From: Syntrophobacterales bacterium
Lineage (GTDB): Bacteria > Desulfobacterota > Desulfobaccia > Desulfobaccales > 0-14-0-80-60-11
NCBI GenBank assembly: GCA_023512475.1
Contig: JAILZL010000014.1
Coordinates: 1 to 64,000, forward strand
Length of the DNA: 64,000 nt
Reading direction: 5' to 3'
The position numbers and the translations under genes are program-made. This document shows positions 1 through 64,000 of this stretch, piece by piece. The notes beneath the pieces were generated by a model. It was not told the DNA's origin. It searched no databases and saw only the letters and a program-made list of their open reading frames with translations. Within the stretch, counting starts at the first letter, position 1; the number at the start of each line of letters is the position of its first letter.

Positions 1-28
1 ACATTTTCCCTCTCAATTCCCGGAAAGC

Positions 29-103
29 TGGAGCCGGCAGGGGGATTCGAACCCCCGACCTGCTGATTACGAATCAGCTGCTCTCCCACTGAGCTATGCC
101 GGC
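29..103 (-). tRNA. tRNA-Thr (anticodon CGT)
   Basis: Read on the minus strand, this folds as a complete cloverleaf. It has a 7-bp acceptor stem (GCCGGCA with TGCCGGC), a GCTC/GAGC D stem, the anticodon stem GCTGA/TCAGC around loop TTCGTAA, and a GGGGG/CCCCC T stem around TTCGAAT. The anticodon is CGT, which decodes the threonine codon ACG. The discriminator base is U and the 3' CCA is encoded in the DNA (positions 29-31). The gene stands alone. No integrase or attachment-site duplication is visible next to it, though only 28 bases lie beyond its 3' end. Confidence 0.97.
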
Positions 104-510
104 GGGGTTTGCCTTCATTCTAATTGTCCTGGCCGGATTTGCAAGGGTCAAAGGGGGGCAGGGGCCGGCGGGAGAGGGTGAGGGCGGCGCCGGAAGGGGG
201 AGCGGAAAATTCGGCGGTGAAGAGGCTCCTCCAAGGGGGCGAGGGCCGGGCAGTCTGCCGGTGGGGGAGGGAAGGGGGGACTCCGCCGCACAGATACTCC
301 GGGGCCGGCCGCAGACCCGCCGGAAAGGCTCCTGGCCCAGTCAGAATGGTATTAACAGGTGGCTGCAAAAGCTTATCCAGGGACAGGCCAGGGGCCACAG
401 ATTTATGCCCCTCCCCTGATCCCATAAACGGGAGGTGGCTTTACCAAACGGGCATAATGGCCTCATCCCACCCGATGCCGGGGAGAGCGTTTTTGCGGCC
501 CTGGCTTATC
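104..510. other. Intergenic region, no gene recognised
   Basis: About 400 GC-rich bases lie between the 5' end of tRNA-Thr and the end of the minus-strand arsenic/thioredoxin operon. Short open frames exist on both strands, but they have low-complexity Gly/Pro/Arg-rich products and no recognisable motif, typical of chance frames at this GC content. No convincing terminator with a T-run was seen. Confidence 0.6.
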
Positions 511-1065
511 CTACACGGCATCCAGGGCCCGCCAGCCGTAGCTTTCCAGATAAGCCTGCAGTTTCTCCCGTTTCTCCCGATACTTTTCCTCCCTAAGGGG
601 CGGGCAGTCCGCCAGGCTGATCTCCCCCTCCCGCAGGGCGGCGGCATAGGCCATGCAGGTGGGGTAGCCGCAGGCCTTGCAGTTGGTCATGGGGAGGAGT
701 TTCAGGATCTCCATGACCTTGAGACCCGCCTGGGAGGTGAAGCGGGGCTGGATCTGGTCCCGGCGCTCCCAGATCTCGTTGATCTGCTCCGTGATCCATT
801 TCAGCAGGGCCTGGGACTCCTCCAGGTCCCGGGCCCCCCGGATGGCGATCTCCCGGGGGTGCAGGGTGATCCACTTGCCCTCCGAGAGCTTGAGGAGGAG
901 CACCTGATTTCTCTGGTCGTAGTCCCAGCCCCCCAATTCGGCGTTGAGATAGGGGAAGACCGGGGAGATGTCCTCCTCCAGGAGGGCGATGCTGTGCAGG
1001 ACCTCCTTGGTGGCATCGCACTTGGGGCGGAAGATCTCATAGTTTTTGATCTTCTGCAGTAACAC
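511..1065 (-). CDS. Fe-S cluster protein with C-terminal CdhE/AcsC-type 4Fe-4S domain
   Basis: A 184-residue soluble protein. The C-terminal part carries Cys129-x2-Cys132-x4-Cys137-x16-Cys154 (CKACGYPTC ... ADCPPL). This is the pattern of the small 4Fe-4S domain (PF04060 type) found in corrinoid Fe-S proteins and RnfB. The N-terminal 120 residues match no family I recognise. The start is GTG, supported by a GGAGGACGCC Shine-Dalgarno region directly upstream. It is the last gene of the ars/thioredoxin operon and overlaps the preceding membrane-protein gene by 29 bases. I infer a redox role at the end of the thiol/arsenic chain, but the sequence does not show the partner. Confidence 0.8.
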   Translation of the reverse strand: MLLQKIKNYEIFRPKCDATKEVLHSIALLEEDISPVFPYLNAELGGWDYDQRNQVLLLKLSEGKWITLHPREIAIRGARDLEESQALLKWITEQINEIWERRDQIQPRFTSQAGLKVMEILKLLPMTNCKACGYPTCMAYAAALREGEISLADCPPLREEKYREKREKLQAYLESYGWRALDAV

Positions 1066-1450
1066 GGCGTCCTCCGGACCACGCCTGCCGGAAGGGGAGG
1101 GTCAGGCGGCTGAGGCGCCCGATCCACCCGGCCCCCCACTGCCAGAGGGCGGCAAAGAATCCCCCGGCCACGGCCGCGGCCCCGGCGCCCACCGGACAGC
1201 CGGGGCCGCCGCAGAAGACACAGACCGAAGACGAGGCGTAGAGGCCGAAGAAGGCGAGGAAAGGGAGGAACCAGGTCTTGAGCCGGGCGAACCGGCCGTC
1301 CGGAGGGCTTCCGGGCTCCGGGCGCCCCCCCGGCAGGCCGCTGGAAAGGCGCACCCGGGCCTGCGCCGGTGGCCACACCCATCGCCGGAGGTCCTCCGGC
1401 CGCCGGAGATGCAGCCTCCGAGGGGGAGCCGGGCCTTGAACCTGGGGCAT
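1037..1450 (-). CDS. Small membrane protein with CVFCGGPGCPVG motif
   Basis: A 137-residue protein whose middle has two hydrophobic stretches (about residues 58-80 and 86-105). They flank a Cys-rich turn reading CVFCGGPGCPVG, so three cysteines lie at or near a membrane surface. The N-terminus is basic. The start is well supported: AGGAGG lies seven bases upstream of the ATG. It sits 26 bases after the small thioredoxin gene and overlaps the following Fe-S gene by 29 bases, so it belongs to the operon. I do not recognise the family. The cysteines suggest a thiol or metal-handling role linked to the adjacent thioredoxins and permease. Confidence 0.65.
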   Translation of the reverse strand: MPQVQGPAPPRRLHLRRPEDLRRWVWPPAQARVRLSSGLPGGRPEPGSPPDGRFARLKTWFLPFLAFFGLYASSSVCVFCGGPGCPVGAGAAAVAGGFFAALWQWGAGWIGRLSRLTLPFRQAWSGGRRVTAEDQKL

Positions 1451-1476
1451 GGCGTTCCTCCTGAGGGCGGGCCTGG

Positions 1477-1710
1477 TCAGGCCAGCATGGCCTTCAGCTC
1501 CTCCACGCTGGGCACCTTGCCCACCACCTTCACTTCCCCGTCCACCACCAACGCCGGGGTCATGAAGACCCCCATGGACATCATCTGGTTCAGGTCCTTG
1601 ATCTTTTCCAGCTCGTAGTCCACGCCCAGCGCCTTGGCCGCCGCCTCGGCATTCTGGGCCAGCTGCTCACATTTGGGGCATCCGGGTCCCAGGACCTGCA
1701 ACTTCTTCAT
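1477..1710 (-). CDS. Small thioredoxin-fold redox disulfide protein (TM0996/MTH895 type)
   Basis: A 77-residue thioredoxin/glutaredoxin-like protein of the redox-active disulfide protein 2 type. The CPKC active site follows MKKLQVLGPG at the N-terminus, and the cis-proline region reads MTPALVVDGE. The start is fixed by a perfect AGGAGG upstream of ATG at 1710; the longer open frame upstream is low complexity and overlaps the permease gene. Such proteins typically sit beside DUF318/ArsP-like permeases, as here (the permease ends 58 bases upstream). It probably exchanges electrons with a thiol on the permease or its substrate in the cytoplasm. Confidence 0.92.
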   Translation of the reverse strand: MKKLQVLGPGCPKCEQLAQNAEAAAKALGVDYELEKIKDLNQMMSMGVFMTPALVVDGEVKVVGKVPSVEELKAMLA

Positions 1711-1768
1711 TCCGAATCCTCCTGTGGTCGATGTGCGGGGGAGACGGCCCAAGGGCCACCCCCGGGTT

Positions 1769-3172
1769 TCACCCCACCAGCCAGCCGAAGCCCAAGCCCA
1801 CGAAGGTGGCGACGACGACGATGAGGCAGACAAAAACCGCGGCCTTTTTCCAGCCCATCACCCGGGCAATGACAATCATGTTGGGCAAGGACAGGGCCGG
1901 GCCGGCCAGCAGCAGGGCCAGGGCCGGGCCTTTGTCCATGCCCATCCGGATGAGGGCCTGGGTGATGGGCACCTCGGTCAAGGTGGCGAAATACCAGAAG
2001 GCCCCGATGAGCGCGGCAATGAAATTGGCCGCCAGACTGTTGTCCCCCACCAGGGAGGCCACATACTGGGGCGGGATGAGGGCGGAGACAAAGCCCACCG
2101 CCAGGACCCCGCCGTAAAGGAGCGGCGCCAGGAGCTTGGTGAACTCCCAGGTGTGGTGCAGCCACTCGTCAATCTCCGGCTTGGTGAACCAGCGCCAGAG
2201 CATGAGGAGGATGCCCAGGAGAATGGTGCCGGCGATATAGAAATTGACCTGGGAGACGGCGAGGGCCAGGCTGGGTTCCCGCTCCAGGCGGGTGAAGCGC
2301 TCCTTGGGCAGGATGAGCTGGTCGTCCTTCTTTTTGCCGTCAAAGTCCTGGGCCAGCTGAAAGATCATATCCAGGGAGCGCTCCTCCAGGACCACGGCCT
2401 TGACCTGGCGGCCGTCGGTGAGGTGGATGGTGACGTCCCGGGGGGTGACCCAGGCGGCGAAGATGAGGAAGGCCACCAGGCTGAAGAAGAAGAGCGTGGT
2501 CTGCCAGAAGGGCCGGCGGGGGGCCTCCGGGGGCGGCAGGGCCATGGCCGCGGCCACCTTGGCCTTTTCCTCCTTCCGGAAGATGAAGGCCATGGCCAGG
2601 CCTACCAGGAAGGCGAAGCCCACCGCGCCCACCACCCGGGCCACGCCCAGTTCAAACCCCAGCACCCGGGCGGTGAGGAAGATGGCCAGAATATTGATGC
2701 CCGGGCCGCTGTAGAGGAAGGCCGAGGCCGGTCCCAGCCCCGCGCCCATCTTGTAAATCCCGGCGAACATGGGGAGGACCGAGCAGGAGCACACCGCCAG
2801 AATGGTGCCGGAGACCGAGGCCACGGAGTAGGCCAGCACCTTGTTGGCGGTGGGGCCCAGATAACGCATCACCGAGGCCTGGGAGAGGAAGGTGATGATG
2901 GCCCCGGCGATGAACAGGGCCGGCACCACGCAGGTGAGGGTGTGGTTGCGGGCGTAGGCCTGGAGCATGAGGAAGGCCTCCAGGATGGCCTCCTGCACCT
3001 TGGGGCTGCTCAGGGGCAGATAGTAGGCGAACAGGAAAATGCCCACAAACAACAGGAAGATCTTGCCTTCCCGGCCCAGAAGCCAGTCTTTGCCGGCCTT
3101 CCAGGCAGTGATCCAATAGCTCTCTTTTATGGGGGCGGTCCCGGTGAGGGCCTTGCCGGGGTTCTTGTCCAT
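1769..3172 (-). CDS. Permease of the DUF318/YraQ/ArsP family
   Basis: A 467-residue polytopic membrane protein. It has two hydrophobic halves (about 38-200 and 222-467). The first holds the family hallmark CSCSV at residues 128-132, followed by a glycine-rich membrane motif (LYSGPGINI). Members include ArsP, which exports trivalent organoarsenicals, and permeases paired with small thioredoxins. A hydrophilic insert of about 60 residues (243-300) separates the halves and looks like a small folded domain of unknown role. The gene lies mid-operon behind the thioredoxin fusion gene and ahead of the small thioredoxin gene. Substrate is inferred from context: arsenic, or another soft thiophilic species. 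Confidence 0.88.
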   Translation of the reverse strand: MDKNPGKALTGTAPIKESYWITAWKAGKDWLLGREGKIFLLFVGIFLFAYYLPLSSPKVQEAILEAFLMLQAYARNHTLTCVVPALFIAGAIITFLSQASVMRYLGPTANKVLAYSVASVSGTILAVCSCSVLPMFAGIYKMGAGLGPASAFLYSGPGINILAIFLTARVLGFELGVARVVGAVGFAFLVGLAMAFIFRKEEKAKVAAAMALPPPEAPRRPFWQTTLFFFSLVAFLIFAAWVTPRDVTIHLTDGRQVKAVVLEERSLDMIFQLAQDFDGKKKDDQLILPKERFTRLEREPSLALAVSQVNFYIAGTILLGILLMLWRWFTKPEIDEWLHHTWEFTKLLAPLLYGGVLAVGFVSALIPPQYVASLVGDNSLAANFIAALIGAFWYFATLTEVPITQALIRMGMDKGPALALLLAGPALSLPNMIVIARVMGWKKAAVFVCLIVVVATFVGLGFGWLVG

Positions 3173-3283
3173 GGTGGTGGTCTGACTCCTTTCCTGCCGG
3201 GGCTGGGAGGGGTGGAGGCCGGGAGGGGGGCCTCCCCGCCTGCCAGACCTCGGGTGTGACTTTCCGATCCGCCGGGGCGCGGC

Positions 3284-3802
3284 TCAGGAGGCTGCGGCCC
3301 GCAGCCACTCCGTGAGGGCCTCCCGGGAGGGCACCTTGCCCATGACCCGGACCTGACCGTTGATGAGGAGGGCCGGGGTGGCAAAGATGCCGTGGGCCGC
3401 GATGGCCCCCAAATCCTGCACCAGCTCCACCTGGGCGGGGAGATGCAGCTCGGTGAGCACCTCGTAGACCATCTGCTCCAGGCGGTGACAGGTGGGGCAG
3501 CCGGGCCCGAGAATGGTGATGGTCAGGGCGCCGGCCTCCTCGGGCACGGCTTTGCCCCGGGCTTTTTTGAATTCCCGCAGGAAGGCCTGCTTGTATTCCT
3601 CCGCGGCCCGGGGCGGAATGTAATTCAGGGGTTTAAGGCGCGCATACAGTTCCTGGGCGATTTCCGCCTCGGACAACTCTCCCAGGGCGGCCACCTGGGC
3701 GATGGCGGCCTGGAGGCCGGTAATACCCACCGGCAGGCCGCCCACCATGATGCGGGTCACCTCCGGGGCGGCGTCGCAGGGGGATTTGGGGGTGGTTACC
3801 AA
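3284..3802 (-). CDS. Thioredoxin-like protein with extra N-terminal domain
   Basis: A 172-residue two-part protein. Residues 1-88 form a charged helical domain I cannot name (VGGLPVGITGL near the start). Residues 93-172 are a small thioredoxin fold with CPTC at 102-105 and a cis-proline segment FATPALLING. The start is a TTG codon preceded by a strong AAGGAG at good spacing, and it overlaps the end of the ccdA-like gene by seven bases, which suggests translational coupling. This is the second of three thioredoxin-fold proteins in the operon. With the CcdA-like membrane carrier just upstream, it probably belongs to a thiol relay feeding the permease or arsenic chemistry. Confidence 0.87.
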   Translation of the reverse strand: MVTTPKSPCDAAPEVTRIMVGGLPVGITGLQAAIAQVAALGELSEAEIAQELYARLKPLNYIPPRAAEEYKQAFLREFKKARGKAVPEEAGALTITILGPGCPTCHRLEQMVYEVLTELHLPAQVELVQDLGAIAAHGIFATPALLINGQVRVMGKVPSREALTEWLRAAAS

Positions 3803-4491
3803 CTTCGGACTCCTTGCCAGAGGACATAGACGCCGGCCGCAAAGATGAGGAGGCCGGCCACCTGCTGCATGGCCGCGCCGGCCTGGGCGCCCCGGGACTG
3901 GAGAAAGGCGTTGATCAACCCGGTGAAGGTTCCCGCCAGGATGATGAGGGTGCCCTGCCCCAGGGCGTAGGCGAAGAGCAGGGTGCTGCCGTAGGCCACC
4001 TGACCCTGCACCGCGGCCAGGGTGAGGATGACCGCCAGCACCGGGCTGGCGCAGGGGGACAGGACCAAACCGAAGAGCATGCCCAAAAGGAGGGCACCCA
4101 TCAGCCCGGTCCTCCGGGAGAGAAGGCGCTGGGAGCCCCCGCCCAGGTTCAGCTTCAGAATCCCGGTGAGCTGAAGGCCCATGAGCATGAGAATGACGGC
4201 GACGATGAAATACCAGTAACTACCGATATCACCCAAAAGGGTGCCCATGAGGGCCGCCATGGCGCCCAGCCCGGACATGACCAGGGCCAGCCCCACCACG
4301 AAGGTGAGGGAGTAGAGAAAGGCCTGGCTCCGGCTGTCCCGGGCATAGCCGCCCACAAAGCCGATGACCAACGGGATGCTGGCCAGGATGCAGGGGCTGG
4401 CGGTGGCGATGACGCCGCCCAGATAGGAGGCGCCGTAGGCCAGGAGAGGGCGGGTCATCAGGACCTGGCCCAGAGAGTCGCTCCATCCCAT
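3796..4491 (-). CDS. CcdA/DsbD-type transmembrane electron carrier
   Basis: A 231-residue membrane protein with about six transmembrane helices and the two conserved membrane segments of the CcdA family (GGVIATASPCILASIPL near residue 30 and GLVLSPCASPVLAVIL near residue 140). Each holds the proline-flanked cysteine of the intramembrane redox pair. CcdA proteins move reducing equivalents from cytoplasmic thioredoxin to extracytoplasmic thiol proteins. The gene lies between a thioredoxin-like lipoprotein gene and a cytoplasmic thioredoxin fusion gene, matching the two sides such a carrier would connect. A GGGGAG ribosome-binding site precedes the ATG. Confidence 0.93.
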   Translation of the reverse strand: MGWSDSLGQVLMTRPLLAYGASYLGGVIATASPCILASIPLVIGFVGGYARDSRSQAFLYSLTFVVGLALVMSGLGAMAALMGTLLGDIGSYWYFIVAVILMLMGLQLTGILKLNLGGGSQRLLSRRTGLMGALLLGMLFGLVLSPCASPVLAVILTLAAVQGQVAYGSTLLFAYALGQGTLIILAGTFTGLINAFLQSRGAQAGAAMQQVAGLLIFAAGVYVLWQGVRSW

Positions 4492-4504
4492 GTGTTTCTC
4501 CCCC

Positions 4505-4906
4505 TCAGCGGATAAAGTTCAGCTGCTTCAGTTTGGCCAGCATCTCGTCCCGGGTGAGGGGCCCGATATGCCTCTCCACCTCCCGGCCCTGCGCGTCCAC
4601 GAAAATCTGGGTGGGGATGAGGGTGATGCGGAACCGGGGAAAGAGGTGCCGCTGCTCATCGGCGTAGATCAGGCGGAAGTCCACCTGATCCCCGTGGCTG
4701 GCGGTGAGCTCGGCGAAGACCTTCTGCATCTGGATGCAGGGGGCACAGGTCTTGGCACCGAACTCCAGCACCGCCGGCCGCCCGGGGGTGGTAAGGGCCC
4801 CGGCGGCGGCAGCCGGGGGCTGTTTGTCCGGCTCCGAGCTGCAGGCCATCGCCAGGGTCGCCACTAACACCACCATGAAGGCGGTGGTCAGAATTCGTCG
4901 GTGCAT
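4505..4906 (-). CDS. Membrane-anchored periplasmic thioredoxin-like protein
   Basis: A 133-residue protein with a signal peptide ending LATLAMAC, a loose lipobox, so probably a lipoprotein anchored through Cys22. The thioredoxin domain follows, with the CAPC active site in FGAKTCAPCIQM and the cis-proline region LIPTQIFVDAQG. I chose the ATG at 4906 because the longer frame has no signal peptide and would overlap the uspA gene. It lies 13 bases upstream of the ccdA-like gene, so it is the likely recipient of electrons that the CcdA protein passes across the membrane. Confidence 0.92.
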   Translation of the reverse strand: MHRRILTTAFMVVLVATLAMACSSEPDKQPPAAAAGALTTPGRPAVLEFGAKTCAPCIQMQKVFAELTASHGDQVDFRLIYADEQRHLFPRFRITLIPTQIFVDAQGREVERHIGPLTRDEMLAKLKQLNFIR

Positions 4907-4997
4907 CAAGGCGCTTTCCTTTCCAGGCTCAGGTGGATTCAGGGCCAGGCGATGCCGGAGCCCCGGATTTTTTTCTGCCCGTTGCGCCGCCCGGACC

Positions 4998-5873
4998 TCA
5001 CCGCCGGGCCGGCGGGATGAGGAGCACCGGGCAGGGGGCCAGCCGGGCCACATTATGGGCCACGCTCCCCAGAAAAAGCTCTTTCAGGAAGCCCTTGCCC
5101 TGGGTGCCCATGAGGATAAGGGAGATGTCCTCCGTCTCCAGGACCCTGAGGATGGCGGGCAGGGGCCGGCCGGGGTCGAAGAATTGGCTCACCAGGGGGA
5201 TGCCGGCCTGCTGCAGCCGGGCGGCCCACTCCTCCAGCTGCCCCTGGGCCTGGGCCACCGCCAGTTCCTGGAAACCCGGCGGATATTCAAACCCCCCGGG
5301 CACATCCAGGGCATGGAGCAGGCTCACCCGGGCCACCCCCCGGGGGCCCAGTTTCATGAGCACCTCCAGGGCGCGCAGGGCGGTCTCGGAGAAATCCGTG
5401 GGGAACAAAAGATGCCGCAACAGCTCCGTGGCCTGCAGGCGGCAGGTGCCCTCGGGCCTCTCCGCGGTGATGCGGGCCTTGAGGAGCAGGATGGGGAGCT
5501 CAGCATGGTGCAGCACCGCGCCGGTGACCGAGCCCAACAGGCGCTCCTGCCAGCGGGAGGTCTTCTGGGGGCCCACCACCAGCAGTTGGGCGCCGTAGTG
5601 CCGGGCCACGTCATACAGGACATACCCCGGCAGCCCTGTGACCACCGCGGTGTGGACCTGAAACCCCTGGGCCGTCAGTTTCTCTTTCTGGGCCGCCAGC
5701 CGGGGCTCGGCCTCGGACAGGAGCTTCGCCTCCATGCCCCCCAGAAACTTTACGGTGATCACATGGGCCAGGATGAGTTCCCGGGCTCCCAGGACCCGGA
5801 GTTCGCCGGCACAGGCAATGATTTCGTCCCAGGCCGGGGAGAGGTCAGTGGCCAGCAGGATCTTTTCAAACAT
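4998..5873 (-). CDS. Tandem universal stress protein (UspA family)
   Basis: A 291-residue protein with two UspA domains. Domain 1 (about 1-145) starts MFEKILLATDLS and ends with the nucleotide-binding signature VVGPQKTSRWQERLLGS. Domain 2 (about 160-291) starts HLLFPTDFSE and ends LMGTQGKGFLKELFLGSVAHNV. The G-x2-G-x9-G(S/T) ATP-binding pattern is most intact in the second half. UspA proteins are cytosolic and bind ATP or signal stress. It lies between acr3 and the thioredoxin lipoprotein gene on the same strand, so it is probably induced by arsenic with them. Confidence 0.95.
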   Translation of the reverse strand: MFEKILLATDLSPAWDEIIACAGELRVLGARELILAHVITVKFLGGMEAKLLSEAEPRLAAQKEKLTAQGFQVHTAVVTGLPGYVLYDVARHYGAQLLVVGPQKTSRWQERLLGSVTGAVLHHAELPILLLKARITAERPEGTCRLQATELLRHLLFPTDFSETALRALEVLMKLGPRGVARVSLLHALDVPGGFEYPPGFQELAVAQAQGQLEEWAARLQQAGIPLVSQFFDPGRPLPAILRVLETEDISLILMGTQGKGFLKELFLGSVAHNVARLAPCPVLLIPPARR

Positions 5874-5901
5874 GGCGGCTGTCCTTATAAGGGAGTGAAC
5901 C

Positions 5902-7071
5902 TCAGCGCCCGGGATGGCCGCCGGTCAGGGTGCCCTGGAGGCAGCCCGGACAGAGGTAGCCTTCCCGGCTGCCCTGCCGGAAGTGGAAGAGCATCTCCAA
6001 CCCGGCCTCCCGGCCGCAGGCGGCGCAGGTGAAATACTTGCGTTTGAAATGCAGGGCCACATGCACCAGGGACAGGAGGATGGGCACCTCCAGCAGGGGC
6101 CCGATGACGGTGGCAAAGGCCATGCCGGAGTGGATGCCGAAGACCGCGATGGCCACCGCGATGGCCAGCTCAAAGTCGTTGCTGGCCGCCGTGAAGGACA
6201 GGGTGGCGGACACCGGGTAGGAGGCCCCCAGCCGCATGGCCAGAAAGAAGGTGAGGAGAAACATGGCCACGAAATAGATGGACAGGGGGATGGCGATGCG
6301 CACCACGTCCAACGGCAGGCTGACAATATATTCGCCCTTGAGGGAGAACATCACCACAATGGTGAACAGCAGGGCGATGAGGGTGATGGGGCTGATTTTG
6401 GGGATGAATCTGGTCTCATACCATTCCCGGCCCTTGAGACCCCCCAGGAGGAAGTAGCTCAGCAGCCCGGCGAAGAAGGGGATGCCCAGATAAATGAGCA
6501 CCGTGACCACCACATCCAGGATGCCCACCTGCACTTCCCGGGCGAAGGCCAGGTTGAGCCACCGGGGGAAGACGGAGATGAAGAGATAGGCATACACGGC
6601 GTAGAGGGCCATCTGAAAGATGGCGTTGAAGGCCACCAGCCCGGCGCAGTATTCCCGGTGTCCCCCGGCCAGCTCGTTCCAGACGATGACCATGGCGATG
6701 CAGCGGGCCAGACCCACCAGAATGAGCCCCACCGCATATTCCGGGTAGCCGGACAAAAAGATCACGGCCAAGGCGAACATGAGAACCGGTCCGATGAGCC
6801 AGTTCAGGACCAGGGAGAGGGACAGGATGCGCACCTGGGAGAAGACCCGGGGCAGTTCATGGTAATTGACCCGGGCCAGGGGCGGATACATCATCAGGAT
6901 GAGGCCCGCGGCGATGGGCAGGTTGGTGGTGCCCACGGTGAAAAAATCGATGAACCGGGCCACCCCGGGGAGGAAATAGCCCAACAGCACCCCGAAGACC
7001 ATGGCCAGGACGATCCACAGGGTGAGGAAGCGTTCCACAAACCCGAGACGCTGGGCAACGGTGTCGGCCAT
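5902..7071 (-). CDS. acr3: ACR3-family arsenite efflux transporter with zinc-ribbon-like tail
   Basis: A 389-residue transporter with about ten membrane helices. The family region [18 protein letters not shown] (about 140-157) holds the conserved cysteine needed for arsenite transport, and the C-terminal helices carry the [11 protein letters not shown] segment. Acr3 exports arsenite using the membrane potential. Residues beyond about 340 form an unusual hydrophilic tail with Cys349-x2-Cys352 and Cys374-x2-Cys377, like a zinc ribbon or thiol metal site; ordinary Acr3 proteins end before this. An AGGAGA site precedes the ATG. The gene is second in the operon, directly after arsR. Confidence 0.95.
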
Positions 7072-7209
7072 CTGCAGGTTCTCCTGAAAGGGAGTCGACG
7101 TGCCTCCTCGGGCGCAGCCCTTTTTGTCCCTCTGCCGCCCCGGGGTTCCGGGTCGGACTTCCCTTCGCCTGAGGGACCCGGAGGCGACGGGGGCCGCTCC
7201 GCCCGGCCG

Positions 7210-7593
7210 TCAGCCGCAGGTGCAGGCCGCTCTCTGGGCCGGGGCCGGCCTGGCCTGGCGGCCCTTGGCGGCCAGCCACAGCTTAAGGCGCTCCTGGAGG
7301 GCCTGGGCTTCTGGGTGGTCCCGCCACCACTGCTCCAGCAGCTGGAGCACCTGCTCCGTCGGGCTGCCGGGGGTGATATTCAGGCGGTAGTACATCCAGA
7401 CCCCCTCCCGGCGGTCGGTGACCCAGCCCTGGTGGTACAGGGTGCGCAGGTGGCGGGACGCCTTGGACTGGGTGATGCCCAAGACCTCCATGATGTCGCA
7501 GACGCAGAGCTCTTCCTTGGTCCGCAGCAGCCAGAGGATCTGCAGACGGGTCTCATCGGCCAGGGATTTGAAAAGCCGGGCGTGCTGTTTCAT
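7210..7593 (-). CDS. arsR: ArsR/SmtB-family arsenic-responsive repressor
   Basis: A 127-residue winged-helix repressor. The As(III)-sensing motif ELCVCDI contributes Cys30 and Cys32, followed by the recognition helix SKASRHLRTL. A further CTC pair lies at the extreme C-terminus (Cys124 and Cys126) and could add a third thiolate. ArsR dimers leave the operator when arsenite binds. It is the first gene of the operon, and its promoter holds an imperfect inverted repeat at the right place for autorepression. The ATG lies so close to the -10 element that the transcript may be leaderless; no Shine-Dalgarno is visible. Confidence 0.95.
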   Translation of the reverse strand: MKQHARLFKSLADETRLQILWLLRTKEELCVCDIMEVLGITQSKASRHLRTLYHQGWVTDRREGVWMYYRLNITPGSPTEQVLQLLEQWWRDHPEAQALQERLKLWLAAKGRQARPAPAQRAACTCG

Positions 7594-7629
7594 GTTTAAT
7601 TAAATAATCGCTTATCCGGTTATTGTCAA
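7594..7629 (-). promoter_or_regulatory. ars operon promoter
   Basis: On the minus strand a perfect TTGACA (-35, 7624-7629) is followed after 17 bases by TATTTA (-10, 7601-7606). Only seven bases separate the -10 from the arsR ATG. Transcription would therefore begin at or next to the A of the start codon, giving a leaderless mRNA. Confidence 0.75.
7604..7623. promoter_or_regulatory. Probable ArsR operator
   Basis: An imperfect inverted repeat, ATAACCG-N6-CGATTAT (minus strand, 6 of 7 positions matching). It fills the spacer of the ars promoter and touches the -10. Its size and AT-ended arms resemble known ArsR/SmtB operators. Binding would block RNA polymerase. Assignment to ArsR is by position and form. 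Confidence 0.6.
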
Positions 7630-7695
7630 GTTAAAATTTCATGCCCCTGCTGCCCCCGGAACGCCGGGGGGAAGCGTCACGTCGCGCCGGGCCGG

Positions 7696-8703
7696 TCACT
7701 GCCCGCCGAAGCGGCCCGCAACGGGCCAGAGCGGGGTGCGGGCCTCTCCCGGTGCGGGGGGATTGTGCCCCAAGGCCCCCAGGGTGACCCCGGTGATCCG
7801 GAAGCGCCGGGTGAGCCAGGCGAGGAAGGCCCGGATTTTGCCTACCAGTCGCGCCACCGCCGCCTCCCTTGCCGTGTGGGGGGTGCCCCCGGGCATGAGT
7901 TCCGAGGAGTGGAAAAACAGGCAGAGTAGCTGCCCGCCCCGGGCCGCGTGCAGCCGGGCCGCCAGACGCATCCAGGGCAACGGAAACCACACCGGCTGCA
8001 CCCCGGCGCTCAGCACATAGGGGAACCAGGCCCGCAGCAGATGGGCCGCCCGGCCCCGGGCCCGGGAGGAGAGGCGATATACCGCCTCCGCCGCCTGTGG
8101 CCACAGCGGCACCAGGGTCAGGGGCACCTCCAGCACGCCCAGGGGGCGCCCCCGGCTGTCCGCCGGCCAAAAAGGGTCCGGCGGCGCCAGGAAATGATCC
8201 GGGCCGCCCACCACCTGGGTCAAGGGCACCATGCTGCTGTCCACCCGCAGGCTGAACTCGGGAAGGAGGGAGAGGATCTTGGGGCCCCAGTCGAAGCGGC
8301 CCATGCGGAAGGACACCGGCGCCGGGAATCCCGCGCCCTTAAGGGTATTCAGGAGCGAGGCCAGCTTGGCCGCCAGAAGCTCCCGGGGCAGGGCTTCGGA
8401 GCGCAACGGCTCCGGCCCGGGAAGAAAGGGCGGGGTGTTCCAGGGGTGGAGGTGGGCCCCGATCTCGGCGCCGAAGCGGTCCCGGAAATCCCGGAGCACC
8501 CAGACCGCGGCCGGCTCCCGGGCCACCTGGTAGGTGGTGAGCAGCGTCAGGGGCAGGCCGAAGTCCCGGGGGATGAACTCCACCCGGGAAAGGCAGGCGA
8601 CGTTGCGCACCCCCGCGGCCTCTTTGGGAAAGCGCCCCACAAAGAGGCCCTCCTCCTCCACATCCACGGTGACGGCCAGCTTCAGGGGCCGCTCAGGCGC
8701 CAT
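7696..8703 (-). CDS. Polysaccharide deacetylase-like (WalW-type) protein
   Basis: A 335-residue protein that begins with a strand rich in acidic residues (KLAVTVDVEEEGLF), typical of the NodB/polysaccharide deacetylase barrel. It continues with GAEIGAHLHPWNTPPF (about residues 95-110), where a His-x-His pair would bind metal, and later with LCLFFHSSELMPGGTP. WalW-type proteins of this sort lie in cell-surface polysaccharide clusters. The ATG at 8703 overlaps the end of the glycosyltransferase gene by 11 bases, so the two are probably translationally coupled. Exact substrate unknown. Confidence 0.78.
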   Translation of the reverse strand: MAPERPLKLAVTVDVEEEGLFVGRFPKEAAGVRNVACLSRVEFIPRDFGLPLTLLTTYQVAREPAAVWVLRDFRDRFGAEIGAHLHPWNTPPFLPGPEPLRSEALPRELLAAKLASLLNTLKGAGFPAPVSFRMGRFDWGPKILSLLPEFSLRVDSSMVPLTQVVGGPDHFLAPPDPFWPADSRGRPLGVLEVPLTLVPLWPQAAEAVYRLSSRARGRAAHLLRAWFPYVLSAGVQPVWFPLPWMRLAARLHAARGGQLLCLFFHSSELMPGGTPHTAREAAVARLVGKIRAFLAWLTRRFRITGVTLGALGHNPPAPGEARTPLWPVAGRFGGQ

Positions 8704-9763
8704 CTGCGCCTCCGAGACGCCGCCCCCGGCTGTCAATGAAGGCCGCCACCCGGGCGAAGATCTCCTCGTTGCCCACAAAGCTGCCCTCCCGGATGCGGCC
8801 GGCGAACTCCTCCAGCCGGCTTTCAAACCGGCGCCAGAGTCCGGGGCCGGGCCGGAAGCGGCTGACTTTCAGGCCGTAGCCCAACTTTTCCAGATAGAAG
8901 GCATTGAGGAACTGCTCGGTGTGGCGGCGGATGGGAAACGAAAGGACCGGTTTCCCGAAATACAGGGCCTCGGAGAGGGTGGTGTGGCCGCCCCCGGCCA
9001 CCACCCAGGCGCAGGACGCCAGGTCGTCCAGAAACCCCTCCTCCGACCGGGGCCGGAAATGCAGATTCCCGCTCCTGCCCCCCTCCCCCAGGCCATATAC
9101 ATGCACCGGCCGGGGCAGGGAGCGGAGGAACGGCAGGAAGTGTCGGAAGGTGGAAACACTCTGGTAGGCCACCACATGCTCCCCCGGGAGGGGTTGCCGG
9201 GTGAGGACGCTCTCCCGCAGCAGCGGCGGCACCAGCCGGGCCTGCACCCCGGGCCGTAGGGGGGGATGGAAAAAGGAGGTCACCAGACGCCAGGTCACCT
9301 CGCCATAGAGCCGGCGGATGACGGCTGCGGTCACCCAATAGGTGGGCCGGACCCAGGGGGGCAGCCGGTGACGGCAGCAGGTGATGATGTGCTGGTGGTC
9401 CAGACCCAGGCAGGGGAGGCCCAGTCTGCGGCTGGCCCAGGGCACGAGATAATCATAATCGGATAAGGCCACATCCGGCTGGAAGGCATCCATGAGCCGG
9501 AGCAGGCGCTCCTTGTGGTCCCGGTCCCGGCCGGCGTACTGCAGGGCCGCCTTCACGGTGGCGGACACCACCAGGCGGTGGCGCCGGTAGATGGTGTCGG
9601 GGGCCGGCAGGACCGCCACCGGAAATTCGGCCCGCAGCACCTCGGCCCCGGACCCGAAGCTGACCAAGAGGAACTCGTGCTGGGGGAAGCGCCGGGCCAC
9701 CGTCAGGGCCCGCACGGCGTGGCCGGTGCCGCTTCCCTGGACGCCATAGAGGATCCGGGCCAT
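8693..9763 (-). CDS. Glycosyltransferase, MJ1255/UDP-glucuronosyltransferase-like (GT-B fold)
   Basis: A 356-residue protein. The N-terminus MARILYGVQGSGTGHAVRA is the glycine-rich loop of GT28-like glycosyltransferases of the MJ1255/VC2487 group. The C-terminal donor-site region reads VVAGGGHTTLSEALYFGKPVLSFP, the usual GGGH-x-T-x-x-E-A nucleotide-sugar signature. I chose ATG 9763 because this motif must lie at the N-terminus; the frame upstream is low complexity. It is followed directly by the deacetylase-like gene, which suggests a short pathway for a surface glycan or glycolipid. Confidence 0.88.
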   Translation of the reverse strand: MARILYGVQGSGTGHAVRALTVARRFPQHEFLLVSFGSGAEVLRAEFPVAVLPAPDTIYRRHRLVVSATVKAALQYAGRDRDHKERLLRLMDAFQPDVALSDYDYLVPWASRRLGLPCLGLDHQHIITCCRHRLPPWVRPTYWVTAAVIRRLYGEVTWRLVTSFFHPPLRPGVQARLVPPLLRESVLTRQPLPGEHVVAYQSVSTFRHFLPFLRSLPRPVHVYGLGEGGRSGNLHFRPRSEEGFLDDLASCAWVVAGGGHTTLSEALYFGKPVLSFPIRRHTEQFLNAFYLEKLGYGLKVSRFRPGPGLWRRFESRLEEFAGRIREGSFVGNEEIFARVAAFIDSRGRRLGGADGA

Positions 9764-9857
9764 GACCGGAAGTATATCATTCCCAAGGGGGAGAGGGTAA
9801 TGGAGCCCGGGGAAGACCGGGGCCGGGCACCCTGCTGCAGGCTTGGGGAAACGGTTT

Positions 9858-10829
9858 TCAGGAATACAGCCAGCAGCGCACCCGGTGTCCCGGAGCCACG
9901 GTGGCCCAGGGGGGCACCTCGCCGCAGGGCTCGAACCGCCGGGGACAGCGCTCGGCAAAGAGGCAGCCCCCGGGGGGCCGGAAGAGGTCCGGCACCTGCC
10001 CGGGAATGGAAAGCAAGGGCGCCCCGGGGGGCCGGGTGAAATCCAGGCGGGGCACCGAGGCCAACAGCCCTTGGGTGTAGGGGTGGCAGGGGGACTTGAA
10101 GAGGCGGGGGGTGGGGGCCTCCTCCAGGAGCAGACCGGCGTACATCACCGCCACCCGTTCCGCCACCTGGGCCACAATGCCCAAGTTGTGGGTGATGAAG
10201 AGCACCGCCAGGCCCAGCTCCCGCCTCAGCCGCCGCAGCAGTTCCAGGATCTGGGCCTGGATGGTGACATCCAGGGCGGTGGTGGGCTCGTCAGCGATGA
10301 GGAGGGCAGGGGAGAGCGCCAGGGCCATGGCGATGAGCACCCGCTGTCTCAGCCCCCCGGAGAGCTGATGCGGATACTGCTTCAGGCGCCGGGGGGCATC
10401 GGGGAGCCCCACCCGGGTGAGGGCCCGGGCCGCTTCCTTCAGGGCGGCCGCCCGGGACAGGCCCCGGTGCACCATGAGGACCTCCGCCACCTGCTCGCCG
10501 ATGGTGAAGACCGGGTTGAGGGCGGTCATGGGCTCCTGGAAGACCATGCCGATGCGGTTCCCCCGCACCGTCCGCAGGCGCTCCGGCGGCCAGGACAGGA
10601 GATCCTCCCCCTCGAAGAGGATCTGCCCCCGCACCAGGGCGGTCTCCGGGAGCAGGCGCAGGATCGCATGGGCGGTCACCGTCTTGCCGCAGCCCGATTC
10701 CCCCACCAGTCCCAGGGTCTCCCCCGGGGAGAGATCGAAGCTCACCCCGCCCACCGCCTGGAGGCGGCCGGCCGGCAGGTCGAAATGAACCTGGACGTCC
10801 CGCAGGGACAGCAAGGGAGGGGGGCTCAC
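9858..10829 (-). CDS. Oligopeptide/dipeptide ABC transporter ATPase (OppD/DppD type), orphan
   Basis: A 323-residue ABC ATPase. It has Walker A GESGCGKT (about 43-50), signature LSGGLRQR, Walker [12 protein letters not shown] and the H-loop FITHNLG. The C-terminal OppD/DppD extension carries four cysteines (CLFAERCP ... C ... RCW), which in this family can hold an Fe-S cluster. The start is GTG, overlapping the TGA of the histidine kinase gene (GTGA). No permease or peptide-binding protein gene is adjacent, so its transporter partners must be elsewhere or its role has changed. It powers peptide or nickel uptake in typical systems. Confidence 0.93.
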
Positions 10830-12280
10830 GATCCCGGTTGGTCCGGCAGGGGGATGCGGATGGTGAAGGTGGAGCCCCGGCCGGGGGCGCTGTCGGCGAT
10901 GAGGCAGCCGCCATGCTCCTCCACGATGTTGCGGCAGATGGCCAGCCCCAGCCCGGTCCCCTTTTCCTTGGTGGTGAAATAGGGGGTGAAGATCCGGGAA
11001 AGCACCTCCGGGGGCATGCCCTCGCCGGTATCCGTGATGCGGATCTCCGCCTGCCCTTCGCTGACCCCCGTGACCACCCGGAGCTCCCCGCCCCGGGGCA
11101 TGGCCTCCAGGGCGTTTTTGAAAAGGTTGACCAGCACCTGGTGAAGCTGCTGCCGGTCAAACTCCAGGGGCGGCAGCTGCACCTCCTGCTGGCGCTGCAC
11201 CACGATGCGGTGCTCCTGAAAGGTGTCCTGAAACAGGTCCAGGACCTCGTCCAGAAGCTGCTCCAGGTCGTTGAGGGATTTGCGGGCCGGCGGGCGCTTC
11301 ACGAAGTCCCGCATCTGGGCCAGCATGCCTTCCAGCCGGGCGACCTCCTCCACAATGATGTTCAGCTTCTGGCGGCCTTTGTCATCCAGGGCCTCGGCTT
11401 TGGCCAGCTGGCGGGCAAAGCCGCCGATGATGGCCAGCGGATTCTTGATCTCATGGGCGATGTGGCTCACGGTGTTGCCCACCGCGGCCAGGCGCTCGCT
11501 CTGCAGCAGGCGCTCCTCCATGCGCTTGTTTTCCGTCATGTCCCGGATGATGCCGGTGAAATAAAAATTCCCCCGGATCTCCGCCACCGAAAAGGAGATG
11601 TCCATGGGGAACTCGCTGCCGTCCCGGCGCTGGGCGGTGAGCTCCAGGTGCTTGCCGATGACCTTGGGCACCCGGGTGGCCAGATAGCGGCGCACATATT
11701 CCTTGTGCCGCTCCTTGTGGGGCGGGGGGATGATGATGCTCAGGTCCTGCCCCAGGGCCTCCTCCCGGCGGTAGCCGAACATCCGCTCGGCGCCGTAATT
11801 GTAGCCGATGATGAGGTGCTCCTCGTTGATGGTGACGATGGCGTCGGTGACGTTGAGGAGGATGGCGCCGGAGAGCTCCATCTTCTGGCGCAGTTCCTGA
11901 AACTGGCAGATGATCTCCCCCAGGTAGGCGGTGCCGGGGCCGGTGACCAGATTCCCCTGGCGTTCCGGGGGGAGGCCCAGCGCCCGTTCCAGCCAGTCCT
12001 GCCAGTCCAGGATGAGATCGAAGTCCTCCGGCTTAAGCTCACTGAGGGGCTTGAGGGCGGACAGCGGCGTCTCCTGGATGAGGCCCAGCTCCACCGCTTC
12101 CGGAAAGGCCCGGGGTCCCGGCCGCGCCGGCGGCGTCTCGCCTCTGTGGGGGGCCTGGAAGAACTCCACCTCCACCAGGGGGTAGCCCGCCACGGAAAAG
12201 GGGAGCATCAAAGGCAGGCAGCCGCAGGGCCCGCGGTCCACAATGACGGCGATGCGGATGGTGGCGGGGGGCTCTGTCAT
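10826..12280 (-). CDS. PAS-domain sensor histidine kinase
   Basis: A 484-residue cytosolic histidine kinase with no membrane segments. Residues 1-130 are a domain I do not recognise. A PAS domain follows at about 135-255 (TDAIVTINEEHLIIGYN ... RDMTENKRM). The HisKA helix carries phospho-accepting His276 in SHIAHEIKNPLA, and a complete HATPase domain has N box NALEAM, G1 DTGEGM and G2 GTGLGLAI. No response regulator is adjacent; the next gene is an OppD ATPase whose start overlaps this stop. The input signal is unknown. Confidence 0.94.
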   Translation of the reverse strand: MTEPPATIRIAVIVDRGPCGCLPLMLPFSVAGYPLVEVEFFQAPHRGETPPARPGPRAFPEAVELGLIQETPLSALKPLSELKPEDFDLILDWQDWLERALGLPPERQGNLVTGPGTAYLGEIICQFQELRQKMELSGAILLNVTDAIVTINEEHLIIGYNYGAERMFGYRREEALGQDLSIIIPPPHKERHKEYVRRYLATRVPKVIGKHLELTAQRRDGSEFPMDISFSVAEIRGNFYFTGIIRDMTENKRMEERLLQSERLAAVGNTVSHIAHEIKNPLAIIGGFARQLAKAEALDDKGRQKLNIIVEEVARLEGMLAQMRDFVKRPPARKSLNDLEQLLDEVLDLFQDTFQEHRIVVQRQQEVQLPPLEFDRQQLHQVLVNLFKNALEAMPRGGELRVVTGVSEGQAEIRITDTGEGMPPEVLSRIFTPYFTTKEKGTGLGLAICRNIVEEHGGCLIADSAPGRGSTFTIRIPLPDQPGS

Positions 12281-12359
12281 GGGGGATCAGTCGGTCTCTC
12301 GTCCCTGGGGCCGGGTCTGCCGCCGCGTCCGTGGCGGCGGCCACCGGCCCGCCGCCCGG

Positions 12360-13676
12360 TCAGTCCTCGTAGCGTTTGAACACCAGGGTGGCGTTGGTTC
12401 CCCCGAAGCCGAAGGAGTTGGAGAGGGCGCAGCGGATGTCCGCCCGGCGGGCCCGGCCCGGGACATAATCCAGCCCGTCGCACTCCGGATCCACTTCCTC
12501 CAGGTTGATGGTGGGAGGAACAATCCCGTCCCGGATGGAGAGGATGGTGAAGATGGCCTCCACCGCGCCCGCGGCCCCCAGGAGGTGGCCGGTCATGGAT
12601 TTGGTGGCGCTCACCAGGGGCCGGCGGCCTGGGGGAAAGATCTCGCACAGGGCCTGGGCCTCGTTTTTGTCCCCCACCGGCGTGGCGGTGGCGTGGGGAT
12701 TGACGTAGTCGATGTCTTCCGGGGCCAGCCCGGCGTCCTCCAGGGCGGCCCGGATGCAGCGTATGGCCCCTTCCCGGTGCGGATCGGTGATGTGGTGGGC
12801 GTCCCCGGTCATGCCGAACCCCACCACCTCGGCGTAGATGCGGGCGCCCCGGTTTTTGGCGTGCTCCAGCTCCTCCAGGGCCAGGATGCCCGCCCCTTCC
12901 GCCATCACGAAGCCGCAGCGCTGCACATCGAAGGGCCGGCTGGCCGCCTCCGGCCGGTCGTTGTAGCCCAATGCCAGGGCCCCCATACGGTAGAAGCCGG
13001 TGATGGTCAAGGGCGTGATGGCGGCTTCGCTCCCCCCGGCGGCCATCATGTCCGCCTCCCCCAGCTGGATGGAGCGCAGGGCCATGCCGATGGCGTGCGA
13101 GCCGGCGGCGCAGGCCGTGGACAGGGCGATGTTGGGACCCTTGGCCTTGAAGCTGATGGAGACATTGCCCGCGGCCAGGTTGGGGATCATCTTGGGCACC
13201 AGGAAAGGCGACACCCGCCGCACCCCTTCCTGGAGCATGCGGATCATGGACTCCTCCCAGGAGGACACCCCGCCCATGCCACTGGCGATGATCACCCCGG
13301 CCCGCTCCGGATCCTCGGACTCCAGGTCGATGCCCGAATCCTTGATGGCCTCCAGGCTGGCGGCCAAGGCGTACTGAGTGAAGCGGTCGGTGTATTTGAT
13401 CTGTTTCAGGTCCTCCTTGGTGACCACCTTCTTGCGGGCCTCCATGAGGGGCTTGAGGTCGAAATCCACGATTTCGCCGCCGATGAGGGGAAAATCCTCG
13501 GGAGCCTTGAAGGTCCGGGCGGCCTCTTCGAAGCGGGGGCTGAGGCGCCGGATACCCGACTCCCCGGCCAGCAGTTTGCGCCAGACCGTTTCCACATCCA
13601 GGCCCATGGAGGTGACCATGCCCACCCCGGTCACCACCACCCGTCTCAGGCCTTGGGGCTTGTTATTGTTCGCCAT
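12360..13676 (-). CDS. fabF: 3-oxoacyl-[acyl-carrier-protein] synthase II (KAS II)
   Basis: A 438-residue condensing enzyme of fatty acid elongation. The catalytic triad is present: Cys189 in STACAAGSH, His328 in NPHATAT and His364 in KSMTGHLLGAAGA. The length is slightly above the usual 410-415 because of extra residues near 70-100. It joins malonyl-ACP to acyl-ACP in the cytosol. It stands without acpP or fabG nearby, unlike many fab clusters, so it may serve a specialised fatty-acid or polyketide-like product. A strong GGAGGAG lies just upstream of the ATG. Confidence 0.96.
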   Translation of the reverse strand: MANNNKPQGLRRVVVTGVGMVTSMGLDVETVWRKLLAGESGIRRLSPRFEEAARTFKAPEDFPLIGGEIVDFDLKPLMEARKKVVTKEDLKQIKYTDRFTQYALAASLEAIKDSGIDLESEDPERAGVIIASGMGGVSSWEESMIRMLQEGVRRVSPFLVPKMIPNLAAGNVSISFKAKGPNIALSTACAAGSHAIGMALRSIQLGEADMMAAGGSEAAITPLTITGFYRMGALALGYNDRPEAASRPFDVQRCGFVMAEGAGILALEELEHAKNRGARIYAEVVGFGMTGDAHHITDPHREGAIRCIRAALEDAGLAPEDIDYVNPHATATPVGDKNEAQALCEIFPPGRRPLVSATKSMTGHLLGAAGAVEAIFTILSIRDGIVPPTINLEEVDPECDGLDYVPGRARRADIRCALSNSFGFGGTNATLVFKRYED

Positions 13677-14140
13677 GCACTCTCCTCCGCCAGATCTCCG
13701 GGGTCGGACTGCGGTTCCTTTACTCTATCAGATTCCGGGGAAATCCGCCCGGGAGTTTCACTCCCGGGGCCCCACCTCCCGGCCCCTCTTCCCTGCGTAT
13801 GAACAAACTTCACCATACCCGGAAGCCTGGGAGACTGTCAACTGCATAGGCCAGCCGCACCGGCTCCGAGGCCGCGCCTCACAGAGAGGACCTTCCCCCT
13901 GACCGGACCCCCTCCCCCGGGGCCGGACGGTATCGACTCCGACCGTCGCTGGGGGCAGGCCCCGGGGCGCCGGGTGCCTTCCGCCCGCCTGAGGGGCGGC
14001 GCCGGAAAAAATGAGGAAATTTGGCCCCCGGCGAAAAAATCCATTTACATCCCCAAGCCAGTCGCAGTATAATTGGCCTGTTAAAAATCCCCGACTCATC
14101 TTTATTTTTTCAGCCACATTCCAGTCAGCGAGGTTCGCCG
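13677..14140. other. Divergent intergenic region with promoter for the methyltransferase
   Basis: About 460 bases lie between fabF (minus) and the methyltransferase gene (plus). The right end holds a strong sigma70-like promoter, listed separately. The rest is GC-rich, with short chance frames but no protein or RNA gene I can recognise. The first 60 bases should contain the fabF leader. Confidence 0.6.
14044..14073 (+). promoter_or_regulatory. Sigma70-type promoter of the methyltransferase gene
   Basis: TTTACA (-35, 14044-14049) is followed by an 18-base spacer and a perfect TATAAT (-10, 14068-14073). This is one of the best consensus promoters in the window. It lies about 65 bases before the chosen ATG at 14141, within an unusually AT-rich patch. 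Confidence 0.8.
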
Positions 14141-14776
14141 ATGAAGTGCAGGGTTTGCCCTTCATATATGGAAAAGCTATATTCCTTTTATTCCCCCTTT
14201 TATGATCACATCTTCGGTCACCTGCTGGCCCCGGGCCGGCGCCGCGCCTTTCATTACCTGGAGCGGCGGCCGCACCAGAAGATCCTGGAGATCGGGGTGG
14301 GCCCCGGCTCCACCCTGGAATTTTACCCTCCGCAGACCGAGGTGGTGGGCATTGACATCTCGCCGGCCATGATAGAGCAGGCCAAGGCCAAAGCCCAGCG
14401 CCTCAACAGCGGTTGCCGCTTCACCCTGCAGGTCATGGACGCCGCCAAGCTGGAATTCCCTGACAACACCTTCGACGCCCTGATGAGTGCTTACGTCATC
14501 ACCACGGTCTCCGACCCCCACCGGGTCTGCCGGGAGATGCTCCGGGTGGTGAAGCCCGGGGGCAAATTCATCGTGGTGAACCACACCCGCAGCGACAACG
14601 GCAACTACTGGGGGCGACTGGAGGATCTTTTGGCCCCCGTCTTCGTGCGCATCGGCTTCACCACCGACCTGGATGTCATCGGGGTGATGAAGGAGGCCGG
14701 CATCGTCATCGATCAGGTCATCCCGTGCAACCTATTCAACACCGGCCGCATTATCCTGGGGCACAAGGAGGCCTGA
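14141..14776 (+). CDS. SAM-dependent methyltransferase, PmtA/UbiE-like
   Basis: A 211-residue class I methyltransferase. It opens with YSFYSPFYDHIFG, the N-terminal helix typical of phospholipid N-methyltransferases (PmtA) and UbiE relatives. SAM-binding motif I follows (ILEIGVGPGSTLEF), then VGIDISPAMI, FDALMSAYVITTV and the post-motif MLRVVKPGGKFIVVNH. Two starts are plausible: ATG 14141 (GAGG nine bases upstream, adds CRVC near the N-terminus) or ATG 14168. I prefer the first. It probably methylates phosphatidylethanolamine or a quinone; the substrate cannot be read from sequence. Confidence 0.9.
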   Translation: MKCRVCPSYMEKLYSFYSPFYDHIFGHLLAPGRRRAFHYLERRPHQKILEIGVGPGSTLEFYPPQTEVVGIDISPAMIEQAKAKAQRLNSGCRFTLQVMDAAKLEFPDNTFDALMSAYVITTVSDPHRVCREMLRVVKPGGKFIVVNHTRSDNGNYWGRLEDLLAPVFVRIGFTTDLDVIGVMKEAGIVIDQVIPCNLFNTGRIILGHKEA

Positions 14777-14879
14777 TCTCCGGGTCGCGCCTTGTTATGC
14801 CTGCCGTTTCTGACCCAGGGGCAGCCCGGGGTGGGCTCCCCTTTTCTTTTCACCCCTTGCCAGCAAAGAAGGATACTTC

Positions 14880-15365
14880 GTGCAGATCACGCCAGATTCC
14901 TTTGTGACCGTGGATTACCTCATCCGCCTGCCCAACGGGCAAAGCTTTCCTCCCGGCGGCACGCCGGAGCGCCTCTCCTTTTGCATGGGGCACGGCATCA
15001 TGCCCCCGGATCTGGAGGCGGCCCTGGTGGGCCTGAGGGTGGGGGAGTCCCGCACCGTGCATCTCACCCCGGAGCAGGCCTACGGGGAGGTGGATGAAGA
15101 CCTCATCGTCGAAATCCCCCGGTCGGAATTCGACCCCAACGTGGAGCTCACCCCGGGGGTGGTCTTTGAGACCGAGGATGAGGAAGGCCATCCGGTGTAT
15201 TTCATCCTCATGGAAGTGAAGGAGGACACCGTGGTGGTGGACTTCAATCACCCCCTGGCGGGGCAGGCCCTGGACGTCAGCGTCACCGTGCGGGAGGTGC
15301 GGGAGGCCACCGCCGCGGACCGGGCGGCCTGCAGCTGCGAGGCCTGCAGCGGCGAAAGCGCCTGA
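14880..15365 (+). CDS. slyD: FKBP-type peptidyl-prolyl isomerase, SlyD-like
   Basis: A 161-residue SlyD-type isomerase and chaperone. The FKBP half is split by an insert-in-flap domain (about 70-130): the N-terminal part holds MPPDLEAALVGLRVGE and the closing strand reads FNHPLAGQALDVSV. The tail ends with ACSCEACSGESA, a short Cys motif in place of the His-rich metal tail of E. coli SlyD. The start is GTG, with AAGAAGGA seven bases upstream. It is likely cytosolic; the thiol tail suggests metal delivery or binding. Confidence 0.93.
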   Translation: MQITPDSFVTVDYLIRLPNGQSFPPGGTPERLSFCMGHGIMPPDLEAALVGLRVGESRTVHLTPEQAYGEVDEDLIVEIPRSEFDPNVELTPGVVFETEDEEGHPVYFILMEVKEDTVVVDFNHPLAGQALDVSVTVREVREATAADRAACSCEACSGESA

Positions 15366-15477
15366 AGCAACCCCGGGGACGCGGCTGAGGGAGACGGGGG
15401 CAGAGGCAGGGACACCCCAGGCCCCCGGGTTGGGGGCCCGCCGGCGAGGCCCCTTGATTTCCCCGTGAACCGCTGCC

Positions 15478-17163
15478 ATGAACCGGCCCTGGCTCCGACA
15501 CTATGACCCCGGCGTGCCGGCGGAGGTGAAAGTGCCGGAGGAGTCGGTCCCCTGGCTCCTGTGGCGGGCGGCGGAGCGCTTTCCGGACCTGCCGGCCCTG
15601 AATTTCTACGGTCGCCGCACCACCTATGCCGCCCTCAGGGACCAGGCCGCCCGGCTGGCCTCCGGCCTGAGGGAGCTGGGGCTCGCCCCCGGGGAGCGGC
15701 TGGCCATCCTCCTGCCCAACTGCCCCCAACTGGTGGCGGCCTACTTCGCCGCCCTCTCCCTGGGCGCGGTGCTGGTCCTCATCAACCCCCTGAACAGCCC
15801 CACGGAGGTGCGCTACCAGGTGGAGGACTCCGGGGCCCGGATACTCCTGGCCCTGGACCATCTCCTCCCCAAGGCGGCGGGGCTGCTCGAGGACGGGAAG
15901 CTCACCCGGCTCATCGTCACCTCCCTTACCGAGGTCCTGCCCTGGCCCCTTTCCTGGCTCTATCCCCTGAAGGCCTGGCGTCAGGGACTGCCCCGGGGCT
16001 GCCCCCCGGAGCCGGGGTATGCCCGCTACGCCCGCCTCCTCACCTCGCCTCCCCGGCCGGAGCCGCCCCGGCCCACGCCGGAGGAGGTGGCGGTGCTGCA
16101 GTATACCGGCGGCACCACCGGGGTCCCCAAGGCCGCGGTCCTGACCCACGCCAACCTCATGGCCAACGTGGCCCAGATCAACGCCTGGATGCCCCGGGTG
16201 AAGGTGGGGGAGGAGCGCCTGGTGGGGCTTTTGCCCCTGTTTCACGCCTTCGGTCTCACCGTCTGCCTCAACTGGCCGGTGTCGGTGGCGGCCCAGATTC
16301 TGCTGCTGCCCCGCTTTGAGATCCGGGAGTTTCTCCGGCTTCTGCGCCGGGACCGGCCCACCATCCTGCCGGGGGTGCCCACCCTGTTTGTGGGCCTCAT
16401 CCACCACCCCCACATCCGGGAGGTGGATTTTTCCTGCCTGTGGGCCTGTGTCAGCGGCTCCGCGCCCTTGCCGGCGGAGGTGCGGGAGAGCTTCGAGCGC
16501 CTCACCGGCTGCCCCATCCTGGAAGGCTACGGCCTCACCGAGGCCAGTCCCGTCACCCACTTCACCCCCTTCGGGGGGCCGCGGCCGGGGGGGAGCATCG
16601 GGGTGCCCTTCCCCGGCACCGAGGCCCGCATTGTGGACGACGTGACCGGCGAACGGGACCTGCCGCCGGGCGAGGTGGGCGAGCTCATCATCCGGGGGCC
16701 CCAGGTGATGCAGGGCTATTGGGGCAGGCCCGAAGAGACGGCCCTGGTCCTGAGAAACGGCTGGCTGTACACCGGCGATCTGGCCCGGATGGATGAGGCG
16801 GGATATTTTTATATAATGGACCGAAAGAAAGATATTATTATCAGCGCCGGGTACAAGATCTTCCCCCGGGAGGTGGAGGAGGTGCTCTTCCAGCACCCCG
16901 GGATCAAGGAGGCCGTGGTGGTGGGGGTGCCGGATCCGTATCGGGGGGAGATGGTCCAGGCGGTCATTGTGCCGCAGCCCGGAGCCCGGCTCACCCCGGA
17001 GGAGGTGCAGGCCTTCTGCCGGGAGCGGCTGGCGGCCTACAAGGTGCCCCGGCGGGTGGAATTCCGGGCGGAGCTCCCCAAAAGCGCGGTGGGCAAGGTG
17101 CTCCGGCGGCGGCTGCGGGAGGAGGGCCGTCCCTCTTTGGCGGCAGGTTCCGAGCCGGCATGA
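15478..17163 (+). CDS. Long-chain acyl-CoA synthetase (AMP-forming)
   Basis: A 561-residue ANL-superfamily ligase that activates a carboxylic acid to its acyl-AMP and then the CoA thioester. The P-loop YTGGTTGVPKAA (about 203-214), GYGLTEASP, the hinge YTGDLARMDEAGYFYIMDRKKD and the C-terminal catalytic-lysine region LPKSAVGKVLRR are all present. Length and spacing match FadD-like enzymes. Its end overlaps the DUF2062 gene start by four bases (ATGA). Chain-length preference is not visible. Confidence 0.95.
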   Translation: MNRPWLRHYDPGVPAEVKVPEESVPWLLWRAAERFPDLPALNFYGRRTTYAALRDQAARLASGLRELGLAPGERLAILLPNCPQLVAAYFAALSLGAVLVLINPLNSPTEVRYQVEDSGARILLALDHLLPKAAGLLEDGKLTRLIVTSLTEVLPWPLSWLYPLKAWRQGLPRGCPPEPGYARYARLLTSPPRPEPPRPTPEEVAVLQYTGGTTGVPKAAVLTHANLMANVAQINAWMPRVKVGEERLVGLLPLFHAFGLTVCLNWPVSVAAQILLLPRFEIREFLRLLRRDRPTILPGVPTLFVGLIHHPHIREVDFSCLWACVSGSAPLPAEVRESFERLTGCPILEGYGLTEASPVTHFTPFGGPRPGGSIGVPFPGTEARIVDDVTGERDLPPGEVGELIIRGPQVMQGYWGRPEETALVLRNGWLYTGDLARMDEAGYFYIMDRKKDIIISAGYKIFPREVEEVLFQHPGIKEAVVVGVPDPYRGEMVQAVIVPQPGARLTPEEVQAFCRERLAAYKVPRRVEFRAELPKSAVGKVLRRRLREEGRPSLAAGSEPA

Positions 17164-17645
17164 AACTGCGGCGGCTGCTGCGATATTATTGGCTGAGGCT
17201 CATCCGGCTCCAGGGCGACCCCCGCAAGCTGGCCTGGGGGATGGCCCTGGGGGTCTTCGTGGGCATCACCCCCACCGTGCCCTTCCATATGGTGACGGTG
17301 CTCACCCTGGCGCCCCTGCTCCGGGTGTCAGTGGTCACCGCCTATCTGGGCATCTGGGTGATGAATCCGGTGACCATGGTGCCCTTGTATCTGCTGGCCT
17401 ATGAGGTGGGGGCCTGTCTGCTCCTCCCCGAAGGGCGGCTCCTGCTGCCGGAGGTCTGGACCTGGCGGAGCGCCCTGGAGGTCCTCTGGCGGGGGGGCTT
17501 GGCCCTGCAGGTGGGCGGGGTGATCATCGCCCTGCCGCCGGCGGTGGCCTCCTATTTCCTGACCCTGTGGGCCGTACGGCGCCAACGGCAGCGCCGCCGC
17601 GGCGGGACCGCCTGTGTCCAGCCCCTCACCCCGGACGCTTCTTGA
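17160..17645 (+). CDS. DUF2062-domain membrane protein
   Basis: A 161-residue protein of the DUF2062 family. After a basic N-terminus come LAWGMALGVFVGITPTVPFH, the family hallmark, then VVTAYLGIWVMNPVTMVPLY and a second pair of hydrophobic helices, ending in a very basic tail. The function of the family is unknown; members are small inner-membrane proteins often next to lipid or glycan genes. It overlaps the acyl-CoA ligase stop by four bases and the rsmA start by 32 bases. Confidence 0.93.
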   Translation: MKLRRLLRYYWLRLIRLQGDPRKLAWGMALGVFVGITPTVPFHMVTVLTLAPLLRVSVVTAYLGIWVMNPVTMVPLYLLAYEVGACLLLPEGRLLLPEVWTWRSALEVLWRGGLALQVGGVIIALPPAVASYFLTLWAVRRQRQRRRGGTACVQPLTPDAS

Positions 17646-18477
17646 GCGCCTGGGCCTCAGGCCCCGAAAATCCCTGGGGCAGCATTTCCTTACCCAGCCA
17701 AGGGTGGCTCAGCGCCTCGTGGCGGCCCTGGAGCTGACCCCCGAGGATGTGGTCCTGGAAGTGGGGCCGGGGCTGGGGGCCCTCACCCGGCCGTTGGCGG
17801 AAAAAGCCGGCCGTCTCGTGGCCCTGGAGCTGGATGCACGCCTGGCGGACTTTCTTCGCCAGGAATTCCAGGCCTCCCCCCAGGTCCTCATCCTCTGCCA
17901 GGATGTCTTATCCTGTGATTTCCCGGCCCTGGCCCGGGAGGCGGGGCGGCCCCTCAAGGTGGTGGGCAATTTGCCCTATCAGATCACCTCGCCTTTGCTC
18001 TTCAAACTGGCCCGGGAGCAGGAGGCGCTGGAGCGGGCGGTGCTCATGATGCAGCAGGAGGTGGCCCGGAGGCTGACGGCGGCGCCCGGCGGCAAGGACT
18101 ACGGCATCCTGAGCGTGCTCCTGCAATATCACTTCGCCCTGGAATCCCTGTTTTCCCTGGGGCCGGCGAATTTTTACCCCCCGCCCCAGGTGCAGTCCAC
18201 CGTGGTGCGCCTCAGGCCGCGGCCCTTTCAGCCGGCGGCGGTCGATGCGGAGCTGCTGCGGCGGCTGGTGCGCCTGGCCTTTGCCCAACGGCGCAAGACC
18301 CTGGCCAACAGCCTGGCGGCGGGGGCCGGGGAGCTGGGGCTGTCTCCCGCCCGGGTGCCGGAGCTCCTGCAGGCCGCAGGCATTGAGCCGCATCGCCGGG
18401 CCGAGACCGTCAAAGTGGCGGAGTTCGTGGCCCTGGCCAACCAGGTGGCCGCTTGCCGCAAGGCAAAGGGGGCGTAG
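17614..18477 (+). CDS. rsmA: 16S rRNA dimethyladenosine transferase
   Basis: A 287-residue KsgA/RsmA enzyme that dimethylates two adjacent adenosines near the 3' end of 16S rRNA in the 30S subunit. Hallmarks are KSLGQHFL (about 19-26), motif I VVLEVGPGLGALT, the acidic end of strand 2 LVALELD, and the catalytic NLPYQI (about 119-124). The C-terminal domain reads AFAQRRKTLANSL. The start is taken as GTG 17614, inside the end of the DUF2062 gene; a slightly later start is possible. Confidence 0.97.
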   Translation: MSSPSPRTLLERLGLRPRKSLGQHFLTQPRVAQRLVAALELTPEDVVLEVGPGLGALTRPLAEKAGRLVALELDARLADFLRQEFQASPQVLILCQDVLSCDFPALAREAGRPLKVVGNLPYQITSPLLFKLAREQEALERAVLMMQQEVARRLTAAPGGKDYGILSVLLQYHFALESLFSLGPANFYPPPQVQSTVVRLRPRPFQPAAVDAELLRRLVRLAFAQRRKTLANSLAAGAGELGLSPARVPELLQAAGIEPHRRAETVKVAEFVALANQVAACRKAKGA

Positions 18478-18481
18478 GGCG

Positions 18482-19354
18482 GTGGAGTATCTCTGGCTCA
18501 TCTTCGGGCTGGGCGCGGCCCTGGGGGATGCGGGCGCCGACGCCCTCATCAAGCGCCACTTCAGCCATCTCTCCCCCTACGGCATGGGTCTGACCCGCAC
18601 CCTGTGCGCCGCGCCCTTCCTGCTGGCCGCCTCTTTCCTGGTGGAGTGGCCCGCCTTTCATTGGCACCTGCTTCTGACCCTGGCGGCCCTGACGGTGCTG
18701 GAGGTGAGCTCCTCCCTGCTGTACATGGCCAGCCTGAAGACCTGCCACCTGTCCCTGTGCATCCCCTTTCTCTCCTTCACTCCGGTCTTCATTCTGGGGA
18801 CCGGCTGGCTGCTTCTGGGGGAGATGCCGGGCCGGATGGGTCTGGTGGGCATCGTGCTCATCGGGGTGGGCGGGTATATTCTCAGCCTGGGGACCGGGGT
18901 GCGGGGGGTGTGGGTGCCGGTGGCCGCCCTGTTTCAGAAGCGGGGCGCCCGCCTGATGCTGTTGGTGGCCTTTATCTTCTCCTTCACCGCCACCCTCTAT
19001 AAACTGGCTATCCTCCACTCCGGGCCGCTGTTTATGGGGATTGCCTATCCGTTGTTTTTCGGCGGCGTGATGCTGACGGGCTATCCCTTCAGCCGGGTGC
19101 GCCTGGGGGAGGCCCTCCGGGGCCGCGCCGTGTGGGGGATTTTACTGGGTCTGTGCGTGGTCACCAGCATCCTCTGCTTCACCTTCGGGGTGATGAGGGC
19201 GCCCACTGCCTATCTCATCGGGGTGAAGCGCCTCAGCCTGCTCTTCGGGGTGTTGGTGGGAGGCCTGTGGCTGCAGGAGCGGCCTTTCCTCCCCCGGCTG
19301 GCCGGGGTGCTCTTCATGGTGGGGGGCGCGGTGCTCATCGCCCTCAGAGGCTGA
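18482..19354 (+). CDS. EamA/DMT-family permease
   Basis: A 290-residue protein with about ten transmembrane helices in two repeats, as in drug/metabolite transporters. The first repeat holds FLSFTPVFILGTGWLLLGEMPG and the second SLLFGVLVGGLWLQERPF, which are the paired EamA signatures. I used the GTG at 18482, four bases after the rsmA stop, because the first helix (YLWLIFGLGAALGDAG) starts there; the longer frame simply overlaps rsmA. Substrate unknown. Confidence 0.88.
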   Translation: MEYLWLIFGLGAALGDAGADALIKRHFSHLSPYGMGLTRTLCAAPFLLAASFLVEWPAFHWHLLLTLAALTVLEVSSSLLYMASLKTCHLSLCIPFLSFTPVFILGTGWLLLGEMPGRMGLVGIVLIGVGGYILSLGTGVRGVWVPVAALFQKRGARLMLLVAFIFSFTATLYKLAILHSGPLFMGIAYPLFFGGVMLTGYPFSRVRLGEALRGRAVWGILLGLCVVTSILCFTFGVMRAPTAYLIGVKRLSLLFGVLVGGLWLQERPFLPRLAGVLFMVGGAVLIALRG

Positions 19355-19459
19355 GGCCCGGCCAGGGAAGCGGGGGCCACCGCTTTCGCTCCCCTGCCCT
19401 TGCATGGCCTCAGCTCCCGCACCACCCCTGGTCAGGTATGCTGAATATTGTGCAAGCCG

Positions 19460-20188
19460 ATGACGCCGCATGAACCCCGGACCTATCGCACCCGCATGGC
19501 CCGGGAGGGTCTGGTGGCCTTCCGGGTGGTGGTGCAGCAGACGGACCTCCTCATTCTGGCGGTTCGGGACCTGAGCCCCCTGGCCCGGCAGACGGCGGTG
19601 CAGGAGCGTTCCCGGCTGGAGAGCTACATTGCCGCTCACCCCGACTTCCTCAGCACCCTCACTCCCTGGCCCGAGGATCCCTTCGCGCCGCCGGTGGTGC
19701 GGGAGATGGTGGCCGCCGCCCGGGTGGCGGGGGTGGGGCCCATGGCGGCGGTGGCCGGGGCTTTGGCCGAGCGGGTGGGGCGGGCCCTGTTGGCCGCCAG
19801 CCCCGAGGTCATTGTGGAAAACGGCGGGGATGTTTTTCTGGCCCTCACCCGGCCGGCCACCGTGGCTCTGTACGCCGGGGCCTCACCTTTGAGCCGGCGG
19901 GTGGGTCTCCGGATCGCCGCCGAGGACACCCCTCTGGGGGTGTGCACCTCCTCGGGCACGGTGGGCCATTCCCTCAGTTTCGGCCGGGCGGACGCCGCCT
20001 GCGTGGTGGCGCCCACCGCCGCCCTGGCCGACGCCTTGGCCACCGCGCTGGCCAACCGGGTCCGGGCTCCCGGGGATATCGACCCGGCCCTGGCCTGGCT
20101 GGCAGACATCCCCGGGACCGTGGGCGCAGTGGTGGTGGTGGGGAAGGCTTTGGGCGCCTGGGGCCGGGTGGAGCTGGTGCCTCTGTGA
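19460..20188 (+). CDS. UPF0280 family protein (ApbE-like fold)
   Basis: A 242-residue protein of the UPF0280 family. It has a central segment ASPEVIVENGGDVFL and a glycine-rich stretch TPLGVCTSSGTVGHSLSFG followed by ADAACVVAPTAALADALATAL. This resembles the flavin-transfer protein ApbE, to which the family is distantly related. Its function is not established. The ATG at 19460 is used; a TTG twelve bases earlier is also possible and neither has a good ribosome-binding site. Confidence 0.9.
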   Translation: MTPHEPRTYRTRMAREGLVAFRVVVQQTDLLILAVRDLSPLARQTAVQERSRLESYIAAHPDFLSTLTPWPEDPFAPPVVREMVAAARVAGVGPMAAVAGALAERVGRALLAASPEVIVENGGDVFLALTRPATVALYAGASPLSRRVGLRIAAEDTPLGVCTSSGTVGHSLSFGRADAACVVAPTAALADALATALANRVRAPGDIDPALAWLADIPGTVGAVVVVGKALGAWGRVELVPL

Positions 20189-20260
20189 GCGTCGGGCCCG
20201 CCCCCGGGGGACGGCCCGGGCCGCCTGCGGCGCGCCGCCCCGCTGGCAGGCGGTGGGAAG

Positions 20261-20419
20261 GCACCCTGGTGGGAGGACCCCGGCCGATTCTGCCCGGCTG
20301 GCGAAGCCTCATCCCATGTAGGGGGCCGGGGAGGGTGGTTCGGGGGAGGGCAGGGGAAGGGAGTCTGGCATCCCCGGCCCCTTCCCCGCATGACCTTTTT
20401 CCACCACCCTTTAGGGGAC
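20261..20419 (+). repeat. Intergenic repeat copy A, with terminator-like hairpin
   Basis: This stretch is homologous to 25411-25558. Shared blocks in the same order are CTGGTGGGA, GGCCGATT, a pyrimidine-rich C-A-G-CTTGCC-like block, ATCCCATG-AGGGGG, TTCGGGGGAGGGCAGGGG and CCTTTTTCCACCACC. Copy A folds GGGGAAGGG (20353-20361) against CCCTTCCCC (20379-20387), ahead of the T-rich block. The hairpin arms differ from copy B yet pair in both, which implies selection on structure. It follows the UPF0280 gene on the same strand, so it may end its transcript. Confidence 0.75.
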
Positions 20420-20644
20420 TTGCGGCTCCTGGCGGCTTCCCGCGGCTTTTCTCGCCGGACAAGAACAGGTGCGCATCTGTGGGGTTCTGAGGCCTCACCA
20501 GGGGGCGCCTGCCGCCCGGTTGCGGAAGGGATAGGGTGGCGGACCGCCGCCTCTTTTGCCCCTTACCCCGCCGTAGGGCAATGGCTCCGCCGGCCCTTTC
20601 CCCGGCCTTGGTGCCGCCGCTCCCTCCTTTTTTCTTTCAAAAGA

Positions 20645-20676
20645 AGAATTTTTTTGCTATGTGAGAGAAAAATTCT
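20645..20676. promoter_or_regulatory. AT-rich inverted repeat upstream of the sensor gene
   Basis: Perfect 9-bp arms AGAATTTTT (20645-20653) and AAAAATTCT (20668-20676) are separated by 14 bases. The patch is strongly AT-rich in a GC-rich background and lies 45 bases before the sensor ATG. It could be an operator or an RNA hairpin in the leader; no clear -35/-10 pair was found. Confidence 0.45.
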
Positions 20677-20721
20677 CCTCCCTCTCCCGGCTGCAGGGAG
20701 CCTGCGATCCGGGCCAGCGCG

Positions 20722-22905
20722 ATGACGGCTGACACCGCACCTCCAGACAAAGAGGCGGGGGGTTCCTCCCCTGCTCCGGTGCCCCGGACGCTCCGCCGGG
20801 CCCTGGAGCTTCTGGCTGCCGGGATGGAGGAGGGCCCCTTCCTGCAGGAGGTCTGCCGCCTGGCGCTGGAGGCCGGCGGTGGGGCGGCGGTGATCCTGCT
20901 TCCCCGGGAAGGGAGGCTCAGGCCCGCGGCCTGGGCCGGATCCCTGCCCCCTGTTTTTCTCACCGCTTCTTTCAGCTTGACGGGTCCCCCGGAGCACCAC
21001 CCGTTCACTGAGGCCTACCAAACCGGCGTCGCAATCCGGGGCGACACCCTGGGCGAGGACGAGGCGGCGCTCCCCTGGGCGGCGGCCCTGCGGGAAGCGG
21101 AGCTGGATGCCTGCCTGGCGGTGCCGCTGCGGGTGGCCGGAAGGACCCTGGGGGTGCTGGCGATCCTGCAGCACGGCACAGATCGGCCCGGCGCCCCCTG
21201 GCAGGACTGGCTGGAGCTTGTGGCCGTCAGCGCCGCGGCCGGAATCGCAGCCCGCGGTCAGGGGGAGGAAGGCCCCCGGCTGCCCGGAGAGGGGGCGTCG
21301 GCCCCTGCCGGGGCTGCCCCGGAGGGCTGGCGGCAGTCGTGGGAGGACGACGCGGGGATCGGGAGGTTTGAGGCCCGCCTGCCGGGCTTCCGTCTCACCG
21401 CCGCCACTGGCGCCCTGGCCCGCATGTTGGGCTGGGAGGACCCGGAAACCCTGCTGCGGGAGTTCGTGCCGGCGGAGCGGGTGGCGGAGGCGGCGGCCTG
21501 GGAGCGCCTGCTGGCCCAAGCGGTTGGCGGCCGGGTGGCAGGCGCTGAGGTTCGCTTCGTCCGGCGGGACGGCCAGGTGGCCGCTGTGCGCCTGTGGGGC
21601 GGCTGGGAGGGGGCCCGGGAGGTCTTCGCCGGGGTGGCCGTGGACATGAGCCGCCTTCGGGAACTGGAGGAGGAGCTGGCCGGGCTGCGGAGGTCCCATC
21701 GCCTCCTGCGGGAGCAGCACCTGGGGGCGTCCCTTCTCTCCCAGGCGGAAAAGGAGAAGCTGACCCGGGAGCTGGCCCGGGAGCGGCAGGTGGCGGACGC
21801 GGCCCTGGCGGCCGGCGAGGCGGGGGTGGCGGCCTTCACCCGGGAGGGTCGGCTGACCCATTGGAGCCGAGGCTTGGAGGCTCTCACCGGCCTGACCCGG
21901 GAGGAGGTGCAGGGCAAGGAGCTGGCCTGGGTGCTGCCGGGGCTGAAGGACGCGCTGCCGTCCGGGGTGGGCGGAGGGCCCCGGCGGCTGCTCGACCCCA
22001 GCCGGCCGGTGCAACTCCATCCCGGGGCCCCCCTCGCCGGTTATGACGCCGTTCTGATCCCTTTGCGGGACCCCCGGGGGGAGGCCGACGGCGGCATCCT
22101 CGTGCTCCGGCACGCCCCGGAAGCCCCGGCTGCTCCGGAGCCTGCCCCCGGAAAGGAGAGCGGCGGCGTCCCGGGTCCCCCGCCCACCCCCGCGGCCCCG
22201 GGGGAAGATGCCCACCGCCTGCGGTTGGAGCGCCTGGAGGCCCTGGGAAGCCTGGCGGGCTCCCTGGCCCGGGACTTTGACCAGATTCTGGGGGTGATGC
22301 TGGGCTACACGGAGATGGCCCAGGCCGCCCTGCCGGAGGAGGATCCGGCCCGGCGCAAGCTGGACCAGGTGCTGAAGGCGGGCCGCCGGGGGCGGGAACT
22401 GGTGCAGCAGATCCTGGCCTTCAGCCGTCCCTGGGAACGGCGGCCCCCAGGTCCGGGGGCGCGGCCCGAGGATGCCGGGGAAGCGCCCGAAACCCTGCCT
22501 GCCCGACGCCGGGACCGGGGCCGGGTGCTCCTGGCCGCCGGGGAGGAGGGTCAACTGGATCTCTGGCGGGAGATACTCCTCAGCCTGGGCTTTGAGGTGC
22601 ACTGCGCCCGCAGCGGCCAGGAGGCCTTGGAGCTGTTCCGGTCACAGCCCCAGGCCCTGGATCTGCTGATTGCAGACCAGGACCTGGCGCCCGGCAGCGG
22701 CCTGGAGCTGGCCCAGGCGGTTCTGGCCATCCGTCCCGGCCTGCCGGTGATTTTGTGTCTGGACCCCTTGGATCTCCTGACCCTGGAGAAGGCCAAAGGG
22801 GCCGGCGTGCGGGACTTTGCCATGAAACCGTGGTCCTTGAGTGAATTGACGGCAGCCCTGGACCGGATTCTGCCCCCTCCCGGGCCGAGGGGTTTGGCCC
22901 CCTGA
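20722..22905 (+). CDS. Degenerate hybrid sensor: GAF, two PAS, HisKA-like helix, receiver; kinase-dead
   Basis: A 727-residue soluble protein. The order is GAF (about 25-180), PAS-like (about 205-310), a coiled coil (312-360), a second PAS (about 358-465), a Pro-rich linker, a HisKA-like helix pair (500-570) and a receiver (600-717). The phospho-accepting histidine is replaced: the usual AHDFNNIL reads ARDFDQIL, so Arg517 stands in its place. No HATPase domain lies between HisKA and receiver. The receiver keeps Asp652 and Lys702 but has Ala606-Gly607 where the acidic pair should be. It cannot act as a kinase. It lies 26 bases upstream of an equally degenerate NtrC-like gene and is probably its signalling partner. 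No good Shine-Dalgarno is visible. Confidence 0.85.
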   Translation: MTADTAPPDKEAGGSSPAPVPRTLRRALELLAAGMEEGPFLQEVCRLALEAGGGAAVILLPREGRLRPAAWAGSLPPVFLTASFSLTGPPEHHPFTEAYQTGVAIRGDTLGEDEAALPWAAALREAELDACLAVPLRVAGRTLGVLAILQHGTDRPGAPWQDWLELVAVSAAAGIAARGQGEEGPRLPGEGASAPAGAAPEGWRQSWEDDAGIGRFEARLPGFRLTAATGALARMLGWEDPETLLREFVPAERVAEAAAWERLLAQAVGGRVAGAEVRFVRRDGQVAAVRLWGGWEGAREVFAGVAVDMSRLRELEEELAGLRRSHRLLREQHLGASLLSQAEKEKLTRELARERQVADAALAAGEAGVAAFTREGRLTHWSRGLEALTGLTREEVQGKELAWVLPGLKDALPSGVGGGPRRLLDPSRPVQLHPGAPLAGYDAVLIPLRDPRGEADGGILVLRHAPEAPAAPEPAPGKESGGVPGPPPTPAAPGEDAHRLRLERLEALGSLAGSLARDFDQILGVMLGYTEMAQAALPEEDPARRKLDQVLKAGRRGRELVQQILAFSRPWERRPPGPGARPEDAGEAPETLPARRRDRGRVLLAAGEEGQLDLWREILLSLGFEVHCARSGQEALELFRSQPQALDLLIADQDLAPGSGLELAQAVLAIRPGLPVILCLDPLDLLTLEKAKGAGVRDFAMKPWSLSELTAALDRILPPPGPRGLAP

Positions 22906-22931
22906 GCGGGGCAGGCCAGGAGGTAACGGCC

Positions 22932-24305
22932 ATGTCATACGCCCCCATACGGAAAGCTCCTCTCCCCGAGCCCGGGATTTCTCCCGGCGGCGGGCAGGCC
23001 CGGGTGCTGGTCATCGAACCGGACGACCTCTTCCGGGAGTGGTTGGCGGACCTGCTTAAGGAGATGGGGCACCGGGTGGAGACCGCCGCCAGCCTGGCCC
23101 AGGGGGGGGCCAAGGCCGCTCAGGGCCTCTGGGATCTGGTGCTGGTGGATATGCGACTGCCCGACGGCAGCGGCCTGGAACTCCTGCCCCAGGTGCAGCG
23201 CCTGCCCCAGGCCCCCCGGATCTGCCTCATCGCCCCGGGGGACACGGCTTATGAAGAGGTGCCCAAAGCCGGGGTGGCGGGCGTGCTTCGCCGCAGCGCC
23301 TCCCTTAAGGAGACCCGGGCGCTTGTGACCCGGGCCCTGGCTGTCCCGGGTGCCGGGCGCTCCCCCGTGGCGTTTCTGCCCCTGAGGCTGGAGGAGGTGG
23401 TGGGCCGGAGCGCCGCCATGCGGCCGTGCTACGAAGTCCTGGCCCGGGCCGCCGGGGAGGAAGGCCCGGTCCTGCTTGTGGGGGAGGCCGGCACCGGCCG
23501 GGGTCTCTTCGCCCGCCTCCTGCATGCCCACAGCCGCCTGGGCCGCGGCCCCCTGGTGACCGTGTCCGCCGCGGCCCTGGGGGAGAACTCTCTGGCTCCG
23601 GCTTCCCCCTGGCCGGCCCTCAGCCGCCAGGCGCAGGGGGGCACCCTCTTCATCCGGGAGGTGGAGGCCCTGAGCCCGGAGTGGCAGCGGAGTCTGGCCA
23701 GCCTCCTGTCCCGGCGCCGGGCCGTCCCGGAGGCGGGCTTCCGGGTGGTGGCCGCCAGCTCCCGGGACCTGAGCGCCCTGGTCCGGGAGGGCGCCTTTCT
23801 CAAAGACCTGTGGGAAGAGCTTTCCGGGCTGACCATCTGCCTGCCGCCTTTGAGGGAGCGGGCCGAGGACATCCCGGAGTTGGCTTTCTTCCACCTGATG
23901 CGCCTCTGTCCCCCCGGAAACTGGAAAGGCCTGGCCCCGGATGTCCTGGAGGCGCTGGTGGCCTACCCCTGGCCGGGAAATGTGGCGGAGCTGGTGGCGG
24001 TGCTGCAGCAGGCCCTGCAGGCTGCGGGCGCGGAGCCGGTATTGCGGGCCTGGCATCTACCCCCGGAGCTGCGGCCGGCGCGGACCCCTGTCCCCGAAGA
24101 GGCGCCAGCCGGGGTGCAGGACCCCGGCCCGGCGGGGGTCAGCTTTCGGGAATTCCGGCGCCGGGTGTTGGCCCAGGCCGAGAAGGCCTATATGGAAGAT
24201 CTGATGACCCGGGCCCGGCACAACGTCAAGGAGGCCTGCCGCCTCTCCGCCCTCTCTCTGCCCCGGCTTTACGCCTTGCTGAAAAAATACCACCTGCGGG
24301 CCTGA
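22932..24305 (+). CDS. Degenerate NtrC-like regulator lacking Walker and GAFTGA motifs
   Basis: A 457-residue protein with receiver (23-140), AAA+ (154-380) and Fis-type helix-turn-helix (about 405-457, ending ACRLSALSLPRLYALLKKYHL). The receiver keeps Asp73 in LVDMRLPDGSG but lacks the switch lysine (LRRSAS). In AAA+, Walker A reads GEAGTGRG with Arg190 in place of lysine. Walker B reads GGTLFIREV with Arg242 in place of aspartate. The GAFTGA loop that contacts sigma54 is missing, and the arginine-finger segment reads FLKDLWEEL without its arginines. It cannot hydrolyse ATP or remodel sigma54 polymerase in the usual way, but the DNA-binding domain looks intact. The canonical regulator at 44551-45906 serves as an internal contrast. 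Confidence 0.88.
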   Translation: MSYAPIRKAPLPEPGISPGGGQARVLVIEPDDLFREWLADLLKEMGHRVETAASLAQGGAKAAQGLWDLVLVDMRLPDGSGLELLPQVQRLPQAPRICLIAPGDTAYEEVPKAGVAGVLRRSASLKETRALVTRALAVPGAGRSPVAFLPLRLEEVVGRSAAMRPCYEVLARAAGEEGPVLLVGEAGTGRGLFARLLHAHSRLGRGPLVTVSAAALGENSLAPASPWPALSRQAQGGTLFIREVEALSPEWQRSLASLLSRRRAVPEAGFRVVAASSRDLSALVREGAFLKDLWEELSGLTICLPPLRERAEDIPELAFFHLMRLCPPGNWKGLAPDVLEALVAYPWPGNVAELVAVLQQALQAAGAEPVLRAWHLPPELRPARTPVPEEAPAGVQDPGPAGVSFREFRRRVLAQAEKAYMEDLMTRARHNVKEACRLSALSLPRLYALLKKYHLRA

Positions 24306-24370
24306 GGGCCCGGCAGCCGTTGCCACGGAAGATCATTCCCGCTACACTGGAGGCGGGAGAGGTGGAAAAG

Positions 24371-25345
24371 ATGCGCAGCAGATATCTGGCTCAGGCGGCG
24401 GCCCTGGCGGCGGCGGCCCTCATGATGGCCGCCTGCAGCAAAAAGCCGGATGCCCCGGTGCGGGCCCTGAAGCAATCGGAAATCGCCAAACTGCAGCGGA
24501 TCTACGGGCCCGGGAAGATGGAGGCCCCCTCCGAGGATCTCCAGGGGTTGCTCCCCCTGCGGCAGGAGGCGTTGGGGGACATGCTCCTGAGGAAACGGGA
24601 GTATGACAGCTCCCTGGTGACCTATCTCCAGGTTCTGGCCGAACAGCCCGAGCGCCATGACATCCGCTACAAGCTGGGGGTGGCGCTCCTCCTCACCGGC
24701 CAGTACGAGGCGGCCCGGCAGGAGTTCTCCCGGGTGCTGGCGGCCCAGCCCCAGATGCTGGAGGCCCGGGAAGGTCTGGGGCTGGCGTATCTCCAGGAGA
24801 AAAAGAACCCCGAGGCCATTCAGGAATTCCGCCAGCTGGTGGCCCAGGACCCCGCCCGGGGCAAATCCCGCTATCTGTTGGGTTTGGCCACCTTGCTCTC
24901 CGGACGCCCCCGGGAGGCCATCCCGGAGCTGGAGGCGGCCAGCCGGCTGGAACCGAAAAACCCCCTGCCGTACGCCGCGGTGGCCCAGGCCTATCTCGAC
25001 CTGAAGAATTACTCCCAGGCCCTGACCTGGGTGAAACGGGGCCTGGAGCTCGACCCGAACCACAAAAAGCTCCACCATCTCCAGGGGCTGGCCTTGGCCG
25101 GCCAGCAGCGCTATGACGAGGCCTTCGTCGCCTTTCTCAAGGCCGGGGATGAAGCCCAGGCCTACAACAACGTGGGCGTGCATTTTTATCTGGACGGCAA
25201 ATACGAAGAGGCGGCCAAGTGTTTCCAGAAGGCCCTGGAGCTCAGGCCCACCCACTACCAGGAGGCCAAGGTCAATCTGGATAGGGCCCTGGAAAAATTG
25301 CAGAGCCAGATGTTGGAGGGGGGCAAAAAAGGCAAGGCCAACTGA
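24371..25345 (+). CDS. TPR-repeat lipoprotein (TadD/NlpI-like)
   Basis: A 324-residue protein with a lipoprotein signal (LMMAACSKKP, lipid-accepting Cys22) followed by about seven tetratricopeptide repeats from about residue 55 to 310, for example YEAARQEFSRVLAAQPQML and YEEAAKCFQKALELRPTHY. TPR lipoproteins of this type assemble envelope machines such as Tad pili (TadD). The ATG at 24371 has AGAGGTGG at good spacing; the longer frame upstream overlaps the regulator gene. It follows the degenerate NtrC-like gene by 65 bases on the same strand and may be a target or partner of it. No other pilus gene is visible here. Confidence 0.9.
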   Translation: MRSRYLAQAAALAAAALMMAACSKKPDAPVRALKQSEIAKLQRIYGPGKMEAPSEDLQGLLPLRQEALGDMLLRKREYDSSLVTYLQVLAEQPERHDIRYKLGVALLLTGQYEAARQEFSRVLAAQPQMLEAREGLGLAYLQEKKNPEAIQEFRQLVAQDPARGKSRYLLGLATLLSGRPREAIPELEAASRLEPKNPLPYAAVAQAYLDLKNYSQALTWVKRGLELDPNHKKLHHLQGLALAGQQRYDEAFVAFLKAGDEAQAYNNVGVHFYLDGKYEEAAKCFQKALELRPTHYQEAKVNLDRALEKLQSQMLEGGKKGKAN

Positions 25346-25410
25346 GAGCCACCCCGGGTGCCGCCTTATCAAAGACCCCTAGCAGGCTGGTGAAAAACAC
25401 CCCTCCCGGA

Positions 25411-25558
25411 CATCTGGTGGGATGAGATTGGCCGATTTTACCAGCTTGCCCAAGGCAAATCCCATGCAGGGGGTTGGGAGGGGTTCGGGGGAGGGCAGGG
25501 GGCTGTGACCCCCTGGTTCTTTTCCCGAACAACCTTTTTCCACCACCTGCCAAGGGAC
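25411..25558 (+). repeat. Intergenic repeat copy B, with terminator-like hairpin
   Basis: Second copy of the element at 20261-20419, in the same orientation and again just downstream of a plus-strand gene. Here the hairpin is CAGGGGG (25496-25502), loop CTGTGA, CCCCCTG (25509-25515), followed by GTTCTTTT. This is a plausible intrinsic terminator for the TPR gene. Flanking blocks TTCGGGGGAGGGCAGGGG and CCTTTTTCCACCACC are nearly identical to copy A, while the hairpin arms are different. Confidence 0.75.
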
Positions 25559-25652
25559 ACGGGACCGGCGCCCGCCAGGGACCCCCGGAGGGCCGGCCCC
25601 GTGCCCGGGTCTGCTTTGGAAAGGCGCAGCCAAAAATCTTTCTGGGGTCCCC

Positions 25653-25681
25653 TTGACAATTATAATATACTAAATTAGTAT
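25653..25681 (+). promoter_or_regulatory. Promoter of the isc-like operon
   Basis: A perfect TTGACA (-35, 25653-25658), a 17-base AT-rich spacer and TAGTAT (-10, 25676-25681, 4 of 6). It overlaps the palindrome at 25666-25682. The ATG of the TusA-like gene lies 35 bases further on with GGAGG in between. Confidence 0.75.
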
Positions 25682-25682
25682 A
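25666..25682. promoter_or_regulatory. Perfect 17-bp palindrome, probable Rrf2 operator
   Basis: TATACTAA-A-TTAGTATA, perfectly symmetric, spans the spacer and -10 of the operon promoter. ACTAA/TTAGT half-sites resemble the core of IscR-type sites. The third gene of the operon encodes an Rrf2/IscR-like protein, so autorepression is the natural reading, though binding is not shown. Confidence 0.65.
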
Positions 25683-25716
25683 GATTATAAAAGTAAGTTT
25701 TTTCGGAGGCAGGACG

Positions 25717-25974
25717 ATGAAATTTCTGGAGCAGGCATGTCCGGCGGATGTCACCGCGGATCTGGTATATCGGGTCTGCCCCATGCACCTGCTGGAGCCG
25801 GCGGAGCTCCTCAAGGACCTTAAGCCCGGCCAGGTGCTGGAGATCCTCACCGACTACGACGGCGCCCTGGAGGACATCCCGGCGTGGTGCGCCAAGCACG
25901 GCCAGGAGTTCATGGGGCTGTGCGAGGATGACTGCGACCACTGCTACCGGCTCTATATCCGCAAGGTGGCCTGA
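25717..25974 (+). CDS. TusA-like sulfur-carrier protein
   Basis: An 85-residue protein of the TusA/SirA fold. The CP motif Cys21-Pro22 (VCPMHLLEPAELLKDLKPGQ) lies at the start of helix 1, but the second proline of the usual CPxP is His24. The C-terminal strand carries extra cysteines (LCEDDCDHCYRLYI), which is unusual. TusA proteins carry persulfide sulfur between desulfurases and acceptors. It is the first gene of the isc-like operon, 10 bases before the iscS-like gene, so it may be the sulfur source or acceptor for an IscS that cannot make persulfide itself. Confidence 0.88.
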   Translation: MKFLEQACPADVTADLVYRVCPMHLLEPAELLKDLKPGQVLEILTDYDGALEDIPAWCAKHGQEFMGLCEDDCDHCYRLYIRKVA

Positions 25975-25984
25975 AGGAGGGCCC

Positions 25985-27175
25985 ATGAGCATTGCCTATT
26001 TCGATCATGCCGCGGCCACTCCGGTGCGGCCGGAGGTCCTGGAGGAGATGCTCCCCTATTTCCGGGAGCGTTTCGGCAACCCCTCCGCGGTCTATGATCT
26101 GGGAAGCGGGATCAAGGAGGTGCTGGAGGAGCAGCGGGCCAAAGTGGCCCGGCTTCTGGGCGCCCGGCCCCAGGAGATCATCTTCACCTCCTCGGGGGCG
26201 GAGGCCAACAATCTGGCGGTCAAAGGCGCGGCCCTGGCCCATCTCAAGAAGGGGCGCCACGTCATCGTCTCGGGCATTGAACACCATTCGGTGCTCAACG
26301 CCGCCCGATATTTAGAGAAGTTCCACGATTTCGAGGCCACCTTCCTGCCGGTGGACCGCTTCGGCCAGGTGGATCCGGAGCGGCTGCGCCAGGCTCTCAC
26401 CCCGGCCACGGTGCTGGTCTCCATCCAGGTGGCCAGCAACGAAATCGGCACGATCCAGAACATCCCGGCCCTGGCGGCGGTGTGCCGGGAGGCGGGGGTG
26501 CTCTTCCACACCGACGCAGTGGCCGCCGCGGGGCAGATCCCGCTGAATGTGGAGGAGCTGGGGGTGGACCTCCTCACCCTCTCGGGCCCGGCCCTGGGGG
26601 GGCCCAAGGGGGTGGGCGCCCTGTATTTCCGGAAGCGCCTGCGCCTGGTGCCCCAGATCCACGGCGGCATCCAGGAGGACGGCCGCCGGGGCGGGACGGA
26701 GAACGTCCCGGGCATCGTGGGGCTGGGGAAGGCCGCGGAGCTCGCCGCCACGGAGCTGGCCGACAAGGGGCCGTATCTGGCCTCGCTGCGGGACCGGCTG
26801 GTGGAGGGGGTGCTGAAGGCGGTGCCGGAGGTGATTTATACCGGTCACCCCAAGCGGCGCCTCCCGGGCCACGCCAGCTTCTGCTTTGAGGGGGTGGAGG
26901 GCGAGGCCCTGGTGTTTCTCCTGAGCCGCCAGGGGGTGTATGCCAACACCGGCTCGGCCTGCGCCTCCAAGGCCCTGAAGGTCTCTCCGGTCCTGTGCGC
27001 CATCGGGCTTTCCCCGGCGGTGGCCCAGGGCTCCCTGGTCTTCACCCTGGAGCGGAGCAACACCGCCGCCGACCTGGAGGCGGTCTTCACCCACCTGCCC
27101 CCGGCGGTGGCCCGGCTGCGCTCCTTTTCCCCGGTGTGGCACAAGAAGATGGCGGCGGGAGGCGCCGGGCCATGA
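25985..27175 (+). CDS. IscS/NifS-like cysteine desulfurase homologue lacking the PLP lysine
   Basis: A 396-residue class V aminotransferase-fold protein. The PLP environment is largely kept: His100/His101 in GIEHHSVL, Asp177 in HTDAVAAAG, and catalytic Cys326 in NTGSACASKA. But the Schiff-base motif S-G-H-K of IscS reads S-G-P-A at 200-203 (LSGPALGGPKGVG), so alanine replaces the essential lysine and proline the adjacent histidine. The reading frame is intact and codons are clear. As I recall, the archaeal IscS of Archaeoglobus fulgidus also lacks this lysine and has no desulfurase activity, acting with IscU as a cluster-building partner. AAGGAGG precedes ATG 25985. The end overlaps the Rrf2 gene (ATGA). 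Confidence 0.9.
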   Translation: MSIAYFDHAAATPVRPEVLEEMLPYFRERFGNPSAVYDLGSGIKEVLEEQRAKVARLLGARPQEIIFTSSGAEANNLAVKGAALAHLKKGRHVIVSGIEHHSVLNAARYLEKFHDFEATFLPVDRFGQVDPERLRQALTPATVLVSIQVASNEIGTIQNIPALAAVCREAGVLFHTDAVAAAGQIPLNVEELGVDLLTLSGPALGGPKGVGALYFRKRLRLVPQIHGGIQEDGRRGGTENVPGIVGLGKAAELAATELADKGPYLASLRDRLVEGVLKAVPEVIYTGHPKRRLPGHASFCFEGVEGEALVFLLSRQGVYANTGSACASKALKVSPVLCAIGLSPAVAQGSLVFTLERSNTAADLEAVFTHLPPAVARLRSFSPVWHKKMAAGGAGP

Positions 27176-27630
27176 AACTCTCCGCCCGCAGCCGCTATGG
27201 GGCCCGCCTGCTCCTGGACCTGGCCCAGCACGGTCAGGGCCGGCCGGTGCACCTCACCGAGGTGGCGACGCGGGAGGAGTTGCCGGTGAAGTTTCTGGAG
27301 CAGATCGCCATCCCCTTGCGCCAAGCCGGGCTCCTCACCAGCGTCCGGGGCCCCAAGGGCGGCTACCTCCTGGCCCGGCCGCCGGCGGAGATCAGCCTGG
27401 CGGAGGTGGTGGCCGTCCTGGAGGGTGAAGAGCTGACCGACTGCCTGGCCGACGCCGGCCGCTGCCGGCGGGTGGGGACCTGCCTGACCCGCCGGGTCTG
27501 GCAGGAGGCGGGCCGGGCCTTTTACGACAAACTGAGAAGCATCTCCCTGGCCGATCTCCTCAACCTGGGCCGGGAGTTTCCGGAGGAAAACGGACATGTA
27601 CAGCCCCGTGGTCATGGAGCATTTCAATAA
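27172..27630 (+). CDS. Rrf2/IscR-like transcriptional regulator
   Basis: A 152-residue winged-helix protein starting MKLSARSRYGARLLLDLA, the standard Rrf2 opening, with recognition region PVKFLEQIAIPLRQAGLL and wing SVRGPKGGYLLARPP. Three cysteines, Cys-x6-Cys-x5-Cys in DCLADAGRCRRVGTC (about 92-105), match the Fe-S cluster ligands of IscR. It should sense Fe-S status and repress its own operon through the palindrome at 25666-25682. It overlaps iscS by four bases and iscU by 35 bases. Confidence 0.94.
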   Translation: MKLSARSRYGARLLLDLAQHGQGRPVHLTEVATREELPVKFLEQIAIPLRQAGLLTSVRGPKGGYLLARPPAEISLAEVVAVLEGEELTDCLADAGRCRRVGTCLTRRVWQEAGRAFYDKLRSISLADLLNLGREFPEENGHVQPRGHGAFQ

Positions 27631-27973
27631 TCCCCGCAACGCCGGCGTCATGGAAGACCCGGACGGCGTCGGCGAGGTGGGTAATCCCGCCTGCGGCGAC
27701 ATGATGACCTTTTTCATCAAGGTCAAGGATGATAGAATTGTGGACATTAAATTCCAGACGTTCGGCTGTGTGGCCGCCATCGCGGTGTCCAGCATGGTAA
27801 GTGAGATGGCCAAAGGCAAGACCCTGGACGAGGCGGCCCGGATCACCAACAAGGACGTGGCCGAAGTTCTGGGGGGGCTGCCCAAGAACAAGCTGCACTG
27901 CTCCAACCTGGGAGCGGACGCCTTGGCCCGGGCCATTGCGGACTACCGCCGCAAGCACGGCACGGCGCATTGA
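27596..27973 (+). CDS. iscU: Fe-S cluster assembly scaffold IscU
   Basis: A 125-residue IscU scaffold. The three ligand cysteines are Cys33 (NPACGDMM), Cys58 (FGCVAAIA) and Cys102 (LHCSNLGADAL), with Asp35 after the first. It builds 2Fe-2S or 4Fe-4S clusters in the cytosol with IscS. Its start lies inside the Rrf2 gene end. No hscA, hscB, iscA or fdx follows; the operon ends at the terminator 80 bases downstream. Confidence 0.96.
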   Translation: MYSPVVMEHFNNPRNAGVMEDPDGVGEVGNPACGDMMTFFIKVKDDRIVDIKFQTFGCVAAIAVSSMVSEMAKGKTLDEAARITNKDVAEVLGGLPKNKLHCSNLGADALARAIADYRRKHGTAH

Positions 27974-28054
27974 GGGAGTGACATGAGGCCCCACCGCCCG
28001 CCTTTGGGGTCTGGCTGTCAGAGGAAGCCCCTTTCCGGGTTGCCCCCGGCGGAT

Positions 28055-28080
28055 GGCCCGCCGTCCGGGGCGGGCCTTTC
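28055..28080 (+). terminator. Intrinsic terminator of the isc-like operon
   Basis: A perfect 8-bp stem GGCCCGCC (28055-28062) / GGCGGGCC (28069-28076) with loop GTCCGG, followed by TTTC. It lies 82 bases after the iscU stop and ahead of the ttr-like operon. Confidence 0.7.
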
Positions 28081-28259
28081 CTCCTCCCATTCCCCGCCGC
28101 GGGTGGCCCTGCTGCCCGACTGCCGTCCCCGGGACCTCCTTCAGGTCGCGGCTCCGGACATCCTGAATCTCCGCCCGCCCCCGCCTCCCTCCTTCCCTGG
28201 CTTGCATCCGGTTGACCCGGTATGGATCTCAGTAACCCGTTCCCCCAAGGAGGAGCACC

Positions 28260-29012
28260 ATGACCCGAGTCTTGCCGCTGGAGGATGCCCTGATTCGCAT
28301 GCAGCGGGACCTGAAACGGGCCTTGGCCAAGGACCCCCGGGAGATCAGATGGGGCATGGTCATCGATCTGGCCCGCTGTATCGGCTGCCACGCCTGCACC
28401 CTCGGGTGCGTGGCGGAGAACAAACTGCCGCCGGGGGTGGTCTACCGGGTGGTGCTGGAGGAGGAGGTGGGCCACTACCCCATGGTGCGCCGCCGGTTCG
28501 TGCCCCGGCCCTGCGTCCACTGCCAGAATCCCCCCTGCACCAAAGTCTGTCCCGTTAACGCCACCTACAAGGACGAACAGGGGGTGGTGCGGGTGAACTA
28601 CTACCGCTGCATCGGCTGCCGTTACTGCCTGGTGGCCTGCCCCTATGCCGCCCGGACCTCGGACTTCGGCGAGCGCTACACCAACGACACCCCCGAGATG
28701 CCAGGCAAGCTCTTCGGCCGCCGGGCCGCCTTTGCCGGCTATGAGCTGCGCCCCGCGGCGGAGTATGGCCGCCGCTGGCCGGACAGAAACGGCGGCTCCC
28801 CCTTCGGCAATGCCCGCAAATGCCACTTCTGCCTGCACCGCCTCAAGGTGGGGATGCTGCCCGCCTGCGTCACCTCCTGCATCGGCCGGGCCACCATCTT
28901 CGGCGACCGCACCGACCCGGACAGCCTCCTCTTTGAGGCCCTGGGCTCCCCCCGCCTCTTCCGCCTCAAGGAGGAGTTGGGCACCCAGCCGGCGGTTTAT
29001 TACCTGAAATAG
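28260..29012 (+). CDS. Four-cluster ferredoxin subunit of a Mo-oxidoreductase (TtrB/PsrB type)
   Basis: A 250-residue electron-transfer subunit with four 4Fe-4S motifs. The first is Cys40-x2-Cys43-x2-Cys46-x3-Cys50 ([11 protein letters not shown]), then [26 protein letters not shown] and KCHFCLHRL ... ACVTSC. This is the DMSO-reductase-family B subunit. No Tat or Sec signal is visible, so it would be exported with the A subunit. AAGGAGGAG precedes the ATG. Gene order B-C-A follows the tetrathionate reductase operon ttrBCA, and the length equals that of TtrB. Confidence 0.93.
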
Positions 29013-29023
29013 GAGGAGCGGAC

Positions 29024-30265
29024 ATGCACGACAACCGCTACTACAAGATTCTGGTGGGTCTGGCGGCGGCAGGTCTGATCATCGGCACCTGGGGCGTGGT
29101 CAATGTGCTCCTCTTTGGCAAACGGGCCACCGCCCTGGGCTCCTACGTCCCCTGGGGGTTGTGGGTGGCGGTGTATCTCTTTTTCCTCGGCCTCACCGCC
29201 GGCGCCTTTCTCATCACCATCCTCACCTACGTCTTCCGGGTCAGGATCTTTGCGCCCATCGGGCCCCTGTCGGCCTTCACCGTCCTGGTGGCCATCACCT
29301 GCGAGGTGATCATCATCAGCTTCGATCTGGGGCACTTCTCCCGGGTCTGGCGCTTTCTCATCAACCCGGGCTGGACCTCCATGATCTTCTGGATGGTGGT
29401 CTTCACCAACGCCATGATCATCATCTACGCCCTGGAGTGTTATTTCCTCCTCCGGGAGAGTCTGGTCCAGGGGGCGCAGGCGGAGGGCACCCCGGCCCGC
29501 TGGCTTTATCGCCTCCTCAGCTTCGGCAAGACGGACTTCACCGAGGCGGACCGGCAGGCGGATCACCGCCGGGTGCGGCTGCTCTCCATTATCAGCCTGC
29601 CGGTGGGGCTCATCTTTTACGGCATCAACGGCGCCATCTTCGCCATTCTCCTCAACCGGCCCATCTGGAACGGCGCCCTGACCCCCCTGCTGTTCATCGT
29701 CACGGCGCTGCTCTCCGGCGGGGCCCTCATCACCTTCCTCACCTATATCTTCAAGGTGGATGACGCCCTGGTGCACTACCTGGGGCACGTCATCCGCTTC
29801 CTTCTGGTGGTGTTTCTCTTCCTGGAGGCGTTGCAGTTCTTTGTGGGCTACCGCACCGGCATGCCCATCAACCGGGCCTCCCTGGACATCATCGCCTTCG
29901 GGCCTTACTGGTGGGTCTTCTGGGTCTTCCACATCCTCCTGGGGAGCGCCCTCCCCCTGTATCTGCTGTCTTTCCGGCATGAGAGCGCCCAGGCGGTGGC
30001 CGCCGCCTGCTTCCTCATCATCATCACCTTCATCGCGGTGCGCCTCAATTTCGTCATCCCGGATCAGGCGGTGTATAAGCTGGAGGGGCTGGAGGCCACC
30101 TTTTACCATTGGCGTCTGCGCACGGACCAGTATTTCCCCAATCTCAATGAATGGCTGGTGAGCCTGTGGGTCTTTTCCCTGGGGTTGCTGGCCTTCATGC
30201 TGGGGTCCAAATACCTGCCCATTGTCAGTGCCGGCAAAGGAGAAGCGGAACATGTGGAAGCCTGA
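29024..30265 (+). CDS. NrfD/PsrC/TtrC-type membrane quinone-interacting subunit
   Basis: A 413-residue membrane protein with about ten hydrophobic helices in the NrfD pattern, beginning YYKILVGLAAAGLIIGTWGVV. It anchors the A and B subunits and exchanges electrons with the quinone pool. It has long polar loops around residues 150-190 and 330-360. AGGAGGAG lies before the ATG, and its last 14 bases overlap the start of the A-subunit gene. It is longer than Salmonella TtrC (about 340), closer to PsrC/QrcD-like subunits. Confidence 0.92.
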   Translation: MHDNRYYKILVGLAAAGLIIGTWGVVNVLLFGKRATALGSYVPWGLWVAVYLFFLGLTAGAFLITILTYVFRVRIFAPIGPLSAFTVLVAITCEVIIISFDLGHFSRVWRFLINPGWTSMIFWMVVFTNAMIIIYALECYFLLRESLVQGAQAEGTPARWLYRLLSFGKTDFTEADRQADHRRVRLLSIISLPVGLIFYGINGAIFAILLNRPIWNGALTPLLFIVTALLSGGALITFLTYIFKVDDALVHYLGHVIRFLLVVFLFLEALQFFVGYRTGMPINRASLDIIAFGPYWWVFWVFHILLGSALPLYLLSFRHESAQAVAAACFLIIITFIAVRLNFVIPDQAVYKLEGLEATFYHWRLRTDQYFPNLNEWLVSLWVFSLGLLAFMLGSKYLPIVSAGKGEAEHVEA

Positions 30266-33200
30266 GTTCTCTTTCCCGGATGGTGAGCTTCTGGAGATGA
30301 TTCACCGGCCCCTGGATCGCCGGGACTTCCTGAAGTGCTCGGCGCTGTTGGGGGGCAGCGTGGCCGCTGCCGCCTGCCTCCCCGGCCTGGCCCGGGCGGC
30401 GGAGGGCAGATCCCCGGTTTTCGACGTGGGCGACGCCTATGAGCATCACCGCCCCGAAAACCAGATCTACTCCGTCTGCCAGCAGTGCAACACCAATTGC
30501 GGCATCAAGGTGAAGCTGGTGGACGGCCAGGTGGCCAAGATCGACGGCAACCCCTACAGCCCCTGGACGCTGACCCCCCAGATCCCCTATACCACCCCCA
30601 TCGCCCAGGCGGCCACCGTGGAGGGGGCCCTCTGCCCCAAAGGGCAGGCGGGGATTCAGGCCCTCTATGACCCCTACCGGCTGGTCAAGGTCCTGAAGCG
30701 GGCCGGCAAGCGGGGGGAGAACAAGTGGCAGACCATCTCCTTTGAGCAGGCCATCACCGAGATCGTGGAAGGGGGCGACCTCTTCGGCGAAGGCCACGTG
30801 GAGGGGCTCAAGGATATCATTGTGCTCCGGGACCCCAAGCTCGCCGCCGAGCTGGCCGCGGACGCGGCGCTGGTGGCGGCCAAGAAGCTGGACCTGGCGG
30901 CCTTCAAGGAAAAGCACCGGGACAACCTGAAATACCTCATCGATCCGGATCACCCGGACCTGGGACCCAAAAACAACCAGTTCTGTCTCCTCTGGGGGCG
31001 CCTCAAGGCCGGACGCAGCGATCTCCTGAAACGCCTGGTGGGCAGCGCCATGGGCTCGGTGAACACCCACGGCCACACCACCGTCTGTCAGGGCTCCCTC
31101 TATTTCACCTGCAAGGCCATGAGCGACCAGTTCGTGGAGGGCAAGTTCACCGGCGGCAGCAAATTCTACTGGCAGGCGGACACCGGCAATGCCGAATTCA
31201 TCCTCTTTGTGGGGGCCAATCTCTATGAAGGCAACTACGGGCCGCCGTTGCGCTCGGTGAAGATCACCAATGGCCTCATCGACGGCCGCCTGAAGATCGC
31301 GGTGGTGGATCCCCGCTGCAACAAGGCCGCCGCCCGGGCCTGGAAGTGGCTGCCGGTCCGGCCCAACGGCGTGGCCGCGGTGGGGTTGGGGATGATGCAC
31401 TGGATCCTGGAGAACCGGCGTTACGACGCCCGCTATCTGGCCAACGCCAACAAGGCCGCGGCCCTGGCCGACAACGAACCCACCTGGACCCAGACCGCCT
31501 GGCTGGTGAAGATGAAGGACGGCCAGCCCACCACCTTTCTCAGGGGCTCGGATCTGGGCCTGCCCCCCCAGAAGCGCCCGAAGAAGGACGGCGGCGAATG
31601 GGAGTTCGACCCCTTTGTGGCCTACAAGGACGGCCGGTTCATCCCCTTTGACCCCAACAGCGACACGGAGCCGGTGGAGGGCGACCTCCTGGTGGACACC
31701 GAGGTGCCGGGCACGGGCCTCAAGGTGAAGAGCGTCTTCCAGATTCTCAAAGACACGGTGCACGCCCGCCCGCTCAGCGAGTGGGCCGAGCTGGCCGGGG
31801 TGAGGGCCTCCGACCTGGAGGACCTGGCCCGGGAGTTCACCAGCCACGGCAAGAAGGCGGTGGCGGATATACACCGGGGCGTCTCCCAGCACACCTCGGG
31901 CTTTTATAACGTGCTCATCTACATGACCTTAAACGTCCTCATCGGCAACCACGACTGGATGGGCGGCATGGCCAAGGCCACCACCTACAACATCGACGGC
32001 GACAAGGAAGGCAAGCCCTTCAATCTCACCAGGATGAAGGGCAAGCAGAAGCCCTGGGGCATCTCCATCATCCGGCATGAAGCGGTCTATGACAAGACCA
32101 CCCTCTTTTCCGGCTTTCCGGCCAAACGGGTGTGGTATCCCTTTGCCAGCGACATCTACCAGGAGGTGATCCCCAGCGCCGGGGACATGTACCCCTATCA
32201 GATCAAGGCCCTGTTCCTGTATATGGGGTCTCCGGTCTATGCCCTGCCGGCGGGGCACAAGCATGTGGAGATCCTTCTGGATCCCAGGAAGATCCCCCTG
32301 ATCTTCGCCTCGGACATCGTCATCGGGGAAACCAGTATGTATGCGGATTACATCTTCCCGGACCTCACCTTCCTGGAGCGCTGGGAATTCTCCGGCTCGC
32401 ACCCCTCCGTCACCCCCAAGGTGGCACCCTTCCGGCAGCCGGCTGCGGCGCCGCTCACTGAAACGGTGACGGTCTTCGGGGAGAAGATGCCCCTGTCCCT
32501 GGAGGCCCTGGTGCTGGCCCTGGCGGAAAAGCTCAAACTCCCGGGCTTCGGGGAGGACGCCTTCGGGCCCGGTCTGCACCTGAAGCGGGACGAGGACATG
32601 TATCTGCGCATGGTGGCCAATATCGCCTTCGGCGACAAACCCGACGGCTCCGAGATGGTGCCCGCGGCGGACTCCGAGGAGCTGCGCATTTTCAAGGAAG
32701 CCCGGCGCCACCTGCCCCCCACGGTCTATGATTATGAGCGCTGGCAGAAGGTGGTGGGTCCGGAGCTCTGGCCTCGGGTGGTGTACGTCCTCAACCGGGG
32801 CGGCCGCTTCCAGGAGTATCAGAAGGCCTACAAGGACGGCCAGCTGGCCAACAAATACGGCAAGATGGTGGGGATCTACTTCGACAAGCTGGCCACCACC
32901 AAAAATGCCATGACCGGCAAGCCCTATGTGCCCCACGTGGCCTATATCGAAGGCCCCCACGACTGCCTGGGCCGCAAGCTCACCGACGAGACCCAGGGCT
33001 ATGAGTTCACCCTCATCACCTACCGGCACATCGCCCACACCAAGTCCCGCACTCCGGGGAACTACTGGCTGCAGGCGGTGTATCCGGAGAACTTCATCGA
33101 CATCTCCCCGGCAGACGCCCGGCGTCTGGGGCTCAAGCCCGGGGACCGGGTGCAGGTGATCTCCCCCACCAATGAGGACGGGGTCTGGGATCTGGGCCAC

Positions 33201-33476
33201 GGCTGGAAGAAGCCCATGATCGGCAAGATCAAGATCCACGAGGGCATCCGGCCGGGGGTCATCGGCTTTACGCTGGGGCATGGCCATTGGGCCTATGGCG
33301 CCGAGCCGGTGCTCATCGACGGGGTGCGCATTAAGGGCGACCCCCGTCGGGCCACCGGGATTCACGCCAATGCCGCCATGCGGGTGGATCCGGTGCTGAA
33401 GAACACCGGCCTGGTGGATCCGGTGGGCGGCAGCGCGGTCTTTTATCAGAGCCAGGTGAAGCTGGTGAAAGTGTAA
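30252..33476 (+). CDS. Molybdopterin oxidoreductase catalytic subunit (TtrA/PhsA-like), Tat-exported
   Basis: A 1074-residue catalytic subunit. The Tat signal RRDFLK (23-28) is followed by a hydrophobic stretch. The FS0 cluster ligands are Cys76, Cys79, Cys83 and Cys128 (CQQCNTNCG ... CPKG). The likely Mo ligand is Cys279 in GHTTVCQGSLYF, so a Cys-ligated enzyme of the tetrathionate/polysulfide/thiosulfate/arsenate group rather than Ser (DMSO) or Asp (nitrate). A large insert at about 172-245 resembles those of TtrA/ArrA. The ATG at 30252 has AAGGAG upstream. Likely acceptor: an oxidised sulfur species or arsenate; the sequence does not settle which. Confidence 0.92.
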   Translation: MWKPEFSFPDGELLEMIHRPLDRRDFLKCSALLGGSVAAAACLPGLARAAEGRSPVFDVGDAYEHHRPENQIYSVCQQCNTNCGIKVKLVDGQVAKIDGNPYSPWTLTPQIPYTTPIAQAATVEGALCPKGQAGIQALYDPYRLVKVLKRAGKRGENKWQTISFEQAITEIVEGGDLFGEGHVEGLKDIIVLRDPKLAAELAADAALVAAKKLDLAAFKEKHRDNLKYLIDPDHPDLGPKNNQFCLLWGRLKAGRSDLLKRLVGSAMGSVNTHGHTTVCQGSLYFTCKAMSDQFVEGKFTGGSKFYWQADTGNAEFILFVGANLYEGNYGPPLRSVKITNGLIDGRLKIAVVDPRCNKAAARAWKWLPVRPNGVAAVGLGMMHWILENRRYDARYLANANKAAALADNEPTWTQTAWLVKMKDGQPTTFLRGSDLGLPPQKRPKKDGGEWEFDPFVAYKDGRFIPFDPNSDTEPVEGDLLVDTEVPGTGLKVKSVFQILKDTVHARPLSEWAELAGVRASDLEDLAREFTSHGKKAVADIHRGVSQHTSGFYNVLIYMTLNVLIGNHDWMGGMAKATTYNIDGDKEGKPFNLTRMKGKQKPWGISIIRHEAVYDKTTLFSGFPAKRVWYPFASDIYQEVIPSAGDMYPYQIKALFLYMGSPVYALPAGHKHVEILLDPRKIPLIFASDIVIGETSMYADYIFPDLTFLERWEFSGSHPSVTPKVAPFRQPAAAPLTETVTVFGEKMPLSLEALVLALAEKLKLPGFGEDAFGPGLHLKRDEDMYLRMVANIAFGDKPDGSEMVPAADSEELRIFKEARRHLPPTVYDYERWQKVVGPELWPRVVYVLNRGGRFQEYQKAYKDGQLANKYGKMVGIYFDKLATTKNAMTGKPYVPHVAYIEGPHDCLGRKLTDETQGYEFTLITYRHIAHTKSRTPGNYWLQAVYPENFIDISPADARRLGLKPGDRVQVISPTNEDGVWDLGHGWKKPMIGKIKIHEGIRPGVIGFTLGHGHWAYGAEPVLIDGVRIKGDPRRATGIHANAAMRVDPVLKNTGLVDPVGGSAVFYQSQVKLVKV

Positions 33477-33642
33477 CAGGAAACCGTGGCGCCAGTGTTT
33501 TCTGCGGGGAGAGCCGGGGGAGGGGGGCGGTCCCTGACCCCTCTCCCCAACCGGTGGCCACAGTCTCACCGTGGAGGGGACCGCAAAGGACGGGGCCGGA
33601 AGCCTCAGGCCCCTCCCTGAGACTTTCCCTGGAGAAACGGGC

Positions 33643-34335
33643 ATGACCTTTGACGAGCTCCTGGCGGCCTCGGCCGCGGCCCACGGGCATCTGTGCCCCG
33701 GGCAGGTGGTGGGAGTGCGCCTGGCCCTGTTGGGCCTGCGGCTGCAGGGCATGGCGGTCCCCCCCACCCTGGCCCAGCTGAAGGACCTCATCGTCTATGT
33801 GGAGATGGACCGCTGCGCCGGGGACGCGGTGGCCTACGTCACCGGGGTGCGGCTGGGGCGCCGCTCCCTGAAGTTTGCGGATTACGGCATCATGGCCGCC
33901 ACCTTCCTCAACCTGAGGACCGGCCGGGCCTACCGCATCCTCTCCACGGAGGAGTCCCGGGAGCTGGCGGCCCTCTATGCCCCGGAAGAGACGGACAAGG
34001 TGCGCCAGCAGCTGGTCGCCTACCGGCGCATGCCCGACAGCGTGCTCTTCCGGGTGCAGGAGGTGGAGGTGGAGCTTCGGGAGGTGGACCTGCCGGGGCC
34101 CACCCGGGCCAAGGCCACCTGCCAGGCCTGCGGCCAGGTGGTGCGGGATGGCCGGGAAGTGCGCCAAAACGGCCGGGTGCTGTGCCGTCCCTGCACCGGC
34201 GGCGCCTATTTCCGCCGCCCCCGGGAGATCGTCTGGCCGGAGATGAACTGGATCCCCTCCGCCGGCCCTCTATGGCCGCTTCGGCCGAGCTCCGCCCATG
34301 AGGATGACCATGATCAGAAAGATTCCCCTGACTGA
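33643..34335 (+). CDS. FmdE-family protein with C-terminal zinc ribbon
   Basis: A 230-residue protein of the FmdE (formylmethanofuran dehydrogenase subunit E) family. The hallmark AHGHLCPGQVVGVRLALLG lies at about residues 12-30, then MDRCAGDAVAYVTG. The C-terminal part holds a treble-clef/zinc-ribbon pair, CQACG ... LCRPC. FmdE proteins accompany molybdenum enzymes and are thought to act in cofactor or metal handling. GGAG lies upstream of ATG 33643. It follows the Mo catalytic subunit and overlaps the MoeA-like gene by 38 bases. Confidence 0.88.
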   Translation: MTFDELLAASAAAHGHLCPGQVVGVRLALLGLRLQGMAVPPTLAQLKDLIVYVEMDRCAGDAVAYVTGVRLGRRSLKFADYGIMAATFLNLRTGRAYRILSTEESRELAALYAPEETDKVRQQLVAYRRMPDSVLFRVQEVEVELREVDLPGPTRAKATCQACGQVVRDGREVRQNGRVLCRPCTGGAYFRRPREIVWPEMNWIPSAGPLWPLRPSSAHEDDHDQKDSPD

Positions 34336-35335
34336 AGCCGTGGGCACCCGGCTGGCCCACGACGTCACCGAAATCCGGCCCGGGGAGTTCAAAGGCCCGG
34401 CTTTTTCGCAAGGACACCTGGTGTGCGAGGCGGACCTCTGCCGCCTGCAGCGCCTGGGAAAAAACCACCTCTACGTCATTGAGCTGGAGGAGGACGAAAT
34501 CCACGAAAATGAGGCCGCCGTTCTCCTGGCCGCCGCCCTGGCCGGGGAGGGGGTGGTGTGGGAGGACACGCCCAAAGAGGGCCGCATCAATCTCTACGCC
34601 GGCCACGACGGCCTGCTGGTGGTGGATACGGTGGCCCTGGCGGCCTTCAACCTGATCGACGAGGTCATGTGCGCCACCCTGCACAGCTACACCCCGGTGA
34701 AGAAGGGCGAGCTGGTGGCGGGCACCCGGGCCATCCCCCTCATCATGAAGCGGGCGGTCATCGAGCGGGCTGCGGCCATCGCCCGGCAGCACGGCGCGGT
34801 GCTGCGGGTTCTGCCCCTGCGGGCGGCCAAGGGGGGCATCGTCATCACCGGCAACGAGGTCTTCCACGGACTCATCCCCGACCGCTTCGCCCCCATCCTG
34901 GAGGCCAAACTCAGGCATCTGGGGGCACAGGTGCTGGGGGTCAGCTTCGCCCCGGATGACGCGGCGCAGATCGCCGGAGCCATCCGGGCGCATCTGGAGG
35001 CCGGCTGCACCCTGATCCTGGTGAGCGGGGGCATGAGCGTGGACCCCGATGATGTCACCCGCCAGGGGATCCTCCAGGCCGGGGCCACGGAGATGCATTA
35101 TGGCGCTGCGGTGCTCCCCGGGGCCATGTTTCTCTGCGCGTACCTAGGGGAAGTGCCGGTTTTGGGGGTGCCGGCCTGCGCCCTGCACCACCCGGTGACC
35201 GCCCTGGATCTGGTGCTGCCCCGGGTGTTGGCCGGGGAGCGGGTGGGGAAACGGGAGCTGGCCTTGCTGGGCCACGGGGGCCTGTGCCGCCACTGCCCGG
35301 AATGCCACTACCCCCGCTGCTCCTTCGGGAAATGA
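34298..35335 (+). CDS. MoeA/MoaB-like molybdopterin-binding protein with Cys-rich tail
   Basis: A 345-residue protein. Its central region (about 185-300) is a MoCF-type molybdopterin-binding domain: GIVITGNEVFHGLIPDRF, then LILVSGGMSVDPDDVTR and VPVLGVPACALHHPVTALD. The N-terminal 170 residues are of the kind found in stand-alone MoeA-like proteins of anaerobes. The tail CRHCPECHYPRC adds four clustered cysteines, a likely metal site. With the FmdE-like gene it probably inserts or sulfurates the Mo cofactor of the upstream TtrA-like enzyme. Confidence 0.9.
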   Translation: MRMTMIRKIPLTEAVGTRLAHDVTEIRPGEFKGPAFSQGHLVCEADLCRLQRLGKNHLYVIELEEDEIHENEAAVLLAAALAGEGVVWEDTPKEGRINLYAGHDGLLVVDTVALAAFNLIDEVMCATLHSYTPVKKGELVAGTRAIPLIMKRAVIERAAAIARQHGAVLRVLPLRAAKGGIVITGNEVFHGLIPDRFAPILEAKLRHLGAQVLGVSFAPDDAAQIAGAIRAHLEAGCTLILVSGGMSVDPDDVTRQGILQAGATEMHYGAAVLPGAMFLCAYLGEVPVLGVPACALHHPVTALDLVLPRVLAGERVGKRELALLGHGGLCRHCPECHYPRCSFGK

Positions 35336-35382
35336 CGGGGCCGGGGTCGCAGGAAGCCGGCGCCGGAGGCCAAGGGCGGCAA

Positions 35383-35431
35383 GGGGAACGGGGAGGTGTT
35401 CACGCCTCCCGAGCCTCCCATTGTTCTCCCC
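35383..35431 (+). terminator. Nested hairpin after the Mo-enzyme operon
   Basis: An inner stem GGGAGG (35391-35396) / CCTCCC (35405-35410) sits inside an outer pairing of GGGGAAC (35383-35389) with GTTCTCCCC (35423-35431, one mismatch). There is no real T-run. It lies 50 bases after the MoeA-like gene, between convergent genes, where a terminator is expected. Confidence 0.4.
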
Positions 35432-35544
35432 GCCGTCGGCTGAACCAGGCGGAATAGGGCTCAGGTTTCCGCGTGCTCTGCCTCCCCATGACGGTTGAAT
35501 CCCTGTCGTCGGGGGAGAGGGGGGCTGCGGTCACGGGGGGCGGC

Positions 35545-36666
35545 TCAGGCGGAGGTCCCGGGGCCGGGCGCGCTTTCATTCACTCCCAGCAGTTCGTCCA
35601 TGAGCTCATCCACGGTGAGGATGCGGTCCACCAGATAGGCCCGCTGGCCCACGGTGAAGATGGGGGCCTCCTCATCCGTGTAACCGTGGGCGCTCAGGAG
35701 CACATTGCAGATGCAGAAGTCGTCGCAGGAGTCCTTGGCGGAGCAGACGGTGAAGTTGCCCTCCGCATCTTTCTTGAGCACATAGCCCCGGTTGCACTTG
35801 GGCGGGCGGGCCTTTTTCAGGGCCAGCTGGTAGCCGGGGGAGGTCTTGAGCAGCCGGAAGGGCAGGCCGCAGGGCGAGCCCGGTTTGTCACTGACGATGA
35901 TATCCTCGGGCCGGCAGTTGAGGATGGCCTTCTTGAACTCCTCACTGGCGCCGCTCTCCACCGTGGCCGCAAAGCGGGTGCCCATCTGCACCCCGTCGGC
36001 CCCCAGCTCATTGATCCACCGGACGATATCCTCCCGGTAGTAGATGCCGCCGGCCACAATCACGGGGTAGTCGCCGTTTTTCTGGGCGAATTCCTTGATG
36101 GGCGGGAAGAGATTTTCCAGCCGGAATTCCTCCTTCTGCAGATCCGCCAGGGTGAAGCCCAGATGTCCGCCGGCCAGGGGGCCCTCCAGCACCACCGCGT
36201 CGGGAGGGCGCTGGTAGCGCTCCAGCCAGCGCTTGTGGATGATTTTCAGGGCCTTGACCGAGGAGACGATGGGGATGAGGGCCACCGGCGCGGTCTTGAC
36301 CTCCTCCGGCAGGGTGGTGGGGAGACCGGCGCCCAGGATGAGGGCGTTCACGCCGCCGTCGATGGCGCCCAGGATGGATCTGGTGAAGGTTTTGTGGAGG
36401 GCCACCATGATGTTGATGGCGATGAAGCCGCCGTCCTGCTTAGCTTCCGCCACCTCGATGGCCGCGGCCTCCCGGGCGTCCACCCGCCTGCCGATGCGCT
36501 TGCTCACCAGGGTATGCAGCCCGGCGCTGGAGATGGTGCCGATGCCGCCCCGCCGGGCCACCGCCCGGGCCAAGGGTGCCAGGGAGATGCCGATGCCCAT
36601 CCCCCCCTGGATGAAGATGACCCCCCGCGCTGCGCCTCTGACCTCAACTGTAGGTAATGTGATCAT
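35545..36666 (-). CDS. NAD(P)H-dependent flavin oxidoreductase (nitronate monooxygenase family)
   Basis: A 373-residue TIM-barrel flavoprotein. Hallmarks are IFIQGGMGIGISLAPLARAVA at the N-terminus, VLEGPLAGGHLGF (about 165-177), PVIVAGGIYYREDI and ADGVQMGTRFAAT, which bind FMN. A C-terminal Cys cluster (CSAKDSCDDFCICN, about 315-330) is seen in the anaerobe branch of the family. The true substrate in anaerobes is unclear; some relatives are enoyl-ACP reductases (FabK). ATG 36666 is preferred over an upstream GTG because of spacing to AGG. Confidence 0.93.
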   Translation of the reverse strand: MITLPTVEVRGAARGVIFIQGGMGIGISLAPLARAVARRGGIGTISSAGLHTLVSKRIGRRVDAREAAAIEVAEAKQDGGFIAINIMVALHKTFTRSILGAIDGGVNALILGAGLPTTLPEEVKTAPVALIPIVSSVKALKIIHKRWLERYQRPPDAVVLEGPLAGGHLGFTLADLQKEEFRLENLFPPIKEFAQKNGDYPVIVAGGIYYREDIVRWINELGADGVQMGTRFAATVESGASEEFKKAILNCRPEDIIVSDKPGSPCGLPFRLLKTSPGYQLALKKARPPKCNRGYVLKKDAEGNFTVCSAKDSCDDFCICNVLLSAHGYTDEEAPIFTVGQRAYLVDRILTVDELMDELLGVNESAPGPGTSA

Positions 36667-36766
36667 TCTGCCTGTCACTGCCGGTAATGTTTTATCTTAT
36701 CAGGTTTGGCCGGGAAGGGCTCTCTTTTTCCGCGGCCTCCCGGCCCCGGGGCGGGCCCGGCCCCCT

Positions 36767-37252
36767 TTATTCCTCCGTACGCCAGCCGGTGATGATGACC
36801 TGGGTGCTGCCTTCCTCGGCCCAGTCAAAGAGGCGCTCGATATACGGGGATTCCACGTGCACGCAGCCGTGGGTGGCGTACTCCCGGCGCTGCGGCGGCG
36901 GCGGCACCTCCCCTTCATGGATGGCCCGGCGGTGCCTGAGGTCGAAAAAGAGGGAGTAGGGCATAGGGACCTGGTATTTCCGGGAAAAGTAGTCCTCCAC
37001 CTTCTGGAGCACCCGATAGAGGCCCGGGGGCGTAGTGGTCTCGTCGTCGCCGGTGAGCACCGGGAATTCCATGATTTTTCTGCCGTCCTCGTAGGCCGCG
37101 CCCATCTGCCGGCGCTGGTCGATCCAGATGACCTTCCCGGCCCGGGACTCCGGCTCGGCCGCGGCCTGCACCGGCCCCCATAAGAAAAGCAGCCCCAGGC
37201 CCACCAAGAGGGGGAACAGCCTGCCTCTTACCCAATCCGCCCTTCTCATCAT
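36767..37252 (-). CDS. L,D-transpeptidase (YkuD family), exported
   Basis: A 161-residue protein with a signal peptide (hydrophobic core LFPLLVGLGLLFLW, cut near VQAAAEP) and a YkuD domain. The catalytic motif is ATHGCVHVE (about 130-138) with the upstream conserved His in AIHEGEVPPPPQRRE. Such enzymes make 3-3 cross-links in peptidoglycan or attach proteins to it in the periplasm. It is divergently oriented from the next methyltransferase gene. Confidence 0.93.
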   Translation of the reverse strand: MMRRADWVRGRLFPLLVGLGLLFLWGPVQAAAEPESRAGKVIWIDQRRQMGAAYEDGRKIMEFPVLTGDDETTTPPGLYRVLQKVEDYFSRKYQVPMPYSLFFDLRHRRAIHEGEVPPPPQRREYATHGCVHVESPYIERLFDWAEEGSTQVIITGWRTEE

Positions 37253-37365
37253 GGCCTTAAAATGACCCCGAGACTCTGAGCATTATCCTTTTGTGTGGGC
37301 CGCACTTGCTTATCGGACCTGAGGCCGCTATTCTGGAGGCGCCAGGAAGCCAGGAAGGGCCCCCG

Positions 37366-38052
37366 ATGCCCCGCGACCGTGGTCTGCTCTCCATAACCGC
37401 CGCCGGCTCTTTGGAGCCGCCTGTGGGTTGGTGCCATTATCTGCGGCCCGACCTCAGCCTCCGGACCCGCCGGCCCCCCGGGGGGGCCCCTCAGGGGGAA
37501 CGGGTGCTCCTGGTGGACCCGCAGGGAGCCTTCCCCCCCAGCCATCCCGCCACCCGCCTGTGTCTGGACCTGCTCACCACCGCCCTGGCCGCTGCGCCGG
37601 TGCAGAGCTTTCTGGACGTGGGCTGCGGCAGCGGCGTCCTGGCCCTGGCCGCGGCGGCCCTGGGGGTGCCGGTGGTGGTGGGGGTGGACATTGCCCCTCA
37701 GGCGGTCCGGGCCACCCGGCGCAATGCCCAGGCCAACGGCCTCGCGCCCCCCCTGCAGGTGATTCAGGGCTCCACTGAGTGTCTCCGGGGGCCCTTCGAC
37801 CTGGTGGCGGCCAATCTCCATCCGGACGTCCACCGGGCCAAGGTGCCCGAACTCCTCCGCCTGGCGGGGAGCCGCGGCCGCCTCCTCCTGGCGGGCTTTC
37901 GGGAGCCCGAGGAGGCGGAGCTGCAGGCCGCTTACGGCGCCCGGGGCCGGCAGCCGGGGGCGCGCCGCACCCGGGGGTTTACTCCCTCCGGCCTGCCGTC
38001 CGGCCTCAGTTTCGTCTGGGTGGCCTGGCTCCTCCTTCCCCCGGTGGGGTGA
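37366..38052 (+). CDS. PrmA-like methyltransferase
   Basis: A 228-residue class I methyltransferase. Motif I is FLDVGCGSGVLALAAAALG and motif II VVGVDIAPQAVRATRRNAQANG. The catalytic-site region FDLVAANLHPDVH has N-L in place of the N-I-L of PrmA, the L11 ribosomal-protein methyltransferase. The N-terminal L11-recognition domain of PrmA is missing and replaced by about 70 unlike residues, so the substrate may differ. AGGAAGG precedes ATG 37366. Confidence 0.85.
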   Translation: MPRDRGLLSITAAGSLEPPVGWCHYLRPDLSLRTRRPPGGAPQGERVLLVDPQGAFPPSHPATRLCLDLLTTALAAAPVQSFLDVGCGSGVLALAAAALGVPVVVGVDIAPQAVRATRRNAQANGLAPPLQVIQGSTECLRGPFDLVAANLHPDVHRAKVPELLRLAGSRGRLLLAGFREPEEAELQAAYGARGRQPGARRTRGFTPSGLPSGLSFVWVAWLLLPPVG

Positions 38053-38066
38053 GCGCCCCGGCTCCT

Positions 38067-39566
38067 TCAGACGCCCTGGGTGAACTTTTCCTCCAGATAT
38101 CTCAGGAAGGGGCGGGGGGACAGGTCCTCCCCCGTCACCTCCCGCACCAGGTCCCGGGGCCACAGGGTGCTTCCCAGGGCGTGGATCTTCTGCCGCAGGA
38201 AGGCCAGAAGGGGCTGAAAATCCCCCTGGGCGACGGCCGCCGGCAGGTCCCCCAGTTCGGCTGCGGCCCGGAAGAACAACTGGGCGGCGTAGAGATTCCC
38301 CAATGTGTAGGTGGGGAAATAGCCGAAATGGCCGCCGGACCAGTGCACGTCCTGCAGGACCCCCCGGGCGTCGTCGGGCACCTCCAGGTCCAGGCTGCGG
38401 CGCACCGCCTCGTTCCAGGCCTCGGGCAGGTCCCCCACCGCCACCCCGCCGTTGATCAGCTCCCGCTCCAGGTGGAAGCGGAAAATGATGTGCAGGTTGT
38501 AGGTCATCTCGTCGGCCTCCACCCGGATGAGGCTGGGCCGCACCTGGTTCACCGTGGCGTAGACCTCCTCCGGCTTAACCTCCCCCAGTTCCGGAAAGAG
38601 GCTCCGGACCCGAGGCAGGAAGAAGCGCCAGAACTCCCGGGAGCGGCCCACCAGGTTTTCCCAGAGCCGGGATTGAGATTCGTGGATGCCCAGAGACACC
38701 GCCTCCCCCCGGGGGGTGCCCCAGTGCTCCGGGGGGAGCCCCTGGCTGTAGAGGGCATGCCCGGCCTCATGCAGGGCGGCGAACAGGGCCGAACCCAGGA
38801 AATTTTCGTCATAGCGGGTGGTGATGCGCACATCCCCCACCCCCAGGTGGATGCTGAAGGGGTGGGCGGTGGTGTCCAGCCGGCCGGCGGCGAAGTCATA
38901 GCCGATGGCTGCGGCCGCCTCCCGCACCAGAACCTCCTGGCGCTCCCGGGGGAAAGAGCCCCGCAAGGGCCCGTCCCCGCCCCGGAAATCGGGGTTCACC
39001 CGGGGCAGGAGCCCCCGCAGGGCCGCCTCCAGCTCCTCAAACAAGGGCGCCAGGGCTGCAGCCCGCTCTCCGGGCTCGTACAGGTCCAGGAGGGCGTCAT
39101 AGGGTTCCGTGTCATAGCCCAGGGCGGCGGCCTGCTCCCGCTTCAGGGAGACGATGCGTTCCAGGAAGGGCCGGAAGGCCGGCCAGTCGTTGCGGGCCCG
39201 GGCCTGCTCCCAGGCGGTCTGACCCTCCGCGGCGGCCTGGGCCAGGGCGTGGGCCAGCTCCGGGGGGATGCGCACCGACTGCTCATAGCGGCGCCGCCAC
39301 TCCCGGACATTCACCGCCGCCGGCCCTCGGGGATCCGCCACCAGGTCGCTCCCCTCCACTTGGGCCAGCCACTCCCCCACCCGGGGATCGGTGTCCCGGG
39401 CATGGATGAACCGGGCCAGGGCCGCCAGCTGCTTCGCCCGATGGGCCTGCCCCTTGGGGGCCAGCATGGTGCGCTGGTCCCAAAACCACAGCTTCTGGGC
39501 CTCCCTCAGGTAGGCGGTCTCCCGGTAATGCTCACAGAGATGCTGATAGGCCAGCTCGGGGGTCAT
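38067..39566 (-). CDS. M32-family carboxypeptidase (Taq carboxypeptidase)
   Basis: A 499-residue zinc metallocarboxypeptidase. The HExxH motif reads LFAALHEAGHALYSQGLP (about 262-279), followed by the third zinc ligand in LGIHESQSRLWENLVGRS. The family signature IRVEADEMTYNLHI (about 345-358) is present. It removes C-terminal residues from peptides in the cytosol. Length is normal for the family. It ends 14 bases from the convergent methyltransferase gene. Confidence 0.97.
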   Translation of the reverse strand: MTPELAYQHLCEHYRETAYLREAQKLWFWDQRTMLAPKGQAHRAKQLAALARFIHARDTDPRVGEWLAQVEGSDLVADPRGPAAVNVREWRRRYEQSVRIPPELAHALAQAAAEGQTAWEQARARNDWPAFRPFLERIVSLKREQAAALGYDTEPYDALLDLYEPGERAAALAPLFEELEAALRGLLPRVNPDFRGGDGPLRGSFPRERQEVLVREAAAAIGYDFAAGRLDTTAHPFSIHLGVGDVRITTRYDENFLGSALFAALHEAGHALYSQGLPPEHWGTPRGEAVSLGIHESQSRLWENLVGRSREFWRFFLPRVRSLFPELGEVKPEEVYATVNQVRPSLIRVEADEMTYNLHIIFRFHLERELINGGVAVGDLPEAWNEAVRRSLDLEVPDDARGVLQDVHWSGGHFGYFPTYTLGNLYAAQLFFRAAAELGDLPAAVAQGDFQPLLAFLRQKIHALGSTLWPRDLVREVTGEDLSPRPFLRYLEEKFTQGV

Positions 39567-39648
39567 GCCTCACCTCGGAGAAACATGCGGCCGCGGCGAG
39601 GGTCCTTCCCCGAACCAACCGGTCATTGGTCCCGGGGCGATTCATTTC

Positions 39649-39681
39649 TTGCCTTGGCCTGTTTTTGCGCCTAATATTAGG
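39649..39681 (+). promoter_or_regulatory. Possible promoter with perfect palindrome CCTAATATTAGG
   Basis: A 12-bp perfect palindrome (39670-39681) overlaps a candidate -10 TAATAT (39672-39677). A weak -35 TTGCCT (39649-39654) lies 17 bases upstream. It lies about 30 bases before the TauE gene start and may be an operator. Confidence 0.4.
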
Positions 39682-39712
39682 AAAAATTTCACAAATACTG
39701 ATGGGTGGTCCC

Positions 39713-40678
39713 ATGCATTTTCCGGTTTCCGGCGTGGATGTCAACCCCTTGGTACCGGTGGTGGTGGCCTTGGTTGTCTCCACCTTCACTTCCATGGGCG
39801 GGGTCTCCGGGGCCTTCCTGCTCCTCCCCTTCCAGGTGAGTGTGTTGGGCTTCACCAGCCCGGCGGTGAGCCCCACCAACCTGGTATTCAACATTGTGGC
39901 CATCCCCAGCGGCGTGTATCGCTATCTCCGGGAGGGCCGCATGAACTGGCCGGTGGCCGGGATCACCATCCTGGGGACCCTCCCCGGGTTGCTGGCCGGG
40001 GCCCTCATCCGCATCCGCTGGCTGCCGGACCCCCGGCGTTTCAAGTTCTTTGTGGGCTGCGTCCTCCTGTATATCGGCGGCCGCCTGCTGTGGGACCAGA
40101 CCCCCTGGGCCAGACGCAAGAAGGCCGCCATTCAGCAATTTGAAGCCAAAGTGAACGTCCGGCTGCAGGAGGTGCTCCAGGCCGCCGGGTATCACGCCGG
40201 CGCGCCCCTGCCGGCGGCCGCCCGGGTCCGCACCCGCTCCCTGGGGCTGCGCCAGATTTCCTATGAATTTCTGGGGGAGACCTTCACCTTCAACACGGTG
40301 GCGGTTCTGCTCCTGGCCCTGGTGGTGGGCCTCATCGGCGGCACCTACGGCATCGGCGGCGGCGCCATCATTGCGCCCTTCCTGGCCGCCGTCTTCCACC
40401 TCCCCATCTACACCATCGCCGGGGCGGCGCTCCTGGGCACCTTTGTCACCTCGGTAGCCGGGGTGGCCATCTATTACGGCCTGGCACCCTACTTTCCCGG
40501 CCAGGCCGTGGCCCCGGATCTGCTGCTGGGCGGGCTTTTCGGCCTGGGGGGCTTTCTGGGGATGTACTGCGGCGCCCGCCTGCAGAAGTTCCTCCCCGGC
40601 ACCACCATCCGCTTCGGCCTGGGCCTCGTCATCGTGGGCCTGGCGTTACGCTATATCCTGGGGTTCTGGCTGGGCTGA
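39713..40678 (+). CDS. TauE/SafE-family sulfite/sulfur-compound exporter
   Basis: A 321-residue membrane protein with two four-helix halves separated by a polar loop of about 80 residues (110-190). The repeats hold FTSMGGVSGAFLLLPFQ and GGTYGIGGGAIIAPFL, the paired glycine-rich signatures of the TauE/SafE family. Members export sulfite, sulfoacetate or related anions. The ATG at 39713 has GGGTGG just upstream; 39701 is an alternative. The neighbouring sulfur-metabolism genes fit a role in sulfur-oxyanion transport. Confidence 0.92.
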   Translation: MHFPVSGVDVNPLVPVVVALVVSTFTSMGGVSGAFLLLPFQVSVLGFTSPAVSPTNLVFNIVAIPSGVYRYLREGRMNWPVAGITILGTLPGLLAGALIRIRWLPDPRRFKFFVGCVLLYIGGRLLWDQTPWARRKKAAIQQFEAKVNVRLQEVLQAAGYHAGAPLPAAARVRTRSLGLRQISYEFLGETFTFNTVAVLLLALVVGLIGGTYGIGGGAIIAPFLAAVFHLPIYTIAGAALLGTFVTSVAGVAIYYGLAPYFPGQAVAPDLLLGGLFGLGGFLGMYCGARLQKFLPGTTIRFGLGLVIVGLALRYILGFWLG

Positions 40679-40798
40679 GATGAGACCGGAAGGGGGCCAG
40701 ATTCCCCCGCCCGGGGGGACTGGGGGACAATTTCAGGGCTGGGGAAAGGCGGCGAGGAGCCGTGATCCCGGGCTACTTCCCCTTTCCAGGGAGGCCAC

Positions 40799-41566
40799 AT
40801 GAGCCTGGAGTACTCCGAGAAAGGCATCGTGTTTTTTCCGGATCCCCATCTGGAGGGGACGCCCGCGGACTGGGGCCTCCCTTACCAGGAGGTGTGGTTC
40901 ACCACCGCGGACGGGGTGAAGCTCCACAGCTGGCTCATCCCCCGGCCCGGCTGTCCCCTGTTTCTCTGGTTTCACGGCAATGCCGGCAATATCAGCCACC
41001 GCCTGGAAAACATCAAGTTGCTTCATGATCTGGCCGAAGTGCAGGTCTTCATCTTTGACTACCGGGAATACGGCCTCTCCCAGGGCCGCATCACCCGGGA
41101 AGGGACGTATCTGGACGCCGCCGCAGCCTACCGCACCGCCACGGAGGAGCTGGGTTTCGCCCCCCAAGACATTGTGCTCTTCGGCCGCTCCCTGGGCACC
41201 GCCCTGGCCACGGATCTGGCCCTCAAGGTCCCCTGCCGCAGCCTGATCCTGGAGTCGGCCTTCACCAACTCCCAGGAGATGGCCCGCCTCTATGCCCCCT
41301 TCCTCTTCGACTGGCGGCCCTCGGTGCCCTATGACAATCTGGGGAAGATCGGCGGGGTCAGGGTCCCGGTGCTGGTGATTCACGGCACCGCCGATGAGGT
41401 CATCCCCGTTTCCATGGGCCGCCGGGTTTATGAGGCGGCCCCGGAACCCAAGGAGCTCTATCTCATCCCCGGCGCGCACCACAACGATACCTATCTGGTG
41501 GGGGGTGAGGAGTATTTCGCCCGCCTGAAGCGCTTCATTTATCACGGACCCCAGAGGCCGGGCTGA
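40799..41566 (+). CDS. Alpha/beta hydrolase, BEM46/ABHD13-like
   Basis: A 255-residue serine hydrolase. The oxyanion strand reads LWFHGNAGNISHR, the nucleophile elbow FGRSLGTALA (Ser at about 125), the acid HGTADEVIP and the base PGAHHNDT. No signal peptide is obvious. The family acts on lipids or acyl-thioesters; the specific substrate is unknown. GGGAGG precedes the ATG. Confidence 0.93.
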   Translation: MSLEYSEKGIVFFPDPHLEGTPADWGLPYQEVWFTTADGVKLHSWLIPRPGCPLFLWFHGNAGNISHRLENIKLLHDLAEVQVFIFDYREYGLSQGRITREGTYLDAAAAYRTATEELGFAPQDIVLFGRSLGTALATDLALKVPCRSLILESAFTNSQEMARLYAPFLFDWRPSVPYDNLGKIGGVRVPVLVIHGTADEVIPVSMGRRVYEAAPEPKELYLIPGAHHNDTYLVGGEEYFARLKRFIYHGPQRPG

Positions 41567-41701
41567 GGGGGAGCCGGCTTGGGGTTTCCTCCCCCGGCCC
41601 ATCAGGTTATACTGAATCCAGCCGGCAGGTCATGAAAAGTGAAGAAGGGGAGAGAGGGGAGGGGGCCTCCCTCCCCGGCCCTGTTCTGCGTATTATCATC
41701 C

Positions 41702-42337
41702 ATGAGCGTTGACCTCCACCGCCGGGCCCTGGCCCTCTCTTACCTCACCGTGGGCTACAACCTCCTGGAAGGCCTGGTCGCAGTTGCCGCCGGGGCCTGG
41801 GCCGGGAGCATCGCCCTGGTGGGCTTCGGCCTGGACAGCTTTGTGGAATCCCTCTCCGGGATGGTGATGATCTGGCGCTTCCGGCCCCACGCCCGTCTGT
41901 CGCCCCTGGAAGTGGAGCGCCGGGAGCAGCGGGCCGTGAAGCTCGTGGGCCTCACCTTCTTTATCCTGGCGGCCTACGTGCTCTACGAATCGGCCGGCAA
42001 GCTCTGGTTTCAGGAACCCCCCGAGCCCACCCTCCTGGGGATCGCCATCGCCCTCATCTCCCTGATGGCCATGCCCCTGTTGTACTACCTGAAAGACCGC
42101 ACCGGCCGGCAGCTGGGGAGCGTGAGCCTCATGGCCGACGCCCGCCAGACCTTGGCCTGCGCCTTCCTCTCCGCCGCCCTGCTCCTAGGTCTGGGGGCCA
42201 ACTACCTCTTCGGCTTCTGGCAGGCGGATCCGGCCATCGGCCTTCTCATCGGCGTGGTGCTGGTGAAGGAGGGCGTGGAGGCCTGGCGGCAGGGAAAGCT
42301 CTGCGCCTGCGGCGCCATTTCCTGCGGGAAAGAGTAA
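41702..42337 (+). CDS. Cation-diffusion-facilitator-like transporter
   Basis: A 211-residue protein with five or six membrane helices. The first helices hold SYLTVGYNLLEGLVAVAAG and VGFGLDSFVESLSG, where a D-x3-E pattern replaces the D-x3-D metal site of CDF zinc/iron exporters. A later helix keeps LMADARQTLACAFL. The cytosolic C-terminal domain of CDF proteins is missing, replaced by a short tail ending CACGAISC. This is the small TMEM163-like branch. Confidence 0.85.
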   Translation: MSVDLHRRALALSYLTVGYNLLEGLVAVAAGAWAGSIALVGFGLDSFVESLSGMVMIWRFRPHARLSPLEVERREQRAVKLVGLTFFILAAYVLYESAGKLWFQEPPEPTLLGIAIALISLMAMPLLYYLKDRTGRQLGSVSLMADARQTLACAFLSAALLLGLGANYLFGFWQADPAIGLLIGVVLVKEGVEAWRQGKLCACGAISCGKE

Positions 42338-42344
42338 GTAATTT

Positions 42345-42428
42345 CAGCAGGTTGGCCAAAGAAGAGGCCGCCCGGGCCGGCTCCGGCCGGGCCTGGGGGA
42401 GGGGAGGGCCCGGGCCGGCCCTGCCCCT
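42345..42428. terminator. GC-rich dyads between convergent genes
   Basis: The gap between the CDF-like gene (plus) and the deoxyhypusine-synthase-like gene (minus) is filled by interlocking GC-only inverted repeats, such as GGCCGG-CT-CCGGCC and CCCGGGCCGG-type arms. They could stop transcription from both sides, but there is no T-run. Confidence 0.35.
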
Positions 42429-43514
42429 CTACGGGGAGGCCGCCTGCCTTTTTTCCAACCGTTGCTGCACCGCCTTGAGGAGCAAAGGCCAGGTGATGGT
42501 GGCGTCGCACAGCACCTCGGCGAAGCGGCCCCCCTCCTCCGGCGGCACGAATTTGCCCCAGCTCACCCCCTCCCGGTAGGTGGAGCCGCTTAAGCCCCCC
42601 CAATGGGCCGGCTCCGGACAGAGGCGCACCCCGTAGGTGAAACGCACCTCCGGCAGGTCAAATCCCAGGCGGGCGTGGAGGAGCTCCAGGAAGGGGGCCA
42701 CCTGCTGGGCCCAGTTGCGGGGCACCCCCCCGCCCACGGTGAAGATTCCCAGCCGCCTGGCGGCCAGCACCCGCCTAGCGTAGCTCCCCAGGTCCAGGAA
42801 GGGGTTGTAGGAGAGGGCCAGGTGGCTTAAGGCCGCGGCCAGATCCAGGCCCGCCGCCAGCCCCTGGCGCACGTTGAAGCCCGCCACATCCAGTCCCAGC
42901 TCCGAGTCGGTGAAGGCCGGGATATAGACCGGCACGCCCTTGAGGTAAGCATTGCGCAGCAGACCCGGCTGGTCCGTGGTGGCCGCCAGGTGGCGTCCCA
43001 GTTCCCGGCAGAGGGTCTCGGAGCTCCAGGTGGCGCTAAGATCCAGCCCCGCCAGGACCTCCCGGAAGATCTCCTCGGCGTAATCCAGATTGGCCTCCAT
43101 CTCCAGGGTGTCGTAGATGCGGTTGTAGCCCTGGAGATAGAGGGTGCGATCGCTGCGGTCGGCGGGGCACTTGTAGTGCACCCGGCCCAGATTCTCGATG
43201 AAGCCGTGGGCCACCAGGGCGCCGGTGGTGATGATGATCTTCAGCCAGCCCCGGTCCACCATGTCGCAGATGAGGAGCCCCATCTTGGCGACGCTCATGG
43301 CCCCGGAGAAGGTGCCCACCACCAGGCAGTCCGGGTCCGACACCATGGCGGTGAGCACCTCCGCCGCCTCCCCCAGACTGCGGGCCCCGAAGGCCGTCTT
43401 CCCCATCGCCCGCAGGAGGTGGTCAAAATCCTCCACCCGGGCCAGATCCAGGGCCTCCAGGGGCTCCAGCCCGTCTGTGGCCCCGTCGTGAAACTCCTCA
43501 ATCTTCCTGCGCAT
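42429..43514 (-). CDS. Deoxyhypusine synthase-like protein (bacterial)
   Basis: A 361-residue protein of the deoxyhypusine synthase family. The NAD-binding region reads TFSGAMSVAKMGLLI and the catalytic lysine lies in REGVSWGKFVPPEEGG (about 325-340), matching the active lysine of eukaryotic enzymes. Bacteria lack eIF5A, and studied bacterial relatives use spermidine or putrescine to make homospermidine or similar. It lies beside agmatinase on the same strand, which supports a polyamine role. ATG 43514 was chosen because the longer frame is low complexity. Confidence 0.92.
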   Translation of the reverse strand: MRRKIEEFHDGATDGLEPLEALDLARVEDFDHLLRAMGKTAFGARSLGEAAEVLTAMVSDPDCLVVGTFSGAMSVAKMGLLICDMVDRGWLKIIITTGALVAHGFIENLGRVHYKCPADRSDRTLYLQGYNRIYDTLEMEANLDYAEEIFREVLAGLDLSATWSSETLCRELGRHLAATTDQPGLLRNAYLKGVPVYIPAFTDSELGLDVAGFNVRQGLAAGLDLAAALSHLALSYNPFLDLGSYARRVLAARRLGIFTVGGGVPRNWAQQVAPFLELLHARLGFDLPEVRFTYGVRLCPEPAHWGGLSGSTYREGVSWGKFVPPEEGGRFAEVLCDATITWPLLLKAVQQRLEKRQAASP

Positions 43515-43672
43515 GGGGCGTATCCTCGGTGAAAGATGGCAAGAGGGGCCAGGGGCCGGGGTTTCCGGCCCCCTCTCCCCAGCCCTCTCCGCCGATCCCA
43601 TAGAGGGCGAGGAGAAGAGCTTGAAGGAAGGGGCGGGAAATCCGGGGATTCCCCGGCCCTCTCTGCGACTGC

Positions 43673-44551
43673 TTACCCACGCCGCAGCCAATACATGGCG
43701 GCCAGGATCTTGTACACCAGACGGGCGGCGGTGAATTCGCTCACCCGCTGGCCGGGGAGGGGGGTGACCTCCACCAGGTCGGCGCCGATGAGGGGCCCCC
43801 GGGCTCCCAGGGTGCGGATGATCTCCAGCACCTGGCGGTAGCTCAGGCCCCCGGGCTCCGGCGTGCCCACCCCGGGCATCACCCCCGGATCCAGCACATC
43901 GGCGTCCAAGGTCAGGTACACCGGGCCGGAGAGCCCCTGAAGGTGCGCCAGGGCCGCCTGCCAGCCGTCGGACGTGGCCAGAGTCGCGGCCGGAAAGACC
44001 GTCATCCGGGGGGCCACCGCCATGAGCTGGTGTTCCTCCTGGGAATAGGCCCGCACCCCCACCAGGGTGAGGGGCCGCCCCAGCTCATAGACCCGGCGCA
44101 GGGCGCAGGCGTGGGAGAGCTTGCTGCCGTCATAGGTGTCCCGGAGGTCGGCGTGGGCGTCCAGGGCCACCACCGTGAGGTCCGGATACTTGGTCTGGGC
44201 CGCCTGCACCAGAGCCGGGGTGAGGGTATGTTCGCCCCCCAGGGCCACCACCGTCTTCCCCTGGGAGAACCAGGGCTGCGCCGTCTTGCGGATCTTGTCC
44301 AGCATGGCCTGGGGGCCGGCGGCCTCCGAGGTCAGGGGGGGTGCGGTGGCCAGGGCGATTTTGGCGCTGGGATCCCAGTTCCCCTCTTCGTCCCAGAGCT
44401 CCAGGTGGCGGGAGGCGGCCAGGATGGCCTCCGGGGCCTCCCGGGTGCCGGCGCCGTACGTGGTGGTGGCTTCATAGGGGATGGGGAGGATAACGGCTTC
44501 CGCCTCCTTCACCGGCAGATATCTGAGATCGAGAAACGTGAGATGGGCCAT
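43673..44551 (-). CDS. speB: Agmatinase (ureohydrolase)
   Basis: A 292-residue ureohydrolase with the binuclear manganese ligands GGEH (about 105-108), LDAHADLRD and LTLDADVLDPGVMPGVGTPEPGG. It converts agmatine to putrescine and urea. The ATG overlaps the stop of the NtrC-type regulator gene by one base (TGATG). Directly downstream is the deoxyhypusine-synthase-like gene, so putrescine may feed it. No arginine decarboxylase gene is seen here. Confidence 0.95.
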   Translation of the reverse strand: MAHLTFLDLRYLPVKEAEAVILPIPYEATTTYGAGTREAPEAILAASRHLELWDEEGNWDPSAKIALATAPPLTSEAAGPQAMLDKIRKTAQPWFSQGKTVVALGGEHTLTPALVQAAQTKYPDLTVVALDAHADLRDTYDGSKLSHACALRRVYELGRPLTLVGVRAYSQEEHQLMAVAPRMTVFPAATLATSDGWQAALAHLQGLSGPVYLTLDADVLDPGVMPGVGTPEPGGLSYRQVLEIIRTLGARGPLIGADLVEVTPLPGQRVSEFTAARLVYKILAAMYWLRRG

Positions 44552-45906
44552 CAGCTCTCCTCTTTGCTCTCCATTTCCTTGAGGCGGCGATACAGGGTGG
44601 CCAGACCGATGCCCAGGAGCCGGGCGGTGAGCTCCTTGTCGCCCCCGGTCTTTTTCAGGGTCTGGACAATGGCCAGGCGTTCGATCTCCTCCATGGAGGC
44701 GCCCACCGGCACGGTGATGACATCATCGGCGGGGGAGTGCTGCCGGATCTCATCGGGCAGGTCGGTGAGCTCCACCATGTTCCCCTGGCAGAGGGCCACG
44801 GCCCGCTCCACCACGTTCTGCAGCTCCCGGACGTTCCCCGGCCAGGAGTAGCGCTTCAGGGCCGCCATGGCCGCAGGGGAAAAGCCGTTTAAGGGGCGGT
44901 TGTTCTCCCGGCAGAACTTGTCCAGGAAGTGCAAGGCCAGCATGGGGATGTCCTCGGCCCGCTCCCTTAAGGCCGGGATGTGCAGGTGAATGACATTGAG
45001 GCGGTAGTACAGGTCCTTGCGGAACCGGCCCTGGGCCACCGCGGCTTCCAGGTCCACGTTGCTGGCGGCGATGACCCGCACGTCCACCTTGATGGTCTGG
45101 GTGCCCCCCACCCGCTCGAATTCGCCCTCCTGCAGGACCCGCAACAGCTTCACCTGGGTGGCCACCGGCATTTCGCTGATTTCATCCAGGAAGATGGTGC
45201 CGCCGTCCGCCAGTTCGAAGCGGCCTTTGCGCTGCTGGATGGCGCCGGTGAAGGCCCCCTTTTCGTGCCCGAAGAGCTCCGATTCGATGAGGCCTTCGGG
45301 CAGGGCGCCGCAGTTCACCTTGATCATGGGCTTGTCCTTGCGGGGACTCAAAAGATGGATGGCTTCGGCCACCAGCTCCTTGCCCACCCCGCTTTCGCCG
45401 GTGAGGAGCACGGTGCTTTTCAGGGGCGCCACCTGGTTGATCAGCTGCAGCACTTTGGCCAAAGCCGGGCTTTTGCCGATGAGGCGGCCGGTGGGGCCCC
45501 GTTCGGCCAGCTCCTGGCGCAGCTTGACGTTCTCCGCCAGGATCTGCTGGGTCTCCAGGGCCTTGCTCACCACCTTGCGCAGCTCATGCATGCGGAAGTC
45601 CTTGGTGATGAAGTCGTAAATGCCCCGCTTCAGGGCGGAGACCGCCTCCTCCACCGTGGCCAGCCCGGAGATCATGATGGCCATGGCCTGGGGCCGCAGC
45701 AGCCGGAGGATGGCAAAGAGCTCGGTGCCCTCCATGTCCGGCAGCTTGAGATCGATGATGGCCAGGTCCACCGGATGGCGGCGCACTTCCTCCAGGGCCT
45801 CGGAGCCCTTGCCCGCCATCAGGATTTCATGCCCCAGCTTCTTCAGCCCCGCGGCGATGGCCTCCCGGGTGGGGGCGTCGTCGTCCACGACCAGAATAAC
45901 GCTCAT
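44551..45906 (-). CDS. Sigma54-dependent response regulator, NtrC family (canonical)
   Basis: A 451-residue regulator with all motifs intact. The receiver has acidic pair VVDDD, phospho-accepting Asp in IIDLKLPDMEG and Lys in FITKDF. The AAA+ domain has Walker A GESGVGKE, the sigma54 loop GAFTGA, Walker B GGTIFLDEI and arginine fingers FRKDLYYRLN. The C-terminal helix-turn-helix reads TARLLGIGLATLYRRLKEM. It activates sigma54 promoters when phosphorylated. No kinase gene is adjacent. It contrasts with the degenerate homologue at 22932-24305. Confidence 0.97.
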   Translation of the reverse strand: MSVILVVDDDAPTREAIAAGLKKLGHEILMAGKGSEALEEVRRHPVDLAIIDLKLPDMEGTELFAILRLLRPQAMAIMISGLATVEEAVSALKRGIYDFITKDFRMHELRKVVSKALETQQILAENVKLRQELAERGPTGRLIGKSPALAKVLQLINQVAPLKSTVLLTGESGVGKELVAEAIHLLSPRKDKPMIKVNCGALPEGLIESELFGHEKGAFTGAIQQRKGRFELADGGTIFLDEISEMPVATQVKLLRVLQEGEFERVGGTQTIKVDVRVIAASNVDLEAAVAQGRFRKDLYYRLNVIHLHIPALRERAEDIPMLALHFLDKFCRENNRPLNGFSPAAMAALKRYSWPGNVRELQNVVERAVALCQGNMVELTDLPDEIRQHSPADDVITVPVGASMEEIERLAIVQTLKKTGGDKELTARLLGIGLATLYRRLKEMESKEES

Positions 45907-46034
45907 ACAATATTCTCGCAGGTCTGGGGGGATGACCGGTGGTCTTCCCCGGCCTCCTCACCCTCCTCTCCCTGAAGGATGGGGGGTGGGGCAGGGGTCA
46001 CGGCCCTCGGCCCGCCGCTCCTTGCCCCCTCCGC

Positions 46035-46700
46035 TCACAAACTGTCCAGCCAGCCCACGATGACCCGGCTCACTTCGTCCAGGGTGTCCTCGGCAATGGT
46101 CTGGCCGGACTCAAAGGAGTGCCCCAGCCCCGGCAGCACGTGCAGATCGGTGCGCACCGGGATTCTGGCCAGCACCGGCCCCAGACGGTCGAAGTGGCAG
46201 AAGGGGTCGCCGGAGCCCTGAATGAACAGCACCGGGCAGGGCAGGGCGTACAAGGGCCGGTCCCGGAGCTGCTCCGGCCGTCCCGGCGGGTGCAGGGGGT
46301 AGCCCAGAAACACCAGGCCGTTGACTCCCAGGCCCTGGGCGGCCAGTTGCGCGGCGATGCGGCCCCCCATGGATTTCCCCCCGAGGAACAGCCCCAGGCC
46401 CTTGAACTCCTCCAGCTCGCTCAGGTATTCGGCCACCAGGCGGAAGGCCCCCTCCAGCACCGGGTCCGGATCCGGGTGCGGCCGGCCGGCTTCGCTGTAG
46501 GGGAAATTGAAGCGGGCGGTGACCACCCCCTCCCGGGCCAGCCGCTCCGCCACCCCCCGGATGACGGGGTGGTCCATGGTGTTGTTGGCGCCGTGGGCCA
46601 GCACCAGTAAGGCCTCCATGGACGCCGTCCGGGGGAGGGCCAGCTCCAGGCTGAGGCGCCGGTCCGGGCCCACGGGCAGGGTGAGGCGGCGTTTCTCCAT
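46035..46700 (-). CDS. Alpha/beta hydrolase, TEX30/KANL3-like
   Basis: A 221-residue hydrolase. It opens with LLVLAHGANNTMDHP, has the nucleophile elbow LFLGGKSMGGRIAAQLA (Ser about 110), acid FIQGSGDPFC and base LPGLGHSF. This GGKSMGGR form defines the TEX30/dienelactone-hydrolase-like group, whose substrates are unknown. A strong AAGGAGG precedes the ATG. It is the last gene of the co-directional set that begins with the thymidylate-synthase-like fusion. Confidence 0.9.
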   Translation of the reverse strand: MEKRRLTLPVGPDRRLSLELALPRTASMEALLVLAHGANNTMDHPVIRGVAERLAREGVVTARFNFPYSEAGRPHPDPDPVLEGAFRLVAEYLSELEEFKGLGLFLGGKSMGGRIAAQLAAQGLGVNGLVFLGYPLHPPGRPEQLRDRPLYALPCPVLFIQGSGDPFCHFDRLGPVLARIPVRTDLHVLPGLGHSFESGQTIAEDTLDEVSRVIVGWLDSL

Positions 46701-46715
46701 GCCAGATTCCTCCTT

Positions 46716-47423
46716 TCACGGGCCGGGCCGGGCCGCGGCCGGGCCGACGTCCTCCAGGAGCCAGCGCCGGGGGGAGAGGTCCGCCAGCCGGTCAAAGAGG
46801 TTGCCCTCCGGCCGGCGGGGGGCCAGGTGTTCCCAGCCTCCCAGATGTACAAGGCGCGGATGCTGCCGGAACAGCTCCCGGAGGCGCCGGGCCATGCCCG
46901 CTTCCCGGCATCGGAGCTCCGCCAGGGTGTCTCCCGGGGGCCACAGCAGGGGCCGCTGGGCGCTGAGGCGAGCCCGGCGGTATTCCCCCGCCGCCCAGGC
47001 CGTCAGGGGGCCGTCCGGCAGCGCGGCCAGGGAGCGCAGATTCTCCGGGGTGAGCAGCTCCCGGGCGTAAGCCGGCAGGTGCCGCCGGGCCGGGGCGCTG
47101 AGATCCACAGGGAAAACCGGCACCTGGCGGTCGCGGCCGAAATCCGCCGCCGCCTGCCATTCAAAGGGCAGGGCCACTGTGGCGGCCAGGCGGCGCACGG
47201 CCAGATGTCCCCTCACCTCGGGAGGCAGGCCCGCCAGCGCCTCTTCCAGCAGCCGCCGCCAGCGGGGTCCGTGCCGCTCCCGGTAACGCACGGAAAAGGG
47301 GCTGATCTCCACTGTCACCGCCAGGGGCCGGACCCTCTCCAGCAGGCGCCGGACCCGGGCGTAGCCTGAGGGGTCGCCATGCACCGTGCCCACCAGAAAG
47401 AGGCCACCGGCCTCCAAGGGCAT
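46716..47423 (-). CDS. TraB/PrgY-like protein
   Basis: A 235-residue protein. The start GGLFLVGTVHGDPSGYARVRR and then PLAVTVEISPF match the opening strands of the TraB/PrgY/GumN group (GT-x-H and a Glu). The C-terminal part LRCREAGMARRLRELF and LVHLGGWEHL resembles their second conserved block (R-x2-x-M-A and G-x-x-H). The family is suspected to be a metalloprotease or pheromone-shutdown factor. The GGAGGTGATG around the start fits a strong initiation site. The overall match is partial, so the family call is moderate. Confidence 0.65.
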   Translation of the reverse strand: MPLEAGGLFLVGTVHGDPSGYARVRRLLERVRPLAVTVEISPFSVRYRERHGPRWRRLLEEALAGLPPEVRGHLAVRRLAATVALPFEWQAAADFGRDRQVPVFPVDLSAPARRHLPAYARELLTPENLRSLAALPDGPLTAWAAGEYRRARLSAQRPLLWPPGDTLAELRCREAGMARRLRELFRQHPRLVHLGGWEHLAPRRPEGNLFDRLADLSPRRWLLEDVGPAAARPGP

Positions 47424-47505
47424 CACCTCCCGGGGGTCCTGCCACACCGGAGGCGTCAGGTACGGGCTTCCGCCCGCCGGGGGCGCGGCCGGGCCTCTGG
47501 GGGCC

Positions 47506-48018
47506 TCAATGGGACTCGCCGTGCCGGCCATAGATGTTATAGCTGGGCAGGTCCTCGAATTTGTAGAGCCAGCGGGCGCCGGAAACCTCCGGCGCCAGAT
47601 CCCGGTAGTTGCCCCAATTGATGATGTGCAGGTCCGCCAGGTCGGCATCGGGGTTGGCCCCCACCTCCCGGCCGTTGAAGGCCGGGGCATGGGCGTAAAC
47701 GAGCAGCCGGGCCGCCAGATCGATCTCCTGGGCCCAGACCTCGCCGCTGGGGGTGGACAGACCCGCCAGCCGCCCCACATACAGGCTCAAGGGGTGGAAT
47801 TCGGGCTCCGCCTCCCAATACTCCCGTTCGCTCCTCAGCTTATGGGCGAAGGTGCCCTCATCGGTGGTGCCCAGATACAGGAGCACCTCCTCCCCATACA
47901 GGGGATGGTTGCCGTACACCTGATAGATGCCGTAATCCGAGCTGCGGTCGTCCAGTTCGTCCAGCTCCTCAAAGGAATACGGCCCGTCCCAGTCGATGTA
48001 GATAAAACGCAGCGTCAT
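47506..48018 (-). CDS. GIY-YIG-domain protein
   Basis: A 170-residue protein. Gly30-Ile31-Tyr32 and Tyr48-Leu49-Gly50 form the GIY...YIG strands (YGIYQVYGN, LLYLGTTDEGTF), with the catalytic-type arginines at 62 and 65 (LRSEREYW). The later helix QEIDLAARLLVYAHAPAFN gives Glu98 and Asn115 at the positions of the metal-binding glutamate and conserved asparagine. GIY-YIG proteins are nucleases in repair, restriction and homing. No DNA-binding extension is obvious. It lies 23 bases after the thymidylate-synthase-like gene. Confidence 0.78.
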   Translation of the reverse strand: MTLRFIYIDWDGPYSFEELDELDDRSSDYGIYQVYGNHPLYGEEVLLYLGTTDEGTFAHKLRSEREYWEAEPEFHPLSLYVGRLAGLSTPSGEVWAQEIDLAARLLVYAHAPAFNGREVGANPDADLADLHIINWGNYRDLAPEVSGARWLYKFEDLPSYNIYGRHGESH

Positions 48019-48041
48019 GAGCGGATCCTGTGAATCGAGGG

Positions 48042-49526
48042 TCAGTCCTGCACGAAGTCCCGGCCTTCCTTCAGGGCCAGCTCCGCCCGGGCGAGCTGGC
48101 GGCCCAGGTACATGGCATGATTGAGGTCCGAGAGGGCCAGGTCCCGGGCGATCTGATGCTGCAGGCCCACGGCGCTGGTGCCCCGGTATTCCGTGAGGGT
48201 GGCGTCGCCGAAACGGTGCTCCACCAGGATTTCCCCCCCGTCCAGGGTCACCCGGAAATAGCCCATGGGGTCGAGGCGCAGGCGCCAGCGGCGTTTCCCG
48301 GCCAGATGCAGGGCCCGGTCCAGCTCCCGGGGGTCCAGGGTAAGGGAGTGGCTGAACACGGTGATGGCCCCGGGAGGGAGGCCCGCCCGCTCCGCCACCT
48401 CCCACTGCAGGCGCAGCAGGCCGTAAAAATTCAGCAGCCAGGCGTCCAGGCCGTTGTGGGTCCGGAAGGTGGCGGTGAGGGTGAGGCGGCCCTCAAAGGT
48501 GCGCACATACACCGACACCAGGCAGGGACGGCTCTCCTGGCCGCCCAGGTCCCGGCGGTTGTCCCACAGGGTGAAGTAGGCCTTGCGGTCCTCCGGGTCG
48601 GCCGCCAGCCGGGCCGCCAGGACTGCGGGCGCATCCACCCCGAAGTAGGTGCGCAGGCGATGGCCGTAGGTGTAGCTGGCATCCGGCGGAAGCTCCCCAA
48701 TGAGGAAGTCCCGATAATAACTCTCCACCCGCTCCGGGTCCAGGTTGAGCTCCCGGAGCTGCTCCGGCTCGGCTTTCCGGGGTTGCTCCACCACCACCCG
48801 GACGTTTTGCAGCTCCAGGCGCTCCCCTTTGGCCAGGGTGACCCGGCGGCCGAAACGCTTGAGGAGATAGACCAGCTCCAGCCAGGCCTCCAGGGGGGTG
48901 TCCTGCACCACCTGGTGGGCCCGGGGATTGCTGGGGAAGTGGTCCACGTGCACCCGGGGCAAGGGCGGCACCGCAGCCGGGCGGCGGACATCCTCCCTCG
49001 GTGCCGGCCGGAAGGCGGCAAAGGCGGCCCGGAGGCGCGCCAAAGCCCCCTCCCCCTCGGGAGGCCCCACATCCACCAGCCGGGGGTGGCGAGAGAAATG
49101 TTCCGGGGTCACCAGGCCGTCGATGAGGCGGTGGGTGCCGACAATGCGCCAGGGATGCCGGTGCTGGCCGTCCTCGCTGAGATAGCGGATGGCGGCTTCG
49201 GCCACCGGCTCCAGGCCGTAGCGGAAAAAGTTGAGCAGCTCCGTCCGGGAGCCGGAGAGGTCCCGGCCGCACAGCCACAGCTCCTGAATCTGCGGATTCC
49301 ACAGGAGATTCCGCAGCATCTCCCTAAGGCCGTTGCCATACAGGGTGCCGAACACCGCCACGGGGCTGGTGGCAGGGTTCAGATCCACCCCCGCCGCCTG
49401 GAAGCGGTCCCGGACATACTCCGGCCGGGACCAGAGGGTCACCACCCCGATGACTCCGGCGGGATTGATGACCAGGAGCTTGTCGCCGAAGTAAAGGGGG
49501 TCAAAGCGAAGCGGCGCCGACGGCAT
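48042..49526 (-). CDS. Thymidylate-synthase-like protein with MtrA/DUF4346-like N-terminus
   Basis: A 494-residue two-part protein. Residues 15-140 resemble DUF4346 and the corrinoid/pterin methyltransferase subunit MtrA: VAVFGTLYGNGLREML and IQELWLCGRDLSGSR. Residues 260-450 are a ThyA/dCMP-hydroxymethylase-like domain: YTYGHRLRTYFG (YG-x-x-R), catalytic Cys335 in ESRPCLVSVYVR, and FRTHNGLDAWLLNFYGLLRLQ in place of R-S-x-D...PFN. Archaeal thymidylate synthases of methanogens look similar. It may methylate dUMP or modify a pyrimidine with a tetrahydropterin. First gene of the minus-strand set. Confidence 0.78.
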   Translation of the reverse strand: MPSAPLRFDPLYFGDKLLVINPAGVIGVVTLWSRPEYVRDRFQAAGVDLNPATSPVAVFGTLYGNGLREMLRNLLWNPQIQELWLCGRDLSGSRTELLNFFRYGLEPVAEAAIRYLSEDGQHRHPWRIVGTHRLIDGLVTPEHFSRHPRLVDVGPPEGEGALARLRAAFAAFRPAPREDVRRPAAVPPLPRVHVDHFPSNPRAHQVVQDTPLEAWLELVYLLKRFGRRVTLAKGERLELQNVRVVVEQPRKAEPEQLRELNLDPERVESYYRDFLIGELPPDASYTYGHRLRTYFGVDAPAVLAARLAADPEDRKAYFTLWDNRRDLGGQESRPCLVSVYVRTFEGRLTLTATFRTHNGLDAWLLNFYGLLRLQWEVAERAGLPPGAITVFSHSLTLDPRELDRALHLAGKRRWRLRLDPMGYFRVTLDGGEILVEHRFGDATLTEYRGTSAVGLQHQIARDLALSDLNHAMYLGRQLARAELALKEGRDFVQD

Positions 49527-49565
49527 GGGTTACCCGGGTGGGATGCGAGTTCTTGCCTGTGGTTA

Positions 49566-49594
49566 TGGATATCATACCTCCGACTTTTTGTCAA
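49566..49594 (-). promoter_or_regulatory. Promoter of the thymidylate-synthase-like/GIY-YIG set
   Basis: Minus strand: perfect TTGACA (49589-49594), 17-base spacer, TATCCA (49566-49571). Directly upstream lies an AT-rich tract (about 49594-49625) that could be an UP element. The start codon is 40 bases downstream. Confidence 0.6.
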
Positions 49595-49829
49595 AATGAT
49601 AAGACGTTTTTATTTTGAGAAAGCCAGGGCGGGCAGGGCGCAACGACAGAAAACCGCCGGCCCTGTTCTCCTTCCGGGCCGAATTGTGCTACCCTGGGGG
49701 TACGGTGGCGGCGTTGGCGGGGTGAGGAGGGGGGATAAGGTTCAGGGGCGGCGCTCCCGCGCCCCATCTCCCGGCGGCCGCGGCGGGCAGGAAAAACCGG
49801 GGCAGGTCCCCGAGGAAGGGAGGTAGGCC

Positions 49830-50591
49830 ATGAGAGCCGTGGTGATGCGGATGTGGCTGGCAAGCCTGCTGGTGGCGGCGGCGTGGACCGGAGAGGTCCG
49901 GGCCTGGGGGGATGCGCCCACGCATTTCAGCCTCTGCGGGGAGCCGGCGGTGCAGGAAAAATTTGTCCTCCGGTTCGATCCCGGCCTCTTTCCCTTGTTC
50001 GTGGAGGCGGCGGCGGGGCCGGATCTGGCCAACACCTTGCTGTTCCAGGCCAGCGGCCGGGATTACATCCACGGGGCGGCCTTCCTGGCAGCCTTGGACT
50101 ATGTGGCGTCCCGCCCCAAAGACCGGCGCTGGCGGTCCGCCTGGCGGCCCACCTGGCCGGTGATCGCCGCAGCCTGGCGGGCTCACCTGGCTGCGGATGA
50201 GGTGGCCCACAGCCAATATGTCCCCCCCGACTCCCCGCGCCACGAACTGGTGGAGTTGGCGGTGGACACCTGCGTCTATTACCTAAAGCCGGTGCCCGAG
50301 GCCCTGGGGGACTCCTGGCGGGAGGTCAACATCAGCGAGGCCGCCTGCGATCCGGCTCTCCTGTACTGGGCCTCCTATCTTTATACCGGCGGGCGGCTCC
50401 CGGTTTATCCCTGGATGACCCGGGAGGCCTTGGGAAGCCTGAGGCGGAGCATCGAGGCGGCCTATGAGCTCCATGAGGCCCGGGGAGGCCCGGAGGGCTC
50501 CGAGGCGCTTCTGAAATTCCTGGTCCCCGGGAAGGACTGGAAGACCTTTTACGGGGCCTCGGTGACCGCAGTGGTGAATTCCTTGCCCTAA
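49830..50591 (+). CDS. Exported zinc-dependent phospholipase C-like protein
   Basis: A 253-residue protein with a signal peptide (LASLLVAAAWTGEVRA) followed at once by WGDAPTHFSL, the N-terminal Trp-His zinc-binding start of the zinc-dependent phospholipase C fold. The core motif AWRAHLAADEVAHSQYV (about 112-128) gives the H-x4-D-x2-AH ligands. It should hydrolyse phospholipids or phosphodiesters outside the cytoplasm. GGGAGGT precedes the ATG. Confidence 0.85.
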   Translation: MRAVVMRMWLASLLVAAAWTGEVRAWGDAPTHFSLCGEPAVQEKFVLRFDPGLFPLFVEAAAGPDLANTLLFQASGRDYIHGAAFLAALDYVASRPKDRRWRSAWRPTWPVIAAAWRAHLAADEVAHSQYVPPDSPRHELVELAVDTCVYYLKPVPEALGDSWREVNISEAACDPALLYWASYLYTGGRLPVYPWMTREALGSLRRSIEAAYELHEARGGPEGSEALLKFLVPGKDWKTFYGASVTAVVNSLP

Positions 50592-50651
50592 GGGAAGAAA
50601 ACCACGCCGGGCAACGGGGGTGCCGGCGGGAGGCCGGACGCGGCCGGAGGT

Positions 50652-53054
50652 TCACTTCGCAGGGGCGGCGGCCTGGCCGGCGCTTTCCGGGGCCAGCTCC
50701 GCCGCCAGCTCGGTGAAGAGGCGTCCCAGGGCCTGGCCCTCGGTGGCGGAGATCCAGGCCAGCCTCAGGCGTCGGGGGTCTTCGCCCCGGGCCGCCAGCT
50801 TCTTCTGGAGGCGGGCCACCCGGGCCGCGGCCCGGAGGTTGCCCGACAGATAGTGGCAGTCCCCCGGCGGGTGGCAGCCGGCCACCAGCACCCGGCCGGC
50901 GCCTTTCCGGAGGGCGTAGGTGAGCAGTCGGGTGCCCACCCGGCCGGCGCACAGGGTGCGGAGAATGCGCACGTTGGGAGGGTAGGGGAGGCGGGCCACC
51001 CCGGCGAAGTCGGCCCCGGCGTAGGCGCACCAGTGGCAGCAGAAGGCCAGGATCTTGCGCTCCGGCGCCTCGGCCAGAGCGGCGTCGATCTGGGCCGTCA
51101 GCATGGCGTCGGTAAAGCCCAGCACCTGAGCGGCGCCGGTGGGGCAGGCCCCGGCGCACACCCCGCAGCCCTTGCAGGCCGCCGCCACCACCCGGGCCCG
51201 GGCCTCCTTTCCTTCCCCTGCCAGGACCATGGCCTGGTAGGGGCATTCCTTTACGCAGCGCCCGCAGCCCACGCAGGCTGCCTGGTCCACCACCGCCACC
51301 AGGCCCGGCAGGATGAGGGTCTCGTGGGCCAACAGGCCGATGGCCTTTCCCGCCGCGGCGGTGGCCTGGGTGAAGGTCTCCGCCAGATCCTTGGGCCCCT
51401 GGCAGGTGCCCGCCAGAAAGACCCCATCCAGGACGGTCTCCAGGGGCTTGAGCTTGGGGTGGGCCTCCAGGAAGAAGCCATCCGGCCCCGCGGGAAGCCG
51501 GAGCGTCTGGCGCAGGTCCGTGCCGTCTCCGGGGCGCAAGCCCACCGCCAGGACCGCCAGGTCCACCCGGTCGGTGATTGGCCGCCGGAGGAGGTCATTC
51601 TCGGCGCGGATGAGCACTGTGCCCGTGGCCTCCGGCACCACTGCGGTCACCCGCCCCCGGAGAAAGATCACCCCCGCCTCCCGGGCCGCGGCATAGAGCG
51701 CCTCCCCCTCCGGTCTGGGGGTGCGGATATCCCGGTAATAGAGGCGGATGCGGGCCTGGGGAAGCCGCCGCTTCAGCTCCAGGGCCTGCTTCAGGGCGGT
51801 GGGGCAGCAGACCCGGGAGCAGTCCCGGAAGCCCTCCTCCTCCCGGGAGCCGACGCACAGAAGAAAGGCGATCTCCCGGGGCTCCGCCGCCAGCCCCGGC
51901 GGCAGCACCCGCCCGCCGCTGGGGCCGTCGGGGGCCAGCAGGCGCTCCAGGGCCGCGGAGGTGAGGATCTGGGGGGCGGGGGCCCAGAAAGGGTGGGGGT
52001 CGGCCGCCGGATCATAGGGCACCGCGCCGGTGGCCACCACCACGGCGCCCACCGTGAGTTCCTCCTCCTCGGCGCCGGCCTCCAGCTCCAGGGCCCCCCG
52101 GGGGCAGGCGGCCACACAGGCCCCGCAGCGGGTGCAGGCCTCCCGGTCCACCACCGCCCGGGGAGGGAAGAGGATTGGGGAGGGGAGCCAGATGGCCCGC
52201 CGCTCCCTCAGGCCCGCCTGGAAGTCATCCGGCAGGGCGACGGGGCAGACCTCCAGGCAGGCGCTGCAGCGGTCGCAGGCCTCGCCCACCCAGGGCCGAT
52301 GCCGCCGCAGACGCACCCGGTAGTTCCCCACGTAGCCCCCGAACTCCGTTACCTCGGTGTCGGTGAGGACCCGGATGCGGGGATGCCGGCTCACTCCGGC
52401 CATGAGCGGCCCCAGGAGGGCGGCGGCGTGGCGGCCGTGGGGGAAGGTGCGGTGCCAGCGGGCCGCCAGTCCCCCCAGAACCGGGCGGCGCTCCACCAGG
52501 ACCACCTGTGCGCCCGCCTGGGCCATTTCCAGGGCCGCCTTCAGTCCCGCGGGGCCTCCCCCCACCACCAGGGCCCGGCGGGTCACCGGCACCTGCCGCT
52601 CCCGGAGGGGCTGGGCCAGCCGGACTTTGGCCAGCCCCATGAGGAGGAGCTCCCAGGCCTTGGCTTCGGCCTCCCGGGGCTCCAGGGCGTGCACCCAGGT
52701 GCAGTGCTCCCGGAGGTTCACCATTTCCAGCAGATAGGGGTTGAGACCCTGCTCCTTGAGGAGGCGCTGGAAGGTGAGCTCGTGCATCCGGGGGGAGCAG
52801 GCCGCCACCACCACCCGGGTCAGGCCCGCCGCGGCAATATCCTGGGCGATCTCCCGCTGCCCGGCCTCGGAGCAGGCATAGAGCTGATGGCGGCACACCA
52901 CCACCCCCGGCAGGTCCTGGCCGCGACGGGCCAGCTCCACCGGGGAGATCACCCCGGCGATATTGAGGCCGCAGTGGCAGATGTACACCCCGATCCGCAG
53001 GTCTTCGGCGCCACCGGCAGGAGGGGAGGAGGTCGGGGGACGTTTTGGGGTCAT
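50652..53054 (-). CDS. HdrA-like flavoprotein fused to MvhD-like C-terminus
   Basis: An 800-residue protein. The N-terminal HdrA segment reads IGVYICHCGLNIAG (21-34), then ACSPRMHE. The FAD Rossmann motif is GGGPAG (165-170). Fe-S motifs lie at 260-271 (CDRCSACLEVCP), 307-318, 594-605 (CVGCGRCVKECP) and 627-638. Residues 668-780 are an MvhD/FrhD domain with CCHWCAY and AGCHPPGDCHY, all Cys, no Sec. HdrA bifurcates electrons through FAD; MvhD takes electrons from a hydrogenase or formate dehydrogenase. Last gene of the operon, overlapping the polyferredoxin stop (ATGA). Confidence 0.95.
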   Translation of the reverse strand: MTPKRPPTSSPPAGGAEDLRIGVYICHCGLNIAGVISPVELARRGQDLPGVVVCRHQLYACSEAGQREIAQDIAAAGLTRVVVAACSPRMHELTFQRLLKEQGLNPYLLEMVNLREHCTWVHALEPREAEAKAWELLLMGLAKVRLAQPLRERQVPVTRRALVVGGGPAGLKAALEMAQAGAQVVLVERRPVLGGLAARWHRTFPHGRHAAALLGPLMAGVSRHPRIRVLTDTEVTEFGGYVGNYRVRLRRHRPWVGEACDRCSACLEVCPVALPDDFQAGLRERRAIWLPSPILFPPRAVVDREACTRCGACVAACPRGALELEAGAEEEELTVGAVVVATGAVPYDPAADPHPFWAPAPQILTSAALERLLAPDGPSGGRVLPPGLAAEPREIAFLLCVGSREEEGFRDCSRVCCPTALKQALELKRRLPQARIRLYYRDIRTPRPEGEALYAAAREAGVIFLRGRVTAVVPEATGTVLIRAENDLLRRPITDRVDLAVLAVGLRPGDGTDLRQTLRLPAGPDGFFLEAHPKLKPLETVLDGVFLAGTCQGPKDLAETFTQATAAAGKAIGLLAHETLILPGLVAVVDQAACVGCGRCVKECPYQAMVLAGEGKEARARVVAAACKGCGVCAGACPTGAAQVLGFTDAMLTAQIDAALAEAPERKILAFCCHWCAYAGADFAGVARLPYPPNVRILRTLCAGRVGTRLLTYALRKGAGRVLVAGCHPPGDCHYLSGNLRAAARVARLQKKLAARGEDPRRLRLAWISATEGQALGRLFTELAAELAPESAGQAAAPAK

Positions 53055-53914
53055 GGCTCAGCGGTCCTGGGGGCCAGCAGCCGGGCCACCGCCTGCTCCC
53101 AGGCATGGGAGAAGCGCCCCTCCTGGGCCACCACCTCCTCCCGGATGAGGGTGACGGCGTCCTGATCGCAAATGGCCTGGCACACCCCGCAGAGGCTGCA
53201 GGTCTCCTGAGCCAGATACACCCGGGGGCCCTCCCGCACGATGAGCTTCACCGGACAGATGTGGATGCACTTCAGGCAATCCGGCGGGCACTTGCGGTCA
53301 TCGATCTCCACCCGGCCCCGGAACTGCGGCATGACGCACAGGGCCCCCTGTTCGCAGGCGGCCAGACACCGCTGGCAGCGCAGGCAGGCATCCGGCTCCG
53401 GCCGCGGGCGGCCGCCGGCCTCATCGGGTACCAGGGCCTGACGGGGGCAGGCCGCCAAACAGCGGCGGCACTCCTTGGGGCACTGGGTGAGATCGTTGGG
53501 CACCAGCCGCAGCTGGGCCCGGCACCAGTGCTCCTCCCCCTCGGGGAGGGGCGGGCAGGGCTCCGGGCACTTCTCCGGGTCCAGCTCCACCTTGGGATAG
53601 AAGGGCGCCAGGGCCCGGTGGTTGGCCAGCACCGCTTTGGGCCGTTCTTGGTAGGTCAGGGTGATGGCCCCCACCGGACAGAAGTGGGAGCAGACCTCGC
53701 AGAGCACGCAGAGCCAGGGGTCGATGGCCACCGTGAGGCTCTCTTCCCCGGGGAGGAGCCGCACCGCCTGCCGGGGACAGACCACCGAGCAGACATCACA
53801 GCGGATGCAGCGGTCCTTGTCCAGCCTGAGGCGCACCTCCTCCAGAAACAGGCGGAGGGTGAGCTCCAGGGCGGCATCGGTCTCCCGGAGGCGAAGGGGC
53901 GGCAGGCGTTCCAT
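53051..53914 (-). CDS. Polyferredoxin-like multi 4Fe-4S protein
   Basis: A 287-residue soluble protein with about six 4Fe-4S motifs in series: CIRCDVCSVVCP, CVLCEVCSHFCP, CPKECRRCLAACP, CLRCQRCLAACE, CPPDCLKCIHICP and CSLCGVCQAICD. It also has a Cys-Pro-rich loop (CPEPCPPLPEGEEHWC) in the middle. It would wire electrons between the flavin centre and another redox subunit, like the polyferredoxins FwdF and MvhB of methanogens. ATG 53914 is used; a GTG nine bases upstream is possible. Confidence 0.93.
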   Translation of the reverse strand: MERLPPLRLRETDAALELTLRLFLEEVRLRLDKDRCIRCDVCSVVCPRQAVRLLPGEESLTVAIDPWLCVLCEVCSHFCPVGAITLTYQERPKAVLANHRALAPFYPKVELDPEKCPEPCPPLPEGEEHWCRAQLRLVPNDLTQCPKECRRCLAACPRQALVPDEAGGRPRPEPDACLRCQRCLAACEQGALCVMPQFRGRVEIDDRKCPPDCLKCIHICPVKLIVREGPRVYLAQETCSLCGVCQAICDQDAVTLIREEVVAQEGRFSHAWEQAVARLLAPRTAEP

Positions 53915-53941
53915 CCGGCGCACCGCACAAGAAGGGCAGGG

Positions 53942-54364
53942 TCAGGTGGTCTCGCCCTGCAGCTTCTGGTGGAATTCCCGGGCCTTGAGTTTCAACTGTT
54001 TGCGGCGCAGATTGGTCTTGACGTCCGGGAACTCCGTCAGGAGAAAATCGAATTTGTCACAGGCCGCCAGGTCCGGGCAATGGGAGCACTGGGGCAGGCC
54101 CCGCTCGATGGCGCAGCGGCGGATGGGGCAGATCTCCACCCCCCGGCCGCCCTTGCAGCCCGGACACTCGGTGTGGCTGAGGAACCACTCCAGGCCCTTG
54201 CGGAATTCGTTGAAATCGAAGCCTTCCTCGGCCGGAAAGCAGTGTACCCACCAGTTTGCCCGGAAGCGGAGGAGGTATTCCTGCATCTGGCGCACGGTCT
54301 TCAGGAACTCCGGGTGCCCCAGCTGGCAGTCGTCACAGAGGCCGCAATAACTTTCCCGTAGCAT
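53942..54364 (-). CDS. DUF3795-type Cys-rich protein
   Basis: A 140-residue protein with many cysteines. The N-terminus ESYCGLCDDCQLG and the middle ECPGCKGGRGVEICPIRRCAIERGL ... CSHCPDLAACDKF are the pattern of DUF3795, a small zinc or Fe-S protein of anaerobes with unknown function. It lies between the double-HdrA gene and the polyferredoxin gene, so it is probably an accessory of the complex. Confidence 0.85.
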   Translation of the reverse strand: MLRESYCGLCDDCQLGHPEFLKTVRQMQEYLLRFRANWWVHCFPAEEGFDFNEFRKGLEWFLSHTECPGCKGGRGVEICPIRRCAIERGLPQCSHCPDLAACDKFDFLLTEFPDVKTNLRRKQLKLKAREFHQKLQGETT

Positions 54365-54422
54365 CTCGTCTCCCTCCCCGGGGCCGCCGGCCGGGGCCGG
54401 CAGGTGCCCGGTGCGGAGTTCC

Positions 54423-57400
54423 TCAGACCTCCAGGATGGCGGTGATCTGGGCCAGAATCTCCGTTTCCGTGGCCCGGCTCAGACTGATGGCCCGGGCCGG
54501 GCAGACGGTGGCGCACAGCCCGCAGCCCCGGCAGGCCTCCAGCACCACCTGGGGGCGGCCGGTGGGGCCCAGGCGCAGGGCGTGGTAGGGACAGACCCCC
54601 ATGCAGGTGAGGCAGCGGCGGCAGTGGGCCTCCTCCACCCGGGCGTAGAGCTCGCCGCTGAGGATGGCCGGCCGGGCGAGCAGCGCCGCCGCCTTCAGGG
54701 CCGCGGCTTCGGCCTGCGTCAGGGCCTCCTCCAGGCTCCGGGGCGAGTGGGCCAGGCCGCAGAGGAAGACCCCTTCCACCACCGTCTCCACCGGCCGCAG
54801 CTTGGCATGGGCCTCCTGGAGGAAGCCCTCGGGGCTCAGGGGCGTCCCCACCAGGCGGGCCGCCTCCGCCCCTCCGGGATGGGGCTCCACCCCGGCGCTC
54901 AGGACCACAAGGTCCGCCGTCAGGGTGATCTCCCGCTGAAGAAGCTCACTCCAGACCCGGAGACGGAGGGGCCGCTTCCGGGGAAGACTCACCTCCGGGG
55001 GCCGGCCGGGATCATAGGGGAGAAACTGCACCCCCAGTTCCCGGGCCTCCTGGTAGTACACCTCCCGGCGGCCGTAAGCCCTCAGGTCCCGGTAGAGCAC
55101 GGTGATCTCCACCCCGGGCCGACGCCTTTTCAGCAGAATAGCATTTTTCAGGGCATGGGAGCAACACAGGCGGCTGCACCAGGGCCGCCCGGGTTCCCGG
55201 GAGCCGACGCACTGCAGCATCACCACCTGGCAGGCCCGGTGGAGCTCCGGGTCCTCCCCGGCCAGACGCTCCTCCAGCTCCAGTTGGGTCAGCACCCGGG
55301 GGTCCTGGCCGTAGCCGAAGCGGCCCTCCGGGCGGAATTCCCGGCCGCCGGTGGCCAGCAGCACCACCCCATGCTCCAGAACCACCTCCCGGCCGCCCTG
55401 CCGCCGCACCCGGCTCCGGAAGCGCCCCACCTGCCCGGAGACCTCGGCCACCTGGGCCCCGGTGAGGATCTCGACGTTGGGATGACCGTAGGCCGCGGCC
55501 TCCAGGTCCTGGAGGAGCCGCCGGGGGTCGGTGCCCTCCAGGGTATAGCTGAGGCGCCGGGCCATGCCTCCCAGCTGGGCTTCCCGCTCCACCACATAGG
55601 TGTGGAAGCCCTGGTCCGCCAAGGCGAGGGCCGCGGTGAGCCCCGCCGGGCCGCCTCCGATCACCAGGGCCCGGGGAATCACCGGAAAGGCATGCACCTC
55701 CAGGGGCGGCACCACCCAGGCCCGCCGCACCGCCATGGCCAGCAGGTCCCGGGCGGTCTGCAGGGCGCCCTCCGGGTCGTTCTGATGCACCCAGGCACAC
55801 TGTTCCCTCAGGTTGGCAAAGCACAGGAAACCGGGGTTGAGGCCGGCCTGGAGGAGCACCTCCCGGAAGACGGCTTCGTGGGTGCGGGGGGTGCAGGCCG
55901 CCACCACCACCCGGGTGAGGTGATGCTCCCCGATGGCTTGGGCCAACTGCCGGGTGGCGTCCGCCGAGCAGGCAAAGAGGGGGTCGGCCGCCCACACCAC
56001 GCCGGGCAGCCCCCGGACGTGCTCCGCCAGCCGGGAGAGATCGATGGTCTTGGCGATGTTGGTGCCGCAATGGCACAGATACACGCCGATGCGGGGCGGG
56101 CCGGCGGTGGCCGCCGCCGGAGGGGGCATCTTTGCGGGGGTGAGGCTGGGCCGGGGGGCCAGCGCCAGCAGGGTGGCCGCCGCCTGGGCCCCGGCCGCGG
56201 CGGACAACAGGGAGTCGGTAATATCCCCGGGCTCCCGGGCGGCCCCCCCGACCCAGATTCCCGGCCGGAGAGTCTCCCAGGGCTCCACGCCCGGGGAGGC
56301 GGAATATTGTCCCGGCCCCAGGGGCAGGCCCAGGCGCCGGGCCAGCTCGGGGAAGGCCGCCGCGGGCCGCTGCCCCAGCGCCAGGACCGCCAGATCCACC
56401 TCCATCTCCCCCCGCCGGCCGTGAAGGTCGGTGAAGAGGACCGCCACCCCGCCGTTGGGCCGGGGCTCCACCGCCGCCGCCCGGGAGCGGATCACCCTCA
56501 CCCCCCGGGCCAGGGCCCGCTCCAGGTAGGCCTCCTGGCCTTTCCCCGGGGCCCGGAGGTCCATGGCGAAGATGACGCTCTCCAGCCCGGGGGGGCCCAG
56601 CTCCGCAGCCAGCACCGCCTCCTTGAGGCTGGCCAGGCAGCAGTGGCTGGAGCAGAAAGGCGCCCCCCGCTCCGGCTCCCGGGAGCCGACGCACTGCAGG
56701 AAGCCCAGCCGCCGGATGGGGGCGCCGTCTCCGGGACGCACCACCCGGCCGCCGGTGGGGCCGGTGGCGCTGAGCAGGCGCTCAAACTGCAGGCTGGTGA
56801 GCACCCCGGGGAGGGTGGCCCCGGGGAAATCCCCCAGGGGCGCAGGAGCAAGGCCGCAGGTGAGGAGCACCGCGCCCACCCGCCGCACCAGGGTCTCCGG
56901 CTCCTGGGAGAGGTCCACGGCGCCGGCGGGGCAGATCTCCACACAGGCGCGGCAGGGCCGCCCCTGGAAATGACGGCAGGCCCCCGGGTCCAGGACCGCC
57001 GCCTGGGGCACGGCTTGGGGGAAGGGCACCCGGATGGCTTTGGCCCGGCTCAGCCCCAGGTTGAAGGGGTCCGGCAGGCTCCGGGGACAGACCCGGGTGC
57101 ACTCGCCGCAGCCCGAGCAGCGCTCCAGCACCACATACCGGGGCCGGCGGCTCAGGGTGGCGATGAAATCCCCCGGCTCCCCGGTGAGGGTGGCCAGACG
57201 GGTCAGGGTGAGGATTTCAATGAGGGGATGGCGGGCCACCTCCAGCATCCGGGGGGAGAGGATGCACATGGCGCAGTCGTGGGTGGGGAAGGTCTTGTCC
57301 AGCTGCGCCATGAGACCGCCCACAGACGGCCCCTGCTCCGCCAGGGTGACGGGAAAGCCCAGTTCCGCCAGATCCAGGGCGGCCTGCAGGCCGGCGATCC

Positions 57401-57461
57401 CGCCCCCCACCACCAGGATGCGGGAGCTGGTCGCCCGGGTCAGGGGAGTGATCAACGCCAT
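54423..57461 (-). CDS. Tandem double HdrA flavoprotein
   Basis: A 1012-residue fusion of two HdrA-like modules. Module 1 (about 13-440) has GGGIAG (19-24), CAMCILSP, CSGCGECTRVCP (115-126), a second cluster ACRHFQGRPCRACVEICP and CVGSREPERG. Module 2 (about 455-935) has IGVYLCHCGTNIAK, AACTPRTHE, GGGPAG (602-607) and its own CVGSREPGRP. Two C-terminal 4Fe-4S motifs follow: CRRCLTCMGVCP (947-958) and CRGCGLCATVCP (977-988). Two FAD sites in one chain suggest a pseudo-dimer of HdrA. It follows the HdrC-like gene and precedes the DUF3795 gene. Confidence 0.95.
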   Translation of the reverse strand: MALITPLTRATSSRILVVGGGIAGLQAALDLAELGFPVTLAEQGPSVGGLMAQLDKTFPTHDCAMCILSPRMLEVARHPLIEILTLTRLATLTGEPGDFIATLSRRPRYVVLERCSGCGECTRVCPRSLPDPFNLGLSRAKAIRVPFPQAVPQAAVLDPGACRHFQGRPCRACVEICPAGAVDLSQEPETLVRRVGAVLLTCGLAPAPLGDFPGATLPGVLTSLQFERLLSATGPTGGRVVRPGDGAPIRRLGFLQCVGSREPERGAPFCSSHCCLASLKEAVLAAELGPPGLESVIFAMDLRAPGKGQEAYLERALARGVRVIRSRAAAVEPRPNGGVAVLFTDLHGRRGEMEVDLAVLALGQRPAAAFPELARRLGLPLGPGQYSASPGVEPWETLRPGIWVGGAAREPGDITDSLLSAAAGAQAAATLLALAPRPSLTPAKMPPPAAATAGPPRIGVYLCHCGTNIAKTIDLSRLAEHVRGLPGVVWAADPLFACSADATRQLAQAIGEHHLTRVVVAACTPRTHEAVFREVLLQAGLNPGFLCFANLREQCAWVHQNDPEGALQTARDLLAMAVRRAWVVPPLEVHAFPVIPRALVIGGGPAGLTAALALADQGFHTYVVEREAQLGGMARRLSYTLEGTDPRRLLQDLEAAAYGHPNVEILTGAQVAEVSGQVGRFRSRVRRQGGREVVLEHGVVLLATGGREFRPEGRFGYGQDPRVLTQLELEERLAGEDPELHRACQVVMLQCVGSREPGRPWCSRLCCSHALKNAILLKRRRPGVEITVLYRDLRAYGRREVYYQEARELGVQFLPYDPGRPPEVSLPRKRPLRLRVWSELLQREITLTADLVVLSAGVEPHPGGAEAARLVGTPLSPEGFLQEAHAKLRPVETVVEGVFLCGLAHSPRSLEEALTQAEAAALKAAALLARPAILSGELYARVEEAHCRRCLTCMGVCPYHALRLGPTGRPQVVLEACRGCGLCATVCPARAISLSRATETEILAQITAILEV

Positions 57462-57500
57462 GCCGGCCCCCCGTTCCGGGAAGGCCGCTGGGGAAGTCCG

Positions 57501-57989
57501 TTAGTCCCCCTCATGCTCGGGGTCCATCTCCCTCAGGGTGCGGCTGAGCACCTCCCGGGGGGAAAGGGCCCCGGTCCCGGGGGCGGTGAGGCGCTCCAGG
57601 GTGCGCTGCCGGAGTCGGGCCAGCAGGGCTTCGGCCTCCTCCACCCTCCGGGCCACCTCCGGGGGGAGGTAGCCCTCCTCCACCGCCAGCCGCTGCAGGG
57701 CCTGGATGATATCCACAAACCGCACCTCCTGCGGGCAGAAATACGAACAGCGGGCGCAGCGGGCGCACTGCCAGAGGAGGGGCGCGGCCAGCACCTCCCG
57801 CTTCAGCCCCAGGAGCACCTGCCGCAGAATGAGACCCGGGCTGAACTCCGGGTTGACGGCGCTCACCGGGCACAGGGCGGTGCAGGTGCCGCAGCCCACG
57901 CAGCGCCACAGATGACCGCAGCCCGGCTCCAGGGCCAGCATTTCCGGGAAGCGGGGATCACAGTCTTCCAGGTTCAGGGGCACGTCCAT
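57501..57989 (-). CDS. HdrC-like 4Fe-4S protein
   Basis: A 162-residue protein with two 4Fe-4S motifs, Cys30-x2-Cys33-x2-Cys36-x3-Cys40 and Cys75-x2-Cys78-x2-Cys81-x3-Cys85. They are joined by a helical linker, and a long C-terminal helix follows (EEAEALLARLRQRTLERL), as in HdrC. HdrC normally passes electrons from HdrA to the HdrB thiol site, but no HdrB gene is present here. ATG 57989 is chosen because the longer frame overlaps the preceding gene. Confidence 0.9.
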   Translation of the reverse strand: MDVPLNLEDCDPRFPEMLALEPGCGHLWRCVGCGTCTALCPVSAVNPEFSPGLILRQVLLGLKREVLAAPLLWQCARCARCSYFCPQEVRFVDIIQALQRLAVEEGYLPPEVARRVEEAEALLARLRQRTLERLTAPGTGALSPREVLSRTLREMDPEHEGD

Positions 57990-58035
57990 CGACGCCCATC
58001 CCTCAGGCTCAGACGCCACCGGGCGGTTTCCGGCT

Positions 58036-58488
58036 TCAGCGCAGGGTGATGGCCTCGGTGGGACAATGTTCCGCACATTTGCTGCATTTCTCCGCCGCCT
58101 GCAGGAGCCGCACGCACAGCTCCTGGTTCACCACCACCACCTGGCCGTTTACCACCCGGAAGATCACCCGGTCGCCCAGTCCGGGTCCCCGACCGGCCCG
58201 GGCCTCCGGCACCTGGGCCAGGTGGTGTTCGCACATGGCCACGCAGATGCCGCAGCCGATGCAGCGCGCCGGGTCGATGGCCATGCCCCGGCCGGCGGCC
58301 GGCGCCGTGGCCAGAAGCTCCTCCAGGGCCTCAATGAAGCCGGCGTACTCCGGCTCATGCAGCACCGGGCAGTCAGCCGGCGACAAATCCCGCGCCAGGA
58401 GCAGCCCGGCAAAGTCGGCGCAGGTCATGCCGCACTGGCCGCAGTCGGTTTGGGGCAGAAACTCCAGGAGCTCCGGAGCGGTGAGCAT
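58036..58488 (-). CDS. Ferredoxin with N-terminal CdhE/RnfB-type Fe-S domain
   Basis: A 150-residue protein. Residues 10-45 form a PF04060-type domain (DCGQCGMTCADFAGLLLARD ... ADCPVL). Two ferredoxin-like motifs follow, CIGCGICVAMCE (about 76-87) and CSKCAEHCP near the C-terminus. It ends three bases from the FwdA-like stop, and in the operon stands where methanogens have FwdG/FwdF. It shares its first domain with the Fe-S protein at 511-1065. Confidence 0.9.
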   Translation of the reverse strand: MLTAPELLEFLPQTDCGQCGMTCADFAGLLLARDLSPADCPVLHEPEYAGFIEALEELLATAPAAGRGMAIDPARCIGCGICVAMCEHHLAQVPEARAGRGPGLGDRVIFRVVNGQVVVVNQELCVRLLQAAEKCSKCAEHCPTEAITLR

Positions 58489-58491
58489 GCG

Positions 58492-59841
58492 TCAAACCTC
58501 GGCCCAGGGACCGCCCAGTTGCTCCAGCGACCAGAGGGTCTCCGGCCGGAAGCTGAAGGCCCGGCTGAGCTCCCCAAAGAGGCGCGTCTCCGCCGCCTCC
58601 GCCTGCCGGAACAGGATCTGCCGGGGCACCTCCGGATCCACCCGGACATAGTCCCGGATCACCACCCGGCCGGCCTTGATCAGGGTACGGCAGCGGGCCA
58701 GACCGTCGAGGCGGCCGTCTTGCGGCAGATCATACAAAGCAATGTCGGCCCGGGCCCCGGGGGTGAGGCGCCCCCGGTCGCGCAGGCCCAGGAGCTCCGC
58801 CGGCAGAAACCGGGTGGCGTAGGCCCAGTCGAACAGGGTCCAGCCCCGGGGGTCCGGCGCCGCATTCCGTCCCGGCGGCCGGTGGTCCGGTCCCCCCAGC
58901 CAGGTCAGGAGGCGGGGGAAATCCTCTTCCAGGCGGGACAGGGGGCCCAGGGTGGAGAAGGCCAGTCCCCGGCAAGGAAAATCCAGGGCCAGCTTCCGGG
59001 CCCGCTTCACCTCCTTTGGACCCGGCCGGGCGTTCAGGCATCGGGGGGCAAAGCCCCCGACCTCCACCCACACCGGCAGGCTGGCCGGACCCGGCAGGCA
59101 CAGACCCAGATCGCCGGTGGCCCCCGCCCCCAGCAGCCGGGCGGCCGCCCCGGCCTCGGCCTCCCCCACCAGGGCCCGGCTCAGGCCCCCGAGATGGAAG
59201 CGTTCCGGCTCCGGGAGGGGCCAGGACAGGAGCTCCGGGAAGGCCTCAAGAAAGAGGCGGCACCCCAGCCCCGCCGCCAGCGCCGCCAGGACCTCCAGGG
59301 CCTGAGGTCCCGGCAGGGTGCGATGGGCGTAGTAGTCCTGGCGGTAGCGCACAAAGGGCTCCGCCACGCTGAGGCCCAGGGTGCGGGTGCGGGCCTGGAG
59401 GAGGCAGAGGGTCTGGGCCACTTCGGGCAGCCGGGCCGGGTCTTTCAGGGCCAGATCCAGATCCCGTAAGTTCACCTCCAGGGAGGCGGAGGCGTCCACC
59501 ACCCTCAGGGCCGCCAGGTGCCGGTGCATGGCCCCGGCGGTGGCCACCGTGACGCCGCCGGCATGCACGTGGGTATAGCCCAGCCGGGCATACAGCTCCC
59601 CCACCTGCTCCGGCGGCAGGGCTTCGCCCCGGAGGTGCAGAAGATGCCCTCCGAAGCCCCACAGGGGGGCCCGGAGCTCCACTCCGGCGGCCAGCACCGC
59701 CTGCCCGTGGGCCTCCAGGACCTCGTCCACCTCCTCCAGGGGCGGCACCAGCCGCTCCCCGTGGAGGTAGAGGTCCCCCGTCTCGCCGCGCCGGCCGGAG
59801 GCGGGGTCAAAGATCCGGCCGCCGGCGATCTTCCGCCGCAT
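58492..59841 (-). CDS. FwdA-like amidohydrolase, metal site lost
   Basis: A 449-residue protein with overall similarity to formylmethanofuran dehydrogenase subunit A (FwdA/FhcA), about 120 residues shorter than usual. Family marks include the N-terminal GGRIFDPASG, the GYTHV segment and the C-terminal ADIALYDL strand. The dizinc ligands are gone: the D-x-H-x-H motif reads E-L-R-A-P (55-59). I also find no carboxylated-lysine motif (K-x-x-N-P-G) and no His pair on the later strands. FwdA normally interconverts formate and the formyl group in a metal-dependent step; this one probably acts as a scaffold. It lies 14 bases after the cyclophilin gene. Confidence 0.8.
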   Translation of the reverse strand: MRRKIAGGRIFDPASGRRGETGDLYLHGERLVPPLEEVDEVLEAHGQAVLAAGVELRAPLWGFGGHLLHLRGEALPPEQVGELYARLGYTHVHAGGVTVATAGAMHRHLAALRVVDASASLEVNLRDLDLALKDPARLPEVAQTLCLLQARTRTLGLSVAEPFVRYRQDYYAHRTLPGPQALEVLAALAAGLGCRLFLEAFPELLSWPLPEPERFHLGGLSRALVGEAEAGAAARLLGAGATGDLGLCLPGPASLPVWVEVGGFAPRCLNARPGPKEVKRARKLALDFPCRGLAFSTLGPLSRLEEDFPRLLTWLGGPDHRPPGRNAAPDPRGWTLFDWAYATRFLPAELLGLRDRGRLTPGARADIALYDLPQDGRLDGLARCRTLIKAGRVVIRDYVRVDPEVPRQILFRQAEAAETRLFGELSRAFSFRPETLWSLEQLGGPWAEV

Positions 59842-59855
59842 GGGACCCTGCCCCC

Positions 59856-60389
59856 TCAGCGCGGCTCCCCCTCCACGTAGGCCTTCAGAATGACCTCCTC
59901 CTCGTAGGGGACGTTCTGGTGCTGTTCCCGCACCGTCACCGGCTTGGTGGCCAGGATCTCCAGGAGATGGAGGCCGGAGATGACCCGCCCGAAGACCGCA
60001 TAGCCGAAATTCATCGGCTCCGGGCCTTTGTGATCCAGTTTGGGGTTGTCCGCCAGATTGACGAAGAACTGGGCCGCGGCGCTGTTGATGGGATAGGCCC
60101 GGGCCATGGCGATGGTGCCCCGGGTGTTCTTCAGGCCGTTGTCGGCCTCATTCCTGATGGGCGGATGAGTGGGCTGCCGATAGACCATGCCGGGCTCGTA
60201 GCCCCCGGTCTGCACCACGAAATTCTGCACCGCCCGGTGGAAGATGAGGCCGTCATAAAAACCTTCCCGCACATAGGTGAGGAAGTTGTCCACCGTGACG
60301 GGGGCCTTGTCGGGCCACAGCTCCAGTTTGATGGTGCCCATGGTGGTTTCCAGGACCACGATGGGGTAGGCCGGTTTGTCGTCAGACAT
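59856..60389 (-). CDS. Cyclophilin-type peptidyl-prolyl cis-trans isomerase
   Basis: A 177-residue cyclophilin without a signal peptide, so cytosolic. The catalytic Arg lies in GLIFHRAVQNFVVQTGG, followed by GTIAMARAYPINSAAAQFFVNLADN (split across about 92-118) and GYAVFGRVISG. The active-site Gln/Phe/Trp pattern is mostly kept, though Trp is absent. It sits between the FwdB-like and FwdA-like genes, an unusual place for a housekeeping isomerase, and may fold or assemble the complex. AGAGG precedes ATG 60389. Confidence 0.95.
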   Translation of the reverse strand: MSDDKPAYPIVVLETTMGTIKLELWPDKAPVTVDNFLTYVREGFYDGLIFHRAVQNFVVQTGGYEPGMVYRQPTHPPIRNEADNGLKNTRGTIAMARAYPINSAAAQFFVNLADNPKLDHKGPEPMNFGYAVFGRVISGLHLLEILATKPVTVREQHQNVPYEEEVILKAYVEGEPR

Positions 60390-60398
60390 ATGCACCTC

Positions 60399-61670
60399 TT
60401 AGGAAGAGATCTCCAGCAACTGCGTCAACACCTGGTGGGCCGCCGGGGCCGGCGGTGGGAGCACGGGCCGGAGGCACACCGGGATGCCGTCCTGGCGGTA
60501 GGCCACCTCCTCCACCTCGATGCCCTCCAGGGCCGCGGGCAGGGCCACCGCAGCCCGGGCCACGGTGCGGTCCTCCCACGGGCCCACGGCCACCACCGGC
60601 ACCTGGCGGCGGGTGAGATCCCGGCGGGTCTCCTCCGGGAGCAGCCAGAAGAGGTCGGCGCCGGTGACCAGGAGGGCGTCCACCTCCTCCCACCGCACCG
60701 GCTGGGAGCGGAAAACGGGGGGGTCCCCCTCCCCGAAGTCCGGCGCCCAGGGGCTCCCCAGGCGGGTCAGGAGCAGGTGGTAGAGCCCGGCGCTGTTGAA
60801 GTCGGAGGCCAAGGGCAACAGAAAGAACCGCCGCGCGGGCCTCAGGACCCGGATCAGGTCCCCCAGGGCGGCAAAACGGGCCAGCGCCTCCGCCCCCACG
60901 GCCAGGCCCCTCCCGGCGAAAATCACCCCCACCTCCCCGTGCCGCAGGAATTCCGCCAGACGCACAGCCCCTGTGACGGTGGCCCGGGAAGCGCCGCTCA
61001 GCACCCCCTGAACCGCCCGGATCAGCTCCAGATCAGCGCCCGGGGCCACCCGGACAAACACCTGACAGAAACGGGCCAGCTCGGTGCGGTGCAGGTCCAC
61101 CGCCGCCAGCCGGCGGTCCTCCACGCCCCGTTCCGTGAAGCGGCCCCGGGCAAAGACCGTGTAGCGGGTCAGATGGCGGGGGCAGGAGTGCAACGGATTG
61201 GCCCCCCAATACAGCACCGTGTCCGCTTCATCCCGCAGGACCTCCAGAGAGGCGTGGTGGATCTCGGCGGTGAGGAGAGCCTGATAATACGGCGCCATGA
61301 GGTTCAAATCCGCGGGCTCCAGGCGGGCCCGGAGGTGCCGGGCCACGGCCAGGGCCGCTTCCTGGGCCCGGGAGCCGCAGGCAGTGAGGCCGAAGACCAC
61401 CGGCCGCCGGGCCCGGGCCAGGAGCTCCGCCGCCTGAGCCAGGGCCGCCTCGGGGCTCACCTCCTCCCGGCGGCCCCGCCGCCGGACAAAGGGCGCCGTC
61501 AGCCGACGCCGGGGCTGCCCCGGGTGGAACTTCTTGCTCCCCAGGAACTTGGCGCTGCCCCAGGCGCAGACATTGTGCGCCTGGAGGCCGCCGTCGGCCT
61601 CCACCAGGTCGAGGTCATCGCACAGGCAGGCACAGCCGGGGCAGATATGGGATTCCCAGGGTCCGGGCAT
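60399..61670 (-). CDS. FwdB/FmdB-like molybdopterin subunit
   Basis: A 423-residue protein of the formylmethanofuran dehydrogenase B family. The N-terminal cluster site CPGCACLCDDLDL (Cys10, 13, 15, 17) and Cys35 in HNVCAWGSAKF bind a 4Fe-4S cluster. The Mo/W ligand is probably Cys98 in GLTACGSRAQ; in methanogen FwdB the next residue is His, here Gly. Length matches FwdB. The start is ATG 61670 with AGGAG upstream. First gene of the nine-gene operon. FwdD, which shares the cofactor site in methanogens, is not encoded here. Confidence 0.88.
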   Translation of the reverse strand: MPGPWESHICPGCACLCDDLDLVEADGGLQAHNVCAWGSAKFLGSKKFHPGQPRRRLTAPFVRRRGRREEVSPEAALAQAAELLARARRPVVFGLTACGSRAQEAALAVARHLRARLEPADLNLMAPYYQALLTAEIHHASLEVLRDEADTVLYWGANPLHSCPRHLTRYTVFARGRFTERGVEDRRLAAVDLHRTELARFCQVFVRVAPGADLELIRAVQGVLSGASRATVTGAVRLAEFLRHGEVGVIFAGRGLAVGAEALARFAALGDLIRVLRPARRFFLLPLASDFNSAGLYHLLLTRLGSPWAPDFGEGDPPVFRSQPVRWEEVDALLVTGADLFWLLPEETRRDLTRRQVPVVAVGPWEDRTVARAAVALPAALEGIEVEEVAYRQDGIPVCLRPVLPPPAPAAHQVLTQLLEISS

Positions 61671-61705
61671 GAGGCTCCTGCACCCCAATGGGTCTAAACA
61701 TCACC

Positions 61706-61734
61706 ATTGTAGCAGGTTTGGGGCTGGGTTTGAA
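61706..61734 (-). promoter_or_regulatory. Promoter of the Hdr/Fwd-like operon
   Basis: Minus strand: TTCAAA (-35, 61729-61734), 17-base spacer, TACAAT (-10, 61706-61711, 5 of 6 matches). The FwdB-like ATG lies 36 bases downstream. All nine following genes are co-directional with short gaps or overlaps. Confidence 0.65.
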
Positions 61735-61887
61735 GGAAAAAGCAGGAGGGGCCCCGGTCGGGCACAGGCGAGGGTCGGAGCGCCGCTGGGGGTCCGGGAC
61801 GCCGGTGAAAGGGCCTGCCCGGGGCGGGCCGGGTTCGAAGGCGCCGCCCCCTCCCGGGGATTCCGGGCCTTCCGGAGGGAGTCCGGG

Positions 61888-62052
61888 CTACCTCAGACGC
61901 ATGAGCCAGATGGCCAGGGCCACCACCGCCAGCGCCGCCACAAACACCAGCTGCGGATGATCGAAAAAGCGGGAGAAGGCCGTATGCAGGACCGAAGTGG
62001 CCTCCGTCACCACATTTTTCCCCCAAGCGCCCAACAGGAGGAGATATTCCAT
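61888..62052 (-). CDS. Small single-span membrane protein
   Basis: A 54-residue protein, MEYLLLLGAWGKNVVTEA..., with one C-terminal transmembrane helix (LVFVAALAVVALAIWLM) and a short basic end. GGGAGAAG at good spacing supports ATG 62052. It stands alone between the Hdr/Fwd-like operon promoter and the next secreted-protein gene. No family recognised; coding status rests on the start signal and the hydrophobic profile. Confidence 0.55.
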   Translation of the reverse strand: MEYLLLLGAWGKNVVTEATSVLHTAFSRFFDHPQLVFVAALAVVALAIWLMRLR

Positions 62053-62346
62053 AGAGCTTCTCCCGAGCGGGGTGAGATGCCTGTTCCGCCGTCCGTGGCG
62101 GACCTGATGCCGGGGCCGGGGAGGCCGGCTCGGCTGAGCCCCCCGTTTGCCCGCCCCGGCTGCGGCGCCAAATGGGGCCCGCGCAGGGAAGAACGCCTGA
62201 ACCCTGGCCTGTATCCATCCACCCCGGGGCCGACGGATTCCGGCCGGCCGGTCCATGGCCGCCCGGCGGCCCGGGGCTTCCCCTTACTTTAATTGTACCC
62301 CGAAGAAAGGCACAAGGGTAGCAGAACCTGCCTCCGAAAGCGGACC
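62053..62346. other. Intergenic region, no gene recognised
   Basis: About 290 bases separate two minus-strand small genes. The sequence is GC-rich on the left and less so near 62285-62345. Overlapping open frames are low complexity. No promoter could be fixed with confidence. Confidence 0.5.
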
Positions 62347-62727
62347 TTAAGGGGTCATCATCCAGGTGTCAATGGGCAACTGAAAATGCTGGATGGTGGT
62401 GTTGAGGCGCAGCCAATACTTGTAGTCCGTCTCCTTTTCCAGAATGAGGACGATGCCGGCCCGCTTGCCCGTCTGGAGGCTGTAATACAGGGCCTGGCCG
62501 ATGGCTTCGGCCCATTTGGGCCCGAAATCGAATTCCACCGCATGGGTCTCGGTGAGACAGTAACAGCGGGTTTTGTCCGGCAGGAGATACTCCACCTGGC
62601 CCTGGTGCTCCCGGCACCATTGGCGCTGATACCAGGATTCCGGGTGCATTCGGGCTGCGGACCCGGCGGCGGCCGCGGTGAGAAGGAGGGCCGCCATCGC
62701 CCACCTGAACAACCGTCCGGGACGCAT
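62347..62727 (-). CDS. Small exported protein of unknown function
   Basis: A 126-residue protein with a signal peptide (RWAMAALLLTAAAAGSAA). The mature part has four cysteines or fewer (WCREHQGQVEYLLPD, TRCYCLTETHAVEFDFG) and a helix AEAIGQALYYSLQTGKRAGI followed by a hydrophobic strand LILE. The D/E-x-E-F-D ... Q-x-K-like spacing recalls small PD-(D/E)xK-type folds, and I have seen similar short secreted proteins in other Proteobacteria, but the function is unknown. A near-perfect AAAGGAGG precedes ATG 62727. Confidence 0.8.
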   Translation of the reverse strand: MRPGRLFRWAMAALLLTAAAAGSAARMHPESWYQRQWCREHQGQVEYLLPDKTRCYCLTETHAVEFDFGPKWAEAIGQALYYSLQTGKRAGIVLILEKETDYKYWLRLNTTIQHFQLPIDTWMMTP

Positions 62728-63064
62728 GTTTCCTCCTTTCCGCCCGTGAGACACGGGCTGGGGGTCTGGCCTGGGGCCTGCCATCTTTGTGCCCTCCCGG
62801 CCAGGAGGGGTGGGGCCCAAGGCCCCATTTCCCTTGCTCCCCGGGCATCCCGGCAGGAAGCGGCGCAACCGCGGGCAGGGTAAAGGGATAGAGGGCTTTT
62901 GGCCACCCCTTCCCCATGGCCCCCTTTTAGCCCAATGAGGGCCCCGAGGCCAGAGAAAAGGGCCGCCCGTATGACCAGAATTTAAGTTACCTCGTGATGG
63001 GGGCCGATAAAAATGCATAAGGGCGGGAAAAGATTGCCGGAGACCGGGTTTCCGGCCGTTGCCG
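62728..63064. other. Divergent intergenic region
   Basis: About 340 bases lie between the small exported-protein gene (minus) and the multi-PAS gene (plus). They include GC-rich hairpin-prone sequence around 62790-62935 and a less GC-rich stretch at 62965-63040, where a plus-strand promoter is likely. I could not settle on a -35/-10 pair. Confidence 0.5.
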
Positions 63065-64000
63065 ATGCCACGTCCTATGGAGAAAGTGCCGGATAGTGTG
63101 AGACCCCCTTCCTGGTGGGCCCAGGTGCTGGAGGACAGCGGAATCTGCCTGTGGCTGGTGGCCGTAACGGACACCGGCCCCCGGACTCTGTTCCTTTCCC
63201 CTGCGGCCGGCCGGCTTTTGGGGCGCCCCCGGGAAAGCCTGGTTTTGGATCCGGGCCAGGCCTGGGAGGCGGTGCACCCCGAGGACCGGGGCCGGGTCCG
63301 GGAGGGAGGGCAGCAGCTCCTGCGGGGCCGCCCCGTGTCCGGGGAGGTGCGCCTCCTGACCCCTGCCCGGGAGGTGCGCTGGGTCCAGGTGGAGGCCACC
63401 CCCCTTTCCGGGGATCCCCCTGACCGCCCGCTGGTGGCCGTCTGGGGCACCGATATTACCCGCCTGAAGCAGGCCCTCCGCGCCGGCCGGGAAGCCGAGG
63501 CCCGCTGGCGGGCCATGCTGTCCCTGCCGTCCCTGGGGGTGGCCATCCTCTCCGCCACCGGCGAGGTGGTGGAGGCCAACCGCGCCTTTACGGAGATGCT
63601 GGACCCCGGGGGGGTGCTGGCGGAGACCTGCCGCCGTCTGTTTGAGGCCCTGAGGCAGAGCCCGGAGGATTTCCATCAGGTGGAGAAGCACTACCTGAGG
63701 GCAGACCATCAGACGCTCTGGGCCCGGGTGAGCCTCAGCCTGGTGCGGGAGGAGAACGGGGCCCCGGTGGCGGGCCTGGCCCTGGTGGAAAACCTCACCG
63801 GCCAGCGCCGCACCGAGGAGGCCCTGCGCCAGAGCCGGGAGCGATTCCGCCTCCTCTATGACCGGGCCCCTCTGGCCTACCAGACCCTGGACGCCGACGG
63901 CCGCTTCCTGGACGTCAACCAGACCTGGCTGGACCTCACCGGCTACTCCCGGGAGGAGGTCCTGGACCGCTGGTTCGGCACCTTCCTTACCCCCGCCTCG
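63065..64000 (+). CDS. Multi-PAS sensor protein, 3' end beyond the window
   Basis: An open reading frame of at least 312 codons that runs off the right edge. It has three PAS domains in series. PAS 1 spans about 20-140 ([17 protein letters not shown], ending [15 protein letters not shown]). PAS 2 spans about 145-260 ([19 protein letters not shown], ending [13 protein letters not shown]). PAS 3 begins about 265 ([20 protein letters not shown]). No membrane segment is seen. The output domain (kinase, GGDEF or other) lies outside. ATG 63065 or 63077 could be the start; neither has a clear ribosome-binding site. Confidence 0.85.

Follow-up and report, generated by a model that had tools for sequence, protein, structure and literature searches.

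NtrC-type regulators that lack the GAFTGA motif act at sigma70 promoters (PMC10274813, PMC3162934), and in the one from Caulobacter the Walker A and B residues and the receiver aspartate are present and required (PMC10274813). On the sensor side, DivL and a ChrS variant with a frameshifted CA domain work without kinase activity (PMC4211667, PMC9491836). Receivers without at least one of five conserved residues (DD, D, T, K) are defined as pseudo-receivers, whose switching a 2025 review called a mystery (PMC12632262). Singly, each of these is already known, be it a dead kinase, a pseudo-receiver or an NtrC protein without GAFTGA; at the locus described here, both former partners of a phosphorelay have lost their enzymology on one branch, along with a sigma54 promoter and the core of a pilus cluster.

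The pair lies in a 64,000-nucleotide stretch of a Syntrophobacterales contig (JAILZL010000014.1, positions 1 to 64,000; hereafter the window) and consists of a hybrid sensor, pHK, which ends 26 bp upstream of a regulator, pRR, whose start (ATG at 22932) and stop (ending at 24305) are as an earlier, sequence-only reading had placed them (Table 1). Relatives were sought among 40 related genomes: G000 is the window species, G001 and G002 are two other species of its genus (three genomes in all), and G003 and G005 represent two sister genera bearing canonical orthologues, another of which comes from a third genus.

Table 1. Features of the pHK-pRR locus, in window coordinates; residue numbers (res) are those of the respective protein.
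Feature	Position	Strand	Basis or remark
Candidate operator dyad TTCTT-N7-AAGAA (tentative)	20632..20648	+	Shared-dyad search
22-bp block AGAATTTTTTTGCTATGTGAGA, the same in all three species	20645..20666	+	sigma54 -12 kept, -24 GG lost
pHK, degenerate hybrid sensor, GAF-PAS-PAS-DHp-receiver	20722..22905	+	Pfam, orthologue comparison
pHK dimerisation domain DHp, res 503-572	22228..22437	+	His to Arg; tightest constraint within pHK
pHK C-terminal receiver, res 602-717	22525..22872	+	No acidic pair or Thr; Asp and Lys present
pRR, degenerate NtrC-class response regulator, 457 aa	22932..24305	+	Pfam, orthologue and structure alignments
pRR receiver, res 24-137	23001..23342	+	Asp73 kept; Thr to A101, Lys to R121; acidic pair EP
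pRR AAA+ core, res 157-307	23400..23852	+	Walker, L1, L2 and arginine-finger losses by alignment
pRR AAA lid, res 308-386	23853..24089	+	Sensor II R to A352
pRR Fis-type DNA-binding domain, res 413-457	24168..24302	+	Alignment, dN/dS
sigma70-like TadD promoter TTGCCA-17-TACACT	24320..24348	+	Both hexamers identical in three species
TadD-like TPR lipoprotein, Tad cluster remnant	24371..25345	+	Orthology with Tad-cluster gene

With a receiver, AAA+ region, lid and Fis-type DNA-binding domain in that order, pRR has NtrC-class (group 1 bEBP) architecture by Pfam, and its position in the tree, inside canonical orthologues, gives it the matching descent. Pfam recognises the receiver, Sigma54_activ_2 (80 bits) and the AAA lid; the Sigma54_activat score is 70 bits, vs 251 bits for the canonical regulator encoded in the window at 44551-45906. 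The latter is itself unusually conserved (98-99% identity and a dN/dS of about 0.02 within the genus; 83-85% identity to its counterparts from sister genera). PF02954 was not detected in pRR by the Pfam search; residues 430-455 still align to the helix-turn-helix of the orthologues, whose recognition helix is close to that of pRR.

Read position by position against the orthologues and the canonical regulator, the AAA+ region has GEAGTGRG for Walker A GETGTGKE (K to R190), TLFIREVEAL for Walker B TLFLDEVGEL (D to R242), AFLKDLWEELS for the arginine-finger segment LFRKDLLFRLR (L290, E296) and PWPGNVAEL for sensor II DWPGNVREL; GAFTGA and the surrounding L1 are deleted in all three species, and L2, the pre-sensor I hairpin, is deleted as well, a loss absent from the sequence-only reading. 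Structure alignments to NtrC1 (1ny5, E 6e-36) and ZraR (1ojl, 6e-28), made with phmmer, give the same losses, which exceed chance or sequencing error because two further species have them too; an AlphaFold model from a two-sequence input (pLDDT 45) was too poor and was left unused. The sequence-only reading had every motif for ATP hydrolysis and sigma54 contact altered. This holds for the Walker A Lys, the Walker B Asp, the arginine fingers and GAFTGA, so that pRR lacks the contact loop and catalytic residues of a sigma54 activator and, with its DNA-binding domain present, falls among the GAFTGA-less NtrC-type proteins; it does not hold for the P-loop glycines and Walker B Glu243, which are retained in all three species. 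Similarly, the receiver aspartate does persist, as had been proposed, but in a domain more damaged than that reading implied: Thr and Lys are replaced in 3/3 species, and the acidic pair DD has become ED in G001 and G002 and, by change of the second D to Pro, EP in the window species only. The domain is a pseudo-receiver by the published definition (PMC12632262).

The dead sensor partner envisaged from sequence is borne out by pHK. Pfam and comparison with the orthologous sensors of G003 and G005 (about 1240 aa) find no HATPase domain in it: where those proteins carry HATPase between DHp and receiver, a linker of 21-26 residues joins the two, and the H box of pHK reads SLARDFDQIL vs GIAHDFNNIL. 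Having neither a phosphorylatable His nor a CA domain, and being encoded by a gene under selection, pHK is a histidine pseudokinase. The pair has thus lost what is known to carry phosphate transfer and ATP-driven remodelling of sigma54, and keeps its other parts.

Like NtrC/HupR of Rhodobacter capsulatus, Caulobacter NtrC, VspR and TyrR, pRR is thus an NtrC-class protein with L1/GAFTGA deleted and the DNA-binding domain kept (VpsR likewise lacks GAFTGA), and, like the hosts of such proteins, its organism keeps RpoN. Unlike Caulobacter NtrC, it lacks the Walker A Lys, the Walker B Asp, the arginine fingers, sensor II and the receiver switch residues, and its linked sensor is also dead. pHK resembles DivL and the ChrS variant, sensors whose key residue cannot be phosphorylated or whose CA domain is not intact, but DivL retains a CA domain and senses a response regulator that is active, whereas pHK has neither His nor CA domain and is linked to a catalytically dead regulator. 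Both receivers of the pair lack conserved active-site residues, as do pseudo-receivers and atypical response regulators; what sets these two apart is that both keep the phosphorylatable Asp and that, in pRR, the receiver is joined to an AAA+ domain which is itself degenerate.

The losses of the pair have a single origin, on one branch leading to the genus. Among the 40 related genomes, close relatives of pRR (74-75% identity) are confined to G001 and G002, and the losses and gene order are common to all three. A phylogeny of the pair had been named as a check in the sequence-only reading; the tree unites the degenerate sequences in one clade confined to this genus (100/100 support), whose long stem measures 1.7 substitutions per site, next to the canonical sequences from G003 (0.1) and G005 (0.24); the fork joining this clade with G003 has moderate support only (85/81). 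A scan of genome contigs matched one species of the genus, the uncultured MAG CALEAV010000029.1; a second match, of receiver length, was unrelated. Upstream, G003 has the same order as this genus (KsgA, EamA transporter, a conserved 246-aa protein, sensor, regulator), and the pair was therefore converted in place rather than arising as a degenerate duplicate. No canonical copy of the pRR clade was found in the genus, where the next matches are general NtrC proteins of about 36% identity, which rules out a duplicate beside an intact copy elsewhere.

Whereas the pair is degenerate here, its orthologues in G003 and G005 are a fully canonical hybrid kinase and NtrC activator with a sigma54 promoter and an adjoining Tad cluster: downstream of the pair come Flp pilin genes, a prepilin peptidase, TadE and RcpC/CpaB, to which G005 adds a secretin, TadZ and other Tad genes (the arrangement lies on one contig in G005 and was assembled from two in G003). 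In this genus, all genes between the regulator and a TadD-like gene are absent from the site. The putative TadD, whose name rests on its position and TPR lipoprotein type, is 55% identical to G003:C51:6043, which adjoins a TadE-like gene, and its G005 orthologue shares a contig with the pair; its dN/dS is 0.17 for the G000-G002 comparison. A Tad cluster of the orthologue-linked type (locus B) occurs elsewhere in G001 (G001:C1) and G002 (G002:C19); compared with these across its whole genome, the window species has none, retaining only the more distant locus A (C26), the sole location of RcpC. Between TadD and the NifS gene, some 2.2 kb of additional DNA occurs in G001 alone of the three species (L031, ~3900-6600), and a small ORF of 85 aa, very highly conserved in the genus, precedes the cysteine desulfurase gene in the window (25717-25974); its CPMHLLEP motif recalls, presumably, TusA-type sulfur carriers. 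Tad-linked descent, loss of the Tad core with TadD left behind, degeneration of the receiver and the single origin had all escaped the sequence-only reading.

Scored with a hand-made consensus drawn from general knowledge (maximum 14.4), the orthologous operons carry sigma54 promoters (G003 CTGGCATTTCTTTTGCT, G005 TTGGCATTTGTCTTGCT; 14.0, 0/2000 shuffles), and the anchored site in this genus scores 6.7-9.6: within the invariant block TTTGCT is kept at -12, and AA or GA replaces the -24 GG. This loss further backs the sigma54 independence proposed for pRR from its sequence. In G001, a Flp pilin gene has a perfect sigma54 promoter (CTGGCACATGGATTGCA; G001:C1, L121, ~10470-10574, minus strand), and the Flp genes of G003 and probably G005 also carry sigma54-like promoters, so that Tad pili in the family seem to be sigma54-controlled. 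With RpoN present in all genomes and pilin promoters of this kind in the family, sigma54 control as such is intact; canonical sigma54 regulators are also kept in the window species, as had been noted.

The dyad overlapping the invariant block ranked first in a search for shared dyads (score 9.5, with mononucleotide shuffles reaching no more than 5.0, although that null ignores A/T tracts); block and dyad together suggest that pRR may regulate its own operon. A wider regulon was sought from the upstream palindrome TTCTTNTTCNANAAGAA, whose genome-wide counts were about those of a reversed control, without enrichment; a second near-match, before a Kdo-transferase-like gene (G000:C70/G002:C3), is missing in G001, and no target is therefore claimed.

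Purifying selection acts on the pair, domain by domain. From pairwise Nei-Gojobori comparisons of the three genomes (not a branch model), dN/dS is 0.35-0.38 for pRR (95% limits 0.27-0.51) and 0.38-0.47 for pHK (0.30-0.58). Both ORFs are full-length and free of stops in all three species, where neutral simulation predicts 6-19 stops and yields no stop-free run in 300 at 0.10-0.25 substitutions per site per lineage. Neutral decay, on which the sequence-only reading had staked its own refutation, is thereby ruled out, with upper limits on dN/dS below 0.6, and the marks of pseudogenes (stops, frameshifts, dN/dS near 1) are absent. For four intact NtrC-family regulators encoded in these genomes, dN/dS is 0.015-0.11, about 4 to 25 times lower, so selection holds the pair less tightly than it does a normal regulator. 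The constraint is also uneven. In pRR, the DNA-binding domain, whose retention had been proposed, has the lowest dN/dS of the protein (0.13-0.26), followed by the lid (0.19-0.27), and the AAA core the highest of its folded domains (0.41-0.56); in pHK, the DHp stands at 0.14-0.31 vs 0.31-0.67 for the sensory domains. Amino-acid changes are correspondingly rarer in the DNA-binding domain (7/55 vs 77/266, permutation p 0.007) and the DHp (6/72 vs 131/387, p 0.0002), a contrast upheld in 3/3 species pairs. Protection is therefore strongest for DNA binding and for dimerisation or docking rather than for catalysis, and the pair looks repurposed rather than dying.

These figures bear directly on slow decay, by which regulators left near useless once the linked Tad core was lost would be eroding toward pseudogenes. 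The elevated dN/dS relative to intact NtrC proteins, the absence of the likely original target from the site and the further loss of the acidic pair in the window species alone are what such erosion would produce; the stop-free ORFs that simulation never reproduced, a dN/dS well below 1, its structuring by domain and the joint retention of both proteins are not, and make slow decay unlikely.

The high dN/dS of the AAA core, together with the loss of the Walker A Lys, the sensor II Arg and the arginine fingers, likewise renders it improbable that pRR binds nucleotide as an allosteric ligand and activates sigma70 promoters, even though the P-loop glycines and Glu243 are kept in 3/3 species, constraint on the lid exceeds that on the core and Rhodobacter capsulatus NtrC offers a reported precedent for ATP binding without hydrolysis (PMC10274813). 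That pRR is a dominant-negative antagonist occupying sigma54 enhancer sites (of Flp pilin genes, for example) and blocking active NtrC paralogues is very improbable: its recognition helix is near that of canonical activators and, in a further Tad cluster kept by G001, the pilin gene has a perfect sigma54 promoter, yet the window species lacks this second cluster and keeps the pair, and, among the matches listed, alignments of other G000 NtrC proteins end at residues 365-416, before the DNA-binding domain, so that none visibly has the same site specificity.

We therefore return to conversion of a Tad-linked phosphorelay pair, in place, into a contact-controlled regulator independent of ATP and sigma54, which we regard as the probable course of events. 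The ancestor would have been a working hybrid histidine kinase and NtrC-class activator encoded in a sigma54-promoter operon beside a Tad/Flp cluster. On the branch to the genus, the Tad core went from the site, leaving TadD; the sensor was deprived of its ATP-binding domain and phospho-accepting His, the regulator of its ATP hydrolysis and sigma54 contact, and the operon of its sigma54 promoter. Still in place are the sensory and dimerisation domains, both receiver folds and the part that binds DNA. On the strength of its retained and lost motifs, pRR is most likely a DNA-binding regulator that requires neither ATP nor sigma54 and is controlled by protein contact. Its DNA-binding form could be a dimer or oligomer, either constitutive or controlled by contact, which acts without ATP turnover as a repressor or sigma70-type regulator, probably at its own operon, and pHK may alter its state by DHp docking instead of phosphate transfer. 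The strongest form of this proposal, in which signalling is free of catalysis at every step (autokinase, phospho-His, a normally switchable receiver, ATPase and sigma54 contact all being gone) and the sensor controls its partner's DNA binding by contact in a role acquired after the pilus target was lost, is possible but rather doubtful.

With canonical orthologues at hand in sister genera, the locus offers a natural before-and-after experiment for contact-only two-component signalling.
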